A stretch of DNA of 64,000 bases, taken from assembly GCF_010500615.1 (NCBI RefSeq), contig NZ_JAAGNX010000001.1, positions 620,001 to 684,000 of the forward strand. Direction: 5' to 3'. Both the position numbers and the translations under genes were made by a program. The notes beneath the pieces are model-generated. The model saw only the letters and a program-made list of their open reading frames with translations. It made no database searches and was not told the origin of the DNA. Source of the DNA: Oceanipulchritudo coccoides. Its GTDB lineage: Bacteria > Verrucomicrobiota > Verrucomicrobiia > Opitutales > Oceanipulchritudinaceae. Of the stretch, positions 1 to 64,000 are shown in pieces (position 1 is the stretch's first letter; each line of letters begins with the position of its first letter).

Positions 1-808
1 ACATGCCCTGCAGGCGCGCATCCGAGGTATTGACCTCCACCTGATGTCCGGTCTCAGCATCTTCAAGAACGATCCAACCGACAGAAGGAAGCTGTGTTTC
101 CCGAGGGTCATGCAGGTGAATGCAGATCAAGTCGTGTCGCTTTCCGGTCAAGGTCAGCATTTTTTGAAGCTCTCCCGGTTTCTCCTTTGTCGACGGGCGG
201 AGCCATGCCTGCGATTCCTCAGTCAGAAAGTCGCTGACAAGAAAACACACAGCCTTGCGCCGAATCAGGTGGTTCAGGGTTTTCATGGCCTCGCTCAGGT
301 TGGTGCCCTTGTGCTGCGGCTCATAAAAGAGGATTTCCCGAATGACCCGGAGGACATGGGATCGTCCCTTTTTAGGCATGATAATTTTTTCGACCGTGTC
401 GGAAAACAGGATCAAGCCGACCTTGTCGTTGTTGCGCGTGGCACTGAATGCGAGGACACTGGCCAGCTCTGCAGCCAGCTCGCGCTTGGTCTGCTTGACG
501 CTGCCAAAATCCCCGGAAGCGGAGATGTCAACCATCAGCATGATGGTCAGCTCACGTTCCTCCTCGTAGACCTTGATGAAGGGCCGGTCCATCTTGGCGG
601 TCACATTCCAGTCAATGGAGCGGACATCGTCGCCGGGTTGGTATTCGCGCACCTCGGCAAAATCCATTCCCTGTCCTTTGAACACGCTGTGGTAAGCGCC
701 GACAAGGGACTCATCGACAAACTTCCTGCTGCGGATCTCGACTTGGCGGACCTTGCGCAGGATTTCGCGAGTGCGCTCAGATGGGGACATGCTCCCTGAA
801 GAATCCAT
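1..808 (-). CDS. DUF58 domain protein (partial, C-terminus beyond window)
   Basis: The reverse strand reads an open frame from an ATG at 808 to the window edge, about 269 codons, so the C-terminus is missing. The N-terminal part holds the typical DUF58 stretch YQPGDDVRSIDWN and then a vWA-like beta strand with a DISAS (DxSxS) metal-site motif. DUF58 proteins accompany MoxR ATPases and are thought to act in chaperone-like assembly or envelope functions; substrates are unknown. It starts 20 bases after the MoxR gene ends on the same strand, which supports an operon. Family assignment is firm, role is not. Confidence 0.85.
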   Translation of the reverse strand, partial: MDSSGSMSPSERTREILRKVRQVEIRSRKFVDESLVGAYHSVFKGQGMDFAEVREYQPGDDVRSIDWNVTAKMDRPFIKVYEEERELTIMLMVDISASGDFGSVKQTKRELAAELASVLAFSATRNNDKVGLILFSDTVEKIIMPKKGRSHVLRVIREILFYEPQHKGTNLSEAMKTLNHLIRRKAVCFLVSDFLTEESQAWLRPSTKEKPGELQKMLTLTGKRHDLICIHLHDPRETQLPSVGWIVLEDAETGHQVEVNTSDARLQGM

Positions 809-828
809 GCGTTTTCTTCAATCCCCGA

Positions 829-1827
829 TCAAGGAACAGGGACTGTTTCAAGAATGCGTTTAATGACTGCTTCCGTCGACAATTCCTCGGCTTCGGCCTC
901 GTAGGTGAGGATAATCCGGTGCCGAAGGATGTCCGCAGCGATTGACTTCACATCCTGCGGCGTGACATAGCCACGCCCCGAAATGAATGCCCATGCCTTG
1001 GCGGCGAGGGTGAGGGAAATCGTCGCCCGAGGGCTCCCGCCAAACTGGATCATCGGCTTGAGGTCCTCAAGGCCGTGCGCTTCCGGTTCGCGGGTGCAGA
1101 AGACCAGCTCGATGATGTAGTCCCGGATCTTGGCATCCAGGTAGATCTCGTTGACCGTTTTTCTTGCCGAAAGAATTTGCTCCGGGGTCACGACCGCCGA
1201 AGCTTTTGGTTTCGCACCTGTAGTAGCCATGCTCTCGAGGATTTTCATTTCCTCTGACTTGGATGGATATCCAATCTGCAATTTCAGCATGAAGCGGTCG
1301 ACCTGTGCCTCAGGCAACGGGTAGGTGCCTTCCTGGTCGATCGGGTTCTCTGTTGCCAGGACAAGGAAAGGGTGGGGCAACTCGAAGGTATTGTCCCCGA
1401 TTGTCACTTGGCCTTCCTGCATCGCTTCGAGCAGGGCACTCTGGACCTTTGCCGGTGCACGGTTGATTTCATCCGCCAGAACGATATTGGCAAAGACGGG
1501 TCCCTTCTTGGTCGAGAATTCACCGGACTTGGGGTTGTAAATCAGTGTACCGATGATATCGGCAGGGAGCAGGTCCGGGGTGAATTGCACACGGGCAAAA
1601 TCAGCGTGAATGGAGTCGGCCAGGGTCCTCACCGAAAGCGTTTTGGCCAATCCGGGAACCCCTTCCAGGAGGACGTGCCCGTTGGCCAGAAGGCCTACGA
1701 GGAGGCGGTCGATCAGATATTGCTGGCCCACAATCACCTTGGCCATTTCGGCCCGCAAGGCGGTTATCCATTCGGCCTGTGCGCGGACCTTGGTATTGAT
1801 TTCTTCAAGATTGAATTCTTCAGACAT
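829..1827 (-). CDS. MoxR-family AAA+ ATPase
   Basis: A 332-residue protein of the usual MoxR length. The Walker A region reads GVPGLAKT, Walker B reads LADEINRA, and a sensor region with ATENP follows, all typical of AAA_3 MoxR ATPases. These ATPases work with DUF58 and vWA partners as chaperones in complex maturation or envelope stress responses. The DUF58 partner follows directly downstream. The start is an ATG; the gene diverges from the ligase-like gene on the plus strand with about 165 bases between them. Confidence 0.93.
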   Translation of the reverse strand: MSEEFNLEEINTKVRAQAEWITALRAEMAKVIVGQQYLIDRLLVGLLANGHVLLEGVPGLAKTLSVRTLADSIHADFARVQFTPDLLPADIIGTLIYNPKSGEFSTKKGPVFANIVLADEINRAPAKVQSALLEAMQEGQVTIGDNTFELPHPFLVLATENPIDQEGTYPLPEAQVDRFMLKLQIGYPSKSEEMKILESMATTGAKPKASAVVTPEQILSARKTVNEIYLDAKIRDYIIELVFCTREPEAHGLEDLKPMIQFGGSPRATISLTLAAKAWAFISGRGYVTPQDVKSIAADILRHRIILTYEAEAEELSTEAVIKRILETVPVP

Positions 1828-1993
1828 GTTTTAGTTCTTTTAAAGGATCAGGTATGAGACTTCCTAAGTTCACAAAGATTCAAAATTTGGCCAGTGATTG
1901 GGAATACATCAAGTCTCAAGCCCGGATTCCTCAGTTTCCCGGCCTGATTTTGTGATTGCGACCCATCGATATGGCGGAAAACTCCCGCTTGTT

Positions 1994-4150
1994 ATGCCAT
2001 CCCATAGACATCGGAATCCCATTAAGCGCTGGCTGCACAAGGCTACCGAATCCCCTCTGAGGATGTTGGAGGCGGTGCAGCATTTGCTCCTTGGTTGGAT
2101 ACTGATAATGACCCTGATAGGATTTGGCGGATTTCTTGCCTATGGTGAACCGATGAGCGGGGTTTCCCTCGGTCTGTTTATCCTGACAGCCCTGCACGCC
2201 ATCATTACGACCCTGAGACGTGAGAAAAAGGGTCTGGATTGGGAGCTCCTTCTGCCATTGCCGTTCATCCTATACGCCTTGCTGAGCTATCAGTTCCTCA
2301 GTCCGGCACCTTGGAGCTCAGCCCTTTTTCTTACGGTCTATGTGCAGGCGTACGCGCTCTACTTTGTCATCTTCAACAGCATACGGGGAACACGTTCCGG
2401 CATGTGGATTTTCACCATTTGCCAGTTGGTCGCGGTAGCGGCCTTGATGGGTGCGTTTTTCCAGTACTACCTTTTTCCCGATTGGATGGTCTCCCTGGCG
2501 CGGGATCGCAATCCAGCCTACCTGCACGGTGCAGGCGGATTCCTGATGGAACCGGCCAACATGGCCAGCCTGCTTCTTATGTTCTGGCCAGTCTGTGTCT
2601 TGATGGCCTGGGCACAGCGGTTTTCCGGTCCGGTAAGAATGCTCAACGGCTTTTATGCGCTGGCCATGTTTGTGGGCATCCTCCTGACCACAGAGCGTCA
2701 AGGATTGTGGATCATGCTCCTGATCTGCGCTTTGCTCCCGTTTTTCATGAGCAAATTCTGGGCGGTTCGTCGCAAGATATGGATGATTGGATCCATGCTC
2801 CTGATTGCCTGTCTTCCGCTGTTCTGGTTTGGCACCGATATGCTTCAGTCGAGAATTGTTTACCTGCTGGAAGTTCCTTCAAATCTCCTGACGGAGGCGG
2901 GGATTTCCTCAGCTTGGCAACTGTTCCTGCAGAATCCTGTTTTTGGCTGCGGCCTTGGAAGTTTTGCTTTCTTCTGGGAGTTGACTCGTCCGGTGGGTCT
3001 TGCCGGTTCCTCCCTGTATTCCGTTTCCGGCTACGCCGGCTTTCTGGCTGAGCTGGGACTTGTTGGGGCTTTACTGGCTGGAGCCCCTGTTCTCCTTCTG
3101 CTCTATCGCGCCGCAGGGTTCTGGAAGGCGATTTCATTCCTCACTGTGAACAAGGATACGCAAAGCCGGATGGCTCGATATCCGAAAAACCATCCGGCTC
3201 GAGCCAAACTGGAGCGGGCGAATGGGCGCACGCCTTCAGTGAAAGTTATTCTTGGAGGTCTCTTGCTGGGCATTTTCGCTTTTCTTCTCTCCATGGGTTG
3301 GGACTACTCCCTGAATTTACCAATCTTGTTATTTTTATTTGTCTCGATTGTGGCCATTCTTGCCGCCCTTTCTCGCCGGGGGCATCGCAATACCGTCTCC
3401 TCCCGCGTTGGCATTGCAACCGGCTTGATTCCGGTTCTCTTGTCCGCATGGGCTCTTGCCTTCGGGGCGCCCAAGTTCTACAGCCAATACTCGGTTTATA
3501 CAGCCGACGAGGAATTGGCTTATCTTTTGTCCGATCCTGACAGGATATTCCTGGATCCGGGATCCCTCACATTTGTTGCGGGGTCCTACAAGGAAGCAGT
3601 GGAGTTGAATCCTCGTAACGCCCTTGCCTGGTTGGGTCTTGGCCGGGCCCAGCTGGCGCGGATTTATGCAGATGTTTGGCCCTCGGAGGAGCTCGCGGCG
3701 CAGGCAAGGGAATCCTTGGTAAATGCGCTTTCAATATCCCCGGACCTCTGGGAGGCCCACTTTCAAATGGCCCGCTCTCTTGCCATTCTCGGAGAGAACA
3801 CGGATCAAATCGACGGGCACTTGCAAAGCGCTTATCGTCTTGCTCCCCGCCGCCCGGAGGCTCCCGCATTTCTTGGGACTTTGTTCCTGCTCCGCGGATC
3901 GGATCCGGCGGAGGGTCTACGGCTCCTTGAGGTTGCCCTCGAGATGGATCCTTTGTACGAGCCCGCGGTTAAGGCCTATCGTCGGATGGGGAGCATGCAG
4001 GCGGGGGAAGGTCGCCAGAGTCAGTCCGGGGCGCTCAGCGAAGCCCTTCTCGCCGAGTCTTTTGTCCTCAGGGATCCGGGACCTGAACGCATACTTGGGG
4101 CGGGCATCATGCCCGCACCGGCGGAAATCCTCACAACACCTGAAGAGTAG
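1994..4150 (+). CDS. O-antigen ligase-like membrane protein with C-terminal TPRs
   Basis: From the ATG at 1994 this is 718 residues; the frame stays open upstream to a TTG at 1898, which I consider less likely because the extra residues are not domain-like. Roughly the first 500 residues hold about ten or more hydrophobic segments in the manner of Wzy/WaaL O-antigen polymerases or ligases, with a long periplasmic-type loop. The last ~150 residues contain tetratricopeptide-like units (for example AVELNPRNALAWLGLGRAQ). Such fusions occur in bacterial exopolysaccharide and glycan ligases. No glycan cluster surrounds it, so the substrate is unknown. A shared terminator follows. Confidence 0.75.
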   Translation: MPSHRHRNPIKRWLHKATESPLRMLEAVQHLLLGWILIMTLIGFGGFLAYGEPMSGVSLGLFILTALHAIITTLRREKKGLDWELLLPLPFILYALLSYQFLSPAPWSSALFLTVYVQAYALYFVIFNSIRGTRSGMWIFTICQLVAVAALMGAFFQYYLFPDWMVSLARDRNPAYLHGAGGFLMEPANMASLLLMFWPVCVLMAWAQRFSGPVRMLNGFYALAMFVGILLTTERQGLWIMLLICALLPFFMSKFWAVRRKIWMIGSMLLIACLPLFWFGTDMLQSRIVYLLEVPSNLLTEAGISSAWQLFLQNPVFGCGLGSFAFFWELTRPVGLAGSSLYSVSGYAGFLAELGLVGALLAGAPVLLLLYRAAGFWKAISFLTVNKDTQSRMARYPKNHPARAKLERANGRTPSVKVILGGLLLGIFAFLLSMGWDYSLNLPILLFLFVSIVAILAALSRRGHRNTVSSRVGIATGLIPVLLSAWALAFGAPKFYSQYSVYTADEELAYLLSDPDRIFLDPGSLTFVAGSYKEAVELNPRNALAWLGLGRAQLARIYADVWPSEELAAQARESLVNALSISPDLWEAHFQMARSLAILGENTDQIDGHLQSAYRLAPRRPEAPAFLGTLFLLRGSDPAEGLRLLEVALEMDPLYEPAVKAYRRMGSMQAGEGRQSQSGALSEALLAESFVLRDPGPERILGAGIMPAPAEILTTPEE

Positions 4151-4181
4151 TTGTCAGGCGGGATCATTTTTAAAGATAGAA

Positions 4182-4212
4182 AAAGCCCTCCGCCGTTATT
4201 GCGAAGGGCTTT
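4182..4212. terminator. Bidirectional rho-independent terminator between convergent genes
   Basis: An 8-base perfect stem, AAAGCCCT (4182-4189) and AGGGCTTT (4205-4212), lies between the ends of the ligase-like gene and mdh. The A-rich left flank and AT-rich right flank would serve readthrough from either side. Confidence 0.75.
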
Positions 4213-4234
4213 GCATAAATCAAATGCTGGTCGC

Positions 4235-5224
4235 TCAGATAATATTGAGTTCCTGAACCGTGGAGCGCTCTCCAACGAGCTCATCAACACTCTTCTGGAC
4301 CATGCCCTTGCTGTAATCGTTGAGCTCAAGGCCTTGCACGACTTCATAGCTTCCATCGGCCTTGGTACGGATCGGGAAGCTGCACATGATGCCAGCTTCA
4401 GTTCCATACTCACCCTGGCTCGGGATACAGACGCTGTACCAATCACCGTCAGCCGTGGGGTTGGTCAGGGAAACAACGGTATCCACGACGGCATTGGCCG
4501 CGCTGGCGGCGGATGATGCTCCGCGTGCTTCAATAATCGCCGCCCCGCGCTTGCCCACAGTCGGGACAAAGGTTTCCTTCAGCCAAGCTTCATCGGCAAT
4601 GACTTTATTGGCCGCTTTGCCACCAATTTTGGCATTGTAGAAATCGGGGAACATGGTGGGGGAATGGTTTCCCCAGATGGCTACGTTACTGACCTCCGTG
4701 ACATCGACACCAGCCTTTTGTGCGAGCTGTGTCTTGGCGCGGTTTTCGTCGAGCCGGGTCATCGCAAACCAGCGGTTGGCCGGAAGCTCTGGAGCACTCT
4801 TCATGGCGATCAGGCAATTCGTGTTGCAGGGGTTGCCTACCACCAGGACGCGCACGTCCGGTGCGGCGTTGGCCGCGATGGCTTTACCTTGGCCGACAAA
4901 GATCTTGCCGTTGATTCCGAGCAGGTCCGCCCGTTCCATGCCCGCCTTGCGCGGGACTGAACCGACGAGGAGGGCCCAGTTGACGTCTTTGAATCCTTCT
5001 TCGAGGTCACTTGTCGCGACAATGTCCTTCAGCAGGGGAAAAGCGCAATCATCCAGCTCCATGCAGACTCCCTTGAGGGCTTTCATGGCAGGCTCGATCT
5101 CAATCAGGTTAAGAGCCACGGGTTGGTCGGGTCCGAACATTGCCCCGGAGGCAATGCGGAAGAGAAGGCTGTAGCCAATGTGGCCGGCAGCCCCGGTTAC
5201 GGCGACGCGTATTGGGTTTTTCAT
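4235..5224 (-). CDS. mdh: Malate dehydrogenase
   Basis: A 329-residue NAD-dependent malate dehydrogenase of the cytosolic-type branch, catalysing malate/oxaloacetate interconversion in the TCA cycle. The nucleotide-binding loop GAAGHIGYS lies at residues 11-19. Substrate arginines R92 and R98 sit in [12 protein letters not shown]. The catalytic pair is D159 (in RLDENR, with R162) and H187 (in WGNHSP). Length and motifs are complete. The gene stands alone, converging on the upstream ligase-like gene, with carA behind it on the same strand after about 130 bases. Confidence 0.97.
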
Positions 5225-5355
5225 ATTAATTTTTCTAATTTGGGTTAATGTTTTATAAAACGATTGCTAATAGGCTTCCGGTGCTTGGCAAGTCCAAACG
5301 ACCAGACTGAATCAATTATGATACAGTATATGGTGGAGCGCTAAAAATGGCACGC

Positions 5356-6510
5356 CTATTCGGCTGCTTTTTGGGCGACCAGATCATAGAAATGATCAAA
5401 CAACGGATCGCTGTCATGCGGGCCTGGGGCCGCCTCCGGGTGGTACTGGACGCTGAAGACCGGGAGGTCCTTGTGGCGCAGGCCGGCGACCGTCTGATCG
5501 TTCAGGTTGTATTCGGTGACAACGGCGCCACAGGCTTCGAGGTTTTCCTTGGTGGCGGCAAAGCCATGGTTCTGGGCGGTGATGGAGACGACACCCGTTT
5601 CGATGTTCTTGACCGGCTGGTTACCACCGCGGTGTCCAAACTTCAACTTCATGGTGGAAGCACCCATCGCGTGGGCGATGATCTGGTGGCCCATGCAAAT
5701 GCCGAACATCGGGTACTCCGGAATCAATTCCCGGATTGTCTCGTGTGCGTAGGTGACAGCGGCTGGATCTCCGGGTCCGTTGGAGACGAAGACACCCGCC
5801 GGATTCAGGTCACGCACGGTCTGCGCATCCGTGTCAGCCGGAACAACGGTAACATCAAAGCCGTGGAGGGTCAGCTTGCGAAAGATGTTGCGCTTGGCTC
5901 CCATATCGAAGGCAACGACCTTGTACCGCTTCCGCTTCAGGGCAGGCGGGTGAAGGTTGGTGCCCGGAACCGTGAACGGCTCGGGCCCGTCCTTCCATTC
6001 AAAAACTTCCTTGGTCGTCACTTCCTTGACGTAATCCACCCCGACGAGCCCCTTCCAGTCGCGTGCGCGCTGGACCGCTTCCTCATCGGTTATGTCCTCG
6101 GTACTCAAGCAGGCCTTGAGGGCGCCATGGACCCGGATTTTCTTGGTCAGGGCCCGGGTATCGATCCCGCTCAGGCCAGGGATGTCGTTTTCACGCAAAT
6201 AATCCGGCAGGCTTTGCTGGCTGCGCCAGTTGGAAACAACCGGGCTGATGTCCCGGACGACGAAGCCTTGAACCTTCGGCCCATCGGATTCCTCGTCCTC
6301 CTTGGTGACCCCATAGTTCCCGATTTGTGGGGTCGTCATGGTGACAATCTGCCCGAAGTAGCTGGGATCCGTGAGGATCTCCTGATACCCGGTCATCGAG
6401 GTATTGAAAACCGCCTCGCCGACCACTGTTTTATTTGCTCCAAATCCAACCCCGCGGAAAACCGATCCGTCCTCCAAGGCCAATACTCCCGATTTAATAG
6501 ACTCAACCAT
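5356..6510 (-). CDS. carA: Carbamoyl-phosphate synthase small subunit
   Basis: A 384-residue glutaminase subunit that feeds ammonia to CarB for pyrimidine and arginine synthesis. The N-terminal CarA domain is followed by a class I glutamine amidotransferase domain with nucleophile C272 in GICMGHQ and catalytic H357 and E359 in QYHPEA. Length is normal. carB is not next to it in this window, so the two subunits are encoded apart here. An opposite-strand open frame covers almost the same interval but shows no family features. Confidence 0.97.
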
Positions 6511-6613
6511 TAAAGGCAGGGAATTAACGGGTCCGTTCGGGGGAAATCAATTCCTTTCGAAACTTTCTTCGGAAAATTACGCTGAAGCTTTTCAAGTGCT
6601 GCTGAATGCCGAC

Positions 6614-9040
6614 TCAGCGCCCGTTGTTGGTGACGCGGAAAAAGATGTTCGGTCCAAAGGGTACCGGGTCTGCGTTCACATCCTGGGCCTCGATGGCATC
6701 GAAGTACATTGTGTTGGCCGATTGGTCCACATTAATGGCAAAGAATTGGACTTCAGCAGTGCCTGCCGGAGCAATAGCCTGAACTTCAGACAGAATCCAT
6801 GTGTTGGCTGGCTGTGAATCATCGAGGTAGGGTTGCGACTCGGCACCAGCGAACTCTCCGGTAATAATCACTCCGGGACCCGACAGGGTGGGAGTCAGGG
6901 GCGTACCGCTGGAGTTGAGATAAACAATTTTCAGTAGGCCATTAGTGATGTCCGCTGGCAGTGCGGCTGGTGTGCGCAGGTATCCGCTCAGATAGAATTC
7001 ATCACCTGGAGAGGCTGGTCGGGACTGGAATGCGGTCGGGACGGTGAATGTTCCAGTCGCCGTCAGCTCCAGTGAATAGGTTCCCGACTGTGCGACCGAA
7101 TCCGTGGTGCCCCTGTCAGTAATCCATCCGGAAGCATCTCCTGTTTCGAAATCGCCGTTTATCAATAGATTCTGGAGGGCTGATGGTGCGTCCGCATCGT
7201 GGGTTAGAGTGATATTCACTTCCTCGCTGGTTTCGCTGCTGGTGACCGTGAGCGAGCCCGCGGTGGAGGAAAGCTCCGATGAGCCCCCGTTATTTGTCGC
7301 TACCAGCGTCCAGTTGAGCAGATCATTGGATGATTCCACGATCATACTTTGTTCACGAAGGTGGGCCGGGAAGCTAAAGTCGACCTGCAAGTCCTGGCCA
7401 ATTGCACTGGCCTGAAGAATTGACTCGAACGGCTCATTCCACATGGCCGCAAGCCGGTAGAATGCTGCACGTGGGTCCAGGTTGTCGATGCTCGAACCGT
7501 TATCAATGGTCCTGAAAATTCCCCACCATTCCTCATTGCCTTGTCCGTCTTCAAACGGTCCTGACCAACGTGGTCCAAAGTCTTGAGTGAATGCGCTGAT
7601 TCCTCCGCTGTCCTTCCACCACTCGTCGGCGTACTCGAAGACGCAACCTCCGGAAGCAATGTCTGCTCCGGCCTCATCTGCCCGAAGCTCGTTCCAGAGG
7701 TTTTCCAGGGCGTTGGCCGGCAATTCCACATTGTTTGGCCATTCCGTATCGACTCTTCCATCCAGCGCATCATATCCGAACTCGGTTATGATCAATGGCT
7801 TGCTGGAGCGGACCGCATAATCTGAGAGAAAGCTGCCAAAGCTGAATCCGTTGTAGACCTGGACCGCCCAGAAATCAAAATTCGTCATGGAGGCATTCCA
7901 TGTGTTGACCTGGCCCAAATCGTTTGTGATCGCCACAGAGACCAGCTTTTTGGGTGCAGCGGCTTTTACCGCGCCGGCAACTGTGTTCATGGCATTCCAG
8001 AAGGTTATCCCCTGTCCGGGGTTAGCCTCATTGCCAATCAGGAAGCCCATCACGGCCGGATTATCAGCAAGCGGGGTGGCAATACTTGTCCACTCATCAA
8101 TGAGGTCGTTGACCACTATGGTATTGCTGAAATCCGAGAGAGGATTCACGTAACGATTAATCAATACATAGATGCCGTTGTCAGCAGCCAGTTGGAGAAA
8201 AGCATCGTGATTTCGAGCGGGATCCCATCCGTAGATTCGAATGACGTTAATCCCCATCTTGCGGAAATTCTCGAAGTCCCGTGCCCAACGAGCCTGGTAA
8301 TCGGAGCTGATCCAGTAATAATCTCCGAATGGGTATCCAGCCGAGGGGTTCTCGCCGATTGCTGCCGGCTGGTAGCAAATTCCCTCCACTTCAAATGGTG
8401 TACCGTCGAGCAGGATTTGGCGTCCGGAAACCGTGAATACATTCCCCGGCTCGTAATCCAGCCGTACATTGTCGAATTGACCCTGGCTGGCGATGCCTCC
8501 CGTGCCCTCGAAGGCACTCAGGCGAATGGTGAGGTCCTGACCGTCTGTCGGATCGCCCAGCTCCACGGTCCCGACTGCCGTGATATCCTGCCACGAGTCC
8601 ACAGGAATGTTCGCTTTCGGGTTGTTAAGGGTTTGTGACGCAATCACGTTCCCTCCAGCCAGCAATTCAATCTTGTAGCTGCCATCGGTTGTGGCCCCGT
8701 TGATTCGGTTTCCGCCGGCCACGGTCAGTGTGTACGTGCCTGTGGCTGCTGACCCGATCAAGCCGCTGTTGCTCTCCGTAACGCTCGGATTTGGACCCAG
8801 AAAGCCCGGCAGATTCAAGTAATGAAACCATTCACCGTAGGCCGGGGTGCTGAAGGTACCGCCAAGACTGTAACTGTTTACTCCCCCGGAGATGGAACCA
8901 CCGTTGGATGTCCAGCCAGTTGCCTGCGCTTCGGCAATGGCGGGTTGCTCAAAGGAGGCATTCGGGACGGGGACTTGAACAGCCTGGAGGGCGAAAGGCG
9001 CAGCGATTAACAGAATCGGAAGAAGAGATTTGGCAGACAT
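6614..9040 (-). CDS. Secreted modular glycoside hydrolase (GH72/GH5-like clan)
   Basis: An 808-residue exported protein with a signal peptide over about residues 1-20. Residues 22-198 form a beta-rich module beginning VPVPNASFE, of the type seen in exported proteins of planctomycetes and verrucomicrobia. Residues 200-560 form a TIM-barrel hydrolase: the segment around GINVIRIYGWDP and NHDAFL resembles beta-1,3-glucanosyltransferases. The likely acid/base is E338 (GNE) and the nucleophile E420 (ITEFG). A 'SSNDLLNW' beta module and a CBM4/9-like domain (NGDFETGDASGW) follow. It probably acts on extracellular beta-glucan; exact substrate is inferred only. Confidence 0.75.
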   Translation of the reverse strand: MSAKSLLPILLIAAPFALQAVQVPVPNASFEQPAIAEAQATGWTSNGGSISGGVNSYSLGGTFSTPAYGEWFHYLNLPGFLGPNPSVTESNSGLIGSAATGTYTLTVAGGNRINGATTDGSYKIELLAGGNVIASQTLNNPKANIPVDSWQDITAVGTVELGDPTDGQDLTIRLSAFEGTGGIASQGQFDNVRLDYEPGNVFTVSGRQILLDGTPFEVEGICYQPAAIGENPSAGYPFGDYYWISSDYQARWARDFENFRKMGINVIRIYGWDPARNHDAFLQLAADNGIYVLINRYVNPLSDFSNTIVVNDLIDEWTSIATPLADNPAVMGFLIGNEANPGQGITFWNAMNTVAGAVKAAAPKKLVSVAITNDLGQVNTWNASMTNFDFWAVQVYNGFSFGSFLSDYAVRSSKPLIITEFGYDALDGRVDTEWPNNVELPANALENLWNELRADEAGADIASGGCVFEYADEWWKDSGGISAFTQDFGPRWSGPFEDGQGNEEWWGIFRTIDNGSSIDNLDPRAAFYRLAAMWNEPFESILQASAIGQDLQVDFSFPAHLREQSMIVESSNDLLNWTLVATNNGGSSELSSTAGSLTVTSSETSEEVNITLTHDADAPSALQNLLINGDFETGDASGWITDRGTTDSVAQSGTYSLELTATGTFTVPTAFQSRPASPGDEFYLSGYLRTPAALPADITNGLLKIVYLNSSGTPLTPTLSGPGVIITGEFAGAESQPYLDDSQPANTWILSEVQAIAPAGTAEVQFFAINVDQSANTMYFDAIEAQDVNADPVPFGPNIFFRVTNNGR

Positions 9041-9171
9041 GGAGTTTCCTTAGTTTTGTATGAGGCCAAGGGCAGGCAAGATGCCCCTTTCAAGCCTTTA
9101 AATGATTGGGTGGATGATTTAAATGACCCCGTTTCGGACGGGTGGTCAATAAGGAATTGCATTCAATGGCA

Positions 9172-9477
9172 TTAGCCCAGCTTCAGCGCCTTGCGCAGTT
9201 GCGCCTCGATCTGCTCAGCCCGCTCGGGGTCGATCCAGTAGTACACGTCCCGGCATTGCTTCGTATGCCTCACGATTCCCAGCGTCCGCATCCGGGCCAG
9301 GTGATTTGAGACCGTCGATTGCTTCAAATCCAGCTCATCGGCAATCTGGGAGACGTTCTTTCCCTCGCTGCAGTCCGGACTGCCCGGCAGCAGCTCGAGG
9401 ATGCGAAGCCGGGTCACGTCCCCGATCGTCCACAGGCAACGCGCCAAATCCTCCTCGTCTATCGTTAAATGTTCCAT
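9172..9477 (-). CDS. ArsR/SmtB-family transcriptional regulator
   Basis: A 101-residue winged-helix repressor-type protein. The helix-turn-helix covers about residues 42-62 (SQIADELDLKQSTVSNHLARM) and the wing follows with VYYWIDPE. The classical metal-binding ELCVCDL motif is absent, but C14, C36 and C75 are present, so the ligand could be a metal, a thiol-reactive signal or something else. It is transcribed away from kamA, and a perfect palindrome lies between the two genes, suggesting that it controls itself and kamA. Confidence 0.88.
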   Translation of the reverse strand: MEHLTIDEEDLARCLWTIGDVTRLRILELLPGSPDCSEGKNVSQIADELDLKQSTVSNHLARMRTLGIVRHTKQCRDVYYWIDPERAEQIEAQLRKALKLG

Positions 9478-9497
9478 CCGTGCCTTAAATCCGCTCT

Positions 9498-9519
9498 TAT
9501 ATTGACAGATTTCAATATA
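9498..9519. promoter_or_regulatory. Palindromic candidate operator for the ArsR regulator
   Basis: A perfect inverted repeat TATATTGA (9498-9505), six bases, TCAATATA (9512-9519). It lies 21 bases upstream of the arsR start and about 80 bases upstream of the kamA start. AT-rich symmetric sites of this sort are the usual ArsR-family targets. Confidence 0.6.
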
Positions 9520-9597
9520 TGTACTTATAAAGGCAACAATATTTTAAGGAAAAGCGGGCTGGGGGAGTCCGTCTGGGAGAGAGGGAATTTTAGAACG

Positions 9598-10788
9598 ATG
9601 TATCCGGAAGACAGTAGAGAACGATGGTTTAGGGGACAGGGGCACTGGTCCGGGGTACCGGCAGAGCAGTGGGGGGACTGGCGCTGGCAGATGAGGAACC
9701 GGATCACGCGGCTGGAGGAGCTGGAGGAGCGGATGGAGCTGACGCCTGAGGAGCGCGAAGGATGTCTCTTTGCGCGGAGCAAGCTTTCGCTGGCGATCAC
9801 GCCATATTTTTTCAATTTGATGAATCTGGAGGATCCGGGCTGTCCGATCCGGCGCCAGATTGTACCGCGCAGTGAGGAGATGCAGGTTTCGCCTGAGGAA
9901 CTGCTGGACCCGGTTGGCGAGGAAAGCTCGATGGGGGTGGACGGATTGGTGCACCGGTATCCGGACCGGTGTCTCTTTCTGGTGACAAACGTGTGCGCGG
10001 CGTATTGCCGTTATTGCACACGGAGCCGGCTGGTCTCGAACGCGCAGGGCTACGATTTTCATCCGAATTTTGAAAACGCGCTGAAGTACATTGAGGAACA
10101 CACGGAGATCCGTGATGTCCTGTTGAGTGGTGGAGATCCGCTGCTGCTTTCGGACAAGAAGCTGGATTTCCTGCTTGGGCGACTGCGGGCGATCAAGCAC
10201 GTTGAGTTTATCCGGATTGGCTCACGGATACCGGTTTTCATGCCGCAGCGGGTGACACCTGAGCTGCAGGATATCTTCCGCAAGCATGGTCCGGTGTGGA
10301 TGAGTATTCATGTGAATCACCCTCGTGAATGTACTGAGGAATTGTATGAGGCTACTGAAAAGCTGACCATGGCGGGCGTTCCGCTTGGTAACCAGAGTGT
10401 GCTTCTGAAGGGCGTGAATGACGATGTGGATACGATGACATCGCTCGTTCATCGACTCCTGATGATGCGCGTGCGGCCCTACTACTTGTACCAGTGCGAT
10501 CTGATTACGGGTAGCCGCCATTTGCGGGCCGACGTGAGCAAGGGGATTGAGATCATCAAGGCCCTGCGCGGACACTCGACCGGCTACGCCGTGCCTCAAT
10601 TTGTAATCGACGCCCCTGGAGGCGGGGGGAAGATCCCGATCAATCCGGAGTACGTGACGGAGATGAACGAGAATGAAATCGTGATGCGGAACTTCGAGGG
10701 GAAAGAATTCCGCTATCCGCTCCAGGACGGGAACTTGCTCGCTCCGGTAGGGGAAGGCCTTCCCCAGCAGGAAGAAGTCCTCGTTTAG
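9598..10788 (+). CDS. kamA: Lysine 2,3-aminomutase family radical SAM enzyme
   Basis: From the ATG at 9598, preceded by a purine-rich GAGAGGGA, the protein has 396 residues. The frame extends upstream to 9469, but that would overlap arsR and the palindrome, so I reject the longer form. The radical SAM cluster motif is C133-x3-C137-x2-C140. The GGGGK segment carries the predicted PLP lysine K345. The length fits free-lysine aminomutases better than the shorter EpmB enzymes that modify EF-P. The product would be beta-lysine. No beta-lysine acetyltransferase (AblB) is adjacent, so the pathway use is open. Confidence 0.88.
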   Translation: MYPEDSRERWFRGQGHWSGVPAEQWGDWRWQMRNRITRLEELEERMELTPEEREGCLFARSKLSLAITPYFFNLMNLEDPGCPIRRQIVPRSEEMQVSPEELLDPVGEESSMGVDGLVHRYPDRCLFLVTNVCAAYCRYCTRSRLVSNAQGYDFHPNFENALKYIEEHTEIRDVLLSGGDPLLLSDKKLDFLLGRLRAIKHVEFIRIGSRIPVFMPQRVTPELQDIFRKHGPVWMSIHVNHPRECTEELYEATEKLTMAGVPLGNQSVLLKGVNDDVDTMTSLVHRLLMMRVRPYYLYQCDLITGSRHLRADVSKGIEIIKALRGHSTGYAVPQFVIDAPGGGGKIPINPEYVTEMNENEIVMRNFEGKEFRYPLQDGNLLAPVGEGLPQQEEVLV

Positions 10789-10795
10789 TTGGCAA

Positions 10796-11419
10796 TCAGG
10801 CTACGGTATCGTTGACCACGACGTAGAGAATTCCCTCCTCGAGTTGGATTTTGACGGTGGAGTCCGTCACGCGATTGCTTTGTCCCAGTTGATGCCGGGG
10901 ACCCATTCGTGATGACTGAAGATTCCAGTGTAGTCCCTGAGTGGTGACGCCCGAACAGTCTGTGAAAGGAATCAGGCTGACCACGCTTTCTTCCTGCAAA
11001 GATGCGCTCAGCGGGCATTCCGGTGTCACCCGGAAAATAGTCTGGGTATCATCCTCAAAAATCACAAATTGCCCTGCGGGAAGCCCTGCGGCAATGAGGA
11101 GATTTGTCAGGAAATGATCGGACCGGAGGCCCGTGCCGCCGAGAATCTCGACTATTGAGCTGCCGGCTGGAATATGGCGGAGAGCCTTCTGGAAATCGGT
11201 GGCATCCTGCTCCGGAGCGGGAATCACCTTAATCGATTCATTGCTTGGGGGTTCGCCTATGGAATCAAAATCCCCGGTGACAATATCGGGCGTGATGCCG
11301 CATTCCAGAGCTGGCAAGTAACCGCTGTCCGCGGCGATGATAAAGTCAGCCCGTCCGGCGGCTGCGCGGGAGAGTGGGGGAGACGGCTTTTCGCCACCCA
11401 GAAAGATCAAGGTTCTCAT
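10796..11419 (-). CDS. Thiamine pyrophosphokinase
   Basis: A 207-residue protein matching the thiamine diphosphokinase family, which converts thiamine plus ATP to thiamine diphosphate. The ATP-binding half shows AADSG (29-33) and GDFDS (49-53). A second acidic motif DATDFQKAL (72-80) and the GGTGLRSDH loop (94-102) match the family's GxxGxRxDH signature. It is convergent with kamA and divergent from a sodium symporter gene. With the TPP riboswitch-controlled TonB receptor nearby, it probably traps imported thiamine. Confidence 0.88.
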   Translation of the reverse strand: MRTLIFLGGEKPSPPLSRAAAGRADFIIAADSGYLPALECGITPDIVTGDFDSIGEPPSNESIKVIPAPEQDATDFQKALRHIPAGSSIVEILGGTGLRSDHFLTNLLIAAGLPAGQFVIFEDDTQTIFRVTPECPLSASLQEESVVSLIPFTDCSGVTTQGLHWNLQSSRMGPRHQLGQSNRVTDSTVKIQLEEGILYVVVNDTVA

Positions 11420-11536
11420 TGAGGAATGCCGGGAAACCGGCTGGAAGGGTTAATACGGAAATCCTATTGCCTTGATCGGTGGCTTGGCAAGGATTCGAAA
11501 AATTCTTCATCACGGTAACGTGCTCAAAGCCTTTCC

Positions 11537-12925
11537 ATGTCCTTCCATCCATTAGATTTTGCGATAGTCGCCGCTTATTTTGTGGTAGTGGTTGTGCTTG
11601 GCTGGATCAAGAAGGCCCAGCCCAAGGATGAGGATTATCTTCTGATGGGTCGGCAACTCACCTTGCCGGGGTTTTTGCTCTCCCTCGTCTCGACCTGGTA
11701 TGGCGGCATTCTTGGATCGAGCGAATACTCTTACTCATACGGTTTCAGCAACTGGATTGTCTTCGGGGTCCCTTACTATGTCTTCGCCATCCTCTTCGCC
11801 ATTGTCCTCGCCCGACGGGCCCGAAGGAAGTATGTCGTTTCCATTCCACACCTGATCGGTGAGAATTACGGTCCGGCCGGACGCGTGCTGTCCGGAATTC
11901 TTGTCCTGATCCTGGCCACGCCTGCCCCTTACGTTTTGACGATTGGCGTGCTGCTGCATTTTCTCTTTGGCGTACCCTTGGTCCCGGGGATTATTGCCGG
12001 GGCACTATTTTCGTTTATCTATGTGTACCGCGACGGGTTGGCTGTCGTTGTCCGGACGGACTTGTTCCAATGCATCCTCATGTACGGTGGCTACATCGTT
12101 CTCTTTCTCTTTGCCTGGTGGACATGGGAAAGTCCGGTCCAGCTTTGGGAGGCAGTGCGCGAACGCTCGCCGGATCATGTTTCCGTGACAGGGGGAAGCC
12201 CCGTCTCCTACATCCTTGTCTGGTTCTTCATGGCAAGCTGGACACTGGTCTCGCCAATGTTTCACCAGCGCGTCTACGCATTGAAGGATGAACGCAATGC
12301 CCGGCGGGGGATTGTCTTCGCGGTGCTCATGTGGACCGTGTTCGATTTTCTGACTACCTTTGTCGGCCTCTATGCCTTCGTCCATCTTCCGGACCTGTCG
12401 GATCCCCGCATCTCGCACCTTGCCCTCGGCGAGGCAATTTTGCCAATCGGAGCCTATGGATTGTTCATAACCGGGATATTGAGCGTCGTGATGTCGACTC
12501 TTGACAGTGAGCTGTTCGTCTCGGGGGTGACCTTGGGCCCGGATATTCTTGGACGGATGCCGGGTGTCAAGCGCCTGCGCAAAAGTGTTCTGACGCGGAT
12601 TGGAATGGCGCTGGTAGCCCTTGTTTCCATAGGGTTTGCGATCTTCGTCCCAAGTGTCGTGGATATCTACTACACGATTGGGACCCTTGCTGTCCCGGGC
12701 CTGCTCTTGCCGGTGCTCAGCAGTGCGGGCGCTTTTCCAAGTGTTCCTCCGCGTTTTGCGGTGGCCCATCTGGTTGTCGTGCCGCTGGTTGCGGCGACTT
12801 GGTATATTGCCGGCCGGGCCATTCCGGACACCCTCCCGGCCATAGAAGCCTTTTATCCGGGATGTGCCGCCAGTATCCTGATTTGGTCAGCCGGTTTGCT
12901 GGTGGGCCGTTCAGGCAAAGCTTAA
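11537..12925 (+). CDS. Sodium:solute symporter family permease (candidate thiamine transporter)
   Basis: A 462-residue integral membrane protein with about 12-13 hydrophobic segments and the SSS-family pattern, starting with an N-out helix followed by the YLLMGRQLTLPGFLLSLVST region. SSS proteins import sugars, amino acids and vitamins with sodium. Its place between a thiamine pyrophosphokinase and a TPP-riboswitch-controlled outer membrane receptor suggests thiamine or a precursor as substrate; the SSS family is known to include predicted thiamine transporters (ThiV). That assignment is by context only. Its end overlaps the convergent receptor gene by four bases. Confidence 0.8.
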   Translation: MSFHPLDFAIVAAYFVVVVVLGWIKKAQPKDEDYLLMGRQLTLPGFLLSLVSTWYGGILGSSEYSYSYGFSNWIVFGVPYYVFAILFAIVLARRARRKYVVSIPHLIGENYGPAGRVLSGILVLILATPAPYVLTIGVLLHFLFGVPLVPGIIAGALFSFIYVYRDGLAVVVRTDLFQCILMYGGYIVLFLFAWWTWESPVQLWEAVRERSPDHVSVTGGSPVSYILVWFFMASWTLVSPMFHQRVYALKDERNARRGIVFAVLMWTVFDFLTTFVGLYAFVHLPDLSDPRISHLALGEAILPIGAYGLFITGILSVVMSTLDSELFVSGVTLGPDILGRMPGVKRLRKSVLTRIGMALVALVSIGFAIFVPSVVDIYYTIGTLAVPGLLLPVLSSAGAFPSVPPRFAVAHLVVVPLVAATWYIAGRAIPDTLPAIEAFYPGCAASILIWSAGLLVGRSGKA

Positions 12926-15018
12926 AAGGTTTTCTTGAAGGAGAGACCAAGCTGTCTGGGTGATCCCTGGCTGACCCACTTGCGCGGATTGTCATAGGCC
13001 GGTGGTTCGTTGGCGAAGTAGAAACCACGGGTATCGTAGCGCTCATCAAGGAGGTTGTTGGCCCAGAGGGTGAGGCTCCATGTATCCGTGCGCCAACCGG
13101 CACTCAGGCTGACAAGCGTGTAGGCGGCCAGGGATTGCTGGTTGGCTACGTCGAACGTGTACCCGTCTTTCCCTTCTACTGAAGCTTCGGCAAAAAAGCC
13201 CGAGTTAAATTCAAGGGCAGCACCTGCGGAATACGTGTAGTCAGGTGAGTAACCCTGCTCACGGTCATCAAGGACTACTTGCGTAAACCCGTCATTCGGA
13301 TCGATGTATTGATATGAATCAAAAGCGGCATTGAGGAGCCCGGTGCTGGCAAAAAAGCGAATCCACTCCGCTGCCTGCCAATCCAGTTCCAACTCCAGTC
13401 CGTAGTTGTGCCCGGATGCCGCATTGTCCTTGAACAGGGCAAACGTATTTCCATCACCCAGCTGGATGGAGGAATCGACCTGAATGTCCTTGCGGTCCAT
13501 GTAAAAGGCGGTGACGTGCAGGCGAAGGCGGTTTTCAAGGAAGATGGCGCGCCATCCCAATTCATAGTTCCACATCGTTTCCGAGTCGTAGACCCGGGAT
13601 TCGGCTGGAATGTCGTTGTCGAGGTTCACCCCGCCAGCCTTGAAGCCCCGGTCAATTGAGGCATAAAGGACATTATCTTCGGACGGTTTGAACTCAAGGG
13701 CGAGCTTTCCACCCCATGGTGTCTCACTGTTCCCGAGGTCGATTCCAAGTGTATCGGAATATTCTATACGGACATCCTCAATGCGCCCGGCGAGGGTCAA
13801 CAAAAGGGTTTTTCCCATCCTAAGGCGGGCCTGCCCGTAGATGGCCGCCGTTTCCGACCGGTAGGTGCTCTCGGTTCCAAAGTAGAGTTGTTCCTCCTTG
13901 AAGTCGCGATGGTAGAGACCGGCAATCCAGGCGTTCTCACCGGACTGGCCCGTGGGCGAGGAAGCACGCAGGTCATTGGTGAGCACCCTGCGGTCGCGGT
14001 CCGTCACATCTGTTCCCCCGTAGACTTCCGGGCCGTAGATGGATTCAAGCTCATCCGGGTTGCTCCAATCCCAGTCGTAACTGTACAGGATATCGGTGTC
14101 AGAACCCGAGACCTGGTAGGTAATGTCCATTCCTTCGTTGACATGCATGACGGCCTTGAATCCCGCGGCCACGGTTTCCTGTTCGTCACGGCCCGGCTCG
14201 TCGGTTGTCGTGATGAAGCTGTTGTTGGTGAGCGACCAGGCGTCGTACCCGTTGTCAAAGTCGAAATACAGGAAGGTCATCGAGATATCGAGGTTTCGTG
14301 CGGGATTCCATGCCAGCTTAAGGCGTGCGCTCGTCTCGTCCCGGGCGTTTGTGCTGTCCTTGCCGAGGAACCGGTTTTCCCTGTATCCATTGTCTTGATA
14401 CTTGTGAAAGGAGATCCGGTAGGCTGCCTCACTTGAATCCTGGTTTCCAACCGGGCCTCCGGCAGCAAAGCCGAAGGAAAACAGGTCATATTCACCGACT
14501 GTCGCCTCAATGCTTCCTTCCTGGAAGCTGGTTGGGGAAACCGTTTCGATGAGGATCATTCCTGCCAGCGCATTGGCCCCGAAGGCGGCGGCCTGTGGGC
14601 CACGGAGAACCTCAACCTGCTCGACATCAAACAGGCCAGCCACGGATCCGATTCCAGTGAAGTCTATCCCATCGATGATGAAGCCGACTGAGGAGGCGGG
14701 CAGCTCATTGCCGAACTGGCTGTTTTCCCCGACACCCCGGATCTGGAAGAAGCGGGGTCGTGCTGTTCCACCGGCCCAGTTCAGGTTAGGAATTTGCCCG
14801 AGGAGGTTTTCCAGATGGGCCGCACCATTGGAGCTGGCTTCTGCCGAGCTGAGGATAGTCACGCTGGCGGGAAGCCGTTCAATCGGGCTTTGAAGAAGGT
14901 CGCCCCGGACGATGACCGGTTCCAGTTCATGGATGGTGTCGTCCTGCGCGTACAAGGCGGGACTTAGAAACAAGCCCGTCATGGCCAGTAAGTGTGGAAA
15001 TAAGTTTTTGGAAGTCAT
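12922..15018 (-). CDS. TonB-dependent outer membrane receptor (thiamine-regulated)
   Basis: From the ATG at 15018 this is 698 residues; the frame runs up to a TTG at 15045, but the signal peptide begins at the ATG. A plug domain follows, with a TonB-box-like ELEPVIVRG and the GIGSVAGLF / VLRGPQAAAFGANA core. A 22-strand-type beta barrel ends in a terminal phenylalanine (FKKTF). The upstream leader is a TPP riboswitch, so expression should fall when thiamine diphosphate is abundant. The cargo is therefore probably thiamine or a derivative. Confidence 0.88.
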   Translation of the reverse strand: MTSKNLFPHLLAMTGLFLSPALYAQDDTIHELEPVIVRGDLLQSPIERLPASVTILSSAEASSNGAAHLENLLGQIPNLNWAGGTARPRFFQIRGVGENSQFGNELPASSVGFIIDGIDFTGIGSVAGLFDVEQVEVLRGPQAAAFGANALAGMILIETVSPTSFQEGSIEATVGEYDLFSFGFAAGGPVGNQDSSEAAYRISFHKYQDNGYRENRFLGKDSTNARDETSARLKLAWNPARNLDISMTFLYFDFDNGYDAWSLTNNSFITTTDEPGRDEQETVAAGFKAVMHVNEGMDITYQVSGSDTDILYSYDWDWSNPDELESIYGPEVYGGTDVTDRDRRVLTNDLRASSPTGQSGENAWIAGLYHRDFKEEQLYFGTESTYRSETAAIYGQARLRMGKTLLLTLAGRIEDVRIEYSDTLGIDLGNSETPWGGKLALEFKPSEDNVLYASIDRGFKAGGVNLDNDIPAESRVYDSETMWNYELGWRAIFLENRLRLHVTAFYMDRKDIQVDSSIQLGDGNTFALFKDNAASGHNYGLELELDWQAAEWIRFFASTGLLNAAFDSYQYIDPNDGFTQVVLDDREQGYSPDYTYSAGAALEFNSGFFAEASVEGKDGYTFDVANQQSLAAYTLVSLSAGWRTDTWSLTLWANNLLDERYDTRGFYFANEPPAYDNPRKWVSQGSPRQLGLSFKKTF

Positions 15019-15078
15019 GGTCACTGCTTTGTTTGAGGCTTCCAACGCTGGAGCGGAGCCGGTTTGCGAGTGACACAG

Positions 15079-15187
15079 ACTTCCTTTCCTACGCCGGTAT
15101 GAGCCGGATCAGGTTCTAAGGGTTCACCGCTAATCCGCCGAAGCGGAGGGCCATGTCTCAGACTCATTCAAGTCACCCCCAGGACAA
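15079..15187 (-). ncRNA. TPP (THI-box) riboswitch
   Basis: Reading the reverse strand, the leader contains GGGGGTGAC, a short hairpin GACT-loop-AGTC, the conserved CTGAGA, a GC-rich variable hairpin, then ACCCTTAGAACCTGATC, a CCGG..CCGG arm, and GCGTAGGA. This order and these bases match the THI-box consensus closely. It ends about 60 bases before the ATG of the TonB receptor. I see no T-run terminator in the interval, so control is more likely at translation initiation than by attenuation. Confidence 0.95.
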
Positions 15188-15277
15188 GGGCGAAGATTCC
15201 CCGATGTGCAGATGAGTCAAGAGGAAATCGATCTTTGCGTTTGCGCTCTCGTCAATCAGCCAATTGCTTGCCCCTTC

Positions 15278-15961
15278 ATGGATGCGATTTTGCAGATCAG
15301 GGGATTCCTGCTCGATATGGACGGGTTGCTTCTCGATACGGAGAAGGTTTCCCACCGTTCATGGCTGGAGGCCGAACAGGAGACGGGTTTCCAAATGCCC
15401 GCCGGATTTCATGGGAGCTTGATTGGTCAATCCATGGTGGCCATCGGTACCCGGCTTCGGCAGGTCATGGATCCCCGGTGTGATGTGGAGGCGTTCCTGA
15501 AAGTCGCTGAGCGCATATACAGGTCTTTATTAAAGGATGCGCCGATCCCACTCAAGCCGGGTACGGTTGATTTCCTTGAGTATCTTTGTCAGATGAATGT
15601 GCCGCGATGCCTGGCCACATCGACGCACCGCGAATTGTGCGAACAGAAACTGGCTTCCACTGGACTTGCATCCCTGATTCCTTTGCGAGTCTGCGGGGAT
15701 GATGTGAAGCACAGCAAACCTGCCCCGGATATTTATCTGGAGGCAGCTTCACGGATTGGCGAAGTGCCATCCAGCCTGCTTGTCCTGGAAGATAGTGAAA
15801 ACGGCATTCGTGCAGCTCTCTCGGCGGGTTGCCAGGTGGCGCATATCCCGGACATCGGCCCGGTTTCACTGGATTGGCAGGTCCGGACGGATTGTGTCTT
15901 CAGGAGTCTGGACGATGTTAAGGCCGCTTTGGAGCGGGGCGAAATACAGGTCCTTTCCTGA
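15278..15961 (+). CDS. HAD-superfamily phosphatase / beta-phosphoglucomutase-like
   Basis: From the ATG at 15278 this is 227 residues; in-frame starts also exist at 15212 (ATG) and 15206 (GTG), and none has a good ribosome site. The HAD nucleophile motif is D13-M-D15 in DMDGLLLDTE. Motif II is the TSTH segment, and motifs III/IV include the lysine in KHSKPAPDIY and the acidic LEDSENG. The helical cap between motifs I and II marks subclass IA, which covers sugar-phosphate phosphatases and beta-phosphoglucomutase. The substrate cannot be told from sequence. Confidence 0.85.
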   Translation: MDAILQIRGFLLDMDGLLLDTEKVSHRSWLEAEQETGFQMPAGFHGSLIGQSMVAIGTRLRQVMDPRCDVEAFLKVAERIYRSLLKDAPIPLKPGTVDFLEYLCQMNVPRCLATSTHRELCEQKLASTGLASLIPLRVCGDDVKHSKPAPDIYLEAASRIGEVPSSLLVLEDSENGIRAALSAGCQVAHIPDIGPVSLDWQVRTDCVFRSLDDVKAALERGEIQVLS

Positions 15962-16546
15962 TCACCATCTTGGCGTCTCGACGCGTTTGGCAATCAGGAA
16001 TCCGGCAAATCCACCCAGCACGCCACCGGCGATATGTGCAAACTGGGCAATCTGGTCGACTCCGCTGAGGGCACGGATAACTTCACCCCCCAGAAAGATC
16101 AGGGAGATCAATACAAAGGTGAGCGGGATCGTCCCCGATTTGGCATTGGCAAAGCTCGAAAGAATGATCAGGGCAAAGACAATGCCACTGGCCCCGGCGA
16201 GGGCTCCTGAAAAGAAGAATATCATGATCAGGCCGGTGATGAGTGCGGTGATCAGGCTGAGGACAATGAGCATCGTGGGCCCGTACATTTCCTCAAGCAT
16301 CGGGCCCACCAAAAGGAAAACAATTATGTTTGAGAACAAGTGCTGGGCGGAACCGTGACCAAGGACGTGGAGGAATAAACGCGGATAGGTCGTCCAATCG
16401 CCCAGGCTGGCTGAGCCCGGAATGGAGAACCAATGCCCGAGCGCCCAACCCCCGCTCAATGTGTTGGCCACGTAAACGACCATTGCCAGAATAGCAAAGG
16501 ACAGGCAGTAAGGCGCATTGTAATCAATCTTCAGCCGGCTTTTCAT
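15962..16546 (-). CDS. Rhomboid family intramembrane serine protease
   Basis: A 194-residue membrane protein with six predicted helices. The catalytic serine S120 lies in GASG and the catalytic H171 in HIAGG. The oxyanion-side HxxxN is H69 and N73 in HLFSN. Rhomboids cut membrane proteins within or near the bilayer. All key residues are present, so it should be active. It converges with the HAD gene with no gap between the two stop codons. Confidence 0.92.
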   Translation of the reverse strand: MKSRLKIDYNAPYCLSFAILAMVVYVANTLSGGWALGHWFSIPGSASLGDWTTYPRLFLHVLGHGSAQHLFSNIIVFLLVGPMLEEMYGPTMLIVLSLITALITGLIMIFFFSGALAGASGIVFALIILSSFANAKSGTIPLTFVLISLIFLGGEVIRALSGVDQIAQFAHIAGGVLGGFAGFLIAKRVETPRW

Positions 16547-16647
16547 GGAGCTTTTCTAGAGGCCCGGTTGTCCTCATGCAAGAAAGCTTTGGGGCTGGGG
16601 GTATTGTTGTATTGCACCGGAAGTGTAGTTTGCCTTTAGCTCCTCGA

Positions 16648-17151
16648 ATGACCGCTTCCAAAGATTTAAATCCTGATGGCAATCCCCGTAGTGAGCTGTT
16701 GCAACGGGTGGCGGCTTTGGTTGAAGGGCGTGAGGAGCGGCCAAGCTGGGACGAATACTTCATGAGTGCGGCGCTGCTGTTCAGCCTGCGCTCAGCCTGT
16801 GAACGCCTCCATGTGGGCTGCGTGCTCGTCTCCGGAGGCAAGCAGAGCAATCGGATTGTGGCGGCTGGCTACAACGGGTTTTTACCTGGAGCACCGCATT
16901 CAAGTCATATCCGGGAAGGTCATGAGATGGCAACGGTCCATGCGGAGCAGAATGCCATCGCAGATGCCGCCCGGCGAGGTGTTTCCCTACAGGACTCAAC
17001 AGCCTATATCTCGCACTTTCCCTGTATTAATTGCGCCAAAATGCTGGCCTCCTCAGGGGTTGTTGCCATAAAATACCATTGGGACTACAATAACGACCCT
17101 TTAGTCAGCGAATTGCTGGATGAAGTTGGAATCGCGATCGAACAATATTAA
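16648..17151 (+). CDS. Deoxycytidylate deaminase-like zinc enzyme
   Basis: From the ATG at 16648 this is 167 residues; an upstream ATG at 16576 is also in frame and would add 24 residues. The cytidine/deoxycytidylate deaminase zinc site is complete: H98-A-E100 in HAEQN, and C126 and C129 in PCINC. Overall form resembles ComEB-type dCMP deaminases, which convert dCMP to dUMP for thymidylate synthesis. It is followed closely by yqgE on the same strand. Confidence 0.88.
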   Translation: MTASKDLNPDGNPRSELLQRVAALVEGREERPSWDEYFMSAALLFSLRSACERLHVGCVLVSGGKQSNRIVAAGYNGFLPGAPHSSHIREGHEMATVHAEQNAIADAARRGVSLQDSTAYISHFPCINCAKMLASSGVVAIKYHWDYNNDPLVSELLDEVGIAIEQY

Positions 17152-17178
17152 TGAAGCCACTTGAAAGGAAATATTCCA

Positions 17179-17739
17179 ATGGATGAAACACCCACACCGG
17201 TCCAGAGCCTCGCGGGGTTTCTGCTCGGAGCCCATCCCAACTTGATTGACCCGAATTTTAATCGGAGCGTTGTCCTGCTCTCGGCTCATTCAAACGAGGA
17301 TGGGGCCCTCGGCGTGATCATCAACCGGCCCACGGGGAAAAGTCTTGGTGCACTGCGTGAAGACATGAATACGCCCTTGCTGGAGAATCTTCCCGTGTAC
17401 GAAGGGGGTCCCGTTTCGCCGGAGGAGATACTCCTTGTCGCATGGAAATGGAATCTTTCCCGCCAGCACTTTCGTCTCTTCTTCGGTCTTGAACCGGACA
17501 AGCTGCAGGAGTTGGTTGATGCGGATCCGACCATTGAGGCGCGAGCCTTTCTCGGCTATTCCGGTTGGAGCGCCGGCCAGCTTGAGACGGAGGTGAGTCG
17601 TTTTGACTGGGCTATCAGCCCGTTCGTCCATCCATTCGGCAAAATGCCGCCCCAGAATCTCTGGCGCCAGCTTCTCGAAAAGATCCGCCCGGAGTGGGGA
17701 GTCCTCGCCGACTTTCCGGATGATCCGTCCGTGAATTGA
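17179..17739 (+). CDS. YqgE/AlgH (UPF0301) family protein
   Basis: The ATG at 17179 is preceded by AAAGGA at a spacing of about nine bases, so I prefer it to the in-frame TTG at 17161. The 186-residue product shows the family's opening GFLLGAHPNLIDPNF, the GALGVIINRPTG core, and the later GYSGWSAGQLETE block. Members are small cytoplasmic proteins of unclear function; AlgH in Pseudomonas affects alginate regulation. It lies 27 bases after the deaminase gene, consistent with co-transcription. Confidence 0.92.
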   Translation: MDETPTPVQSLAGFLLGAHPNLIDPNFNRSVVLLSAHSNEDGALGVIINRPTGKSLGALREDMNTPLLENLPVYEGGPVSPEEILLVAWKWNLSRQHFRLFFGLEPDKLQELVDADPTIEARAFLGYSGWSAGQLETEVSRFDWAISPFVHPFGKMPPQNLWRQLLEKIRPEWGVLADFPDDPSVN

Positions 17740-17803
17740 ATAATTCATCGGTTTTCTGGAATAAATTCCTGTCTGGGCTATCCTAATTTCACAACACAAC
17801 TCT

Positions 17804-18256
17804 ATGAATCATATGAAAATCAAATCAATCCTCCCGCTTATTGGCCTTCTACTGGCCGCCATTACTGTCCACGCCTCTGGCGAGGGCTGGCTTACCGACT
17901 TCGACAAGGCGATGTCACAGGCCAAGGAAAAAAATAAAGTCATCCTTGTGGAATTTCATGGATCCGATTGGTGCCCTCCCTGTATCAAGCTCAATAACGA
18001 AGTCCTGAGTACGAAGGCTTTCAAGGACCTGGCAGACGATTCGCTCGTCCTTGTCGACGCGGATTTCCCGCGCAAGTCCAAGTTGCCGGAAGCTCAGCAA
18101 GCTCATAATGATGCACTGGCCAAAAAGTACGGTGTACAATACTTCCCAACGGTGCTCCTGATCAGTACCGAGGGAGAGGTTCTCGACAAGATGGTTGGCT
18201 TTCCAAAGGGCGGTCTCGATGGCTTCCTTTCATTCATCAAGGCCAAGGCCGGTTGA
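17804..18256 (+). CDS. Exported thioredoxin-fold protein
   Basis: A 150-residue protein with a signal peptide over about residues 1-25 (cleavage near VHASG). A thioredoxin fold has the redox pair C57-PP-C60 in SDWCPPC and a cis-proline in QYFPTV. The CPPC active site and small size place it with thioredoxin_7/DsbD-gamma-like periplasmic proteins. It probably reduces or exchanges disulfides in the periplasm. A second ATG four codons in (17813) is an alternative start. A strong terminator follows. Confidence 0.88.
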   Translation: MNHMKIKSILPLIGLLLAAITVHASGEGWLTDFDKAMSQAKEKNKVILVEFHGSDWCPPCIKLNNEVLSTKAFKDLADDSLVLVDADFPRKSKLPEAQQAHNDALAKKYGVQYFPTVLLISTEGEVLDKMVGFPKGGLDGFLSFIKAKAG

Positions 18257-18285
18257 TTACCCGCTTCTTTAACCATTTTCACGCA

Positions 18286-18322
18286 AAAGCCGGTGGATTC
18301 TTTCCATCGGCTTTTTCTTTTT
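18286..18322 (+). terminator. Rho-independent terminator after the thioredoxin-like gene
   Basis: The hairpin AAAGCCGGTGG / CCATCGGCTTT has one G-T pair and is followed by TTTCTTTTT. It separates the thioredoxin gene from the glycosyltransferase operon. Confidence 0.85.
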
Positions 18323-18369
18323 GTAAAGCAGGCATGGTCTCTGCTAGGTTTAGGGTTTAGGAATTTTTC

Positions 18370-19656
18370 ATGGGAAAACGATTTGGATTTGTCTCCACTC
18401 GCTTTGCGGGAACGGATGGCGTCTCGCTTGAGAGTGCCAAGTGGGCCCACGTGCTCTGGAACGATCGTCACACAAGCTTCTGGTATAGTGGATTGAGTGA
18501 CCGGGATCCGGGATCCTCCCTGTGTGTGCCCGAGGCCTATTTTGGTCACCCGGAGGTCCAGTGGATCAACAAGCGGATCTGGGGCCAAAGGCATCGCGAC
18601 CCGCTGGTATCAAGGCGTATCCGCGAAATGGCAGCTTACCTGAAGGAGACCTTGTACGAGTTTGCGGATCGCTACCAACTCGATGTGCTGGTGCCTGAGA
18701 ACGCCCTGACCATACCGATGCACGTCCCGCTTGCCGTCGCCATTACGGAATTCCTCATTGAAAGCGGGATGCCGGCAATCGCCCATCATCACGATTTCTA
18801 TTGGGAACGGGTGCGTTTTTCCATCAATGCGGTTCAGGACTATCTCGACATGGCTTTTCCTCCGCGTCTGCCACATATGGCCCATGCCGTCATCAACGCC
18901 GCCGCCCAGGAGCAATTATCTCTCCGGAAGGGAGTCGGAAGCCTCCTTATTCCCAATGTCTTTGATTTTGAAAAAAGCGCTCCCGAGCCTGATAAATATG
19001 CGGCGGATGTCCGTGAAGAGATTGGCCTCGAGCCGGATGACATCTTCATATTGCAGCCAACGAGGATTGTTCCCCGCAAGGGGATAGAGCATGCCGTGAA
19101 GCTGGTCAGCATGCTGCGCAACCCGCGTTGCAAACTGGTCATTTCGCATGATGCGGGTGACGAGGGGTATGAGTACAAGCACATGATCGAGGAGTTGGCC
19201 CGGGAGGAAGAAGTCGATATCCGCTTTATCGGGGACCGAGTCTCGGAAGTGCGTCAGCTCGACGCCGAGGGCCGGAAGCTCTACACGCTGTGGGACCTGT
19301 ATCCGTATGCCGATATTGTGACTTACCCGAGCACTTATGAGGGATTTGGGAATGCCCTCCTCGAGGCGATTTACTTCAAGAAACCTGTCGTGATTAACCG
19401 CTACAATATTTTCATTGAGGATATCGAGCCCAAGGGCTTTGACTTGGCTGTCATCGATGGATTCATAACACGGGAGGCAGTCAGGAAAGTACAACGACTC
19501 CTGAATGAACCGGATTATTTAAAAAGTGTCGTGGACCACAATTTCGTGGTCGCTCGCCGCTACTACAGCTATGCCACTTTGCGCCGCCACTTGCGCATGA
19601 TGATCAATTCACTGACCGGGTGGGGACCTTCAGTCTCGCGGTCAAACGGACGGTAG
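18370..19656 (+). CDS. GT4-family glycosyltransferase (possible glucosylglycerate-type solute synthesis)
   Basis: A 428-residue GT-B-fold enzyme. The N-terminal half starts RFGFVSTRFAGTDGVSLE; the C-terminal half carries the nucleotide-sugar site with RKG (236-238) and the E-x7-E motif E324..E332 in EGFGNALLEA. The next gene starts one base after its stop, so both are surely co-expressed. That partner is a GH13_18 phosphorylase, and GT4 enzymes of this general look take part in (mannosyl)glucosylglycerate synthesis. The donor and acceptor remain inferred. Confidence 0.8.
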   Translation: MGKRFGFVSTRFAGTDGVSLESAKWAHVLWNDRHTSFWYSGLSDRDPGSSLCVPEAYFGHPEVQWINKRIWGQRHRDPLVSRRIREMAAYLKETLYEFADRYQLDVLVPENALTIPMHVPLAVAITEFLIESGMPAIAHHHDFYWERVRFSINAVQDYLDMAFPPRLPHMAHAVINAAAQEQLSLRKGVGSLLIPNVFDFEKSAPEPDKYAADVREEIGLEPDDIFILQPTRIVPRKGIEHAVKLVSMLRNPRCKLVISHDAGDEGYEYKHMIEELAREEEVDIRFIGDRVSEVRQLDAEGRKLYTLWDLYPYADIVTYPSTYEGFGNALLEAIYFKKPVVINRYNIFIEDIEPKGFDLAVIDGFITREAVRKVQRLLNEPDYLKSVVDHNFVVARRYYSYATLRRHLRMMINSLTGWGPSVSRSNGR

Positions 19657-19657
19657 C

Positions 19658-21385
19658 ATGTTATCGCGAACACAGAAGCACCACTTGCACAAGCGCCTGC
19701 ACCGGCTTTACGGCGATCGCGCATCCCAGCTGATCAGGCGTTTTGAAGCACTGCTCGGACGTTACGGCGTGGGACTGGATCCGCCTCTCCAGACGGAGTT
19801 CTGGGATCACCGGACGGCGGTTGTCATCACCTATGCAGACTCCATTCGCCGACAGGGAGAGCGTCCGTTGCAGACCCTGCACGCATTCTGCAAGACCCGC
19901 CTCAAGGGAACGCTTTCAACAATTCATATCCTTCCCTTTTTTCCATGGAGCTCGGACGACGGATTTTCTGTAATTGATTTTCGGGAGGTACAAAAAGACT
20001 ACGGAAAATGGGACGATGTGGAGCAGTTGGGGAGTGATTTTGAGCTGATGTTCGACCTCGTCCTCAATCACTGTTCTCGAAAGAGCCAGTGGTTCAGGGA
20101 TTATGTCACTGGAATTGCCCCGGCCCGTTGGTATTTCCTGCCCATGGATCCGAAAACCGACCTCTCGTCAGTGGTCCGTCCGCGTCCCTGGCCCCTGCTC
20201 ACAAAGACTGCCACCCGGGATGGCCCGGCCCATGTTTGGACCACCTTTAGTGCCGATCAAGTTGACCTGAACTGGCAGAATCCGGATGTCCTTTTTGAGT
20301 TTCTTGATATTCTGTTCCTCTACCTCTCCAAAGGTTGCCGGATCTTCCGGCTGGATGCAGTCGCCTTCATTTGGAAACAGGTGGGGACGAATTGCCTGCA
20401 TCTGCCCGAGACGCATGAGATCGTGAAATTCTTCCGTGATGTCCTCGATCTGGTTGCTCCCGACGCAATCCTGCTCACTGAAACGAATGTTCCCCACGAG
20501 GAGAATATCTCATACTTCGGCGACAATGATGAGGCTCACATGGTCTACAATTTCAGCCTGCCACCGCTGATTTTGCACGCGCTCCTCATGGAGGACGGAA
20601 CTGTCTTGAGCAATTGGGCGAAGTTGCTTCCTCAGCTCTCGCCCGGACAAACCTTCTTCAATTTCACCGCTTCCCATGATGGTATCGGGGTACGTCCGCT
20701 TCAGGGGATCATTCCAGACAAGGACATCCAATGGCTGGCCGACGAGGTGGTAAAGCGGGGCGGTCGTGTTTCGATGAAGGCCAACAGCGACGGTTCCCAG
20801 AGCCCCTACGAGCTGAATATCAGCTACATGGAAGCACTGAGGGTGATTGATGACCATGCGCTCAGCCTGACCCGTTTTCTCCTGTCGCAGGCAATTGTCC
20901 TCGCCTTCAAAGGTGTGCCCGCCCTCTACATCCACAGCCTGTTGGGCTCCGGCAACGATTACGAGGGAATGGAGGCAACCGGTGAAAACCGTTCCATCAA
21001 CCGGAAAAAGTGGGATGCTGATGAATTGGATGAGCTTCTCGATGATCCGGATTCACCTAACGCCCTCGTATTCCGGAAGTTGGCCCAGTGGTTGGCCGTG
21101 AGGAACCAGCATCCGGCCTTTCATCCGGGAAGCCAGATGCAGGTTCTTGACCTGGATGCCGGCATTTTTGCCTTTTTGCGGACTTCCCGTACCAAGGCGG
21201 AAAAGATTCTCTGCCTGTTTAACATGACATCCAAGCCCCGCGAGGTCTTCTGGGCCGATTGTTTTCCGGGAATCAAACCCCGGGATCAGGTGCGCGAGTT
21301 ACTGTCCAACAAGCGGGTCGGAGCAAAAAAGGGCAAAATCACCTTGCCGCCGTTCCATGCCTCCTGGCTGATGGTCAAGGCTTGA
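19658..21385 (+). CDS. GH13_18 sugar phosphorylase (glucosylglycerate phosphorylase-like)
   Basis: A 575-residue alpha-amylase-superfamily enzyme. The nucleophile is D233 (RLDAVAFIWK), the acid/base E275 (TETNVPHEENISYFG), and the third acid D341 (ASHDGIG). The GH13_18 subfamily splits sucrose, glucosylglycerate or glucosylglycerol with phosphate to give glucose 1-phosphate. The NSDGSQSPYELN and VPHEENISYFG blocks look more like the glucosylglycerate branch than the sucrose branch, but I could not align it. It is translationally close to the GT4 gene, suggesting a make-and-reclaim pair for a compatible solute. Confidence 0.82.
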   Translation: MLSRTQKHHLHKRLHRLYGDRASQLIRRFEALLGRYGVGLDPPLQTEFWDHRTAVVITYADSIRRQGERPLQTLHAFCKTRLKGTLSTIHILPFFPWSSDDGFSVIDFREVQKDYGKWDDVEQLGSDFELMFDLVLNHCSRKSQWFRDYVTGIAPARWYFLPMDPKTDLSSVVRPRPWPLLTKTATRDGPAHVWTTFSADQVDLNWQNPDVLFEFLDILFLYLSKGCRIFRLDAVAFIWKQVGTNCLHLPETHEIVKFFRDVLDLVAPDAILLTETNVPHEENISYFGDNDEAHMVYNFSLPPLILHALLMEDGTVLSNWAKLLPQLSPGQTFFNFTASHDGIGVRPLQGIIPDKDIQWLADEVVKRGGRVSMKANSDGSQSPYELNISYMEALRVIDDHALSLTRFLLSQAIVLAFKGVPALYIHSLLGSGNDYEGMEATGENRSINRKKWDADELDELLDDPDSPNALVFRKLAQWLAVRNQHPAFHPGSQMQVLDLDAGIFAFLRTSRTKAEKILCLFNMTSKPREVFWADCFPGIKPRDQVRELLSNKRVGAKKGKITLPPFHASWLMVKA

Positions 21386-21400
21386 GCGAGTCTCTATTTC

Positions 21401-21991
21401 TCAGGGAATAATGATCAGGTCCGCACGGCGGTCCATACGCATCTGGTCGTCGGATCCCTCGGTAATGGCATCCAAATCTCCCTTGGAGACGGTTTCCAGT
21501 CGGTCAGGGGAAATCCCCACCTGTTCCAGATAGGCGACTACACTGCCCGCCCGGCGATCGCCGAGGGCCATATTGTATTCAGTCGTTCCGCGCCAGTCGC
21601 AATGCCCTTCAGCAAGGAGTTTGGCATTTGGATTCGTTTCCAGATACTGGGCCGCTTCCTGTAGCGTTGCCCGGTCCGCGGGACGAATGAAGGACTGGTC
21701 GAATTCAAAGTAGATGGGAGAAAAGAGGTTTTCGAGGCGATTACCGTCGTCCATCATATCCGGGTCGCGGGTTTCCAGGCCCAGCGCGCCAGCCCGGGCG
21801 ATATCCTCTGGGCTGATCCAGTCAGCGGAACCAGGACCGGTTCCGGTTCCCTGTCCGCGAACGGCTGTCATGGAAGGATCCGGGGTTTGCGGGCCACGGC
21901 ATCCGGCAAAGACAAGGCCGGTGAGGAGGGCCAGGAGAATAAAACCAAAGCGGAAGGTGTGTGCGGATTTGAGCATCTTGTATGAAAGCAT
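21401..21991 (-). CDS. pal: OmpA/Pal-family peptidoglycan-associated lipoprotein
   Basis: From the ATG at 21991 it has 196 residues; a TTG at 22015 and an ATG at 21976 are also in frame. A lipobox LVFAGC puts the lipidated cysteine at residue 31. The OmpA_C domain follows: IYFEFDQSFIRPADRATL, then LLAEGHCDWRGTTEYN and the GDRRA block that binds diaminopimelate in peptidoglycan. It should tether the outer membrane to the wall. Other tol genes are not adjacent. Confidence 0.92.
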   Translation of the reverse strand: MLSYKMLKSAHTFRFGFILLALLTGLVFAGCRGPQTPDPSMTAVRGQGTGTGPGSADWISPEDIARAGALGLETRDPDMMDDGNRLENLFSPIYFEFDQSFIRPADRATLQEAAQYLETNPNAKLLAEGHCDWRGTTEYNMALGDRRAGSVVAYLEQVGISPDRLETVSKGDLDAITEGSDDQMRMDRRADLIIIP

Positions 21992-22045
21992 TTTAGCGGG
22001 AATTGAGTGAATCAAGGAAAAACTCTGGCAGGTAGAAATTGAGGG

Positions 22046-22717
22046 TCAGGAATCACCCTCGCTTTGGGGGCGTGTGGGCGGTTCGATTATCCGGTGTTCA
22101 ATGGCGAAGCGGGTCAGGCTGGCGACATCATGGAGGTCGAGTTTGCGCATCAGGTTGGTACGGTGGTTTTCAGCTGTTTTTACGCTGATACTGAGGATGT
22201 TGGCAATTTCCTTGGTGCTGTTGCTTTCGGCAATCAGTTGCAGGATCTCGCGTTCCCGCGCGGTCAGGCGTTGCAGGGGAGGAGTTCCACTGAAAGCGGG
22301 ATTAAACATGGAATGTCGCAGGATTTCCGCCACTTCCGGGCTGAAGTAAGTTCCCCCAGTGGCAACAATTTCGAGGCCCTTCTGCAACTCGACGAGCGGC
22401 GCGGTCTTCCCGATGAAGCCGTGGGCACCGGCTTCCACCAGCTCACGCAGCAACATTGCATCCTGATAGCCGGAAAAGACGAGGACGTGGACATCCGGCA
22501 GCTGTCTTTTAAGGCGGCGCAGGATCTCGGCCCCGTTCAAACCCGGGAGCATGATGTCCAGGATGATAAAATCAGGCTTGGTCTCGAGGCATTCGTCGAG
22601 GGCCTTCCGCCCGTCGCCAGAGGAGGTGACAATTTCCCAGTCCTCCATGGTGTGGACAATTTGGGCGATCATGTCCCGTACCGCCGTATGATCTTCAATT
22701 ATGGCTACCTTTTTCAT
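22046..22717 (-). CDS. NarL/FixJ-family response regulator
   Basis: From the ATG at 22717, 223 residues. A receiver domain has acidic E8-D9, phospho-acceptor D54 (ILDIMLPG), S82 and K104. A LuxR-type helix-turn-helix begins [14 protein letters not shown] at about residue 151 and includes the recognition part [16 protein letters not shown]. No histidine kinase gene is next to it, so its partner is encoded elsewhere. It is divergent from obg. The frame extends up to 22780 without domain features. Confidence 0.93.
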
Positions 22718-22804
22718 TTTGGTAAAGTCAGAGTGGTATGAATGAGAGTCATGTTGCTCATTTTTCCTTTGCCAAGGCAAGTGTGAACAACCCTAGTAAT
22801 CTTA

Positions 22805-23809
22805 ATGTTTGTCGATGAGGTGGAAGTCAAGCTACGAGCGGGCGATGGTGGGAACGGTTGTGCCAGTTTTCGTAGGGAAAAATTTGTTCCGAAGGGCGGA
22901 CCCGACGGGGGAGACGGGGGCAACGGGGGCAACGTCATCCTCGAGGCGGATGTAAATTCAGCGGATTTGCGCCAGTACTATTTCAAACCCCATTGGAATG
23001 CCAAAAACGGCGCCCCGGGAATGGGTAGCACCCGAAATGGCCGCGGCGGCGCGGATTGTGTCCTGAAAGTCCCCCCGGGGACGGTCGTTCATGACGCTTC
23101 AACTGGAGAGGTTGTCCTTGAATTGCTGGAATCGGGCGAACGCCATGTCCTTCTGAAAGGGGGGAGCGGCGGTTGGGGTAATATCCACTTCAAGAGTTCG
23201 GTCAATCAGGCTCCCCGTCAATTCAAGGAGGGAACGCCGGGCCAGCATGGCACCTATCGTTTTGTCCTGAAGACCATTGCTGACATCGGGCTGGTCGGAT
23301 ATCCAAATGCCGGCAAATCGACCCTGATCGCTGCCATGACAGCTGCCAATCCGAAGACAGCCAGCTATCCCTTTACCACCCTGAACCCGGTGGTCGGCGT
23401 GATGGAGCCGGAGGAGCCGGGTGGAATCCGCATCCAGTTGGCCGATATTCCGGGCCTTATTGAGGGCGCTCACTCCAACAAGGGACTTGGCCACGCCTTT
23501 CTGCGGCATATCGAACGATGTAAAGGGCTTGTTATATTAATTGATCTTTCCGGCGTGGACGGGCGAGAACCATGGGCTGATTATCAAAATCTTTTGAAAG
23601 AATTGGATTACTATGGACAAGGGCTTGCCGCCAAGCCTCGAATCATTGTGGTAAATAAAGTGGACGAACCAGCAGCAGCGGATCATCTCGAGACATTTCA
23701 GAAAAAAACTGGAACAAAGCCCGTTCCCGTATCCTGTTTGCTGGGTGAAGGGCTTCCGGAACTCCGGAAGGCTCTTTTTTCGTTCGCCAACGAAATGACA
23801 CAGCCCTAG
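22805..23809 (+). CDS. obg: Obg/CgtA GTPase
   Basis: A 334-residue GTPase involved in late 50S ribosome assembly and stress control. The glycine-rich Obg fold fills about residues 1-158 (GGPDGGDGGNGGNV and similar). The G domain follows with G1 GYPNAGKST, G3 DIPG and G4 NKVD. There is no C-terminal extension beyond the usual short tail. It leads a run of genes on the plus strand that continues with two receiver proteins 16 bases downstream. rplU and rpmA, its frequent partners, are not adjacent. Confidence 0.97.
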   Translation: MFVDEVEVKLRAGDGGNGCASFRREKFVPKGGPDGGDGGNGGNVILEADVNSADLRQYYFKPHWNAKNGAPGMGSTRNGRGGADCVLKVPPGTVVHDASTGEVVLELLESGERHVLLKGGSGGWGNIHFKSSVNQAPRQFKEGTPGQHGTYRFVLKTIADIGLVGYPNAGKSTLIAAMTAANPKTASYPFTTLNPVVGVMEPEEPGGIRIQLADIPGLIEGAHSNKGLGHAFLRHIERCKGLVILIDLSGVDGREPWADYQNLLKELDYYGQGLAAKPRIIVVNKVDEPAAADHLETFQKKTGTKPVPVSCLLGEGLPELRKALFSFANEMTQP

Positions 23810-23825
23810 GCAAAAACAGGATTTC

Positions 23826-25028
23826 ATGAATAAATGCGTACTTATTGTCGACGATGACCACGAGTTCAGTTCCCTCTTGAGAGGGATCTTTGAGCAGGCT
23901 GGATACACTGTCCACACGGCAGACACGGCAGACCATGGGTTTGAGCTTCTGCAGAAGGAGCCAATTGAGTTAATTGTCACGGATGAACGTTTGCCCACCG
24001 AGATGTCCGGAAGCGACTTGATTCACAAGTTGCGGGAGTTGGATCGTAAGGTCCCCGTGATCATGGTTTCAGGCTATTTAAATGACGGTGCCATCCGGGA
24101 CCTTATCGCAGACGGGGTGGACGGCGTTTTTATCAAACCACTGAATATCTTTTCCCTGCTTAAGAAAGCTTCCCAGATTCTGGAGTCCCAGAACAAGCGG
24201 TCCGGATCGGATGTAGATAACTCAAGTGAGAGTGAGGCGGCTGCAGGAGGGCGGTCAATCGGCCATATTCAAGGTCATTCCGAGAAGGGTAAACAATTTC
24301 TCAGCCGGGCCATTGCCGCATCCGCATTCAAGCGCAATCTTCTCCTTATTGGTCCTCAAGGTACCCTTTTTGAGGAAATCAGCCGGGACATTGTTAATAT
24401 CAGTAGCTCCGGTGAACGCTGTATCGCCTTCAAACCGGGTGAAGTGACAAAGGAAAGCCTGGAGAAACCGTTTGGCGGCGACAATGCGGACCAGCCAATT
24501 ACGATGGTTATTCTTGATGCTGAGCAACTCTCTGCGGAGGAAGGCACTTTGTTGATGGATCTTGTGGACGCGCGGGGCGGCGCTTCAAGCAGCTTGAGAA
24601 TGATTTTCTGTCTCAGCCGATCGGTCGAGGAACTCTACGATGCTGAGAAAATTGATGATGAGATGTATCTTTTCCTTGGTACGAACGAACTGGTCGTGCC
24701 GGCGATCAAGGATATGCCGGAAGATCTTCTGGCGATTGCCAAACAGGAAATTTCCGAGCGATCCGAGGAGGCCCCTTTTGATGCCAAGCTTCGCTCCTTC
24801 CTTCTGGATTATGCCTGGCCGGATAATATGTTGGAATTGCGCGCAACCATCGTCAAGGCGATCAGCCTGTCCCAGCCGCGCCCGCCCCAGTTGAAACATT
24901 TTGCGGCGGCCTTGAATTCTGACAAGGGAACCGACAGGCTTAATGATTCCCGGTCTTCGTTGGAGCGTTTTCTTGTTCAAGAGAGCAAGAAGTACCAGAC
25001 TGCACTGAATATTATTGGCGATGCCTGA
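23826..25028 (+). CDS. Receiver protein with degenerate NtrC-type AAA domain (first of pair)
   Basis: A 400-residue protein. Residues 1-120 are a receiver with D10-D11, phospho-acceptor D53 and K104. Residues 150-345 match the layout of a sigma-54 activator AAA domain but with lost chemistry: the Walker A place reads GPQGTLFEE without the GK[ST], and the Walker B place reads VILDAEQLS. The later landmarks VPAIKDMPEDLLAIAK and YAWPDNMLELRATI still mirror the NtrC PPLRxRPEDI and WPGNVREL blocks. The C-terminus (378-400) stops within what would be a Fis-type helix. It probably signals by binding rather than ATP hydrolysis. Confidence 0.8.
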   Translation: MNKCVLIVDDDHEFSSLLRGIFEQAGYTVHTADTADHGFELLQKEPIELIVTDERLPTEMSGSDLIHKLRELDRKVPVIMVSGYLNDGAIRDLIADGVDGVFIKPLNIFSLLKKASQILESQNKRSGSDVDNSSESEAAAGGRSIGHIQGHSEKGKQFLSRAIAASAFKRNLLLIGPQGTLFEEISRDIVNISSSGERCIAFKPGEVTKESLEKPFGGDNADQPITMVILDAEQLSAEEGTLLMDLVDARGGASSSLRMIFCLSRSVEELYDAEKIDDEMYLFLGTNELVVPAIKDMPEDLLAIAKQEISERSEEAPFDAKLRSFLLDYAWPDNMLELRATIVKAISLSQPRPPQLKHFAAALNSDKGTDRLNDSRSSLERFLVQESKKYQTALNIIGDA

Positions 25029-25050
25029 ATTTCAATCCCGTTAATTTCCC

Positions 25051-26403
25051 ATGGCTAAACCGATTTTAATTATAGACGACGAAGAAAAATTTGCCGAGAT
25101 GCTGAAGGAGCTTCTCCGGCTGAATGGGTTTGAGGCGGAGTTTTCCCTCAATCCCGAGGAAGCTGTCCAGCGCATGCGTCAGGAGGACTTCGATCTTGTC
25201 ATTACTGACTACAAGATGCCCCAAATGGACGGCGCCGAATTCCTGGTAGAGGCCCGGAAAATCAATCCTGATTTGCCCGTTATCATGATTTCCGGCCTGA
25301 TGAACATGCCGGAGCTCATCAAAGTGGCCAATATCGGGGTAACACTGGTCCTGGAAAAACCCTTCAAGACGGAAGAACTCCTTGAACATGTTTCCCGTTT
25401 TGTCGGGATCAGCGCGGAGGATGCCTCAACTGTCGAAGCAATGGACATGGAGGCCTCCGAAATCGATTTCAACGAAGGCAGTATATCCGTCTCCTATCCC
25501 TCGCCGGCAAAGTATCTTTCGGATTCCAGCCGGGAAAACAAGCGCTTCCTGGAAACCTTCTGGAACAACGCGAGCACCAGCCGCCATTTGCCGTTTTTTG
25601 CCCAGCGAGGGGCTGAAATCCGCCTTGTCGCGAAGGAGGTCATGTATTGGACCGAGCAGGATCCGGAGGAAGAGGTAGTCCGTATTGATCTTGTCGATAC
25701 AAAGACCGACTTCACGCGGAGCTGGGTACTTGAGAACGAGCCATTTCCCGGAGTTCTCGTGGTGGACATAAGGGATTGTGAATGGGACGGGGAAGCCGTT
25801 CAAATCCTCTCTGACTGGATTTCCTTTGTCGAGTCGTCGGGAAAAAACCTGTCCAGCTCAAGGCTCCTGTACGTCCTCCCCATCGGGGCCAATTTTGACC
25901 CGGATTCGCTCATCGTCCCGAAGGACGTCAAGAACCTTCTGGCCACGGAATGTCCGGTCATGCTGTCATTAAGGGAGCGGGTTCCTGATACCGCTTTCTA
26001 CATCAAGCGATATTTTTCAGATGAGGAACGGGGCCTTGCCGGATTGGAGAACCTGACCCGACTCCTTCATTACCCTTGGCCGGGGGGATACGCCGAGTTG
26101 CTCCCGTTTCTTGGCAAGTTGAGAAGTCTTATCGAATCGGAAGGGCAACTTTCCGTTGATTCGTTCAATGCCGTCATTGAAGAAGGGTTGGAGGATCCTT
26201 CCCAGTTGAAAGGCCCAAGCGACCTTGAGGCATACCTGAAGCGACGTCAGCGCGAATACCTTACTTTGCATCGCCAACCGGGAGAGGATCTCAAAGACAC
26301 CCTGTTGCGGTTGGGCATTGGGGATAGCCCAGTCGATCCGGATGCAATCCTTGCTGACGAAGCCTTGATTTATCCGGAAATTGTCAATCAATCAGCCGAA
26401 TAG
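25051..26403 (+). CDS. Receiver protein with degenerate NtrC-type AAA domain (second of pair)
   Basis: A 450-residue protein built like its upstream neighbour. The receiver at 1-120 has D9-D10, D53 and K103. The middle part has lost any recognisable Walker A, but retains LSLRERVPD (306-314) and YPWPGGYAELLPFLGKL (341-357) at the places of the NtrC RERPED and WPGNVREL blocks. Residues 391-423 look like a remnant of a Fis-type region. It starts 23 bases after its neighbour and ends 10 bases before the next gene. It is probably a diverged paralogue with a protein-binding role. Confidence 0.78.
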   Translation: MAKPILIIDDEEKFAEMLKELLRLNGFEAEFSLNPEEAVQRMRQEDFDLVITDYKMPQMDGAEFLVEARKINPDLPVIMISGLMNMPELIKVANIGVTLVLEKPFKTEELLEHVSRFVGISAEDASTVEAMDMEASEIDFNEGSISVSYPSPAKYLSDSSRENKRFLETFWNNASTSRHLPFFAQRGAEIRLVAKEVMYWTEQDPEEEVVRIDLVDTKTDFTRSWVLENEPFPGVLVVDIRDCEWDGEAVQILSDWISFVESSGKNLSSSRLLYVLPIGANFDPDSLIVPKDVKNLLATECPVMLSLRERVPDTAFYIKRYFSDEERGLAGLENLTRLLHYPWPGGYAELLPFLGKLRSLIESEGQLSVDSFNAVIEEGLEDPSQLKGPSDLEAYLKRRQREYLTLHRQPGEDLKDTLLRLGIGDSPVDPDAILADEALIYPEIVNQSAE

Positions 26404-26412
26404 GAAAACACC

Positions 26413-27003
26413 ATGGAGCGAGAAACCAGTAGCCTTCTCATAAAATCAAACCGAGTTCTGGGGACTCGTCTTGTGGAGGCAGGCCTGACAACCCTTGAGG
26501 ACATGGACGCGGCCAATGAGCAATTCATCAGCCTGGCCCGTGAAAAGGATATCAAGCGAGCCAGCCTGCTGCGCATCCTGATATTCGACAAGCAGACGCT
26601 GAAGGAGGAGAGCCTTCTGGATTACCAGATTGAGCATCACCCTGTGGGCGCAGTCATGTTGGAGAATTACAATATCGATGAGGTTCTGCTCCTGCAACAA
26701 CCTCTTGAATTCATGCGGGCTTCGTGGACCATGCCAATCGATTTTGTCAATGACCGTTGGTTTGTCGCGTCAGCGTATTACCTCAGTGACACAGTGAGGA
26801 AGTTCTGGGAGGAACGGTTAAATGGGCGGATTTCCTGGTATGTGAGCACGTTGAATCAATTTGAAACAACCTTTAACGAACTTGAAGCAAAGCAAGCTCC
26901 TGAGCCCGAACCCGAGCCCGAGCCCGAACCTGAATCCGTAATCGATGAGGGAGGCGGCCCTGCCTTGATGGTTGAGGATAAACCCAGTTTGTTGGAGGAA
27001 TAA
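26413..27003 (+). CDS. Free-standing MshEN-like (T2SSE N-terminal) protein with Pro-Glu tail
   Basis: A 196-residue soluble protein. Residues ~16-39 read VLGTRLVEAGLTTLEDMDAANEQ, cut here for length: the spacing fits the c-di-GMP-binding MshEN motif RLGxxLxxxG..LxxxxxxQ except that the first arginine is valine. A weaker second copy follows (LLRILIFDKQTLKEESLLDYQ region). The PIDFVNDRWFVASAYY part then resembles the rest of T2SSE_N domains. A run of Pro-Glu dipeptides (about 162-172) and an acidic tail end it. It lies three bases before the PilB gene, so it likely partners that ATPase. Function is inferred. Confidence 0.6.
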   Translation: MERETSSLLIKSNRVLGTRLVEAGLTTLEDMDAANEQFISLAREKDIKRASLLRILIFDKQTLKEESLLDYQIEHHPVGAVMLENYNIDEVLLLQQPLEFMRASWTMPIDFVNDRWFVASAYYLSDTVRKFWEERLNGRISWYVSTLNQFETTFNELEAKQAPEPEPEPEPEPESVIDEGGGPALMVEDKPSLLEE

Positions 27004-27006
27004 TAA

Positions 27007-28818
27007 ATGGCGATTCCCAGAGTATTGCGGTCGGTCTTGCGTGAGCTGGTCCTTGACAAGAAATTAGACAAGGATGCCGTCCAGGAGATCACCTCCGAAA
27101 ACGAGGACCTTTCCGGTGACGAGTTGGAGACCATTCTTCACGAGAAATACGAAGTACCTGCATTCAGCATTCTCCTTGCGCAGGCTTCTGCATTTTCCAT
27201 CCCCCCCTTCAACGCGAAAAATTTCACGGTCAACGAGCGCACATTTGAGCGCCTTGACAAGGATTTCTGCCGCGAGAACAAGGTTTTGCCCATCGGCACA
27301 TTCGGGACAAATCTTGTCGTTGTCATTGCGGACCCGTTCAACACGGAGCTCCTCGAGACAATGCAGAACCAGCAACGTTGCTCGGTTTATCCGATGCTCG
27401 GTCTGGAGGAGGAAATTCTCCAGTTCCTGCAGAAGGAAAATGAGGTCCAGCGCCCTGAAGGATTCGGGGATGTCATGGAGTCCCTCAATATCGATTTTGA
27501 CGAGGTCAATGAGGATGGTGACATCAGTGAGGAGGATCTCGAAAATGAGAATTCCCCGATTGTCCAGCTGGCCAGCCGGATCATTGAGGATGCGTATTTT
27601 TCCGGAGGTTCTGATATTCACGTCGAGCCGTTCGAGAACGAAGCCCGGATCCGTGTTCGCGTGGACGGGGTTTGCCAGGACAAATTGCGCATACCGGCCA
27701 AGGCGGCGATCTCCCTGATGGCCCGCTTGAAGATCATGGCCAATCTGGATATTGCCGAGAAGCGCCTTCCCCAAGACGGGCGAATTATCTACAAGCAGTT
27801 CAACCGGAAGGGCATTGATGTCGACCTGCGTGTGGCCACAGCGCCACTTAACCATGGCGAAGGGGCTGTCATGCGATTGCTTGACAAGCAGAAGTCCACT
27901 TTGCCGCTGACTGCTCTTGGCTTCAGCGAGGACAATCTGTCCATGTACAAGGACTTGATCACCAGGCCCTATGGGATGGTCCTGCACTGCGGGCCGACCG
28001 GTTCCGGTAAATCGATGACACTGTACAGTGCGCTGAACGAGATCAATGATCCCGGCAAGTGTATCCGGACTGCCGAGGATCCCATTGAATATACCCTGAA
28101 TGGACTTTTGCAGATGCAGATGCACCGGCAGATCGGGTTGACCTTTGCCAAGGCGCTTCGGGCTTTCCTGCGACAGGATCCGGACATCATTCTAGTCGGG
28201 GAAATCCGTGACCAGGAAACGGCTCAGATCGCGGTCGAGGCTGCGTTGACCGGGCACATGCTTTTCAGCACGCTTCATACGAATGATGCACCAAGCACAA
28301 TCAGCCGATTAACGGAGATGAAGATTGAGCCATTCATGATTTCAGCATCCCTGGTCTGCGTTTGTGCCCAGCGGCTTCTGCGCCGGGTGTGCAAGACATG
28401 TGGCATTGTCTCGGAGGCAGAGAACCGGGAACGGGATATCCTGGAAAGAGCCATCGACTGGTCGGGAGATATCCCCCATCACAAGGAAGGCGGCTGTCCG
28501 GCATGTGGAGGAATTGGATACAAGGGACGGGTGGGTATTCATGAACTCATGCCGACGAGCAACGAATTGATAAAAGGCATCAATGCCGGCATGGATGTGG
28601 CAAAATTGAAGCGGATTGCCGTCCGCAATCGCATGAGAACGCTCCACCAGGATAGTATGCTCAAAGTCCAGGATGGGACCACGACCATCGAGGAAGCGAT
28701 TGCCAATGTCCCGCCGGACATGGAGGACCTGAGGGCGATCAAGGAGGCCCCAACCCTTGAGCAGGCATTGATGGATTTGACGAAGGGGCCCTTGATGGGG
28801 GTTGACCAATCAGACTAA
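27007..28818 (+). CDS. PilB/GspE-family type IV pilus or type II secretion ATPase
   Basis: A 603-residue assembly ATPase. The N-terminal ~150 residues form a diverged T2SSE_N-type domain. The ATPase core has the HVEPF box (205-209), Walker A GPTGSGKS (329-336), the Asp box EDPIEY, Walker B ILVGEIRD (395-402) and the His box STLHTNDA. A tetracysteine zinc motif is C462-x2-C465 and C497-x2-C500. All active residues are present. No pilC, pilT or pilin gene is adjacent; it is instead in a run with two receiver proteins and an MshEN-like protein. Confidence 0.92.
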
Positions 28819-28859
28819 AGGACGTCATTGAAGCGGTTCAGCCGGCCAATGTCCTCGGA

Positions 28860-30293
28860 TTGATCGATACGGAAATCCGGGGTGTGGCCTGCCATCCAGA
28901 CGAGGTACAGGGACCCGGCTATCTCTTTGTCTGCATGGACGAGTACCTTGAGTACAATCGTTGGTTTACCTGGAGAGCATTTCTGGAAAAGCTCCCCTCC
29001 ATGGAGCTGGCAGGAGTGGTTTCTCCCAGTCCGGTTGAAGGATTGAGCGTTCCCCAGTTGATCACCCCCTTTCCGCGTAAAGCATTGGGACAGGCCGCAC
29101 GCCTTTTCCTGGGCAATCCCGATGAGGGCGTGCAATTTCTTGGAGTGACCGGGACCAATGGCAAAACCACAACAACCCGTCTGTTGGCTCACCTGAACAA
29201 CAAGCTGGGCATTCCCTGTGGCAGCATCGGGACGCTTGGAATTGCCCTGGGAGACAGCCTCAATGCGGCGGGAACCTACACAACTCCACTTTCCCCCGAG
29301 CTCTACCGCCATCTCCTCACTTTTCGCGAATCCGGGGCCCGGGCTGTTTCGATGGAAGTTTCATCCCATGCGCTTACCCTCGATCGAGTGGAAGGACTTC
29401 TCTTCGACGGAGCTGTCCTCACAAATGTGGAACGGGACCATCTGGATTTCCACGGGACCCAGGAGGCTTATGCCATGGCCAAGCAGGGCCTCTTTAACCT
29501 GCTCAAACCGGGTGGGGTATCCGTGCTTAATCGCGCCTCCGCGTTCTATAATCAATTTGCCGAGGCCGCGGGTGGCAGGGTGGTGAGTTTTGGAATGGAA
29601 AATAGCGGGGCGGATTATGAAGTTCGCAACCTGATCCTGACTCCCCAAAGGTCGCGTTTCAGCATGGCAGTAGGCAATGAAACCTGTCCCTTTGAAAGCC
29701 ACCTTGTGGGAGATTTTCAGGTTGAAAATGTGGCTGCTGCGGTGGCCCTCATGCACGCCATGGGGCATTCCCTTGAGGCTCTTGCAGATGCCTTGAAGGA
29801 CTTCCCGCCCGTGTGCGGTCGCATGGAACAGATTTTTCTTCCAAACGGGTGTACCGCGATTGTCGATTACGCCCATAATCCAGACGGATTGCAGCATGTA
29901 TTGAAAGCTTGCCGGCCTTTTTGTGAGCGTAAGCTTCATGTGGCCTTCGGGTGTGGTGGAGATCGTGACCGCGGCAAACGGTCGATCATGGGTAGTATCG
30001 CGGCTGAGCTGGCGGATGTTTGCTGGGTCACTTCGGACAATCCCCGCACGGAGGATCCGGAAGCGATTATCAATGATATTATGGAGGGAGTACAGTCCTC
30101 CTTAAGTTTGGCCTCCGGCAGCCCTGAAGTCCATCAGGTGCCTGACCGGGAAGAAGCGCTACGCACAGCCTACAACCATACAAAAGAGGGCGATTTGTTG
30201 GTTGTCGCAGGCAAGGGACATGAGGATTACCAGATCATTGGGCTGACAAAGCATCCCTTTTCAGACCAGGCGATTCTACGGTCCTTCAGTTAG
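28860..30293 (+). CDS. murE: UDP-N-acetylmuramoyl-tripeptide synthetase MurE (meso-DAP type)
   Basis: The first conventional start in frame is a TTG at 28860, giving 477 residues. Coding-like sequence continues upstream to about 28809, so translation may start on a rare codon such as ATC (28809) or ATT (28827). The Mur ligase ATP site GTNGKTTT is at 98-105 and the specificity motif DNPR at 393-396, indicating meso-diaminopimelate. The enzyme adds the third residue of the peptidoglycan peptide in the cytoplasm. It sits directly after, or overlapping, the PilB gene, away from the usual mur cluster. Confidence 0.94.
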   Translation: MIDTEIRGVACHPDEVQGPGYLFVCMDEYLEYNRWFTWRAFLEKLPSMELAGVVSPSPVEGLSVPQLITPFPRKALGQAARLFLGNPDEGVQFLGVTGTNGKTTTTRLLAHLNNKLGIPCGSIGTLGIALGDSLNAAGTYTTPLSPELYRHLLTFRESGARAVSMEVSSHALTLDRVEGLLFDGAVLTNVERDHLDFHGTQEAYAMAKQGLFNLLKPGGVSVLNRASAFYNQFAEAAGGRVVSFGMENSGADYEVRNLILTPQRSRFSMAVGNETCPFESHLVGDFQVENVAAAVALMHAMGHSLEALADALKDFPPVCGRMEQIFLPNGCTAIVDYAHNPDGLQHVLKACRPFCERKLHVAFGCGGDRDRGKRSIMGSIAAELADVCWVTSDNPRTEDPEAIINDIMEGVQSSLSLASGSPEVHQVPDREEALRTAYNHTKEGDLLVVAGKGHEDYQIIGLTKHPFSDQAILRSFS

Positions 30294-30297
30294 GGAA

Positions 30298-31041
30298 TTA
30301 GCAAGGCTGATCCTGGGACTGTTCATCCGCTTCCTGATAGCGCATGAGCTTGCCCTTGTCAGATGACCACTCGTTCCCGTCCCAGAACTCAATTCCCTGG
30401 ATGCCCCGTGATTTATAGAGACTTTTCTGTCCATAGGCGGTTCCAAGGTAGGCGCACGGAAGTTGTTTCCCGGAGGCCCAATTGAGAAAATCGACGAGAT
30501 AACCTTGGCCGGGGGGATCGTTCTTTCCAGCGTCGTTGGCGTAAAAGATGTACCAGTAATGAGCCCCCCAATCCTCAAGGACTATCAAAGCGAATGCCCG
30601 AAGCCCGGTCCCGTCCTCCCATGTCAGGATATCTCTCAGAAAGGGTTTTCGCAGGATGTATTCGAGCCGGTTCTCTGATAAATAGGGCTTTCCGAAGCGC
30701 TGCTCCATCCAGAGCCCGGCCTTTTGCACGGCATGATCGCCGTATTGAGCAAGGAATTGGTCCTTGGGAACATGTTTCCGCACCAGATGGCAGGCCTGCC
30801 ATTCGCGGTGGTCGTAGCGTCGATTCTTCTCGACCTTGAATTCGCCCAGGTCGACCCGGAGGCTGCGGGCCATGTAAAACAGGTGCCTCGGATCGCTCAA
30901 GTCAGCAGAATAGGGGAGAAAGCCGCCCTCGTAGGCTTCCTTCAGATTTTGACCGGTAGTGGACTCCAGCCACTCGCAATAGCCAAACTGGTAGCGGTTG
31001 TAGAGGACTGGACCCTCGGACTTGAATCGGCGCGTTGACAT
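30298..31041 (-). CDS. Arginyl-tRNA-protein transferase (ATE/Bpt)-like protein
   Basis: A 247-residue protein. The region FLPYSADLSDPRHLFYMARSLRV and the C-terminal YLGTAYGQKSLYKSRGIQG block recall the GNAT-fold transferases that add Arg or Leu from tRNA to protein N-termini for N-degron turnover. The N-terminal cysteine cluster of eukaryotic ATE1 is missing; only one cysteine (FGYCEW) is near that place. It converges on murE with four bases between stops. I hold the superfamily as likely and the reaction as unproven. Confidence 0.55.
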   Translation of the reverse strand: MSTRRFKSEGPVLYNRYQFGYCEWLESTTGQNLKEAYEGGFLPYSADLSDPRHLFYMARSLRVDLGEFKVEKNRRYDHREWQACHLVRKHVPKDQFLAQYGDHAVQKAGLWMEQRFGKPYLSENRLEYILRKPFLRDILTWEDGTGLRAFALIVLEDWGAHYWYIFYANDAGKNDPPGQGYLVDFLNWASGKQLPCAYLGTAYGQKSLYKSRGIQGIEFWDGNEWSSDKGKLMRYQEADEQSQDQPC

Positions 31042-31224
31042 GCTTTTTGTAACCTAGGTGGCTGGCTTCAACGGATCAATTGAAAGTTCTCTTTTTAAAT
31101 TCATTGAATTTTGGTTCTTGAATACCTCGAAAGCTTCCTAAATATCCCCGCAACGGATAGGGATTTGCCCCCAGCATCTTCTTGTCCGGAACAATTTCCG
31201 TGAACATCAAACATAACTTTGCAT

Positions 31225-34200
31225 ATGCCAGATAAGAAGAAGACTCCAATCGGATGGCCAGAAGCCCAAGGGCTTTGGGAACCTTCCCGCGAGAAGGATT
31301 CCTGCGGTGTGGGATTTATTGCCCACCTGAAGGGGAAGCGCTCCCATGCCATTATCCAGAAAACCCTCACGATGAATACCCAGATGATTCACCGCGGGGC
31401 CAGCGGGTCGGATCCTGACACGGGCGACGGAGCAGGTATCTTTATCCAGACACCGGACAAGTTTCTCCGCAAGGTCATGCTCGACAAGGGCGTTGATCTG
31501 CCGCCTGAGGGCCAATATGGGGCCGGTCTGGTCTTCATGTCGCCCAACCAGAGTGAACGCGAAGCTTGCATGCAGTTATTCGAACATGTCATCCGCGAGG
31601 AGGGACAGAAGTTCCTCGGATGGCGCACGGTTCCGGTGAAGAGTGAAATCCTCGGCAAGACTTCCGGCCAGTATGAACCTGTTATCAAGCAGGTGTTCAT
31701 CGAGCGTGCCTCGGACCTCACCGATATCATGGATTTTGAGCGCAAACTGTATGTCATCCGCAAGCGGATGGTCAACGCGGTCCGCTTCAATGAGGTGCCT
31801 TCCCAGTTCTACGATGTTCACCGTACAGCCAAGAACACGTTCCCAGGTGGAGAATATTTCTATGTGACCGGCCTTTCCGCCCGCACGATGATCTACAAGG
31901 GAATGCTCACCCCCTGCCAGTTGGCGGAATACTTCCCGGATTTCCACGATCCGGATTTCGAATCTGCGCTGGCCTTGATGCACACGCGTTTCTCGACGAA
32001 CACCTTCCCGAGCTGGCCGCGTGCGCACCCGAACCGGTTCATCGCCCACAATGGCGAGATCAATACCGTGATGGGAAATGAGAATTTCATGAAGGCGCGG
32101 GAGTCCCTGTGCCAGTCGGATACCTTCGGTTCCGATATTGAGAAGATTTCCCCGGTCATCAATGAGGATGGTTCGGACTCAGCCCGTTTCGACAATGTCC
32201 TCGAATTCCTGCATCTGGGAGGATACGACCTGACCCATGCCGTCATGATGATGATTCCCGAGCCTTGGGAACGTCACGAATCCATGAACGCCCAGAAGCG
32301 GGCCTTTTATGAGTTCCATGCCTGCATGATGGAACCGTGGGACGGTCCTGCCTCGATCACATTCTCCGACGGCTACCAGATCGGCGCCGTTCTTGACCGT
32401 AATGGCCTGCGCCCAAGCCGCTATTACGTGACTGAGGATGACTTGGTCATCATGGCTTCCGAGGTTGGTGTTGTCCCCGATCTTGATCCCCTGACGGTCA
32501 TCGAAAAAGGCCGCCTCAAGCCCGGCCGGATGTTCCTCGTCGATATGAACGAGGGTCGTATCATTCCGGATGAAGAGGTGAAAGAGCGCATCTATTCTGC
32601 TCAACCTTATGAAAAGTGGCTTCAGGATCGTCGCCTCGCATCGAAGGATCTTCCGGATCCAAAGAACTTGCCCGAGGGACCCATAAGCCAGCTCAAGGAA
32701 CGTCAGATTGCCTTTGGTTACACTTACGAGGACTTGCGCTTCCTGCTCGGCCCAACGGCGGAGAAAGGTGTCCAGCCGATTGCCTCGATGGGCAATGATA
32801 CGCCATTGGCGGTTTTATCGAATAAATCGAAGCACCTTTACCAGTACTTCAAGCAGATCTTCGCACAGGTCACAAATCCCGCCCTGGACTGTATCCGGGA
32901 GGAACTTGTGACAGGAACGGAGACCTTCATCGGCTCCGAGGGCAATCTCCTCGACCCAAATCCGGAAAGTTGCCGGATGATCCGCTTGGACAGTCCGCTG
33001 ATTGATAATCGCCAGCTGGCCCAGTTTCGTGAAATCGAGATAGACGGGTTCAAGTCCGCCACATTGGATGCACTCTTTCCAGTCTCTGATACTGAAAAGG
33101 GATTGCAAAATGCCCTGGACGACCTCTTTGCCGCTGCCGACAAGGCAATCGCTGACGGAGTGAATATTCTGATCATTTCCGACAAGGCTTTGAGTGCCGA
33201 CAAGGCGGCCATTCCGACACTTCTCGCCATGGGCGGCCTGCACCATCATCTTGTCCGTGCCGGAACGCGGACACGCGTCTCCATTGTCCTTGAGACAGGC
33301 GAGGCCCGCGAAGTGCATCATTTTGCGGTGCTCATCGGCTATGGGGCGGATGCCATCAATCCGTACATGGCCTTTGAGACGCTTCAGGAAATGATCACCG
33401 AACAGATGCTTGGAATGGATCTGCAGACGGCGGTCTACAATTACCTGAAGGGCTCCATCAAGGGCGTTGTGAAGACGATGGCCAAGATGGGGATTTCGAC
33501 GGTGGCTTCCTATCGCGGGGCCCAGATCTTTGAAGCAATTGGCTTGAGCACCCGCGTGGTGAACAAGTACTTCACCGGGACCGCAGGTCGTGTCGAAGGT
33601 GTTGGGCTCAAGCAGATCGCGGAGGAGAGCCTCCTGCGACACAACAAGGCCTTTGCCGAGCGCCGGATTTCCGACGAAGAGGCGGCCCTTGAGCCCGGCG
33701 GCATGTACCAGTGGCGTCGCAACGGGGAATATCACCTCTTCAACCCCAAGACGATCCACCTGCTCCAGAAGGCGGTCCGTACCGGGGACTACGGGGCTTA
33801 CAAGGAGTATTCCGCCATGGTCAACGACCACAGCGAAAGTTTTTGTACCCTTCGTGGCTTGATGCGCTTCAAGCACAAGCGCAAGGCACTCGATATCGAC
33901 GAAGTCGAGCCAATCGAGGCGATCATGAAGCGCTTCAAGACGGGCGCCATGTCTTACGGTTCCATTTCAAAGGAGGCGCACGAGACGCTAGCCATCGCCA
34001 TGAACCGCGTTGGGGGCAAGTCCAACACGGGTGAGGGAGGGGAAGATCCAGAGCGGTTTACTCCAATGCCCAATGGCGACAGCAAGCGCTCAGCCATCAA
34101 GCAGGTGGCATCGGGCCGTTTCGGAGTGACGAGCGAATACCTTGTCAACTCGGACGAGATCCAGATTAAGATTTCCCAAGGCGCCAAGCCCGGCGAGGGC

Positions 34201-35895
34201 GGTGAATTGCCCGGTTCCAAGGTCTATCCGTGGGTGGCCAAGGTCCGGCATTCAACTCCTGGAGTGGGACTGGTTTCTCCTCCCCCGCACCACGACATCT
34301 ACTCAATCGAGGATCTGGCGGAATTGATCCATGACCTGAAGAACGCCAATCGCCATGCCCGCGTCAACGTGAAGCTGGTCGCGGAAGTCGGGGTCGGGAC
34401 AATTGCCGCCGGGGTCGCAAAGGGTCACGCCGATGTGATTCTTATCTCCGGACACGATGGAGGAACCGGCGCGTCGCCGTCTTCCTCGATCTACAACGCA
34501 GGGGCTCCATGGGAACTTGGACTGGCCGAAACAAACCAGATCCTTCTCCTGAACGACTTGCGCAGCCGTGTGGTTCTGGAAACAGACGGACAATTGAAGA
34601 CCGGTCGGGACGTTGCCATCGCAACGCTCCTTGGTGCCGAGGAATACGGATTTGCAACCGCACCGCTGGTCACGATGGGCTGCCTGATGATGCGTGTCTG
34701 CCAGAAGAACACCTGCCCGGTTGGTGTGGCCACACAGGATCCGCGCCTCCGGAAGAACTTCACAGGTGAACCCGAGCACGTGGTCAATTTCATGCGCTTC
34801 ATCGCCATGGAAATGCGTGAGATCATGGCCGAGCTGGGCTTCCGGACGATTAACGAAATGGTGGGCCACGTTGAGGAGCTCGACACGATCGAGGCGATCA
34901 ACCATTGGAAGGCCAGTGGGGTCGACCTGACCAGTATTTTCCACAAGCCGGACGTTGGAGACGAAGTTGGAACTTATTGCCAGAAGCTGCAGGACCATGG
35001 CCTCGAGGAATCCCTCGATGTCACGCACCTGCTCAAGCTGTGCAAGCCTGCGATCGAGCGAGGGGAGCCTGTCAAGGTGGAGTTGCCCATCGTCAATGTG
35101 AACCGCGTGGTGGGAACCATCACCGGGAGTGAACTGACACGCCGGCATGGCGGGAAGGGCCTTCCCGAGGACACGGTACAACTGAAGTTCACAGGAAGTG
35201 CGGGCCAGTCCTTCGGGGCTTTCACGCCTCCGGGAATGAGTTTCGAGCTGGAAGGCGATGCCAACGATTATTTTGGCAAAGGCCTTTCCGGAGCCAAGTT
35301 GGTGGTCTATCCTCCCCGTGGTTCCAAGTTCAAGGCGCATGAGCAGACCCTTATCGGGAATGTGGCCTTTTACGGAGCGACCCTGGGCAATGCCTTTATC
35401 AACGGAATCGCCGGCGAACGTTTCTGCGTCCGCAATTCCGGGGTGCGAACTGTTGTCGAGGGCGTTGGAGACCACGGCTGTGAATACATGACCGGTGGAG
35501 AGGTGATTGTCCTTGGTTTGACCGGGCGCAACTTTGCTGCCGGGATGTCGGGTGGAGTCGCGTATATTCTGGATTTGGATGGAAAATTCCAGACGCGCCT
35601 CAATGCTGACATGGTCAATGTTTACCGCCTTATCGAATGCGATGAGGAGGAAATGGAGAATGTGCGCCAGCGCGTTGCCGAACATGTCAAGTACACCGGG
35701 TCTGAACGGGGTCAGGAAGTGCTTGATAACTGGGATGAAATGTTGCCCAAATTCGTCAAGGTCCTGCCGCGCGACTACGAGCGCATGCTGAATGCCTTCA
35801 AGAAGGTTGAAGAGCAGGGCTTGACCGGCGACGAGGCGGCAATGGCTGCCTTCGAGGATAACCAGAAAGACCTGGCTCGTGTAGCTGGAAACTAA
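31225..35895 (+). CDS. gltB: Glutamate synthase (NADPH) large subunit
   Basis: From the ATG at 31225 (a TTG two codons earlier is also open) this is 1556 residues, the normal size. The N-terminal glutaminase nucleophile is C27 in DSCGVGF, implying removal of a 26-residue propeptide. The central domain, FMN-binding synthase domain and C-terminal beta-helix follow in order. The 3Fe-4S cysteines are C1153, C1159 and C1164 (in [12 protein letters not shown]). It makes glutamate from glutamine and 2-oxoglutarate with GltD, whose gene starts 25 bases downstream. Confidence 0.97.
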
Positions 35896-35920
35896 TTACA
35901 ATTGCGAAAGACTGAATATT

Positions 35921-37411
35921 ATGGGTAAAGCAACCGGATTTCTTGAAGTTGATAGAAAGACCATCGGTGAGATGGATCCTAAGGAGCGGATCAAGGGCTG
36001 GAACGAGTTCAAGGTTCATCCCAAGGAGGAGCACCTGAAGAACCAGGGTTCCCGCTGTATGGACTGCGGGACACCGTTCTGCCACACGGGCCACATGGTC
36101 TCCGGCATGGCAAGCGGGTGCCCTATCAACAATCTTATCCCGGAGTTCAACGACCTGGTCTACCGTGGTCGCTGGAAGGAAGCCTTGGAACGTCTGCACA
36201 AGACGAATAACTTCCCCGAGTTCACAGGGCGTGTATGTCCTGCTCCCTGCGAAGGTTCCTGTGTGCTGGGCGTAATTGAGCCGCCGGTGACGATCAAGAA
36301 CATCGAATGCTCAATCATCGACCGCGGATGGGATGAAGGCTGGGTGAAGCCTCAGCCACCGACTGAGCGGACCGGCAAGAAAGTTGCCGTGATCGGTTCC
36401 GGTCCGGCCGGGCTTTCCTGTGCTGACCAGTTGAACCAGGCCGGGCATCTCGTCACTGTTTACGAGCGGGCTGACCGCATTGGCGGTCTCCTGATGTACG
36501 GGATTCCAAACATGAAGCTGGATAAAGGCAAAGTCGTCCAGCGTCGTGTTGACCTGATGGAGGCTGAGGGGATCAAGTTTGTCACCGGATGCGAAATTGG
36601 AAAAGATACGACGGCTAGCGAGCTCAAGGACGAGTTTGATGCAGTCGTCTTTTGCACGGGTGCGACCAAACCGCGTGACCTGCCAATTCCGGGCCGTGAG
36701 TTGAACGGGGTACACTTCGCGATGGATTTCCTGACGACCAACACGCGTCATGTACTGGATACGGAATTCGACGGATCTCTCCCTGAGCTCAATGCCAAGG
36801 GCAAGGATGTCGTGGTCATCGGCGGTGGTGACACCGGAACGGACTGCGTTGGCACTTCGATCCGGCAGGGTTGCAAGAGCGTGACCCAGCTGGAAATCCT
36901 TCCTCGCCCTCCTGCCAGTCGCGAAGAGGGCAACCCGTGGCCGGAATGGCCCAAGATCTACCGTATGGATTACGGGCAGGAAGAGGCGGCCGCCTTGCAG
37001 GGTGAAGATCCCCGCCAATATCTCGTCATGACCGAACGCTTTCTTGATGATGGAAATGGAAACCTGACCGGTTTGGAAATCATTGAGATCGAGTGGGGCA
37101 AGGATGAGCAGGGCCGCTTTGTTCCGAACAAGAAGGAAGATACCCGTCGGACGATTCCGGCACAGTTGGTGACTTTGGCGATGGGCTTTCTGGGCCCGGA
37201 CCAGGAGGTTGTCGAAGAGCTTTCCCTCGAAACGGATCCACGCTCCAATATCAAGGCCGAGCATGAGAAGTACACGACCAACGTTGAAGGTGTCTTTGCT
37301 GCCGGTGACTGCCGTCGTGGGCAAAGCCTCGTCGTCTGGGCGATTAATGAGGGTCGCGGTGCCGCGCGCGAAGTGGATCGTTACCTCATGGGTGTGACCC
37401 AGCTTCCTTGA
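35921..37411 (+). CDS. gltD: Glutamate synthase small subunit
   Basis: A 496-residue FAD protein that passes NADPH electrons to GltB. The N-terminal iron-sulfur region has [14 protein letters not shown] and CPAPCEGSC cysteine clusters. An FAD site GSGPAG lies at about residues 157-162, and a second dinucleotide site GGGDTGTD follows the middle. Near the end, AAGDCRRG binds FAD. It is collinear with gltB and followed by a convergent helicase gene. Confidence 0.96.
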
Positions 37412-37424
37412 GACATCCGGTTTC

Positions 37425-39893
37425 CTAGTCCTGAAGAGGACTGTGCTCGAAAGTGAGAAAGCTCTTGTGGCGCTGTTGTTGTTTTGACGTCAGCCCGGGG
37501 AGTGATTCAAGCGTGGCTTCCTTCGGGAAATTCTTGACTGTGCTTTTTGCGAGTGCACGCAAATCGAGCCATCGGTCCCAATTCAGTTTTGGACAATGGG
37601 CGATGTGCCGAAGGATACTTTTCCACTCAAGGCGCGCTCGCTCGATATCCCCGGTACGCAATTCCATGTCGCCCTTGTTGAGAGCATGTAAAGCGCCCGG
37701 CTGAAATAGGACTTCCGAGGCACCCTCACCATAAGTGGTCGGCAAACCCCGGATCAGGTACCCGGTGTGTGAGACCAGACCGTAGGCCGCACGGCAGGCG
37801 GCTCCCAGCCTTCCAGAACCTGCCTCGTGGAAGCTGAAGCGATGTCCTGCGCGAAGGTTGGCAAGGTCGTACATGAGATCCTCAAGGGCGTAGGAGCGGT
37901 CCTCGAGGGCGGCGGCGATAGCTAACCCCTCGCCATAATTGAAAAAGCTGAAGAGTATGCCGCGTTGTGTCGGCGCACCGTATTTGTCAATCAGCCCGAG
38001 ACTGAACCAAATATCCGCGGCGGTGCGGGTTTTGCCTGAAGAACCGGTTCCCTCATCTCCGGGCAGGGTCAAATCCGTCTCGTGGCTGACCAACCTCTCT
38101 GGCGGACTGATCAGGGGGCGGTTTGCTGAGTCGACCTGCGCGTGAGTGATTGCCTTCCTGTAGTGAAGGCGTGCATACAACATGCCCTTGCTCTCGCGCC
38201 AGTCGACGAAGGTGCCGCCCATGGTGATCGCAGGAAGGAGGGGAATGATCTGCTTCTCAATCCGGTCGAGGGTCCAGCGCATGCGTCGCCAATGATGCTT
38301 CCGGCCCTTTGAATTGGGTTGCTCCCGGATGGCCCGAAGTATCCAACGATTCAGGACAAGTTCTCCCTCCGTGTCAGAGGTGCCAAAACGGGCGATGGGG
38401 ACCTGTCGGCCATATTCCGGGGGCTTTTGGGAATTCAACCGGCAAAGCGTGCCCAAGGGTAAGCTGGTGAGCATTTCCGGAACCGAAAGGGCAGGGCGCC
38501 ATTCGTCCTTGAACCAATAAAGGGCAATTCCAAGCTCGGCTCTTCGCGGTGCTCTTTTGCGCTCCCAGTCATTGTCCGGAGTCTGAAACTCGGTCACTGT
38601 CTGGGTCACAATATTTTGCTGGACCGGCGAAGCACTTGGCCCGCCTGCATGGAAGTCAGCCAGTCCCAGGGGAATGCGTTGGACGCTGAAAAGGCGTCGC
38701 GTCAACTGATGCGCGGCTTCCATCGGGTTCTGGTTCTTTTCGATGGCGGTCTGCATCAGGCCAGTGATGCTGGGCCAGTCAATCTGGTTGGAACGCTTCA
38801 AACGAAGGGGACGGGCTTCCTGCAACCTCGGTTTGCCGGGCGCAACCGCGATATAACCGACCTTATCCATCCCCCTGCGCCCCGCCCGCCCAAACATCTG
38901 CAAAAGTTCATCGGGCCGTACTTCATGAACCCGGTCACCGGACCGGTATTCCCTGTCGGTGACGAGGACGGAACGCATGGAAAAATTAATGCCGGCCGCC
39001 AGTCCCATTGTGGCCACCACCACCCGCAGTTGCCCGGCTTTGGCAAGTGGTTCAATCAAGCCGGCACGCTGGGCATAATCCAATCCGCTGTGATGAAAAG
39101 CCACCCGTGCCCGAAGGAGGCCCTTCAGGCCGTCCCCAGCGAGGCGCTCCTGCTCAGGGGTCAGGACGATCGGATCTTCCTCGGGAAGCATGCGGGCAAT
39201 CTCAAAGGCGAGATCCTCGGCTGCCTTTCTCCTTGGAGCGAAGGCAAGCAGGGGGGCCATGCCCGCTTTCAGCACCTTGGCAATCGCCCTTGGCCAGAGT
39301 CCGCGAACGCTGGTTGGGATTCGGTTTGGGAGCCCTTCAATCTGGATTTCCTCGAGCGGTACGGGTCGTTTGGAATGTTGAACCAGCTCAACCTTACGCC
39401 CCAGCCGTATCAACCAATCCGCTACATTTTTCGGGTTTCCGACAGAACCGCTCAGTAGGAGCAGTTGCGTTTTCGCCGGTGCGCTTGCGATTGAAAGCTC
39501 GTAATTGAGACCCCTTTGTTCATCTCCAAGCATCTGGTATTCATCAACCACGAGCAGGTCGGGTCCTTCTCCACGCACGAGGCGTCCCTTTTGTGTTTCC
39601 AAAGTCGCTACAACAACCCGGGCATCAGGATTCTCATTCCTGTCGCCGGTAGTGATCCCGACATCCCAGCCACGCCGCTTCCACTCGAGACGCTTGTCGT
39701 TGGCCAGGGCCCGGGTCGGGACCGTGTAGACGGCTTTCCCCTGAAATCCGGTTTCCATCAGGAGCTCGAAAATGTAGGTCTTGCCCGCGCCTGTCGGCGA
39801 AGCCACGATGACATCCTTGCCACCCTGCAATGCGCGGATGGCCTTTTGCTGCCAGAGGTCGGGGATCTTTAACTGGGTTTCCAGACTGTCCAT
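37425..39893 (-). CDS. Ski2/Hel308-like superfamily 2 helicase
   Basis: From the ATG at 39893, 822 residues. The frame is open further upstream into the ABC gene, but the ATG at 39893 lies one base after that gene's stop. Walker A is SPTGAGKT (32-39); motif II reads DEYQ instead of the usual DExH; motif VI is QMFGRAGRRG. The rest is a large C-terminal part without motifs I recognise. Ski2-like helicases in bacteria are linked to RNA processing or DNA repair. Substrate not known. Confidence 0.82.
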   Translation of the reverse strand: MDSLETQLKIPDLWQQKAIRALQGGKDVIVASPTGAGKTYIFELLMETGFQGKAVYTVPTRALANDKRLEWKRRGWDVGITTGDRNENPDARVVVATLETQKGRLVRGEGPDLLVVDEYQMLGDEQRGLNYELSIASAPAKTQLLLLSGSVGNPKNVADWLIRLGRKVELVQHSKRPVPLEEIQIEGLPNRIPTSVRGLWPRAIAKVLKAGMAPLLAFAPRRKAAEDLAFEIARMLPEEDPIVLTPEQERLAGDGLKGLLRARVAFHHSGLDYAQRAGLIEPLAKAGQLRVVVATMGLAAGINFSMRSVLVTDREYRSGDRVHEVRPDELLQMFGRAGRRGMDKVGYIAVAPGKPRLQEARPLRLKRSNQIDWPSITGLMQTAIEKNQNPMEAAHQLTRRLFSVQRIPLGLADFHAGGPSASPVQQNIVTQTVTEFQTPDNDWERKRAPRRAELGIALYWFKDEWRPALSVPEMLTSLPLGTLCRLNSQKPPEYGRQVPIARFGTSDTEGELVLNRWILRAIREQPNSKGRKHHWRRMRWTLDRIEKQIIPLLPAITMGGTFVDWRESKGMLYARLHYRKAITHAQVDSANRPLISPPERLVSHETDLTLPGDEGTGSSGKTRTAADIWFSLGLIDKYGAPTQRGILFSFFNYGEGLAIAAALEDRSYALEDLMYDLANLRAGHRFSFHEAGSGRLGAACRAAYGLVSHTGYLIRGLPTTYGEGASEVLFQPGALHALNKGDMELRTGDIERARLEWKSILRHIAHCPKLNWDRWLDLRALAKSTVKNFPKEATLESLPGLTSKQQQRHKSFLTFEHSPLQD

Positions 39894-39894
39894 C

Positions 39895-40689
39895 TTACCA
39901 GGTCGGGCACGCGTCGATGAGCATCCGGGTGTACGGATGCTCGGGGTTTTTGAATAATTGACCGGTTTCCTTCCATTCAACACGGCGCCCGTTTTGAAGC
40001 ACGAGGACGCGGTCGGCGATCTGTTGCACAACAGCAAGGTCATGCGAGATGAAGAGGAGGGTCAGCCCATGGGATGACTTCAAACTTTCGAGCAACTCCA
40101 ACAGCCTTGCCTGAATGGTGACATCAAGGGCGCTCACAGGTTCATCGCAAACAAGCAGTTCCGGTTCCACAGCGAGTGCGCGGGCAATGAGGATTCGTTG
40201 ACGCTGGCCACCACTGAACTCTGAGGGGAAACGGTCCTTGCTGGAGACAGGGAGCTGCACCGCTTGCAGTAGCTCATCGACACGCTTGGCACGGTCGAGC
40301 TTTGGAAAATGCAGCCGGAGAGGCTCTTCGATTAATTGGGAAACCTTGAGGCGCGGGTTGAGGGCCTTTAACGGGTCCTGGAAAATCATCTGGATTTTCT
40401 TTCGGTAAGGCTGGAATTCAACGGGGCTTAGATTCCCCACTTCTTTACCATCGAAGCGGATGGACCCACCCCTGAGCGGGATGAGTTTGACGAGTGCTTT
40501 GGCAATGGTGCTCTTGCCCGATCCGCTTTCACCGACAAGGGCGACCGTCTCGCCTTTACGAACTTCAAAATCAACCCGATTGACAACAGGCTTCCAGCCC
40601 GAAGGAGTGGAATAACCCAGTTGTATTTCCTGGCATTCCAAAAGAGGACGCACTTCGCCGTCTTTAACCTCCGGTATATTCTCAAACAT
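39895..40689 (-). CDS. ABC transporter ATP-binding protein, Opp/Dpp family
   Basis: A 264-residue ATPase with Walker A GESGSGKST, Q-loop QDPLKALNPR, signature SGGQRQR, Walker B LLVCDEPVSALD and the switch histidine in ISHDL. The C-terminal NPEHPYTR block is typical of OppD/OppF/DppF, which power peptide or nickel import. No permease or binding protein is adjacent, and the next gene is a helicase, so its membrane partners must be elsewhere. Confidence 0.92.
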   Translation of the reverse strand: MFENIPEVKDGEVRPLLECQEIQLGYSTPSGWKPVVNRVDFEVRKGETVALVGESGSGKSTIAKALVKLIPLRGGSIRFDGKEVGNLSPVEFQPYRKKIQMIFQDPLKALNPRLKVSQLIEEPLRLHFPKLDRAKRVDELLQAVQLPVSSKDRFPSEFSGGQRQRILIARALAVEPELLVCDEPVSALDVTIQARLLELLESLKSSHGLTLLFISHDLAVVQQIADRVLVLQNGRRVEWKETGQLFKNPEHPYTRMLIDACPTW

Positions 40690-40732
40690 CTGTTATAAAG
40701 GGGAATCCCTGAACGGATTTCCCGCAAGCCCG

Positions 40733-40768
40733 TAAAAGAAAAATGGCGGGTCACTGGAACCCGCCATT
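40733..40768 (-). terminator. Rho-independent terminator of dps
   Basis: On the reverse strand a perfect 10-base stem AATGGCGGGT / ACCCGCCATT with a seven-base loop is followed by TTTCTTTTA. It sits just past the dps stop and before the ABC gene start. Confidence 0.9.
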
Positions 40769-40810
40769 GGAAATTTGAATGTGTCCGCCAGTAGACGGAT
40801 CGTTTATAAA

Positions 40811-41290
40811 TCAGCCCTTCAGGTAAGCCTTCAGCATCCAGACCGTCTTCTGGTGTACCTCGATGCGAGCTATCATCATGTCCTCGGTTTCCTTGTCATT
40901 TGCCTCAGCGGCTGTGTCCCTTGCCGCGACAGCGTCCTTGATCAGTTTTGCGTGAAGCCCTGCCAGATGCTTCACCATCGTCGCGGAGGACGTTTTTTCC
41001 GGAATTTCCTTCATTGCTGCGAGCTTGGCGAGGTTGGCAAGGCCACCGGGCGCATATGCATCCAAGGCACGAATTCGCTCGGCTAGTTCATCAACTGCGG
41101 TGAAGAGCTCCGTGTACTGATTTTCGAATGCCGTGTGCAGGGCGAAGAAGGTGGGTCCTTCAACATTCCAGTGACAGATATGGGTCTGCCCCATCAAGGC
41201 ATAACTATCGGCAAGAACTTGTCGTAATGCGGCGACGACCTTGGAGCCGTCTCGTGTGGTTTTCTTTGTTGTTTTTTTAATCTTGGCCAT
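40811..41290 (-). CDS. dps: Dps/ferritin-like DNA-protection protein
   Basis: A 159-residue protein forming the usual dodecameric cage. The ferroxidase ligands expected at subunit interfaces are present: H40 in HICHWN, H52, D67 and E71 in DELAERIRALDAYAPGG. The N-terminus is lysine-rich (MAKIKKTTKKTTRDGSK), as in Dps proteins that bind DNA through a basic tail. It should store iron, consume peroxide and compact DNA under stress. Its own terminator and a promoter-like element flank it, so it is monocistronic. Confidence 0.94.
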   Translation of the reverse strand: MAKIKKTTKKTTRDGSKVVAALRQVLADSYALMGQTHICHWNVEGPTFFALHTAFENQYTELFTAVDELAERIRALDAYAPGGLANLAKLAAMKEIPEKTSSATMVKHLAGLHAKLIKDAVAARDTAAEANDKETEDMMIARIEVHQKTVWMLKAYLKG

Positions 41291-41296
41291 GCTCCC

Positions 41297-41325
41297 AAGA
41301 TAACCCGATCAGCCGTAATTGTAAA
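41297..41325 (-). promoter_or_regulatory. Sigma-70-like promoter for dps
   Basis: The reverse strand shows TTTACA, 17 bases, then TATCTT, six bases before the dps ATG, with GGGAG between. If used, transcription would begin at or next to the start codon, giving an almost leaderless message. Pattern match only. Confidence 0.35.
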
Positions 41326-41342
41326 GTCGCGTACCAGGAAGA

Positions 41343-42332
41343 TCAAACAATGCGCAGCTTTGGCATGTCCTGCCCATCGATCAGACCGAGGGGTTTTCCT
41401 GCTTCATCAACGACAACAAGGTCATCGATGGATACTGCTTCAAAAATGCGGAGGGCAGTGCCTGCGAGGGAACCCGAAGGGATGGTTTTGGGATTGCGCG
41501 TCATGTGCTCCGAAACAGGCTTCAAGAGGATATCCTTATCGTCCAGTGCGGCACGACGGAAATCCCCGTCGCTGAAGACCCCCGTGAGGGCACCTGATTG
41601 TGCATCGACCAGGGCGATTGAACCACACCGTGCCTTGGTGATACAGAGGATTGCCTCTTGAACGGTGATCGTGTCCGGCGCACTGGCAAAGCGATCTCCG
41701 GTCCGCATGATCTCGTCGACTTTAAGAAGCAGTGCCTTGCCGAGGCTGCCGGCTGGATGATACCGGGCAAAATCCTCCTTGGAAAAGCCGCGAATTTCCA
41801 GGTAGACCATGGCGAGGGCATCCCCGATAGCGAGCGCTGCGGTGGTACTGGCGGTCGGGGCAAGGTTGAGGGGACATGCTTCCTGATCGTAATGGTAGAG
41901 TAACAGATGGTCTGAAAATTTCGAAAGCGAGGAATCGGCGATTGCCGTGACGGCGATGGTGGTCAGGCCCAATCGTTTCAACGAAGGGAGCAAACGGAGC
42001 AGGTCTTCTGTTTCCCCGCTGTTGCTGAAGAGGACGCAGAGGTCGCCTTTCTGGCAGAGACCGAGATCCCCGTGAAGGGCCTGGTTGGGATCGAGGAAAG
42101 TCGTCGGGACGCCTGTGGAGTTAAAGGTACCTGCCAGTTTGAGGCAGATCGGCACATTTTTTCCCACCCCGGTAAAGACCAGTTTTTTGCCATCAAGAAT
42201 GGTTTTCTCGATCAAATGGACAGACTGGACAAAAGACTCGTCCAGTTTATTGCTGGTTGCCTCAATGGCCGCCTGTTCAAGCCGCAGGCAATTCTGCGCG
42301 CTGGAGAGTATATTTTCAGAAGAAAGTGTCAT
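41343..42332 (-). CDS. kpsF: KpsF/GutQ-family arabinose-5-phosphate isomerase
   Basis: A 329-residue protein with an N-terminal SIS sugar-isomerase domain and two C-terminal CBS domains (about 205-329). Landmarks are TGVGKN, FSNSGETEDLL, the ARYHPAGSLGKALL linker and HMTRNPKTI. The enzyme converts ribulose 5-phosphate to arabinose 5-phosphate, the first step of Kdo synthesis for lipopolysaccharide. Its presence supports a lipopolysaccharide outer membrane. Other kds genes are not adjacent. It is divergent from the LysM lipoprotein gene. Confidence 0.93.
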   Translation of the reverse strand: MTLSSENILSSAQNCLRLEQAAIEATSNKLDESFVQSVHLIEKTILDGKKLVFTGVGKNVPICLKLAGTFNSTGVPTTFLDPNQALHGDLGLCQKGDLCVLFSNSGETEDLLRLLPSLKRLGLTTIAVTAIADSSLSKFSDHLLLYHYDQEACPLNLAPTASTTAALAIGDALAMVYLEIRGFSKEDFARYHPAGSLGKALLLKVDEIMRTGDRFASAPDTITVQEAILCITKARCGSIALVDAQSGALTGVFSDGDFRRAALDDKDILLKPVSEHMTRNPKTIPSGSLAGTALRIFEAVSIDDLVVVDEAGKPLGLIDGQDMPKLRIV

Positions 42333-42396
42333 TGGATAAAATTAAAGATTGGGTTTGAACAGGGTTCCTCTGTAAAACCCTATATCTGGATAACAT

Positions 42397-43197
42397 ATGG
42401 AGACTGGGAGAAAAGTTAAAAGCGTGAAGCGCCTGATTTGTTCGATTCTTGCCGTGATGGTGCTGGCGGTTGGCATGATTGGCTGCAGCGGTACGGACAC
42501 GGTGACAAAGGAGACGGATGAGCGTGCCTACCGTCGGGGGAAGAGCCTTCTCCGCGAAGGCCGTAATGAAGAGGCCCTGCAGGCCTTTTTATCGGTTGTG
42601 AGCACACGGGCGGATGCCGGCGAGTCGCATTTGGAGGCCGGATTGATTTATCTAAACCATATCAAGGATCCGTTGGCCGCCATTTATCATTTCCGTGGCT
42701 ATCTGGCGGCAAGCCCGGAGGGTGAATACGCGGACTTTGTCAAGGAGCTGATTCTCACGGCGCAGAAGGATTTTGCCAAAACGCTTCCGGGAAATCCCTT
42801 TGGGGAGACTGTTGAGCGAGTCAACCTCATGGAAACGGTGAAGACCTTGCAGGCGGAAAACCAGGGATTGAAGGAGCAGATCCTGCAATTCCAGCGGGAC
42901 ATGACCGAACAGGAAAGCGAGATTCTCCGGTACCGTGAGGCTTTGAATCAACAACAGCAGGCTGGTGGTGAGGGTAGGCAAGTGGCCCCCATTGTCATTG
43001 CCCCGGCACAGCCACAGGATTCCACTGCGGATTCCACACCGACCACCTACACTGTCCAGGCCGGCGACACACTGAGTCGGATCAGCTCAAGGGTTTACGG
43101 TGAATCCGGACGATGGATGGATATTTTTCAAGCAAACCGCGACCAGCTTCCAAGTCCCAATGCCTTGAAACCGGGACAAGTCCTGAGGATTCCCTGA
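42397..43197 (+). CDS. LysM-domain lipoprotein with TPR-like and coiled-coil regions
   Basis: A 266-residue exported lipoprotein. The lipobox VGMIGC places the lipid cysteine at residue 30. A TPR-like region covers about 40-130, a coiled coil about 145-190 (QAENQGLKEQILQFQRDMTE region), a Gln- and Pro-rich linker follows, and a C-terminal LysM domain starts YTVQAGDTLSRIS. It probably bridges the outer membrane and peptidoglycan. A GTG at 42424 is a possible alternative start. Its stop overlaps the ATG of the cysteine desulfurase gene (TGATG), so they are translationally coupled. Confidence 0.85.
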   Translation: METGRKVKSVKRLICSILAVMVLAVGMIGCSGTDTVTKETDERAYRRGKSLLREGRNEEALQAFLSVVSTRADAGESHLEAGLIYLNHIKDPLAAIYHFRGYLAASPEGEYADFVKELILTAQKDFAKTLPGNPFGETVERVNLMETVKTLQAENQGLKEQILQFQRDMTEQESEILRYREALNQQQQAGGEGRQVAPIVIAPAQPQDSTADSTPTTYTVQAGDTLSRISSRVYGESGRWMDIFQANRDQLPSPNALKPGQVLRIP

Positions 43198-44357
43198 TGC
43201 CCTATTTTGACTGGAACGCCACCGCGCCCCTTCATCCCCTCGCCCGAGAGGCATGGTTGGAGGCGTCTGAAACCGCATGGGCAAACCCCTCCACCGCTTA
43301 TCGCAGTGGCGTGCGCGCCCGGTCCCGGTTGGATGAAGCCCGCGAGGAGATGGCACAAATGCTGGGCTTCCGGCCCGAGCAGGTTGTTTTTACCTCAGGG
43401 GCTACCGAGGCAAACAATGCCGTAATTCGTGAAATTGCCCGCGTGTCTCCAGAGAAGGAAATTTGGATTTCCTCGGTGGAACACCCTTCGATCCGGGAGG
43501 CGGCGCTCGGCCTCGCCGGCCAGAGCCGGGCCCGCCGCATTCCTGTTGATGCAAATGGCCAAGTTGATCTGGATTGGTTTGAAGATCAGCTCCAGATTTC
43601 CGCTCCAGGGTTGGTTTCGGTAATGGCGGCCAACAACGAAACAGGGGTCATCCAGCCCTGGCCACAAATCCGCGGTTTGTGCCGGGAGGCGGGTATTCCC
43701 TTTCACTGCGATGCCGTCCAGTGGATCGGGAAATATGCCGCACCGATGGGGCAGGGCTGCGCCGCAATTAGTTTAAGCGGGCACAAGTTTGGCGGGCCCA
43801 AGGGAATCGGTTGCCTGATCCTCGGGGAAGAGTGGACGGGTTTAAAAGTTCAGACCGGAGGTGCCCAAGAGATGGGTTCACGTGCGGGAACGGAAAATAT
43901 ACCATCCATCCTTGGCATGGTGGCCGCTCTGAAAGCACGGTTGAATTCCCCTTTGCCAGCGGAGCAACTGAATGCGCGCGACACCTTCGAAGCCGCTCTG
44001 GAAGCTGAATGGGGTGGGGAATTCTGCATTCATGGAAAGAAGGCCGACCGTCTTTGGAACACCTCCTTTATCAGCCTGCCCAGCCATCGGGCCAATCGCT
44101 GGATTGCCCAGTTGGACCGGTTTGACATGGAGATTTCATCAGGATCAGCCTGCTCTTCCAGTAAATCGGGGCCCTCGTCGATTCTTGAGGTGATGGGCGT
44201 CGAGGAGGAAGCTGCGGCCCGCACGGTCCGGATCAGTAGTGGCTGGGAAACAAGCTGTGCAGATTGGAATGAGCTTCTGGAAGCGATCAAGCAAGTGCGA
44301 CTGGTTCTTGATTCTGAGCCCGCATCCAGCGGTCCGGGGACCGTTATCGAGATTTGA
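43197..44357 (+). CDS. Cysteine desulfurase (NifS/IscS family)
   Basis: A 386-residue PLP enzyme that takes sulfur from cysteine for iron-sulfur clusters and thio-cofactors. The PLP lysine is K197 in SGHKFGG, the catalytic cysteine C319 in SGSACSS, with H96, D172 and Q175 in supporting places. The SSGSACSSS loop fits the IscS/NifS class. No iscU or sufU gene is adjacent. The start overlaps the preceding gene by one base, and recF follows after four bases. Confidence 0.93.
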   Translation: MPYFDWNATAPLHPLAREAWLEASETAWANPSTAYRSGVRARSRLDEAREEMAQMLGFRPEQVVFTSGATEANNAVIREIARVSPEKEIWISSVEHPSIREAALGLAGQSRARRIPVDANGQVDLDWFEDQLQISAPGLVSVMAANNETGVIQPWPQIRGLCREAGIPFHCDAVQWIGKYAAPMGQGCAAISLSGHKFGGPKGIGCLILGEEWTGLKVQTGGAQEMGSRAGTENIPSILGMVAALKARLNSPLPAEQLNARDTFEAALEAEWGGEFCIHGKKADRLWNTSFISLPSHRANRWIAQLDRFDMEISSGSACSSSKSGPSSILEVMGVEEEAAARTVRISSGWETSCADWNELLEAIKQVRLVLDSEPASSGPGTVIEI

Positions 44358-44361
44358 AGCA

Positions 44362-45456
44362 ATGCGGTTCAGGGAAGTCAGAGTCCGGGATTTCAGGAAT
44401 TTCCCGCATTTGGAAGTCGGCTTTCCGGACGGGGCTCAATTCATCTGTGGGGCCAATGGACAGGGCAAAACCAATCTTTTGGAGGCCCTCGGCCTGGTGA
44501 CCAGTCTGCGCTCGTTCCGGACTACGGAAATTCCCGCGCTAATACGTTGGGAGGCCCGGCCACGGGAAACGACCCTTGTCTATGAGATGCACCATGACCA
44601 GATGGGCGAGACGACTCTTGAGCTGGTCTTAAAGCCCGGCTCCAAGCAGGTCCTGATGGACGGGGAACCCGTGCGACGAATGGGCGATATCCTTGGAAGG
44701 TTCCCAACAATTACTTTTTCCTCCCACGACATCCAGATTCTGCGTGGGGCCCCGTCGCTCCGGCGCCGCCTGATGGACATGATGTTTGTCGTCATGGATC
44801 CCGGATATTTCGACCACCTGACCCGCTATTTCAAGAGCCTGAAGTCGCGCAATGCCTTGTTGAAGCAACGTGCCCCGGCTTCCCAGCGAGCCCCGTTCGA
44901 GGAACTGGTAATCCGTTCCGGATGGGAGCTCTACCGGCAGCGTGGCCAACTGCTGAACGAGTTTCGTCCGCATTTTCAGACAGCCTATGCGGGGATTAGC
45001 GGAGTCGAGGAACAACCCGATTTGTTCTATGAGGCTTCGCTTGAAGCATCCTGTGAGGAGGGCTACAAGGAGCAGTTCTTTTCCATCCTGCAACGGGATG
45101 TGGATACGGGGACGAGCAACCGTGGTCCGCACCGGGATGATTTGAAAATAACCCTTCAAGGACACACCGCCAAGGAGTTTGCCAGCGAAGGCCAGCAGCG
45201 CGGGTTGGTGCTTGCCCTGCGCATGGGGCTGGTGGACTGGTATCGCAAACGCGGTGGAACAAGACCCGTGATTCTGGCTGATGATATTGTCGGGGAGCTG
45301 GATGCCACCCGACGCAAGGGTTTCTGGAGAATGCTCGGTTCTGAAAGCCAGCTTATCGCCACGGGGACGCATTTTCCTCGCGAGGATGAATTTCATAGCT
45401 GGACACATTGGAAGATGGACGATGCGCGGGTGTATCGGGAAGAAAGGGATGCATGA
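44362..45456 (+). CDS. recF: DNA replication and repair protein RecF
   Basis: From the ATG at 44362, 364 residues. Walker A is GANGQGKT (30-37), the signature SEGQQRGLVLALR lies in the C-terminal part, and Walker B is ILADDIVGELD. RecF loads RecA at gaps with RecO and RecR. It is not beside dnaA or dnaN here, but sits in a packed run with a cysteine desulfurase and a permease. Its TGA overlaps the next ATG (ATGA). Confidence 0.95.
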   Translation: MRFREVRVRDFRNFPHLEVGFPDGAQFICGANGQGKTNLLEALGLVTSLRSFRTTEIPALIRWEARPRETTLVYEMHHDQMGETTLELVLKPGSKQVLMDGEPVRRMGDILGRFPTITFSSHDIQILRGAPSLRRRLMDMMFVVMDPGYFDHLTRYFKSLKSRNALLKQRAPASQRAPFEELVIRSGWELYRQRGQLLNEFRPHFQTAYAGISGVEEQPDLFYEASLEASCEEGYKEQFFSILQRDVDTGTSNRGPHRDDLKITLQGHTAKEFASEGQQRGLVLALRMGLVDWYRKRGGTRPVILADDIVGELDATRRKGFWRMLGSESQLIATGTHFPREDEFHSWTHWKMDDARVYREERDA

Positions 45457-46208
45457 GCCTGAGTCCACTTGATTGGATGCTGATCTGCACAGGCGCTCTT
45501 TTGGTGGGGCTCGGAAAGGGCGGACTGGTCGGTGTTGGTAATCTCACAGTGATATTGTTTGCCATGGTTTTTCCCGCCAAGGCCTCTGTCGGGCTTTTGC
45601 TTCCCGTTCTCATTGCCGCGGATATTGTGGCCATCACCGTCTATCGGCGGCATGCCCACTGGGGCTATTTATGGCGCCTGCTTCCCTGGATGGGGATTGG
45701 AATCCTGATCGGTTATTTCCTGTTTGGCGTCCTCAGCGACTTGGTCGTCAAGCGCTTCATCGGAGGGATTGTCCTTGCGATGACGCTGATCCAGATTGCC
45801 CGCCTTCTGGCAAAACGGTTTGGCAAAGCGGATTTTGCAGAAAACCTCCCACACTCCCTTGGATTTCGCTCGATCCTCGGTGTGCTCGGTGGATTTGCGA
45901 CCATGGTGGCCAATGCGGCTGGCCCGGTCGGGCAGTTGTACTTCATCAGTGTCGGCCTCCCCAAGATGGTATTTATCGGTACAGCAGCGTGGTGTTTCTT
46001 CATCGTCAACGTGGTCAAAGTGCCCTTGCAGGCGCATCTTGGCATCATAAACATGGACTCGCTCCAGATCAGCCTCACCCTTGCCCCGGTGGCAATGCTC
46101 GGCGCCTGGGTGGCTCCCCGAGTGGTCCAGTTCATCCCACAGCAGCTCTTTACCTTTGCCGTCTGGTTTTTCATTGTCCTTGCTGGTGGCAAGTTGATGT
46201 TTTTCTGA
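45453..46208 (+). CDS. TauE/SafE-family sulfite/anion exporter-like permease
   Basis: A 251-residue membrane protein of seven or eight helices. Two internal halves show the family pattern, with GLGKGGLVGVGNL near the start and GFATMVANAAGP in the middle. TauE/SafE proteins move sulfite, sulfoacetate or related anions. The ATG overlaps the recF stop (ATGA) and is preceded by AGAAAGGGA, a good ribosome site. Substrate unknown; sulfur release by the nearby cysteine desulfurase is a possible but weak link. Confidence 0.87.
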   Translation: MSLSPLDWMLICTGALLVGLGKGGLVGVGNLTVILFAMVFPAKASVGLLLPVLIAADIVAITVYRRHAHWGYLWRLLPWMGIGILIGYFLFGVLSDLVVKRFIGGIVLAMTLIQIARLLAKRFGKADFAENLPHSLGFRSILGVLGGFATMVANAAGPVGQLYFISVGLPKMVFIGTAAWCFFIVNVVKVPLQAHLGIINMDSLQISLTLAPVAMLGAWVAPRVVQFIPQQLFTFAVWFFIVLAGGKLMFF

Positions 46209-46213
46209 TCGAT

Positions 46214-46813
46214 ATGCCAAAGCAATCTGCCAGAGCCCAGTGGGCCGCCCAAATCAAAGCCGGGACCGTCGGAAAGCAGAAGATGGCCCCTGAGGTTCGT
46301 TCCGCGGTCATGACACCGTTCAAGGGAATCATCCTTGGAATCGATCCGAGTCTGCGCGGGACGGGCCTGGCCGTCGTCCGTTTCACACCTCCAGACACAG
46401 GGTCTTACATCGCCAGCGAAACTGTCTCTCCCCTGCGAAAGGCAAGCTTTCCCGATTGTCTCGGTGAAATTGCCAATGCGGTGGCCCGACTCATCAAGGA
46501 ACATTCCCCGGTTGCCGTCGCCGTTGAGGAAACGATTTACGTGCAGAATTTCCAGACTGCGCAGAAGCTTGGAGCGGCAAGGGGCGCGGCGATTGGCCAA
46601 GCCGCCCTGCTGGGCATTCCGGTTTTCGAGTATCCACCCCTGCGGATCAAACAGGCGGTTGTCGGCTATGGCCGGGCCAGCAAGGAACAGGTGACCCGGC
46701 AGGTTTCCGGGCTCCTCAAACTTGACCGGATCCTTCCCTTTGATGAGGCCGATGCCGCTGCCGCCGCCCTGTGCCACGCTTTCACGAAGGGCCGGTCGGG
46801 CGGGGGGACGTGA
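46214..46813 (+). CDS. ruvC: Crossover junction endodeoxyribonuclease RuvC
   Basis: From the ATG at 46214 it has 199 residues, about 38 longer at the N-terminus than typical RuvC; ATGs at 46283 and 46310 would give a more standard length. The catalytic acids are D44 (GIDPSLRGTG), E105 (AVEETIYVQN) and the DEADAAAAALCHA block (D177, D180). RuvC cuts Holliday junctions. ruvA and ruvB are not adjacent. It starts five bases after the permease gene. Confidence 0.93.
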   Translation: MPKQSARAQWAAQIKAGTVGKQKMAPEVRSAVMTPFKGIILGIDPSLRGTGLAVVRFTPPDTGSYIASETVSPLRKASFPDCLGEIANAVARLIKEHSPVAVAVEETIYVQNFQTAQKLGAARGAAIGQAALLGIPVFEYPPLRIKQAVVGYGRASKEQVTRQVSGLLKLDRILPFDEADAAAAALCHAFTKGRSGGGT

Positions 46814-47019
46814 AACCGCGGGTTAAACCCGCGCGCTACGGATTTCATACCAATCGCGGAATAGGCTTGCACTGGCTTCTCAGGACGCTTTGTTCCTTCT
46901 CTTTCCGTTCAATTGTCAGCACGAAGCTGGCAACGGATTAATTCCAAAAGCTAATGAAAGCTGGCGGTGCGGCCAGCCAGTTTGTTCCGAGAGATCGGGA
47001 TGCCGCACAAAATCAGATT
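46814..47019 (+). promoter_or_regulatory. rpsB leader with hairpins
   Basis: A 206-base gap before rpsB. It holds a hairpin CGCGGG / CCCGCG (about 46818-46833) just after ruvC, a weak promoter-like TTGTCA (46913) 18 bases from ATTAAT (46937), and a perfect hairpin GCTGGC / GCCAGC at 46960-46977. The last falls in the expected 5' leader of rpsB, where S2 autoregulatory structures occur in other bacteria. No tRNA or other gene seen. Confidence 0.35.
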
Positions 47020-47859
47020 ATGAATATTACGATTAAGGATCTCCTTGATGCCGGTGTCCATTTTGGCCACCAGCTTCGCCGTTTTAACCCGAAGTCGAAA
47101 AAGTTCGTTTTTGCCAATCGTCACGGCATCAGCGTCATCGATCTTGAAAAGACCTTCGCCCGCCTTGAAGAGGCCGCGAAATTTGTCGAGGAAACCGTCG
47201 CGAGCGGGAAAGATATTCTCCTCGTCGGGACCAAGCGCCAGTCGCGCGATCTGCTCAAGGAAGCAGCTATTGCGACCAATATGCCGTACGCCACTTCCCG
47301 CTGGCTTGGTGGAACCATGACGAATTTTGTCACGGTTCGTCGCTCCATCGAAAAGTACAAGCAGTACATGCAGTGGGACGGAGACGGAACGCTGGAAAAG
47401 ATGCACAACAAGGAAAGTGCTGCCATCCGTCGTGAAATGTCCCGGATGAACCGCAACTTTGAAGGGATCGTCGATCTCGAAAAAATGCCTGGTGCCCTCT
47501 TTGTGGTGGATACCCGGACAGAAGACATTGCCGTTGCAGAGGCCAATCGCCTGAAGATTCCGGTGGTTGCTTTGGTCGACACCAACAGCGATCCGTCAAA
47601 ACTCGCTTACCCGATCCCCGGCAATGACGATTCGATCAAGGCGATTCGGATCATCGTGGAAGTCATCATGGACGCGATCCAGGCAGGTCTTGCCCGTCGT
47701 GCCCAGCCCGATGCGATCCCAACCCGTACGGTCAAGCCGGCGATTGCCGCTCCTGCGGTGGAGGACCAAGTGCCTGTCACAGCAGTCCGTTCCGATGATG
47801 AGGAATCAGATGTTGTGCCGGAATCCTTCAGCACGGACGACGAATCCAAAGAAAGTTAA
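47020..47859 (+). CDS. rpsB: 30S ribosomal protein S2
   Basis: From the ATG at 47020, 279 residues. The protein opens with ITIKDLLDAGVHFGHQ and carries the S2 blocks LLVGTKRQ, RWLGGTMTNF and VALVDTNSDP. The C-terminal ~45 residues are an acidic, Ser-rich extension not seen in the shortest S2 proteins. The frame is open upstream to 46954, but the ATG at 47020 matches the family start. It is followed by tsf, the usual partner, after 24 bases. Confidence 0.97.
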   Translation: MNITIKDLLDAGVHFGHQLRRFNPKSKKFVFANRHGISVIDLEKTFARLEEAAKFVEETVASGKDILLVGTKRQSRDLLKEAAIATNMPYATSRWLGGTMTNFVTVRRSIEKYKQYMQWDGDGTLEKMHNKESAAIRREMSRMNRNFEGIVDLEKMPGALFVVDTRTEDIAVAEANRLKIPVVALVDTNSDPSKLAYPIPGNDDSIKAIRIIVEVIMDAIQAGLARRAQPDAIPTRTVKPAIAAPAVEDQVPVTAVRSDDEESDVVPESFSTDDESKES

Positions 47860-47883
47860 TTTTTAAAAGAGATCACCAAAGCA

Positions 47884-48474
47884 ATGAGTGAAATTACAGC
47901 AAAAATGGTAGGAGAGCTTCGCGCCAAGACAGGTGCCGGTCTGATGGACTGCAAAAAGGCTCTCAAGGAAACCAACGGAAACGAAGACGAAGCAATTGAT
48001 CTCCTTCGGAAGAAGGGGATCGCCAGTGCCGCCAAGAAGGCCGACCGCGATGCCTCCGATGGTCTCGTCGACTGCTACATCCACATGGGTGGCAAGATCG
48101 GTGTGATGGTTGAGGTTAATTGTGAAACGGACTTCGTTGCCAAGACCGACGATTTCAAAGCCCTTGTCCGCGATATTGCGATGCACATCGCTGCCGCGAG
48201 CCCGACTTGCGTGAACCGGGAGGACGTTCCTGCCGAGGTCATCGAGAAGGAGAAGGAAATTGCCGCTGGTCAGGTTCAGGGCAAGCCCGAGAACATTGTC
48301 GAGAAGATCGTCAGCGGTAAGCTGGAAAAGGTCTACCAGGAGATTGTCCTGCTTGAGCAACCTTTCGTGAAGAATCCGGATGTCACCATTCAGGACCTTC
48401 TCAAGGCGCAGATTACAAAGATGGGTGAAAACATCGTCGTGAACCGCTTCGCGCGTTTCCAGATCGGTGCTTAA
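47884..48474 (+). CDS. tsf: Elongation factor Ts (short form)
   Basis: A 196-residue guanine-nucleotide exchange factor for EF-Tu. The UBA-like N-terminus has TGAGLMDCKKAL, followed by VEVNCETDFVA in the core. At 196 residues it is the short form with a single core subdomain, in contrast to the ~280-residue E. coli protein. Downstream of rpsB as usual, and followed by a strong terminator. Confidence 0.97.
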   Translation: MSEITAKMVGELRAKTGAGLMDCKKALKETNGNEDEAIDLLRKKGIASAAKKADRDASDGLVDCYIHMGGKIGVMVEVNCETDFVAKTDDFKALVRDIAMHIAAASPTCVNREDVPAEVIEKEKEIAAGQVQGKPENIVEKIVSGKLEKVYQEIVLLEQPFVKNPDVTIQDLLKAQITKMGENIVVNRFARFQIGA

Positions 48475-48503
48475 ATCCAGTCTGATCGAGATTTTTAATC
48501 AAG

Positions 48504-48537
48504 CGGTCCCGGTTCACTCCGGGGCCGTTTTTTTTTT
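48504..48537 (+). terminator. Rho-independent terminator after tsf
   Basis: A nine-pair stem CGGTCCCGG / CCGGGGCCG with one G-T pair and a six-base loop is followed by nine T residues. It ends the rpsB-tsf operon. Confidence 0.95.
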
Positions 48538-48539
48538 AG

Positions 48540-49166
48540 TCAATAGAGGCCGTGCACGTGGCCTTGCAGAAGTTTGACGGCGAACACGCCCATATTGCTG
48601 GCAATATGCGCCACAAAGCAGGGCAGGAGCGAATGGTGGGGATTCCATTTGCTGAAGCGCATCCAGTAGAACCAGAGCGAATTCAGAAAGAGCAGAAGCA
48701 GCGACCAGCCTGACTTCGGATCGATGACAAAGCTGAGGTCACGCCAGGTGCCTTCTTCCGGGATTTCGGTGTAATATTGGTAGTGAGCCAGCGCAAAAAG
48801 CAGGGAAAACCCGACGATGCTCAGGATGAGAATGTTCCGTCCTTTATTCTGAATAACAAAATAGCCCCGGAAAAGAACCTCCTCAAGGACGCCTGCCCCG
48901 ATCATGGCCAAAAGGAAAATCACCGTAATGTCGGTCTGTTCAGAGGAGACACCCAGAGCAATTTCCCCTCCGGTCTCAAGCCCGACCAGGGCAAGGGCAC
49001 CAATCGCGCCAATCCACAGGGCGGCCCCAGGCGCGCTGGTTGCACCGGGAATCCCCTTTTCATGGGGTTTACCGGCTTTCCATGCCAGCATGTCATCACG
49101 CCACAATTTGAAGAGATAAGCAGCTCCAACAAAAAGGATTAAAATGATAAGGGGAGAATCGGTCAT
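48540..49166 (-). CDS. CPBP-family (CAAX/Abi) intramembrane metalloprotease
   Basis: A 208-residue membrane protein. The active-site motif is E95-E96-VLFR100, with H128 in the next helix and H187/N191 in FVAHIASN near the C-terminus. These are the three conserved blocks of the family, which includes Rce1-like proteases and bacteriocin self-immunity proteins. No bacteriocin gene is nearby. It converges with tsf across the terminator. Confidence 0.88.
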   Translation of the reverse strand: MTDSPLIILILFVGAAYLFKLWRDDMLAWKAGKPHEKGIPGATSAPGAALWIGAIGALALVGLETGGEIALGVSSEQTDITVIFLLAMIGAGVLEEVLFRGYFVIQNKGRNILILSIVGFSLLFALAHYQYYTEIPEEGTWRDLSFVIDPKSGWSLLLLFLNSLWFYWMRFSKWNPHHSLLPCFVAHIASNMGVFAVKLLQGHVHGLY

Positions 49167-49244
49167 TTCCCCTTTTAAGTGGCTGTTCTATGATTCGCGG
49201 CAAGCAAATTTCCCACAGGTTTAGGCTTGGCTGGCTTGATTTTG

Positions 49245-50300
49245 ATGAATCCTGCTCATATCTTCCGATGTTTTATGGAACCTCCGGCATCATCTGTCCC
49301 ATCGATTTCCAACTCAGACCGCTTTCAGGCGATCTTGGGACCGCTGCAACCCGCCTTTGACGAGCTGGAAGCATTTCTTTCGGGGCAGGTCATGTCTTTT
49401 GAGCCGGAAGTCCAACCGCTCGTTGAATATTGTTTTGGACATAGCGGGAAGAAGCTTCGGCCGATTCTTGTGTTCTCAACAGCCATGGATTCAGCGGATG
49501 AATTTCCCCGGGAATCCGTTATCAAGGCGGCGGCAATTGTCGAGCTGGTCCATTTGGCTACGCTGGTCCACGACGACATCCTGGACGAGGCGGACATTCG
49601 CCACCGGACAGAAACTGTCGTTTCCCGTTATGGGGCACACATTGCGGTTCTCCTCGGGGATGCCCTTTTTTCCCATGCTTTGCACCTCGCCGCTACATTT
49701 CCAGACGTGGAAGTCTGCCGTGCCGTGTCCATGGCGACTCGGCAGGTCTGTTCGGGGGAGATCGCGCAAACCTTTTCCCGCGGTGGAGAGGCACCGAGCC
49801 TCTCAGCTTATTACCGGATGATCGACTTGAAGACCGCTGAGCTTTTCGCCGTTTCGGCTTACCTTGGGAGTTTTCTTTCGGGGCTTCCGGAAACCACCAG
49901 TGAGTCCGCAAGCCAATTTGCCCGGCATTTGGGCATTGCCTACCAGATCTACGACGACGCGGCAGATATCTTTGGGCGGGAATCCCAGGCGGGGAAGACA
50001 CTTGGGACCGATCTCGCCACCGGCAAACTCACTCTGCCGGTTCTGGTCTGGCTGGAATCGTTGCCGGAAGATGAACGGTCATCTGCATTGAAATCCCTGC
50101 AGGAAAGCGCAGCAAAAGGGGCTGACCAGGCTTCGCTTCTCGGGGAAGGCGTGCTGGAGATGGTCGAGGCAGCCTTCCGCGAGCAGCTGAATCTCGCTAA
50201 AACGATGGCTGGAAAGATCCCGGGCGAGTATCGGAAAGGGGTTTTGCTCAACCTGATCGATTTTGTTGAGTCCGCTTGGAATAAATTCTCCATCCGGTGA
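49245..50300 (+). CDS. Polyprenyl diphosphate synthase (trans-isoprenyl)
   Basis: About 351 residues from the ATG at 49245; an ATG at 49275 and a TTG at 49227 are alternatives. The first aspartate-rich motif is HDDILDEAD and the second is QIYDDAADIFG, both suited to magnesium-diphosphate binding. The GKKLRP substrate loop lies upstream. Such enzymes chain isopentenyl diphosphate for quinone side chains or lipid carriers. The second motif reads DDAAD rather than DDxxD with D at its usual spacing, which is still within family range. Chain length is not predictable here. Confidence 0.9.
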   Translation: MNPAHIFRCFMEPPASSVPSISNSDRFQAILGPLQPAFDELEAFLSGQVMSFEPEVQPLVEYCFGHSGKKLRPILVFSTAMDSADEFPRESVIKAAAIVELVHLATLVHDDILDEADIRHRTETVVSRYGAHIAVLLGDALFSHALHLAATFPDVEVCRAVSMATRQVCSGEIAQTFSRGGEAPSLSAYYRMIDLKTAELFAVSAYLGSFLSGLPETTSESASQFARHLGIAYQIYDDAADIFGRESQAGKTLGTDLATGKLTLPVLVWLESLPEDERSSALKSLQESAAKGADQASLLGEGVLEMVEAAFREQLNLAKTMAGKIPGEYRKGVLLNLIDFVESAWNKFSIR

Positions 50301-50364
50301 TTCCTATTTCCAGTGCTCCAGATAATCCTTGAATCCATATCAAACCCAACTAGATTGCTAATAG

Positions 50365-51000
50365 ATGTCTTTGTCCAAGTCAGTTGACGGTTCGCTCCCA
50401 GTGGAAGCGGATTCTGCACCTGAGTCTGCAGCCAATGCCGACCAGCTATTGGTCAGCCGGGTTCAGGAAGGTGATGTGGCGGCCTTTGACGTGCTGGTGC
50501 GTAAATACCGCGAACGGCTCTACGGCATTATCTATAATTTGACTTCAAATCGCGAAGACGCGGCTGACCTGACACAGGAAGCCTTCATTAAGGCGTTCAG
50601 TTCGATCAACCGGTTCAAGGGAAAATCCGCCTTCTTTACCTGGCTTTACCGGATCGGGGTCAATACAGCTTTAAGCCATCTTAAACGAAACCGGTTCAGA
50701 CGCTTTTTCAGTTTGGAGACGATCCAAGAGGAAGGCAGCCACGCCCAGGTTTTGGAAACTCTTGCCGCGAAGCACAAATCCGAGAAGGGCGCTTTGTTAA
50801 GCGAGCTTCAGGAAAAATTGAACGAAGCGATGCAAAAGTTGTCTCCTAAGCATAGGACAGTTGTGGTGCTTTTTGAAATAGAGGGCCTGAGTCATCAGGA
50901 AATTGCGGATGTTGTCGGTTGCTCAGTTGGAACCGTCCGGTCCCGCCTGCACTATGCAAAGCAGCAACTGCAAGCGGATTTAAAGCATTTCCTTGATTGA
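50365..51000 (+). CDS. ECF sigma factor, RpoE-like
   Basis: A 211-residue sigma-70-family factor with regions 2 and 4 only. Region 2 includes the segment around DAADLTQEAFIKAF and TWLYRIGVNTALSHLKR; region 4 has LSPKHRTVVVLFEIEGLSHQEIADVVGCSVGTVRSRLHYAK in outline. The next gene starts ten bases downstream and encodes a small membrane protein placed where an anti-sigma factor is expected, and then an HtrA-like protein follows, so an envelope signal is likely. Confidence 0.93.
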   Translation: MSLSKSVDGSLPVEADSAPESAANADQLLVSRVQEGDVAAFDVLVRKYRERLYGIIYNLTSNREDAADLTQEAFIKAFSSINRFKGKSAFFTWLYRIGVNTALSHLKRNRFRRFFSLETIQEEGSHAQVLETLAAKHKSEKGALLSELQEKLNEAMQKLSPKHRTVVVLFEIEGLSHQEIADVVGCSVGTVRSRLHYAKQQLQADLKHFLD

Positions 51001-51010
51001 TTGGAATCCC

Positions 51011-51580
51011 ATGGGGAAAAATAAAAACAAAGATACAGTTACCGTAGAAGCGCTCTTGCGAATCAAGCGCGACGAACGTCCGTCGGAAGACTTCTGGAAC
51101 GATTTTGAGAACGATTTCGAGCGTCGACGTCTCCATGCCCTCCTCGAGCGGGACACTTTGCGGCATTCATTTTGGAATCCGTCCTTGAAGGCTGCGATGT
51201 TTGGCCTCCCGGCTCTCCTGATAATTGCTGTCAGCGTTTCATGGGTGCAGAGCAACGATCGCTTTACCTTTGGGCAGGGTGTCACTGAGGAGCAAGTGGA
51301 GCCCCTGCAGGTCAATTCCCTGACGGTGAGTCAAAATGACATTAGCCCGGTTGGATTTGCGGATACAGCACTTCCATTGGAGAGCGACAAGGTTTCCAGT
51401 CAATTTGTTGTTGATGCAATTGAAACCAATTCCTCACGTCGTGTTAATTTCCAGAAGGTGCTCTACACGCCTGCTTTGCATTTGTCAGCTCCGACTGGAT
51501 CATCCTATGTCCGGGACAGTTTCTCTACCCGCAATTATGGTGTGACCACAGCGGACCTGAAACTCGGTCGCAACTTCTAG
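51011..51580 (+). CDS. Single-pass membrane protein, putative anti-sigma factor
   Basis: From the ATG at 51011, 189 residues. The N-terminal ~50 residues are charged and cytoplasmic, including RPSEDFWNDFENDFERRRL; one transmembrane helix follows (about 60-76), then a ~110-residue periplasmic part. There is no zinc HxxxCxxC motif of the ZAS family. Its place right after an ECF sigma gene, and the FW-rich N-terminal helix, suggest a sigma-binding role. I do not recognise a named family. Confidence 0.6.
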   Translation: MGKNKNKDTVTVEALLRIKRDERPSEDFWNDFENDFERRRLHALLERDTLRHSFWNPSLKAAMFGLPALLIIAVSVSWVQSNDRFTFGQGVTEEQVEPLQVNSLTVSQNDISPVGFADTALPLESDKVSSQFVVDAIETNSSRRVNFQKVLYTPALHLSAPTGSSYVRDSFSTRNYGVTTADLKLGRNF

Positions 51581-51590
51581 TAACCCGGTC

Positions 51591-52781
51591 ATGTTGCGAG
51601 CTTTATCCGGATCTCGGTTTGGCCGTTTTCTACTTCCATTCATTTTCCTGGTTGGAAGTCTTGGAACACCGCTACTTGGAAACGATGAACTGCGTGGGCT
51701 GGAGGAAAGACTTGTCTCCCTCTTTGCCGAAAACCAGTCAGCCATGGTCCGGGTGAAGGCTGTCTATCCGTCGAAGAACAAAGCGGAGGGCGAGGAAGTT
51801 CCCCAAGTGGTGATTGGGACGGGCTTTTTCATCAGCCGCGAAGGACTGATCATCACGAACGCCAGCATTGTTTATCAACCGCTACGTGTCTGGATCGAGC
51901 ATGACCAGATTGCCTACAGTGCAGAGGTCCTTGGAGTGGATGAGCGAACCAATATTGCATTTCTGCGAACGCACTCCTTGCCAAGCAACTTCAGCTTTTT
52001 TCATCTGACGGATCGGCCTGACTTGCCACCTGTGGGAAGTTTTATCCTTCGTCTGAGCATGCCGCTCGAGTTTTCCGCCAGTCCAAGCTTTGGGATGGTT
52101 TCCGGATTTGAGAGTCGGTTTGGAGAGCGCTTTTTTCCGTGTACTTACGTACGGACGACAATTCCCGCTGGTCCTGGAGATGGCGGTTCGGCCTATGTCG
52201 ACCTCACTGGACGGCTTCTCGGAATCCAGGTTGGCTCGCTCCCGGATGTTGCTTCCAGTTATATTCTCCCTGCCCGGGCGGCCCTTCGCATACGCGATGA
52301 TATCCTGTTTTCCGGACAGGTCACTTACGGGTGGATCGGATTTGAGGTGGATATCGAAACCAGCATCGAGAACGGAAAACAAATTGTCCTGAACGAGATT
52401 TTCGAGGATTCCCCAGCCATGAAAGCAGGGTTGATCGAGGGAGATATTCTTGAGCAGATCGGTGACTACCAGATTCATTCTCTTGATGACTTGAGAAATG
52501 CGATGTTCTACACACGCGTTGGCCAATATGTGGACATCCGCATCGTGCGTGATGGTGAACCGAGACGGATGAGCGTTAAAATGGACGCGCGTCCCAAGGA
52601 TGAGCCGATGGAAATCATTGAATCCGTGGAAATGGATCCGGCAGTTGATCCCTTGAAGGAAAAACCTGAATCAGCGAATGAACAGCCCATGCCGTTCGAA
52701 AAGGATTTTAATCAATCCCCTGAAGAGGAATCTGCTGGTGCGGAAGATTCTGTTTCCGGGAATCCCGAGCCCGCTTCCTGA
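51591..52781 (+). CDS. HtrA/DegP-like pseudoprotease with PDZ domain
   Basis: A 396-residue exported protein with a signal peptide (about 1-30), a trypsin-like HtrA domain (about 45-240), a PDZ domain (about 250-332) and an acidic, disordered tail. All three catalytic residues are changed: the TNxHV histidine is S92 (ITNASIV), the TDIA aspartate is N121 (ERTNIAFL), and the GNSGG serine is G198 (GPGDGGSA). The fold blocks are otherwise well kept. It probably binds rather than cuts, for example sensing misfolded envelope proteins for the upstream sigma pair. It is the last gene of that operon. Confidence 0.85.
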   Translation: MLRALSGSRFGRFLLPFIFLVGSLGTPLLGNDELRGLEERLVSLFAENQSAMVRVKAVYPSKNKAEGEEVPQVVIGTGFFISREGLIITNASIVYQPLRVWIEHDQIAYSAEVLGVDERTNIAFLRTHSLPSNFSFFHLTDRPDLPPVGSFILRLSMPLEFSASPSFGMVSGFESRFGERFFPCTYVRTTIPAGPGDGGSAYVDLTGRLLGIQVGSLPDVASSYILPARAALRIRDDILFSGQVTYGWIGFEVDIETSIENGKQIVLNEIFEDSPAMKAGLIEGDILEQIGDYQIHSLDDLRNAMFYTRVGQYVDIRIVRDGEPRRMSVKMDARPKDEPMEIIESVEMDPAVDPLKEKPESANEQPMPFEKDFNQSPEEESAGAEDSVSGNPEPAS

Positions 52782-53347
52782 TCGATTGTAGGCCGGGCAA
52801 GCTCCATGGCGGCCTCCCATTCCCGTCCCTCTTCAGGCAAGCCGTATTGATCGAGGTAGATGCGCAGCGCATTCCGTTCGGGCGGATTTTCTGCAACCAT
52901 TGGATCCGGCGGAAGGGAAGGAATTGCTGTCTTGCTGATGTACCACATGGCCCATGCTCGTTGGCGCTCCAAGAATTGGTCGCAAGGCATTCGAGTGGCT
53001 TGATGAATAAAACTGACCCGGGGGTTGCCGAGAAATCCGTCGCCTGCGTAATGACGCAAAAACCAGGCAAGAGCGCGGTATGGCTGTCGGAAAGGTTCGC
53101 CGAGTTTGTCCGGATCCAGATAAATGGCCCGGCAGAGCGCCAGAATTGCCCGGGCTGGCAACTTGATCGTCCAGAGATAATTCGCATAGGTACAGGCAGC
53201 CTGAAACACAGCTTTTTCACGATGCTCCCCGGTCTCGTGCTCAACCCGAAGATTGCGAAAGGACATTTTTTCTTCCGGGGCAGGGAGTAGCGGGCAGGGA
53301 GGTGTCGCTCTTGCGGGATTCTTTTCCGTTGAGGTTGGATCAGCCAT
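52712..53347 (-). CDS. Conserved-type protein of unknown function
   Basis: From the ATG at 53347 (a GTG at 53356 is also open), 211 residues. No domain recognised. It has an aromatic, helix-rich middle (TYANYLWTIKLPARAILALCRAIYLDPDKL region) and a Pro/Ser/Glu-rich tail. No signal peptide or membrane segment is clear. Its 3' end overlaps the HtrA-like gene by 70 bases on the opposite strand. The good codon structure and helical middle support a real gene. Confidence 0.6.
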   Translation of the reverse strand: MADPTSTEKNPARATPPCPLLPAPEEKMSFRNLRVEHETGEHREKAVFQAACTYANYLWTIKLPARAILALCRAIYLDPDKLGEPFRQPYRALAWFLRHYAGDGFLGNPRVSFIHQATRMPCDQFLERQRAWAMWYISKTAIPSLPPDPMVAENPPERNALRIYLDQYGLPEEGREWEAAMELARPTIDQEAGSGFPETESSAPADSSSGD

Positions 53348-53370
53348 GCTACACATTCAATAGGCTTTAA

Positions 53371-54060
53371 ATGAGTGAAACTGCAAATTCATCCCCGAAA
53401 ATCCATTCAGTCAGCGGGCTTCAGCGTGTCCTCCTTGCCGCCTTTGCCTGGTGTCTGCGGAAATGGATGAAGACCCTGGAATTTGAAGACCTCGTTTCCC
53501 TGAACCGGGTGGTCAATAAAGCCCCGACTGGCACGATTTTCCTGCTCTGGCACAACCGGCTCTTTCCGTTGATGTCAGCCCTTGTTCGCGTCGGTGTTGA
53601 GGGACGGGAATTCCACGGACTGGTCAGTGCCAGCCGCGATGGCGGCCAGTTGAGCTATTTCATGGAAAGCATCGGGGTGAAGCCGATCCGTGGCAGCAGC
53701 AGTCGGCGAGGAGCTGTAGCCGCCCGTGAGCTGCTTAAGGTCCTGAACAAGGGTCATCACATCGCCATCACGATAGACGGGCCAAGAGGGCCCTGCTACG
53801 AGGCGCAGCTGGGGGCCTCGTTGCTGGTGCAGCTGACAGGTGCTCCTGTCGTGCTCCTCGGGGCTGAATGCGAATCCTGCCGCAGCCTTCGCAGCTGGGA
53901 TCGCTTCATCATTCCGCGCCCTTTCAGCCGCGTGAAAATAAAAATGGACCACCTCGCGCTGGATTCCCGCGAAACGGGAAAAGAACAACGCAAAGTGATC
54001 CAGCAATTAATTCAGAAACAGCTGTCAGGGCTGACCAGTGATCTTCACCGGAACGCCTGA
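53371..54060 (+). CDS. DUF374-family acyltransferase-like protein
   Basis: A 229-residue protein close to the lysophospholipid-acyltransferase superfamily branch called DUF374. The LWHNRLFP block gives the conserved histidine; SRDGG, IRGSSSRRGAVAA and ITIDGPRGP follow in the order seen in that family. Members are linked to lipid A or phospholipid acylation at the inner membrane, but substrates are mostly untested. The start is an ATG just after a divergent unknown gene. Confidence 0.87.
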   Translation: MSETANSSPKIHSVSGLQRVLLAAFAWCLRKWMKTLEFEDLVSLNRVVNKAPTGTIFLLWHNRLFPLMSALVRVGVEGREFHGLVSASRDGGQLSYFMESIGVKPIRGSSSRRGAVAARELLKVLNKGHHIAITIDGPRGPCYEAQLGASLLVQLTGAPVVLLGAECESCRSLRSWDRFIIPRPFSRVKIKMDHLALDSRETGKEQRKVIQQLIQKQLSGLTSDLHRNA

Positions 54061-54090
54061 CCGGCGTTTAACTCCAGAAAACCGGGGGGA

Positions 54091-54594
54091 TTAGAATACC
54101 GGTTCGAAGACCACGGTAGCGCCTGGGAAGACAACTCCGTTTGAGCCTTCGCTCCAGATCTCGTCGTTGATGAGGACTTTGAACTCGATTTCGTTGGTCA
54201 CGGAAGTGCTCTTCCATACCCACTCGTCGGCGCCCTTGTTCGTCATCACTTCACCGGCGGTCCAGGTCAGTCCGGAGCTACCCCCACGAATGTAGAGCTC
54301 ATTGCCGTATCCGGCATCGAATTTCGCGATGACGGTGGTAACGACGGGCTTACGCTTCACAGGAGCCTTTTTCCGTACGGCCTTCTTGGCGGGTGCCTTC
54401 TTGGCGACTACCTTCTTGACGGCGGTCTTCTTGACGGCGGTTTTCTTTGGAGCCACTTTCTTTGTGGCGGTTTTCTTTGGAGCCGCAGCCTTTTTCACAG
54501 CCTTTTTGGCGGCTGTCTTCTTGACGGCGGTTTTCTTAACGGTGGCAGACTTGGTTGTCTTGCGGGCCGTTTTCTTGGTTGGTGCTTTTGCCAT
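54091..54594 (-). CDS. Histone H1-like lysine-rich tail fused to a small beta domain
   Basis: A 167-residue protein in two parts. Residues 1-82 are a low-complexity basic tail of KKTA/KKAV-type repeats like histone H1 or chlamydial Hc1/Hc2 proteins. Residues 83-167 form a compact beta-rich domain (around GNELYIRGGSSGLTW to WSEGSNGVVF) that resembles starch-binding CBM20/CBM48 folds in its GN-x-LYIRG opening and late aromatic residues. The tail likely binds nucleic acid; the ligand of the domain is not known. It lies between a DUF374 gene and phoU. Confidence 0.8.
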   Translation of the reverse strand: MAKAPTKKTARKTTKSATVKKTAVKKTAAKKAVKKAAAPKKTATKKVAPKKTAVKKTAVKKVVAKKAPAKKAVRKKAPVKRKPVVTTVIAKFDAGYGNELYIRGGSSGLTWTAGEVMTNKGADEWVWKSTSVTNEIEFKVLINDEIWSEGSNGVVFPGATVVFEPVF

Positions 54595-54701
54595 GTTTAT
54601 TTTCAGGTTTATAGATCAGATGCTTTATTTAAAAAGCACAGTTTGGAATGCATGTTTAATGCCAAACCACAATAGCAAAATTACTCCCTGAGGAAGGAAC
54701 T

Positions 54702-55361
54702 CTATAAGCCCTGATGGCGGGTTTCCTTACCGGTCGTGAGGAAGATGACTTCCTCGGCCAGGTTGGTGGCATGATCGGCAATCCGCTCGAGTGATTTTGA
54801 GATGAAAATCAGGTCCAGGTATTTGTTAATTTCCTCTGGATCGAGCTTGGCCTGTTTGATCAGGCCCTTGAAATTTTCCTTGTTGAGGGCATCGACCTCG
54901 CTGTCCTTTGCCAACACCGCGTAGGCCTTCTCAGGGTCCTCGGCGATGAAGCATTGGAGGGCATCCTGCAGCATGCCCCCGGCCATTTGGGCCATGTCGG
55001 GGATGTTGAGAAGATCGGAAACAACAGCACCCTTGGTCATGAGCTTTTTCGATCGCTTGGCGATGTTGCGGGCTTCATCGCCGACCCTCTCGAGGTCATG
55101 GCTGGCCTTGATGGCGACCGTAATGAGCCGCAAGTCTGAGGCAACGGGAGAACGGAGAGTCAGGTACCGTGTCGCCTCGTGATCAATCTCGATCTCGAGG
55201 GCATCGATGTCATCATCTTCGCGGATGACCGTTTTGGCCAGTTCGAGGTCCTTCTCGGTGAGAGACTGGACCCCTTTCTCCAGGGCGGCATTTGCCTTCT
55301 CGCCCATCAGGAGGAGATGGGACCTCATTGTTTCCAATTCGCTGTGAAAGAACCTCTTCAT
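54702..55361 (-). CDS. phoU: Phosphate-specific transport regulator PhoU
   Basis: A 219-residue protein of two three-helix bundles. Each bundle has an acidic metal-binding motif near the E/DxxxD pattern, for example in EREDDDIDALE-like and AEDPEKAYAVLAKDSEVD stretches. PhoU links the Pst transporter with PhoR signalling and suppresses uptake when phosphate is ample. It is the last gene of the phosphate operon, 39 bases after pstB. Confidence 0.95.
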   Translation of the reverse strand: MKRFFHSELETMRSHLLLMGEKANAALEKGVQSLTEKDLELAKTVIREDDDIDALEIEIDHEATRYLTLRSPVASDLRLITVAIKASHDLERVGDEARNIAKRSKKLMTKGAVVSDLLNIPDMAQMAGGMLQDALQCFIAEDPEKAYAVLAKDSEVDALNKENFKGLIKQAKLDPEEINKYLDLIFISKSLERIADHATNLAEEVIFLTTGKETRHQGL

Positions 55362-55400
55362 AATGATATTGAATGATCTGAGTGATGAATTGTCACGATA

Positions 55401-56216
55401 TTAACCGAATCGTCCGGTGATGTAGGCCTCGGTCTGGGAATTCTTAGGTTTGAAGAAAATGTCTTCAGTGGTGCCGTACTCAATCAACTTCCCAAGATAG
55501 AAGAAGGCCGTATTGTCCGAGACACGGGCGGCTTGCTGCATGTTATGGGTCACGATAACAATTGTGTAGTGATTTTTTAACTCGTTAATGAGTTCCTCGA
55601 TTTTCCCGGTGGCAATCGGGTCGAGAGCGGAACACGGTTCATCCATGAGGATGACCTCGGGCTGGTTGGCAATGGCCCGGGCGATACAGAGCCGTTGCAT
55701 CTGGCCGCCTGAGAGACCGAGGGCGCTTTCATTGAGCCTGTCCTTCACCTCATCCCACAGGGCCGCTCCCTTGAGGCTAGTCTCGACAATTTCATCCAGC
55801 TCGGACTTTTTGTTTCTTCCCGAAACCCGGAGGCTGTAGATCACATTCTCGTAAATGGATTTTGGGAACGGATTGGATTTCTGGAAGACCATACCGATGC
55901 GCTTGCGCAGGGAAATGACTTCCGTGAGGGGATCGAAAACGCTGTGTCCATTGACCAGGATATCGCCCTCATGGCGGACACCATCGATGAGGTCATTCAT
56001 ACGGTTGATGCTCCGCAGCAAGGTGGATTTCCCGCAACCGGAAGGACCAATGAAGGCCGTGACCTGTTCCTTCGGGATATCAAACTGCAGATTGTGCAGG
56101 GCCTGGCTTGCTCCGTAGAAAAAGTTAAAGTCCCGAATCTGAATGTAGGATTCGTCTGCTAATGCTCCGTTCGCCTGGTTGGCTTTGGGGGAATCGACTG
56201 CTGGTGCTGTGCTCAT
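55401..56216 (-). CDS. pstB: Phosphate ABC transporter ATPase PstB
   Basis: From the ATG at 56216, 271 residues. Walker A is GPSGCGKST, the signature [14 protein letters not shown], and Walker [13 protein letters not shown], followed by the [12 protein letters not shown] switch region, as in all PstB proteins. It powers phosphate uptake through PstC and PstA. The N-terminal ~25 residues are a variable Ala/Pro-rich extension. Confidence 0.97.
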
Positions 56217-56249
56217 GGGCAAATTCTGTCAGGTTGAATTGCTGGAAGA

Positions 56250-57920
56250 TTAAAAGGTGCTCGTCTTGAATTTTTTGCGCAAGTGGTTGCGAATCAGGAC
56301 TGCACCGAGGTTAAGGACGATCACGAGAAGGATCAAAAGGAAGGTGGTGGCGAAGACCATGGGCCTTGCGGCTTCAGAGTCGGGCGATTGGAAACCGAGA
56401 TCGTATATGTGAAACCCGAGGTGCATGAATTTTCGTTCAAAGTGGAAGAACGGGAATTGCCCGTCGATGGGGAGACTGGGAGCGAGCTTTACGACGCCGA
56501 CAATCATCAGCGGGGCGACCTCACCGGCACCACGCGCCATGGCGAGGATCAGGCCTGTCAGGATTCCCGGGGCGGAGGCCGGAAGAACAATCCGTTGGAT
56601 CGTCTGCCATTTTGAGGCCCCGCAGGCGAGGCTGGCCTCACGGGCTCCCCGCGGCACCGCAGCAAGGGCTTCCTCGGTGGAGACAACCACGACCGGCACG
56701 GTCATCAGGGCAAGGGTGAGGGAGGCCCAGAGGATTCCACCGGTGCCGAAGGTTGCGGTTGGGAGCCGATCCGAGAAGAAAAGCTGATCTATGGATCCGC
56801 CGACAAAATATACGAAGAACCCAAGCCCGAAGACGCCATAGACGATGGAAGGAACACCGGCGAGGTTGTTGACGGCGATGCGCACGCTTTGAACAAATGG
56901 GCCCTGCTTGGCATACTCCCGCAGGTAAATGGCGGCAATGACGCCGAAGGGCATGACAGCCGCGCTCATGAGCACAGTCATGACAAAGGTTCCGAAGATG
57001 GCGGGAAAAATCCCGCCCTCGGTATTTGCCTCGCGGGGGCGTTCACTGAGGAAGGCCCAGATATGTTTAAAGAAGTAGGAGACCTTTGCCGCGAAAGTCA
57101 TTTCGTTGGGCCGGTAAGCCCCGAGGATATTGCCAATGGCTTGCGATCGGAGTTGTCCCGTTGGCAACCGGTACTCCACTTGCCCGGCTTCCTGCAGGTT
57201 GCGCAGCTCGCGGGCCTCAGCGGCGAGTACCTGGAATTCCTCTTCCAGGGTTTTCAGCTGGGTTTCGATCTTAGAATATTGAGCTGGATCAACATCGCCT
57301 CCATCCGCCTCCTGGCGCTCAAGGTGCCGGCGCTGCAGTTTCAGGCGGTTTACCTTCTGGTTGATGCTACCAATTTCCTTCTTTTCCAGCTGATTGATTT
57401 CCTTGAATCGTTCCCGCACATTGGAAATTTCCATTTCGAATGCCTGCCAGAAGATGTCCTCATCGGCCCGGATCTCTTCGCCTGCAACCGTTTTCAGGGC
57501 GACTGGATAAAAGATGGCATTGCCGTATTCCATGCGCTCAGCAACGACGACAGAGGCGGGATACTCGATCTTTTCAATATCCCCCGCGTCAATATACTTG
57601 AACATGCCACCGTAGACATCCTTGTTGCCCGTGAAGAGCTGCCATTCCTCCACCTCGCGTTTCAGGCTGGTCTGCTTCTTGATGATGGGCCCGGCAATCT
57701 TGTTCGAGTCGCCAATGCGGAACGCAGAATCCTCACGTAGTGTAATTTCCGCTACTTTTTTCGGCCAGAAGACGGTGATCCCCTCCCAGAAAATAAGCCC
57801 CATCAGGCAGACGACCATGAGGACACCCATCGCCAGGCCAGCCGAGCTGAGCCAGACCAGGGCCTCCCCCTTGGGCCGGTCGTCGACCGGGCGAGTCTTT
57901 GCTGGATTTGTCTCTTCCAT
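56250..57920 (-). CDS. pstA: Phosphate ABC transporter permease PstA (long form)
   Basis: A 556-residue permease, almost twice the size of E. coli PstA. A single helix near residues 27-50 is followed by a ~250-residue extra region with a coiled coil (about 160-245). The standard six-helix permease domain lies in the last ~260 residues, with the EAA-type loop RGAREASLACGASKWQTI. It imports phosphate with PstC. Its start is two bases from the pstC stop, so the genes are coupled. Confidence 0.93.
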   Translation of the reverse strand: MEETNPAKTRPVDDRPKGEALVWLSSAGLAMGVLMVVCLMGLIFWEGITVFWPKKVAEITLREDSAFRIGDSNKIAGPIIKKQTSLKREVEEWQLFTGNKDVYGGMFKYIDAGDIEKIEYPASVVVAERMEYGNAIFYPVALKTVAGEEIRADEDIFWQAFEMEISNVRERFKEINQLEKKEIGSINQKVNRLKLQRRHLERQEADGGDVDPAQYSKIETQLKTLEEEFQVLAAEARELRNLQEAGQVEYRLPTGQLRSQAIGNILGAYRPNEMTFAAKVSYFFKHIWAFLSERPREANTEGGIFPAIFGTFVMTVLMSAAVMPFGVIAAIYLREYAKQGPFVQSVRIAVNNLAGVPSIVYGVFGLGFFVYFVGGSIDQLFFSDRLPTATFGTGGILWASLTLALMTVPVVVVSTEEALAAVPRGAREASLACGASKWQTIQRIVLPASAPGILTGLILAMARGAGEVAPLMIVGVVKLAPSLPIDGQFPFFHFERKFMHLGFHIYDLGFQSPDSEAARPMVFATTFLLILLVIVLNLGAVLIRNHLRKKFKTSTF

Positions 57921-57922
57921 GG

Positions 57923-60232
57923 TTAGCTGATGACCTTGTAGCGGTTGCGCAGACGCGTCCGCATGATCTCGGCGATTGTGTTAACGGCAAAGGTCAGGAT
58001 AAAGAGCACGAAAGCTCCAAGAAAAAGGGTGCGATAAAGGGTGCCACCGTGGGGTGCCTCGGGTAGCTCGACAGCGATGTTGGCGGAAAGGGTGCGCATC
58101 CCGGAGAAGATATCAAAGTCGAGGATGGGGGTGTTTCCGGTGGCCATGACAACAATCATGGTTTCCCCGACGGCGCGGCCGAGGCCGATCATGAACGCGG
58201 AGAAAATACCGGCCGAGGCGGTTGGGAGGATGATTCGTGCGGTGGTCTGCCAGCGGCTGGCCCCGAGGGCAAGGGATCCCGAGACGAGGGAAGGCGGCAC
58301 GGCCGATATGGCGTCTTCAGCAATCGTGTAAATGATCGGAATGACGGCAAATCCCATGATGAAGCCGACGACGAGGGAATTGCGCTGCTGGAACTGGTTG
58401 CCGGTCCAAGCCTCCCACCAGAGGCGGAAGTCACCCACGGTCTGGCCGGTGGCCGGATCGGTGTAACGGAAGGCGAGAGATTCAAACAAGGGCCCCAAGT
58501 GCCAGGCAAGAACGCCAACGATGACAATCAGGGGAACGAAAATGACAAACTCCCAGCCCATGGGAATAAGAACACGAATCCGGATGGGGAAGAGATTCCA
58601 CACGTATCCGACCAAGACCGCTGAAAGTGGAATCAGGCTCATGATCAGTAAGACCGAAGGAACTCGATCCTCGATCAGTGGGGCGAGCCAGAGAGCGGCA
58701 AGGAAGCCCAAGACCACGGAGGGGAGGGAGGCCATGATTTCAATACTCGGCTTGATAACGCGCTTGAGGCCCGGATTGAGAAACTGGGAGGTGTAAATGG
58801 CGGCGAGGATGGCGATGGGAATCGCGAAGATCATCGCATAAAAGGTGCCCTTCAAAGAACCGACAATGAGGGGAATCAGGGAAAGCTTTGGTTCAAAATC
58901 GTCAGTACCGCCGGTGGATTGCCAGATGTATTGTGGCTCGTCTTGTCCTTCATACCAGATTTTCCCGAAGAAGGCCTTGAACCCAGCTTCAGGGTGTGGA
59001 TCGGAAAGCGTGTAAAAGTGGAGCGTTCCCTGTGGATCCACCCCAACGATTTTGTCGAATTTACTCCCGATCAGCACATGCTTCAGGGGTTGCTCAAGCT
59101 CGGCTTCCCAACGGATTTCCTCCGTCGTGGAATAGCGAAGGGAGAGCCGGGTATTATTCCCGATCAGGAAAGCCTTGTTACGCATGCTGGCGGCGTATTC
59201 GGAGGCGCCACCGGGGAAGGGTTCGAATTCCTTGGTCTGCGCGTAGAGGCGCTCTCCGGTGTCAGCGGAACGATAGAGGCTGTAAATCAAGTGATCCCCG
59301 TTTTTCGAAGTAAAGGACAGGGATACCTTGCCCTGGATGTAATCCATGGAGCGGATCCGGGCCCCGGACGATTGAAAGGGGGAAAAGCTCTGCCGGAGTT
59401 CCCATTGGCTGCCGTTTGCCTTCAAATAATGAATGCCGTCCTCAGCCGTGCGGACGACGAGCGATTCGGCACCAGCGCCAACAAGGATTTGAACGGGCGT
59501 GCCGGGGATTTCCGCGGCAAGGCTGGATTTCTTGTCGAGTTTGAATCCGGATGCCCCGAAAAGACTGCGCTTCTGCTTCAGGGAGACGACAGATACTTCC
59601 AATGACCCATCTTTTGACTGAACAATCCCGGCAATTGTTTTTCGGGTTTCACTGAGAAAAACATCCAAGTCGATGATGCTGCCATCGCTGTCTCCCAGTT
59701 TCTGGGGCTTGTCCCATTCAACAGAGGCGGCAATTGTGCGGCTTCCGTCATCGGCAAATTGCGGCCGGTACTTGATGTCGGCAAGGACGTATTGGCCGTT
59801 GGACAGGCCGAAAGCGATGCTTTGCAGGGACTGCTGGTAGACCGAGCTGGTGATAGACACATCCTCGGGAAGCTCCGCCTCTGCAGTCTTGGAGCGTCCG
59901 GCGCCGGTGGTGTCGATGAAGGTCAGGTTTCCGCTGGCATCCGCGACAAAGGGTAGCTCGGCCCATTCATCCATTCCTGCGAGGATGACGTTTTCGACAC
60001 CGGTGGAGATTTCCCGTTCGGCCTCGACCTCTGCGCCTTTGAAGAGCGGGATAATTTCCGCGAGGATGAAGAAGAAAATCCCGAAGATCGCGAAAATGAC
60101 CGATAATCCGCCGAAGAAGATGAACCGGGTCATAAAGCTGTCCAGACGAAGGGTCGCCTTGGAGACACGAAACCGGCCCGGGTCTGGAGCCCGGGACCGG
60201 CCGTGTGAAGTGTTTGAGAGTTCCTTGCCCAT
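57923..60232 (-). CDS. pstC: Phosphate ABC transporter permease PstC (long form)
   Basis: From the ATG at 60232, 769 residues. One N-terminal helix (about 38-60) is followed by a ~370-residue periplasmic region of repeated beta strands, and then the six-helix permease domain with the EAA loop SLALGASRWQTTARI. Long PstC proteins of this sort occur in several marine Gram-negative groups. The periplasmic part may dock PstS or sense a ligand. Confidence 0.93.
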   Translation of the reverse strand: MGKELSNTSHGRSRAPDPGRFRVSKATLRLDSFMTRFIFFGGLSVIFAIFGIFFFILAEIIPLFKGAEVEAEREISTGVENVILAGMDEWAELPFVADASGNLTFIDTTGAGRSKTAEAELPEDVSITSSVYQQSLQSIAFGLSNGQYVLADIKYRPQFADDGSRTIAASVEWDKPQKLGDSDGSIIDLDVFLSETRKTIAGIVQSKDGSLEVSVVSLKQKRSLFGASGFKLDKKSSLAAEIPGTPVQILVGAGAESLVVRTAEDGIHYLKANGSQWELRQSFSPFQSSGARIRSMDYIQGKVSLSFTSKNGDHLIYSLYRSADTGERLYAQTKEFEPFPGGASEYAASMRNKAFLIGNNTRLSLRYSTTEEIRWEAELEQPLKHVLIGSKFDKIVGVDPQGTLHFYTLSDPHPEAGFKAFFGKIWYEGQDEPQYIWQSTGGTDDFEPKLSLIPLIVGSLKGTFYAMIFAIPIAILAAIYTSQFLNPGLKRVIKPSIEIMASLPSVVLGFLAALWLAPLIEDRVPSVLLIMSLIPLSAVLVGYVWNLFPIRIRVLIPMGWEFVIFVPLIVIVGVLAWHLGPLFESLAFRYTDPATGQTVGDFRLWWEAWTGNQFQQRNSLVVGFIMGFAVIPIIYTIAEDAISAVPPSLVSGSLALGASRWQTTARIILPTASAGIFSAFMIGLGRAVGETMIVVMATGNTPILDFDIFSGMRTLSANIAVELPEAPHGGTLYRTLFLGAFVLFILTFAVNTIAEIMRTRLRNRYKVIS

Positions 60233-60294
60233 TGAAATCAATGAATCAGTCGAAAAGCTGGCAGGTTTGTCTGCCGATGGGCAAAAGGGAGACC

Positions 60295-61257
60295 TTAATT
60301 TTCCAGCGCGTCAATATATTGCTCGGCAATCTCCGCCGGAAGCGGGTAGTAGCCGTCCTTGACGACGATTTCCTGTCCCTGCTTGGAAAGGACAAACTTA
60401 AGGAATTCCTTCGTCAGGGTGTCCAGATCCTCCACCGGGTTGCGATTGATGTAGATGTAGAGCAGACGGGCCAGAGGATAGTCGCCCGAAATACAATTTT
60501 CCGCGGTGGGTTCATAGAGATCTCCGTCATCCGAGGAAATGGGAAGGACGCGTACCCCGGAAGTCCGGTATCCGATTCCCGAGTAGCCGATCCCGTAGAT
60601 ATCGCTGGAGACGCCTTGGACAACGGCTGATGAGCCGGGCTGTTCCTTGACACTGGACTTGAAATCGCCCTTTCCGAGCGCGACTGACTTGAAAAACCCA
60701 TAAGTGCCGGAGGCGCTGTTACGGCCATAAATGGAGATACTCCGCGGTGCCCATGAGTCTTCCATTCCAAGCTGGCCCCATGTCTCGATCGGATCGCCGC
60801 CGAACTTGAGGGTGCTTGAGAAGATCGAGTCCAGTTGCTTCAGGCTCATGCCCTTGATCGGGTTGTCCTTGTGGACGTAGACCGCGAGGGCGTCCAGGGA
60901 AACCCCGATCTGGAATGGCTTGTAGCCAAAGCGAGCCTCGAACTTGTCGATTTCAGTCTGCTTCATGGCGCGGCTCATCGGGCCTAGCTGTCCCGTTCCT
61001 TCAATCAGGGCGGGTGGGGCGGTAGAGGAGCCCTTTCCCTCGATCTGAATATGCACATTCGGATAGATGGCTTGGAAGGATTCCGCCCAGAGAGTCATCA
61101 AGTTGTTCAGGGTGTCCGAACCGATTGAGTTCAGGTTGCCGGATACGCCTGAAACAGGTTGGTAGACCGGCAGATTGGGATCGAGGTCGGCCTTGGCCGT
61201 GGTCAGCAACCCAATGCTGGCAATGGACAGGGCAAGAAGGCGTTTTGTATTTTTCAT
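60295..61257 (-). CDS. pstS: Phosphate-binding protein PstS
   Basis: From the ATG at 61257, 320 residues with a signal peptide (cleaved near TTAKA). The phosphate-binding blocks SIGSDTLNN, KGSSTAPPAL, PMSRAMKQ and NSASGTYGFF match the PBP-like PstS family. It delivers phosphate to PstC/PstA. The frame stays open to 61338, but this extra part has no signal sequence features. It lies 22 bases after the porin gene. Confidence 0.94.
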   Translation of the reverse strand: MKNTKRLLALSIASIGLLTTAKADLDPNLPVYQPVSGVSGNLNSIGSDTLNNLMTLWAESFQAIYPNVHIQIEGKGSSTAPPALIEGTGQLGPMSRAMKQTEIDKFEARFGYKPFQIGVSLDALAVYVHKDNPIKGMSLKQLDSIFSSTLKFGGDPIETWGQLGMEDSWAPRSISIYGRNSASGTYGFFKSVALGKGDFKSSVKEQPGSSAVVQGVSSDIYGIGYSGIGYRTSGVRVLPISSDDGDLYEPTAENCISGDYPLARLLYIYINRNPVEDLDTLTKEFLKFVLSKQGQEIVVKDGYYPLPAEIAEQYIDALEN

Positions 61258-61279
61258 ATTTTTGCTTCGTTCAGGTTGG

Positions 61280-62416
61280 TTACCAGGAGATGCGGATGGC
61301 CGATGTAAATCCGATGCCGCTGTATTCGCCGCCATCATTTGCGCCGTCTTCGGCGTCTGTGAATTGGATACCGTTCTGCCACTTGAGCTTGTGCCCGTAG
61401 AAGTAGGTATTCAAGCCGAGGTAGAACTCCTTGATCCGGTCGGCTTTGCCGCCCACAAGCTTCTTCTCGTAGCGGTTCAAGGAAAGTCCATTATCGTTTG
61501 TGCTGGAGAGATAATTGTAGCTTGCGACGACCTGGAAGGTGTCGTTCAGATCGACGAAAGGCATGATCTGGAAGCCCCAGATGCTGTTGCCGTTAAAGTC
61601 CTTGCCGTTGGTCATGTCTGCCCGCATGTGATAGCGACCGTTGTCGTATTGGCCATTCAGCGAGATGACCTGCTTGAGGGACTTTGTGCCAACGCTGTCC
61701 GATTCGTCATTGTAGACGTAATCCAACCGCAGCAGGGCAGTATCCACATCCAGCTTATCCCCGAAATCATATCCGATCGAAAAGAGGAGGAAGAATCGTT
61801 CCTCGGCGAAGTTCTCGAATTCCTTGCTGGCATCGTTGGAGAAGACCCCGGCCTTGTAGGACAACTTGTCCTTTTTTCCGGAGAGGCTGGCGCCTACGAA
61901 GTATTCACGGGTGAACCACAGGTTGTTGCTGAGGCCGCTGCGCTCGGTGGTGATCAACCGCTTCGAGGAGGTGGCGCCATCCATCGTGAATCCTGCACTC
62001 TGCTTGCCCAGCTTGATCGACAAGCCGTTCGGCAGTTTGAAGCCGAGGTAGGCGTCGGTCAGGCCATCGTAGGCAGGGTCTGTGTTTTCCAAGTCAAAGT
62101 TGCCTTCGACATGTACCGTAAAGTTGTTCAGGACCGTTGCCTTGAAGCCGGCCCGGGCGCGGCGCCACACCGTATCGTCCCAGGAGCCTGTATCATCCTC
62201 GTCATAATAGGCGTAATCATACTGCAGACGGCCTGTGAAGGCGATCTTCTGAATGAACTCATTGTCCTCGTTTGAGTACAGTTTGGAATAGCCCCAAATG
62301 TTATCGTAGGTTTCTTCCATACTGGAAGCGGAAGTTTCTTCCGCGGCGTTGAGCGACAGGCTGAGGAAGCTGGCCGCGAGCAGGGTTGATGTCAGTTTGA
62401 GCATGTGTGTATTCAT
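61280..62416 (-). CDS. Phosphate-selective-type porin (OprP/OprO-like)
   Basis: A 378-residue outer membrane protein with a signal peptide (cleaved near SLNAAEE). The mature part is a run of alternating beta strands (for example FTVHVEGNFDLENTDPAY, LSIKLGKQSAGF) ending in a terminal SW/RISW motif that suits Bam-dependent insertion. It matches the porin O/P family, which takes up phosphate and polyphosphate. It leads the pst operon, so phosphate crosses both membranes through one set. Confidence 0.88.
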   Translation of the reverse strand: MNTHMLKLTSTLLAASFLSLSLNAAEETSASSMEETYDNIWGYSKLYSNEDNEFIQKIAFTGRLQYDYAYYDEDDTGSWDDTVWRRARAGFKATVLNNFTVHVEGNFDLENTDPAYDGLTDAYLGFKLPNGLSIKLGKQSAGFTMDGATSSKRLITTERSGLSNNLWFTREYFVGASLSGKKDKLSYKAGVFSNDASKEFENFAEERFFLLFSIGYDFGDKLDVDTALLRLDYVYNDESDSVGTKSLKQVISLNGQYDNGRYHMRADMTNGKDFNGNSIWGFQIMPFVDLNDTFQVVASYNYLSSTNDNGLSLNRYEKKLVGGKADRIKEFYLGLNTYFYGHKLKWQNGIQFTDAEDGANDGGEYSGIGFTSAIRISW

Positions 62417-62545
62417 TTGGTTTGAAAGTCAGGAGTTCGAGTGCAGTCCCGGGTTTAGATCAATCGCCGCCCAAAATCCGGCTGAACGGAATCAAGGCAA
62501 CCGCAATATCCATTCCCCGGGCACATTTAACGAGTCCGCCATAAT

Positions 62546-62563
62546 CGTAACCTGGCTGTAACA
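62546..62563. promoter_or_regulatory. Candidate Pho box between the porin and PLD genes
   Basis: Two similar units, CGTAACC (62546-62552) and TGTAACA (62557-62563), are spaced by 11 bases, the repeat length of PhoB sites. They lie between the divergent porin-pst operon and the PLD-family gene. The match to the E. coli consensus is partial, so this is a candidate only. Confidence 0.35.
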
Positions 62564-62608
62564 TTCGGCTTTGCCTTTTCCTTAACATTCTCTATCCAAC
62601 GGTTCATC

Positions 62609-64000
62609 ATGCCTGCTCAAACCAAGAAATGCCGTGCCTCTCTCCGTATTTCTACAGGGACCTTTCTCAGCCTGTTTCTCGCCGGTTGTGCTACGCTGAA
62701 ACCAGTGGAATTGCCTGAATCCTATGCAACACCACCTTCCAGTGCCGCTTTGTGGACGTCCATTGAGCAAATCCGTGCCGATGACTGGATTCACTTGTTA
62801 AATGAAGGGGATGAGGCAATCGAGTGGCGGTTGCGGGCAATTGATAGCGCGATGGAGTCGATTGATCTCCAAACATTCCTGTGGGATGACGATTCGGTTG
62901 GATTGTCTGTCCTGCGGCATCTGTTTGATGCGGCTGACCGGGGTGTGCGGGTGCGCCTTTTGCTCGACGATACATTCACGAGCTCGCATGCGGAGGAAAT
63001 CTGGAATATCGATCATCATCCAAATATTGAATATCGCATTTATAATCCCTTTCGGCGTCGTTACGACAGCGTCGTTGTGCGCCAGCTCATGAATCTGGGC
63101 GAGTTTGGCCGCCTTGATCACCGCATGCACAACAAGGCCCTCATTGTAGACAACCGCGTTGCTATCATGGGAGGGCGCAATCTGGCCAACGAGTATTTCG
63201 GGGCGCATGAGAAGGCCAATTTCAGGGATTTGGAGCTGCTTCTCGGGGGACCTCATGTGACCACCCTGAGTGACACTTTTGACAATTTCTGGAACAACAA
63301 TTGGAGCTTCCCGGAAGACTTGTTGATCGAGGAACGGCGCGGCGGCCTTTCACCTGACGAATACGCCCAATGGGTCAAGGTGACTGCGAAGCGGATATTG
63401 GATGAGGACGCCGGTCAGCGCATCCTCGCCTGGAGGGAAATCGCGGAGAACGCTTTCACTGGGGAGGTCGTGCTTCTGGCAGATGAACCTGCGCCCGATA
63501 ATCCGAAGTTGGCAGACGAGCTTCCCGTGCAATTATCCACGGAATTGATGAAGCTATTCGATCAGGCCAGGGAGGAACTTATCCTCATATCCGCATACTT
63601 TGTCCCCACGCAGGAAATGGAAGCGGCCATTGAACGAGCTGAGAAGCGCGGGGTACAGGTCCGGATCCTCACCAACTCTATCCGATCCAATAACCATCTC
63701 GCGGCACACAGTGTCTACCGGAAGCATATCCACCGGCTGATTCAGCATGGTGCCGATTTGCATGAGGTCCGCGCGCTCGCGAAGGATCGGCATGTGTACA
63801 TGCAGATGCCCGTGGACACCAAGCACCTTGGACTGCATGCCAAATTCATCCTGATCGACGATTATCTTTCGATGATTGGAAGCGCTAATCTCGATCCCCG
63901 GTCCCTCCGTCTCAATACCGAGATGGCCCTGCTGATTCGAAGCAAGGAGCTCAACCAGAAGCTTCGGGAGCTCATTCAGGTGGATTTTCATTTGCGAAAC
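62609..64000 (+). CDS. Phospholipase D-family lipoprotein (partial, C-terminus beyond window)
   Basis: At least 464 residues and still open at the window end. The lipobox SLFLAGC marks a lipoprotein. Two HKD motifs are complete: HNKALIVD (about 186-193) and HAKFILID (about 412-419), each with the GG/GS that follows (MGGRN, IGSANLDPRS). This is the layout of cardiolipin synthases and related phosphatidyltransferases, but the lipid anchor suggests action at the outer or periplasmic side. It is divergent from the phosphate operon. Confidence 0.88.
   Translation, partial: MPAQTKKCRASLRISTGTFLSLFLAGCATLKPVELPESYATPPSSAALWTSIEQIRADDWIHLLNEGDEAIEWRLRAIDSAMESIDLQTFLWDDDSVGLSVLRHLFDAADRGVRVRLLLDDTFTSSHAEEIWNIDHHPNIEYRIYNPFRRRYDSVVVRQLMNLGEFGRLDHRMHNKALIVDNRVAIMGGRNLANEYFGAHEKANFRDLELLLGGPHVTTLSDTFDNFWNNNWSFPEDLLIEERRGGLSPDEYAQWVKVTAKRILDEDAGQRILAWREIAENAFTGEVVLLADEPAPDNPKLADELPVQLSTELMKLFDQAREELILISAYFVPTQEMEAAIERAEKRGVQVRILTNSIRSNNHLAAHSVYRKHIHRLIQHGADLHEVRALAKDRHVYMQMPVDTKHLGLHAKFILIDDYLSMIGSANLDPRSLRLNTEMALLIRSKELNQKLRELIQVDFHLRN

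Follow-up and report, generated by a model that had tools for sequence, protein, structure and literature searches.

Envelope-stress sensing is understood chiefly in Proteobacteria, in which the shielding and sensing job that we propose below for a single protein is split between RseB/MucB, whose fold is unrelated to HtrA, and DegS/AlgW. DegS (E. coli) and AlgW (P. aeruginosa) are periplasmic proteins with a protease fold and one PDZ domain; they serve an RpoE-type sigma/anti-sigma pair as active site-1 proteases with intact triads, and their PDZ domains read Phe-ending C-termini. DegP has chaperone activity, and mucD, which encodes the serine protease MucD, is located in the algU operon. We know of no MucD or mycobacterial HtrA that binds an anti-sigma C-terminus. 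HtrA genes beside sigma/anti-sigma genes are already known, as are pseudoproteases derived from HtrA. In Mycobacterium, an HtrA gene lies in the sigma/anti-sigma operon rseA-htrA-tatB (PMC10027907), and in magnetotactic bacteria the HtrA-derived pseudoprotease MamO has a non-catalytic role and activates MamE-dependent proteolysis (PMC4794232). In a literature search that covered few subscription papers, we found no report joining an HtrA pseudoprotease with a sigma/anti-sigma cluster, and none on a cluster of this composition in Verrucomicrobia.

Here we describe such a cluster in a window of 64,000 nucleotides (the whole stretch analysed) from Oceanipulchritudo coccoides, in which a gene for an HtrA homologue that has lost its catalytic residues (pseudo-HtrA) follows the genes for an extracytoplasmic function (ECF) sigma factor (SIG) and a putative anti-sigma factor (ANTI). 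Like DegS and AlgW, the pseudo-HtrA would be a periplasmic protein with a protease fold and one PDZ domain, and we propose for it both an RpoE-type sigma/anti-sigma pair as partner and the reading of Phe-ending C-termini. Unlike them, its family has lost His, Asp and Ser, and the ligand that we propose for it includes the tail of the anti-sigma factor. It also differs from RseB/MucB, the fold of which is unrelated, in being an HtrA. A place in a sigma/anti-sigma cluster is shared with MucD and the mycobacterial HtrA, but these are serine proteases, whereas the pseudo-HtrA has no triad. With MamO it shares an origin as an HtrA-derived pseudoprotease; MamO, however, acts in forming magnetosomes, has a di-histidine motif on its surface that binds metal, and activates MamE, whereas the pseudo-HtrA is linked to a sigma/anti-sigma pair, and a search for a MamO-type di-histidine site gave no His column that is both conserved in the family and present in the window protein. 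Kept beside a stress sigma factor and a putative inhibitor with a PDZ-type tail, the dead HtrA has the appearance of an inactivated protease turned stress sensor.

Results

The pseudo-HtrA gene (51591..52781, + strand) has an ATG start 10 bp downstream of the stop codon of the previous gene and encodes 396 aa, comprising an export signal, a degenerate trypsin-like domain (residues 76-212; 51816..52226, +), one PDZ domain (residues 249-330; 52335..52580, +) and a disordered acidic C-terminal tail. Pfam places Trypsin_2 at residues 76-212 over the entire length of the model (E 4e-14) and PDZ_2 at residues 249-330 (E 3e-11). The top PDB sequence matches are HtrA, DegP, DegQ, AlgW and DegS (98 distinct chains at E<1e-3), and the score against TIGR02037, the model of active Do proteases, is 118.9 bits, below the curated cut-off of 416.2. 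The AlphaFold2 model, built with 37 orthologues, has a core pLDDT of approximately 97 and is matched by Foldseek to DegP/DegQ/DegS over approximately 300 residues, with E values down to 5e-25. By its modelled structure the protein is a member of the HtrA/Do (S1C) fold family, with a trypsin-like double beta-barrel followed by the PDZ domain, and the two Pfam matches and the confident model core bear out the first-pass annotation, which had called barrel and PDZ domain intact. Pfam and NCBIfam scans gave HtrA and PDZ families only and no match to the RseB/MucB family. The predicted carboxylate-binding loop of the PDZ domain, residues 247-251 (GWIGF), is conserved in the family, and G250 is almost invariant among pseudo-HtrAs.

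All three catalytic residues are replaced. S92 (51864-51866, +), N121 (51951-51953, +) and G198 (52182-52184, +) fall in the columns of the TNxHVV His, the DxxTD Asp and the GNSGG Ser, as had been read from the sequence at first pass, and the pairwise alignments with PDB matches agree on this with a multiple alignment that includes 15 active HtrAs encoded in this genome and in related ones. The replacement extends to the family. His is found at position 92 in none of approximately 98 distinct pseudo-HtrAs from the order and the class (102 non-intact sequences minus four PDZ-only matches: L004, two in L278, and L279, RseP), and an intact triad likewise in none, while the pooled sequence set holds 47 HtrAs with an intact HDS triad. 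The His is absent from all of more than 50 aligned members of the order, and 20 of 20 class-level members inspected have no triad. In the family alignment, 35 of 37 rows have Asn in the Asp column, and one other member (L039) has the only Asp. In L016 and L018 a GESGG motif puts Ser at the nucleophile position; His and Asp are still absent from both.

Two readings would take the substitutions at less than face value. One is that the triad has been misaligned and the protein is an active protease with a relocated active site, for which the Ser kept at position 198 in 9 of the 102 non-intact matches could be cited. No His is conserved across the family, which rules out an alternative intact triad: the best-conserved His column is position 86 (70%), where the window protein has Leu. 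The Ser at position 200 is substituted in over half of the members, and the fold model aligns with DegP/DegQ over 300 residues. We regard a relocated active site as very improbable. More improbable still is that the gene, with its three missing catalytic residues, is a non-functional relic of a protease gene, since the frame is open in most of more than 100 genomes, core and PDZ residues are conserved and the cluster is kept; class-wide conservation rules out a decaying gene.

Within the GTDB family of the source organism, orthologues with approximately 49-69% identity are present in 16 of 17 genomes. In the order (Opitutales/Puniceicoccales), orthologues of lower identity occur in well over 100 of 223 genomes, and a class-wide profile search recovered the family at approximately 30% identity in many further families; in the contig search, the single protein as query gave no match and a closer alignment as query did. 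Genomes with a pseudo-HtrA also encode other HtrAs in which the triad is intact. Beyond the class, the best-scoring matches are ordinary intact-triad HtrAs that lack such a sigma gene beside them; the exception is L218, a genome from another part of the phylum in which a pseudo-HtrA and the sigma gene are both present. The intact-triad relatives found are separate genes, either normal DegP-type paralogues or HtrAs of other classes that do not lie beside this sigma factor, and the orthologues with normal triads that would have counted against the first-pass annotation did not turn up. A single clade of pseudo-HtrAs is compatible with the data: the tree that holds them together has the higher likelihood (p-AU 0.76, with the four PDZ-only rows included). 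For dN/dS within the genus only one pair was computable (dN 0.27, dS 3.0), and the ratio was not used because synonymous sites are saturated. The first-pass annotation had taken the joint loss of the triad as a sign of a retained, non-proteolytic function, and this finds support in the class-wide triad-less orthologues, their single type of gene cluster and the active HtrAs elsewhere in the genomes.

The family reaches a much degraded form in f30 (Verrucomicrobiales-like), where a homologue occupies the same place (E 1e-15 to 1e-29; profile-profile comparison with the pseudo-HtrA family, E 9e-27). These most degraded members, of about 285 aa, are also modelled with an HtrA and PDZ fold. In genus g89 of f30, probably Akkermansia, a degraded HtrA-PDZ homologue of approximately 290 aa lies behind the same sigma and membrane-protein genes (L180-L182, L215 and L216), and the C-terminal residue of the membrane protein is Met.

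The genes SIG, ANTI and pseudo-HtrA lie in this order with gaps of 10 bp each, so that an ECF sigma factor and then a single-TM membrane protein precede the pseudo-HtrA. SIG (50365..51000, +; 211 aa; Pfam Sigma70_r2 and r4_2) is RpoE/SigW-like, and its best NCBIfam match is RpoE at E 1e-47, under the equivalog cut-off. ANTI (51011..51580, +) has 190 aa when read from the ATG at 51011, which is a likelier start than the TTG at 50993 that opens the longest ORF. Its N-terminal, predicted cytoplasmic segment carries the conserved motif LLxLKRxExPxxxFWxxF and is followed by one TM helix (approximately residues 67-85 of the longest reading) and a variable, predicted periplasmic part ending in ...LKLGRNF; a TM peak with KD >=1.3 is found in 95 of 97 homologues. 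Because Pfam and NCBIfam gave no match and no known anti-sigma domain was detected in ANTI, we infer its role as an anti-sigma factor from its position, its topology and the conserved cytoplasmic segment.

The linkage is strict. The order SIG, ANTI, pseudo-HtrA is kept across the class at approximately 30% identity, with SIG upstream in 36 of 40 loci of the order and in all 19 class loci with enough flank. In the locus set, ANTI reading frames in the GC-rich loci L111, L240, L246 and L249 were set by the motif, and the paralogous sigma loci L187-L192 were left out. The four order-level loci without an upstream sigma gene are L068, L081, L084 and L085; the pseudo-HtrA is found behind an apolipoprotein N-acyltransferase-like gene in L081 and behind a polyphosphate-kinase-like gene in L085 (both f17), and L084 is near a contig end.

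ANTI ends in an aromatic residue. Its C-terminal Phe codon (51575..51577, +) would encode the proposed PDZ ligand, and Phe or Tyr ends ANTI in 90 of 97 de-duplicated pseudo-HtrA loci, whereas either residue ends 4.8% of the remaining ORFs in those loci (28 of 581), a single sigma factor of 97 and no pseudo-HtrA. Five of the seven exceptions end in Met or Leu. Among the last three positions, the final one is by far the most constrained. MucE, which activates AlgW, has the C-terminus WVF, and YYF-type peptides of outer-membrane proteins activate DegS (PMC8545111); in sequence, the aromatic tail of ANTI resembles these known HtrA-PDZ ligands. Switches between Phe and Tyr showed no co-variation with PDZ groove residues in phylogenetically independent pairs, in which relatedness is controlled. 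At groove position 249 co-variation was suggestive by raw counts and disappeared in such pairs.

Of 40 orthologous SIG-ANTI loci without a pseudo-HtrA, 28 have no Phe/Tyr end (one clade of 24, three f51 loci and one f63 locus, the rest of f63 having both pseudo-HtrA and tail) and 12 have one (nine f14, two f50 and one f51). The sigma tree requires at least 5 changes in the pseudo-HtrA state and at least 9 in the tail. Of three independent contrasts with support, one to two show tail and pseudo-HtrA changing together and none shows the opposite, numbers too few for significance. In the nine f14 and two f50 loci, Phe tails occur without an adjoining pseudo-HtrA, and something else must therefore read the tail there; f14 genomes encode other HtrA-like proteins, none of which scores as a member of the pseudo-HtrA family.

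Discussion

The operon context and the C-terminal signature of ANTI suggest a function for the pseudo-HtrA. It may well be a class-wide pseudoprotease that serves an RpoE-like envelope-stress sigma factor as its sensor in the periplasm and as a co-regulator, through its PDZ domain on the ANTI tail. SIG would be held by ANTI, a single-pass membrane protein with a periplasmic tail ending in Phe or Tyr, and the exported pseudo-HtrA, in which the HtrA fold is kept and cutting is lost, would bind this aromatic C-terminus with its PDZ domain and shield ANTI. When outer-membrane proteins accumulate, their C-terminal Phe tails would compete for the PDZ domain, and exposed ANTI would be open to regulated proteolysis by separate enzymes, first an active HtrA or Prc and then RseP, by which SIG would be freed. 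RseP, Prc and a normal HtrA are all encoded in the genome. Somewhat more tentatively, we suggest that Verrucomicrobiia use a tail-clamp, in which the PDZ domain of the dead HtrA grips the anti-sigma factor by its aromatic C-terminus and lets go when tails of outer-membrane proteins compete. If true, one pseudoprotease would unite the shielding role of RseB with the PDZ sensing role of DegS.

In the leading alternative, the aromatic tail is a degron that an active PDZ protease reads, either HtrA or the tail-specific protease Prc. The pseudo-HtrA would then work on a different part of ANTI, or would recruit or activate this protease in trans, in the way that MamO activates MamE. The genome encodes both Prc and an active HtrA, the dead HtrA MamO does activate MamE-dependent proteolysis (PMC4794232), and the Phe tail is kept without a linked pseudo-HtrA in f14 and in f50 g116. 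Yet the 24-member clade, f51 and f63 have mostly lost the tail where the pseudo-HtrA is absent, despite HtrA-type matches in those genomes, and the tail thus goes more closely with the pseudo-HtrA than with ordinary HtrAs; we consider the degron rather unlikely. A general periplasmic chaperone or adaptor for outer-membrane proteins would need no anti-sigma regulation at all, its place in the operon reflecting stress regulon membership only, as for mucD in the algU operon. Such a role would fit with the established chaperone activity of DegP and with HtrA genes in sigma-factor operons elsewhere, for example rseA-htrA-tatB in Mycobacterium (PMC10027907). However, it leaves unexplained both the aromatic tail of the neighbouring ANTI and the strict linkage to SIG and ANTI across the class, which persists despite the extreme sequence drift in f30, and it seems to us distinctly unlikely.

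With a sensor and co-regulator role for the pseudo-HtrA, much of the class would appear to have a non-catalytic protease fold as dedicated partner of a sigma/anti-sigma pair, and Akkermansia probably has it too, in a very degraded form. The C-terminal Phe/Tyr of ANTI is a simple and directly testable handle on this, and the sister clades without the pseudo-HtrA gene are natural controls. Pseudo-HtrAs are likely annotated by homology as trypsin-like or DegP-like serine proteases, which would be misleading.

Neighbouring genes and additional loci

In L163-L171 (f14), ANTI is longer, at 270-300 aa, and its end in most loci resembles LYDSIxRxGxxxxSVSIKF, with no pseudo-HtrA after it; the gene that follows is often fumarase-like or encodes a small conserved protein. 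Upstream of the cluster, a scan of the window for ECF promoter patterns gave no match between the upstream gene and SIG. Polyprenyl-synthetase-like and CPBP-like genes recur upstream in part of the order, and other outer genes are shared only with close relatives. Downstream, a 214-aa protein with no Pfam or NCBIfam match is encoded on the opposite strand (52712-53356, -) and its gene overlaps the end of the pseudo-HtrA gene; it is found only in close relatives. Further downstream (54091-54594, -), a protein with a lysine/alanine-rich N-terminal repeat (AKKTAVKKTA...) and a globular-looking C-terminal part has orthologues near the cluster in close relatives.
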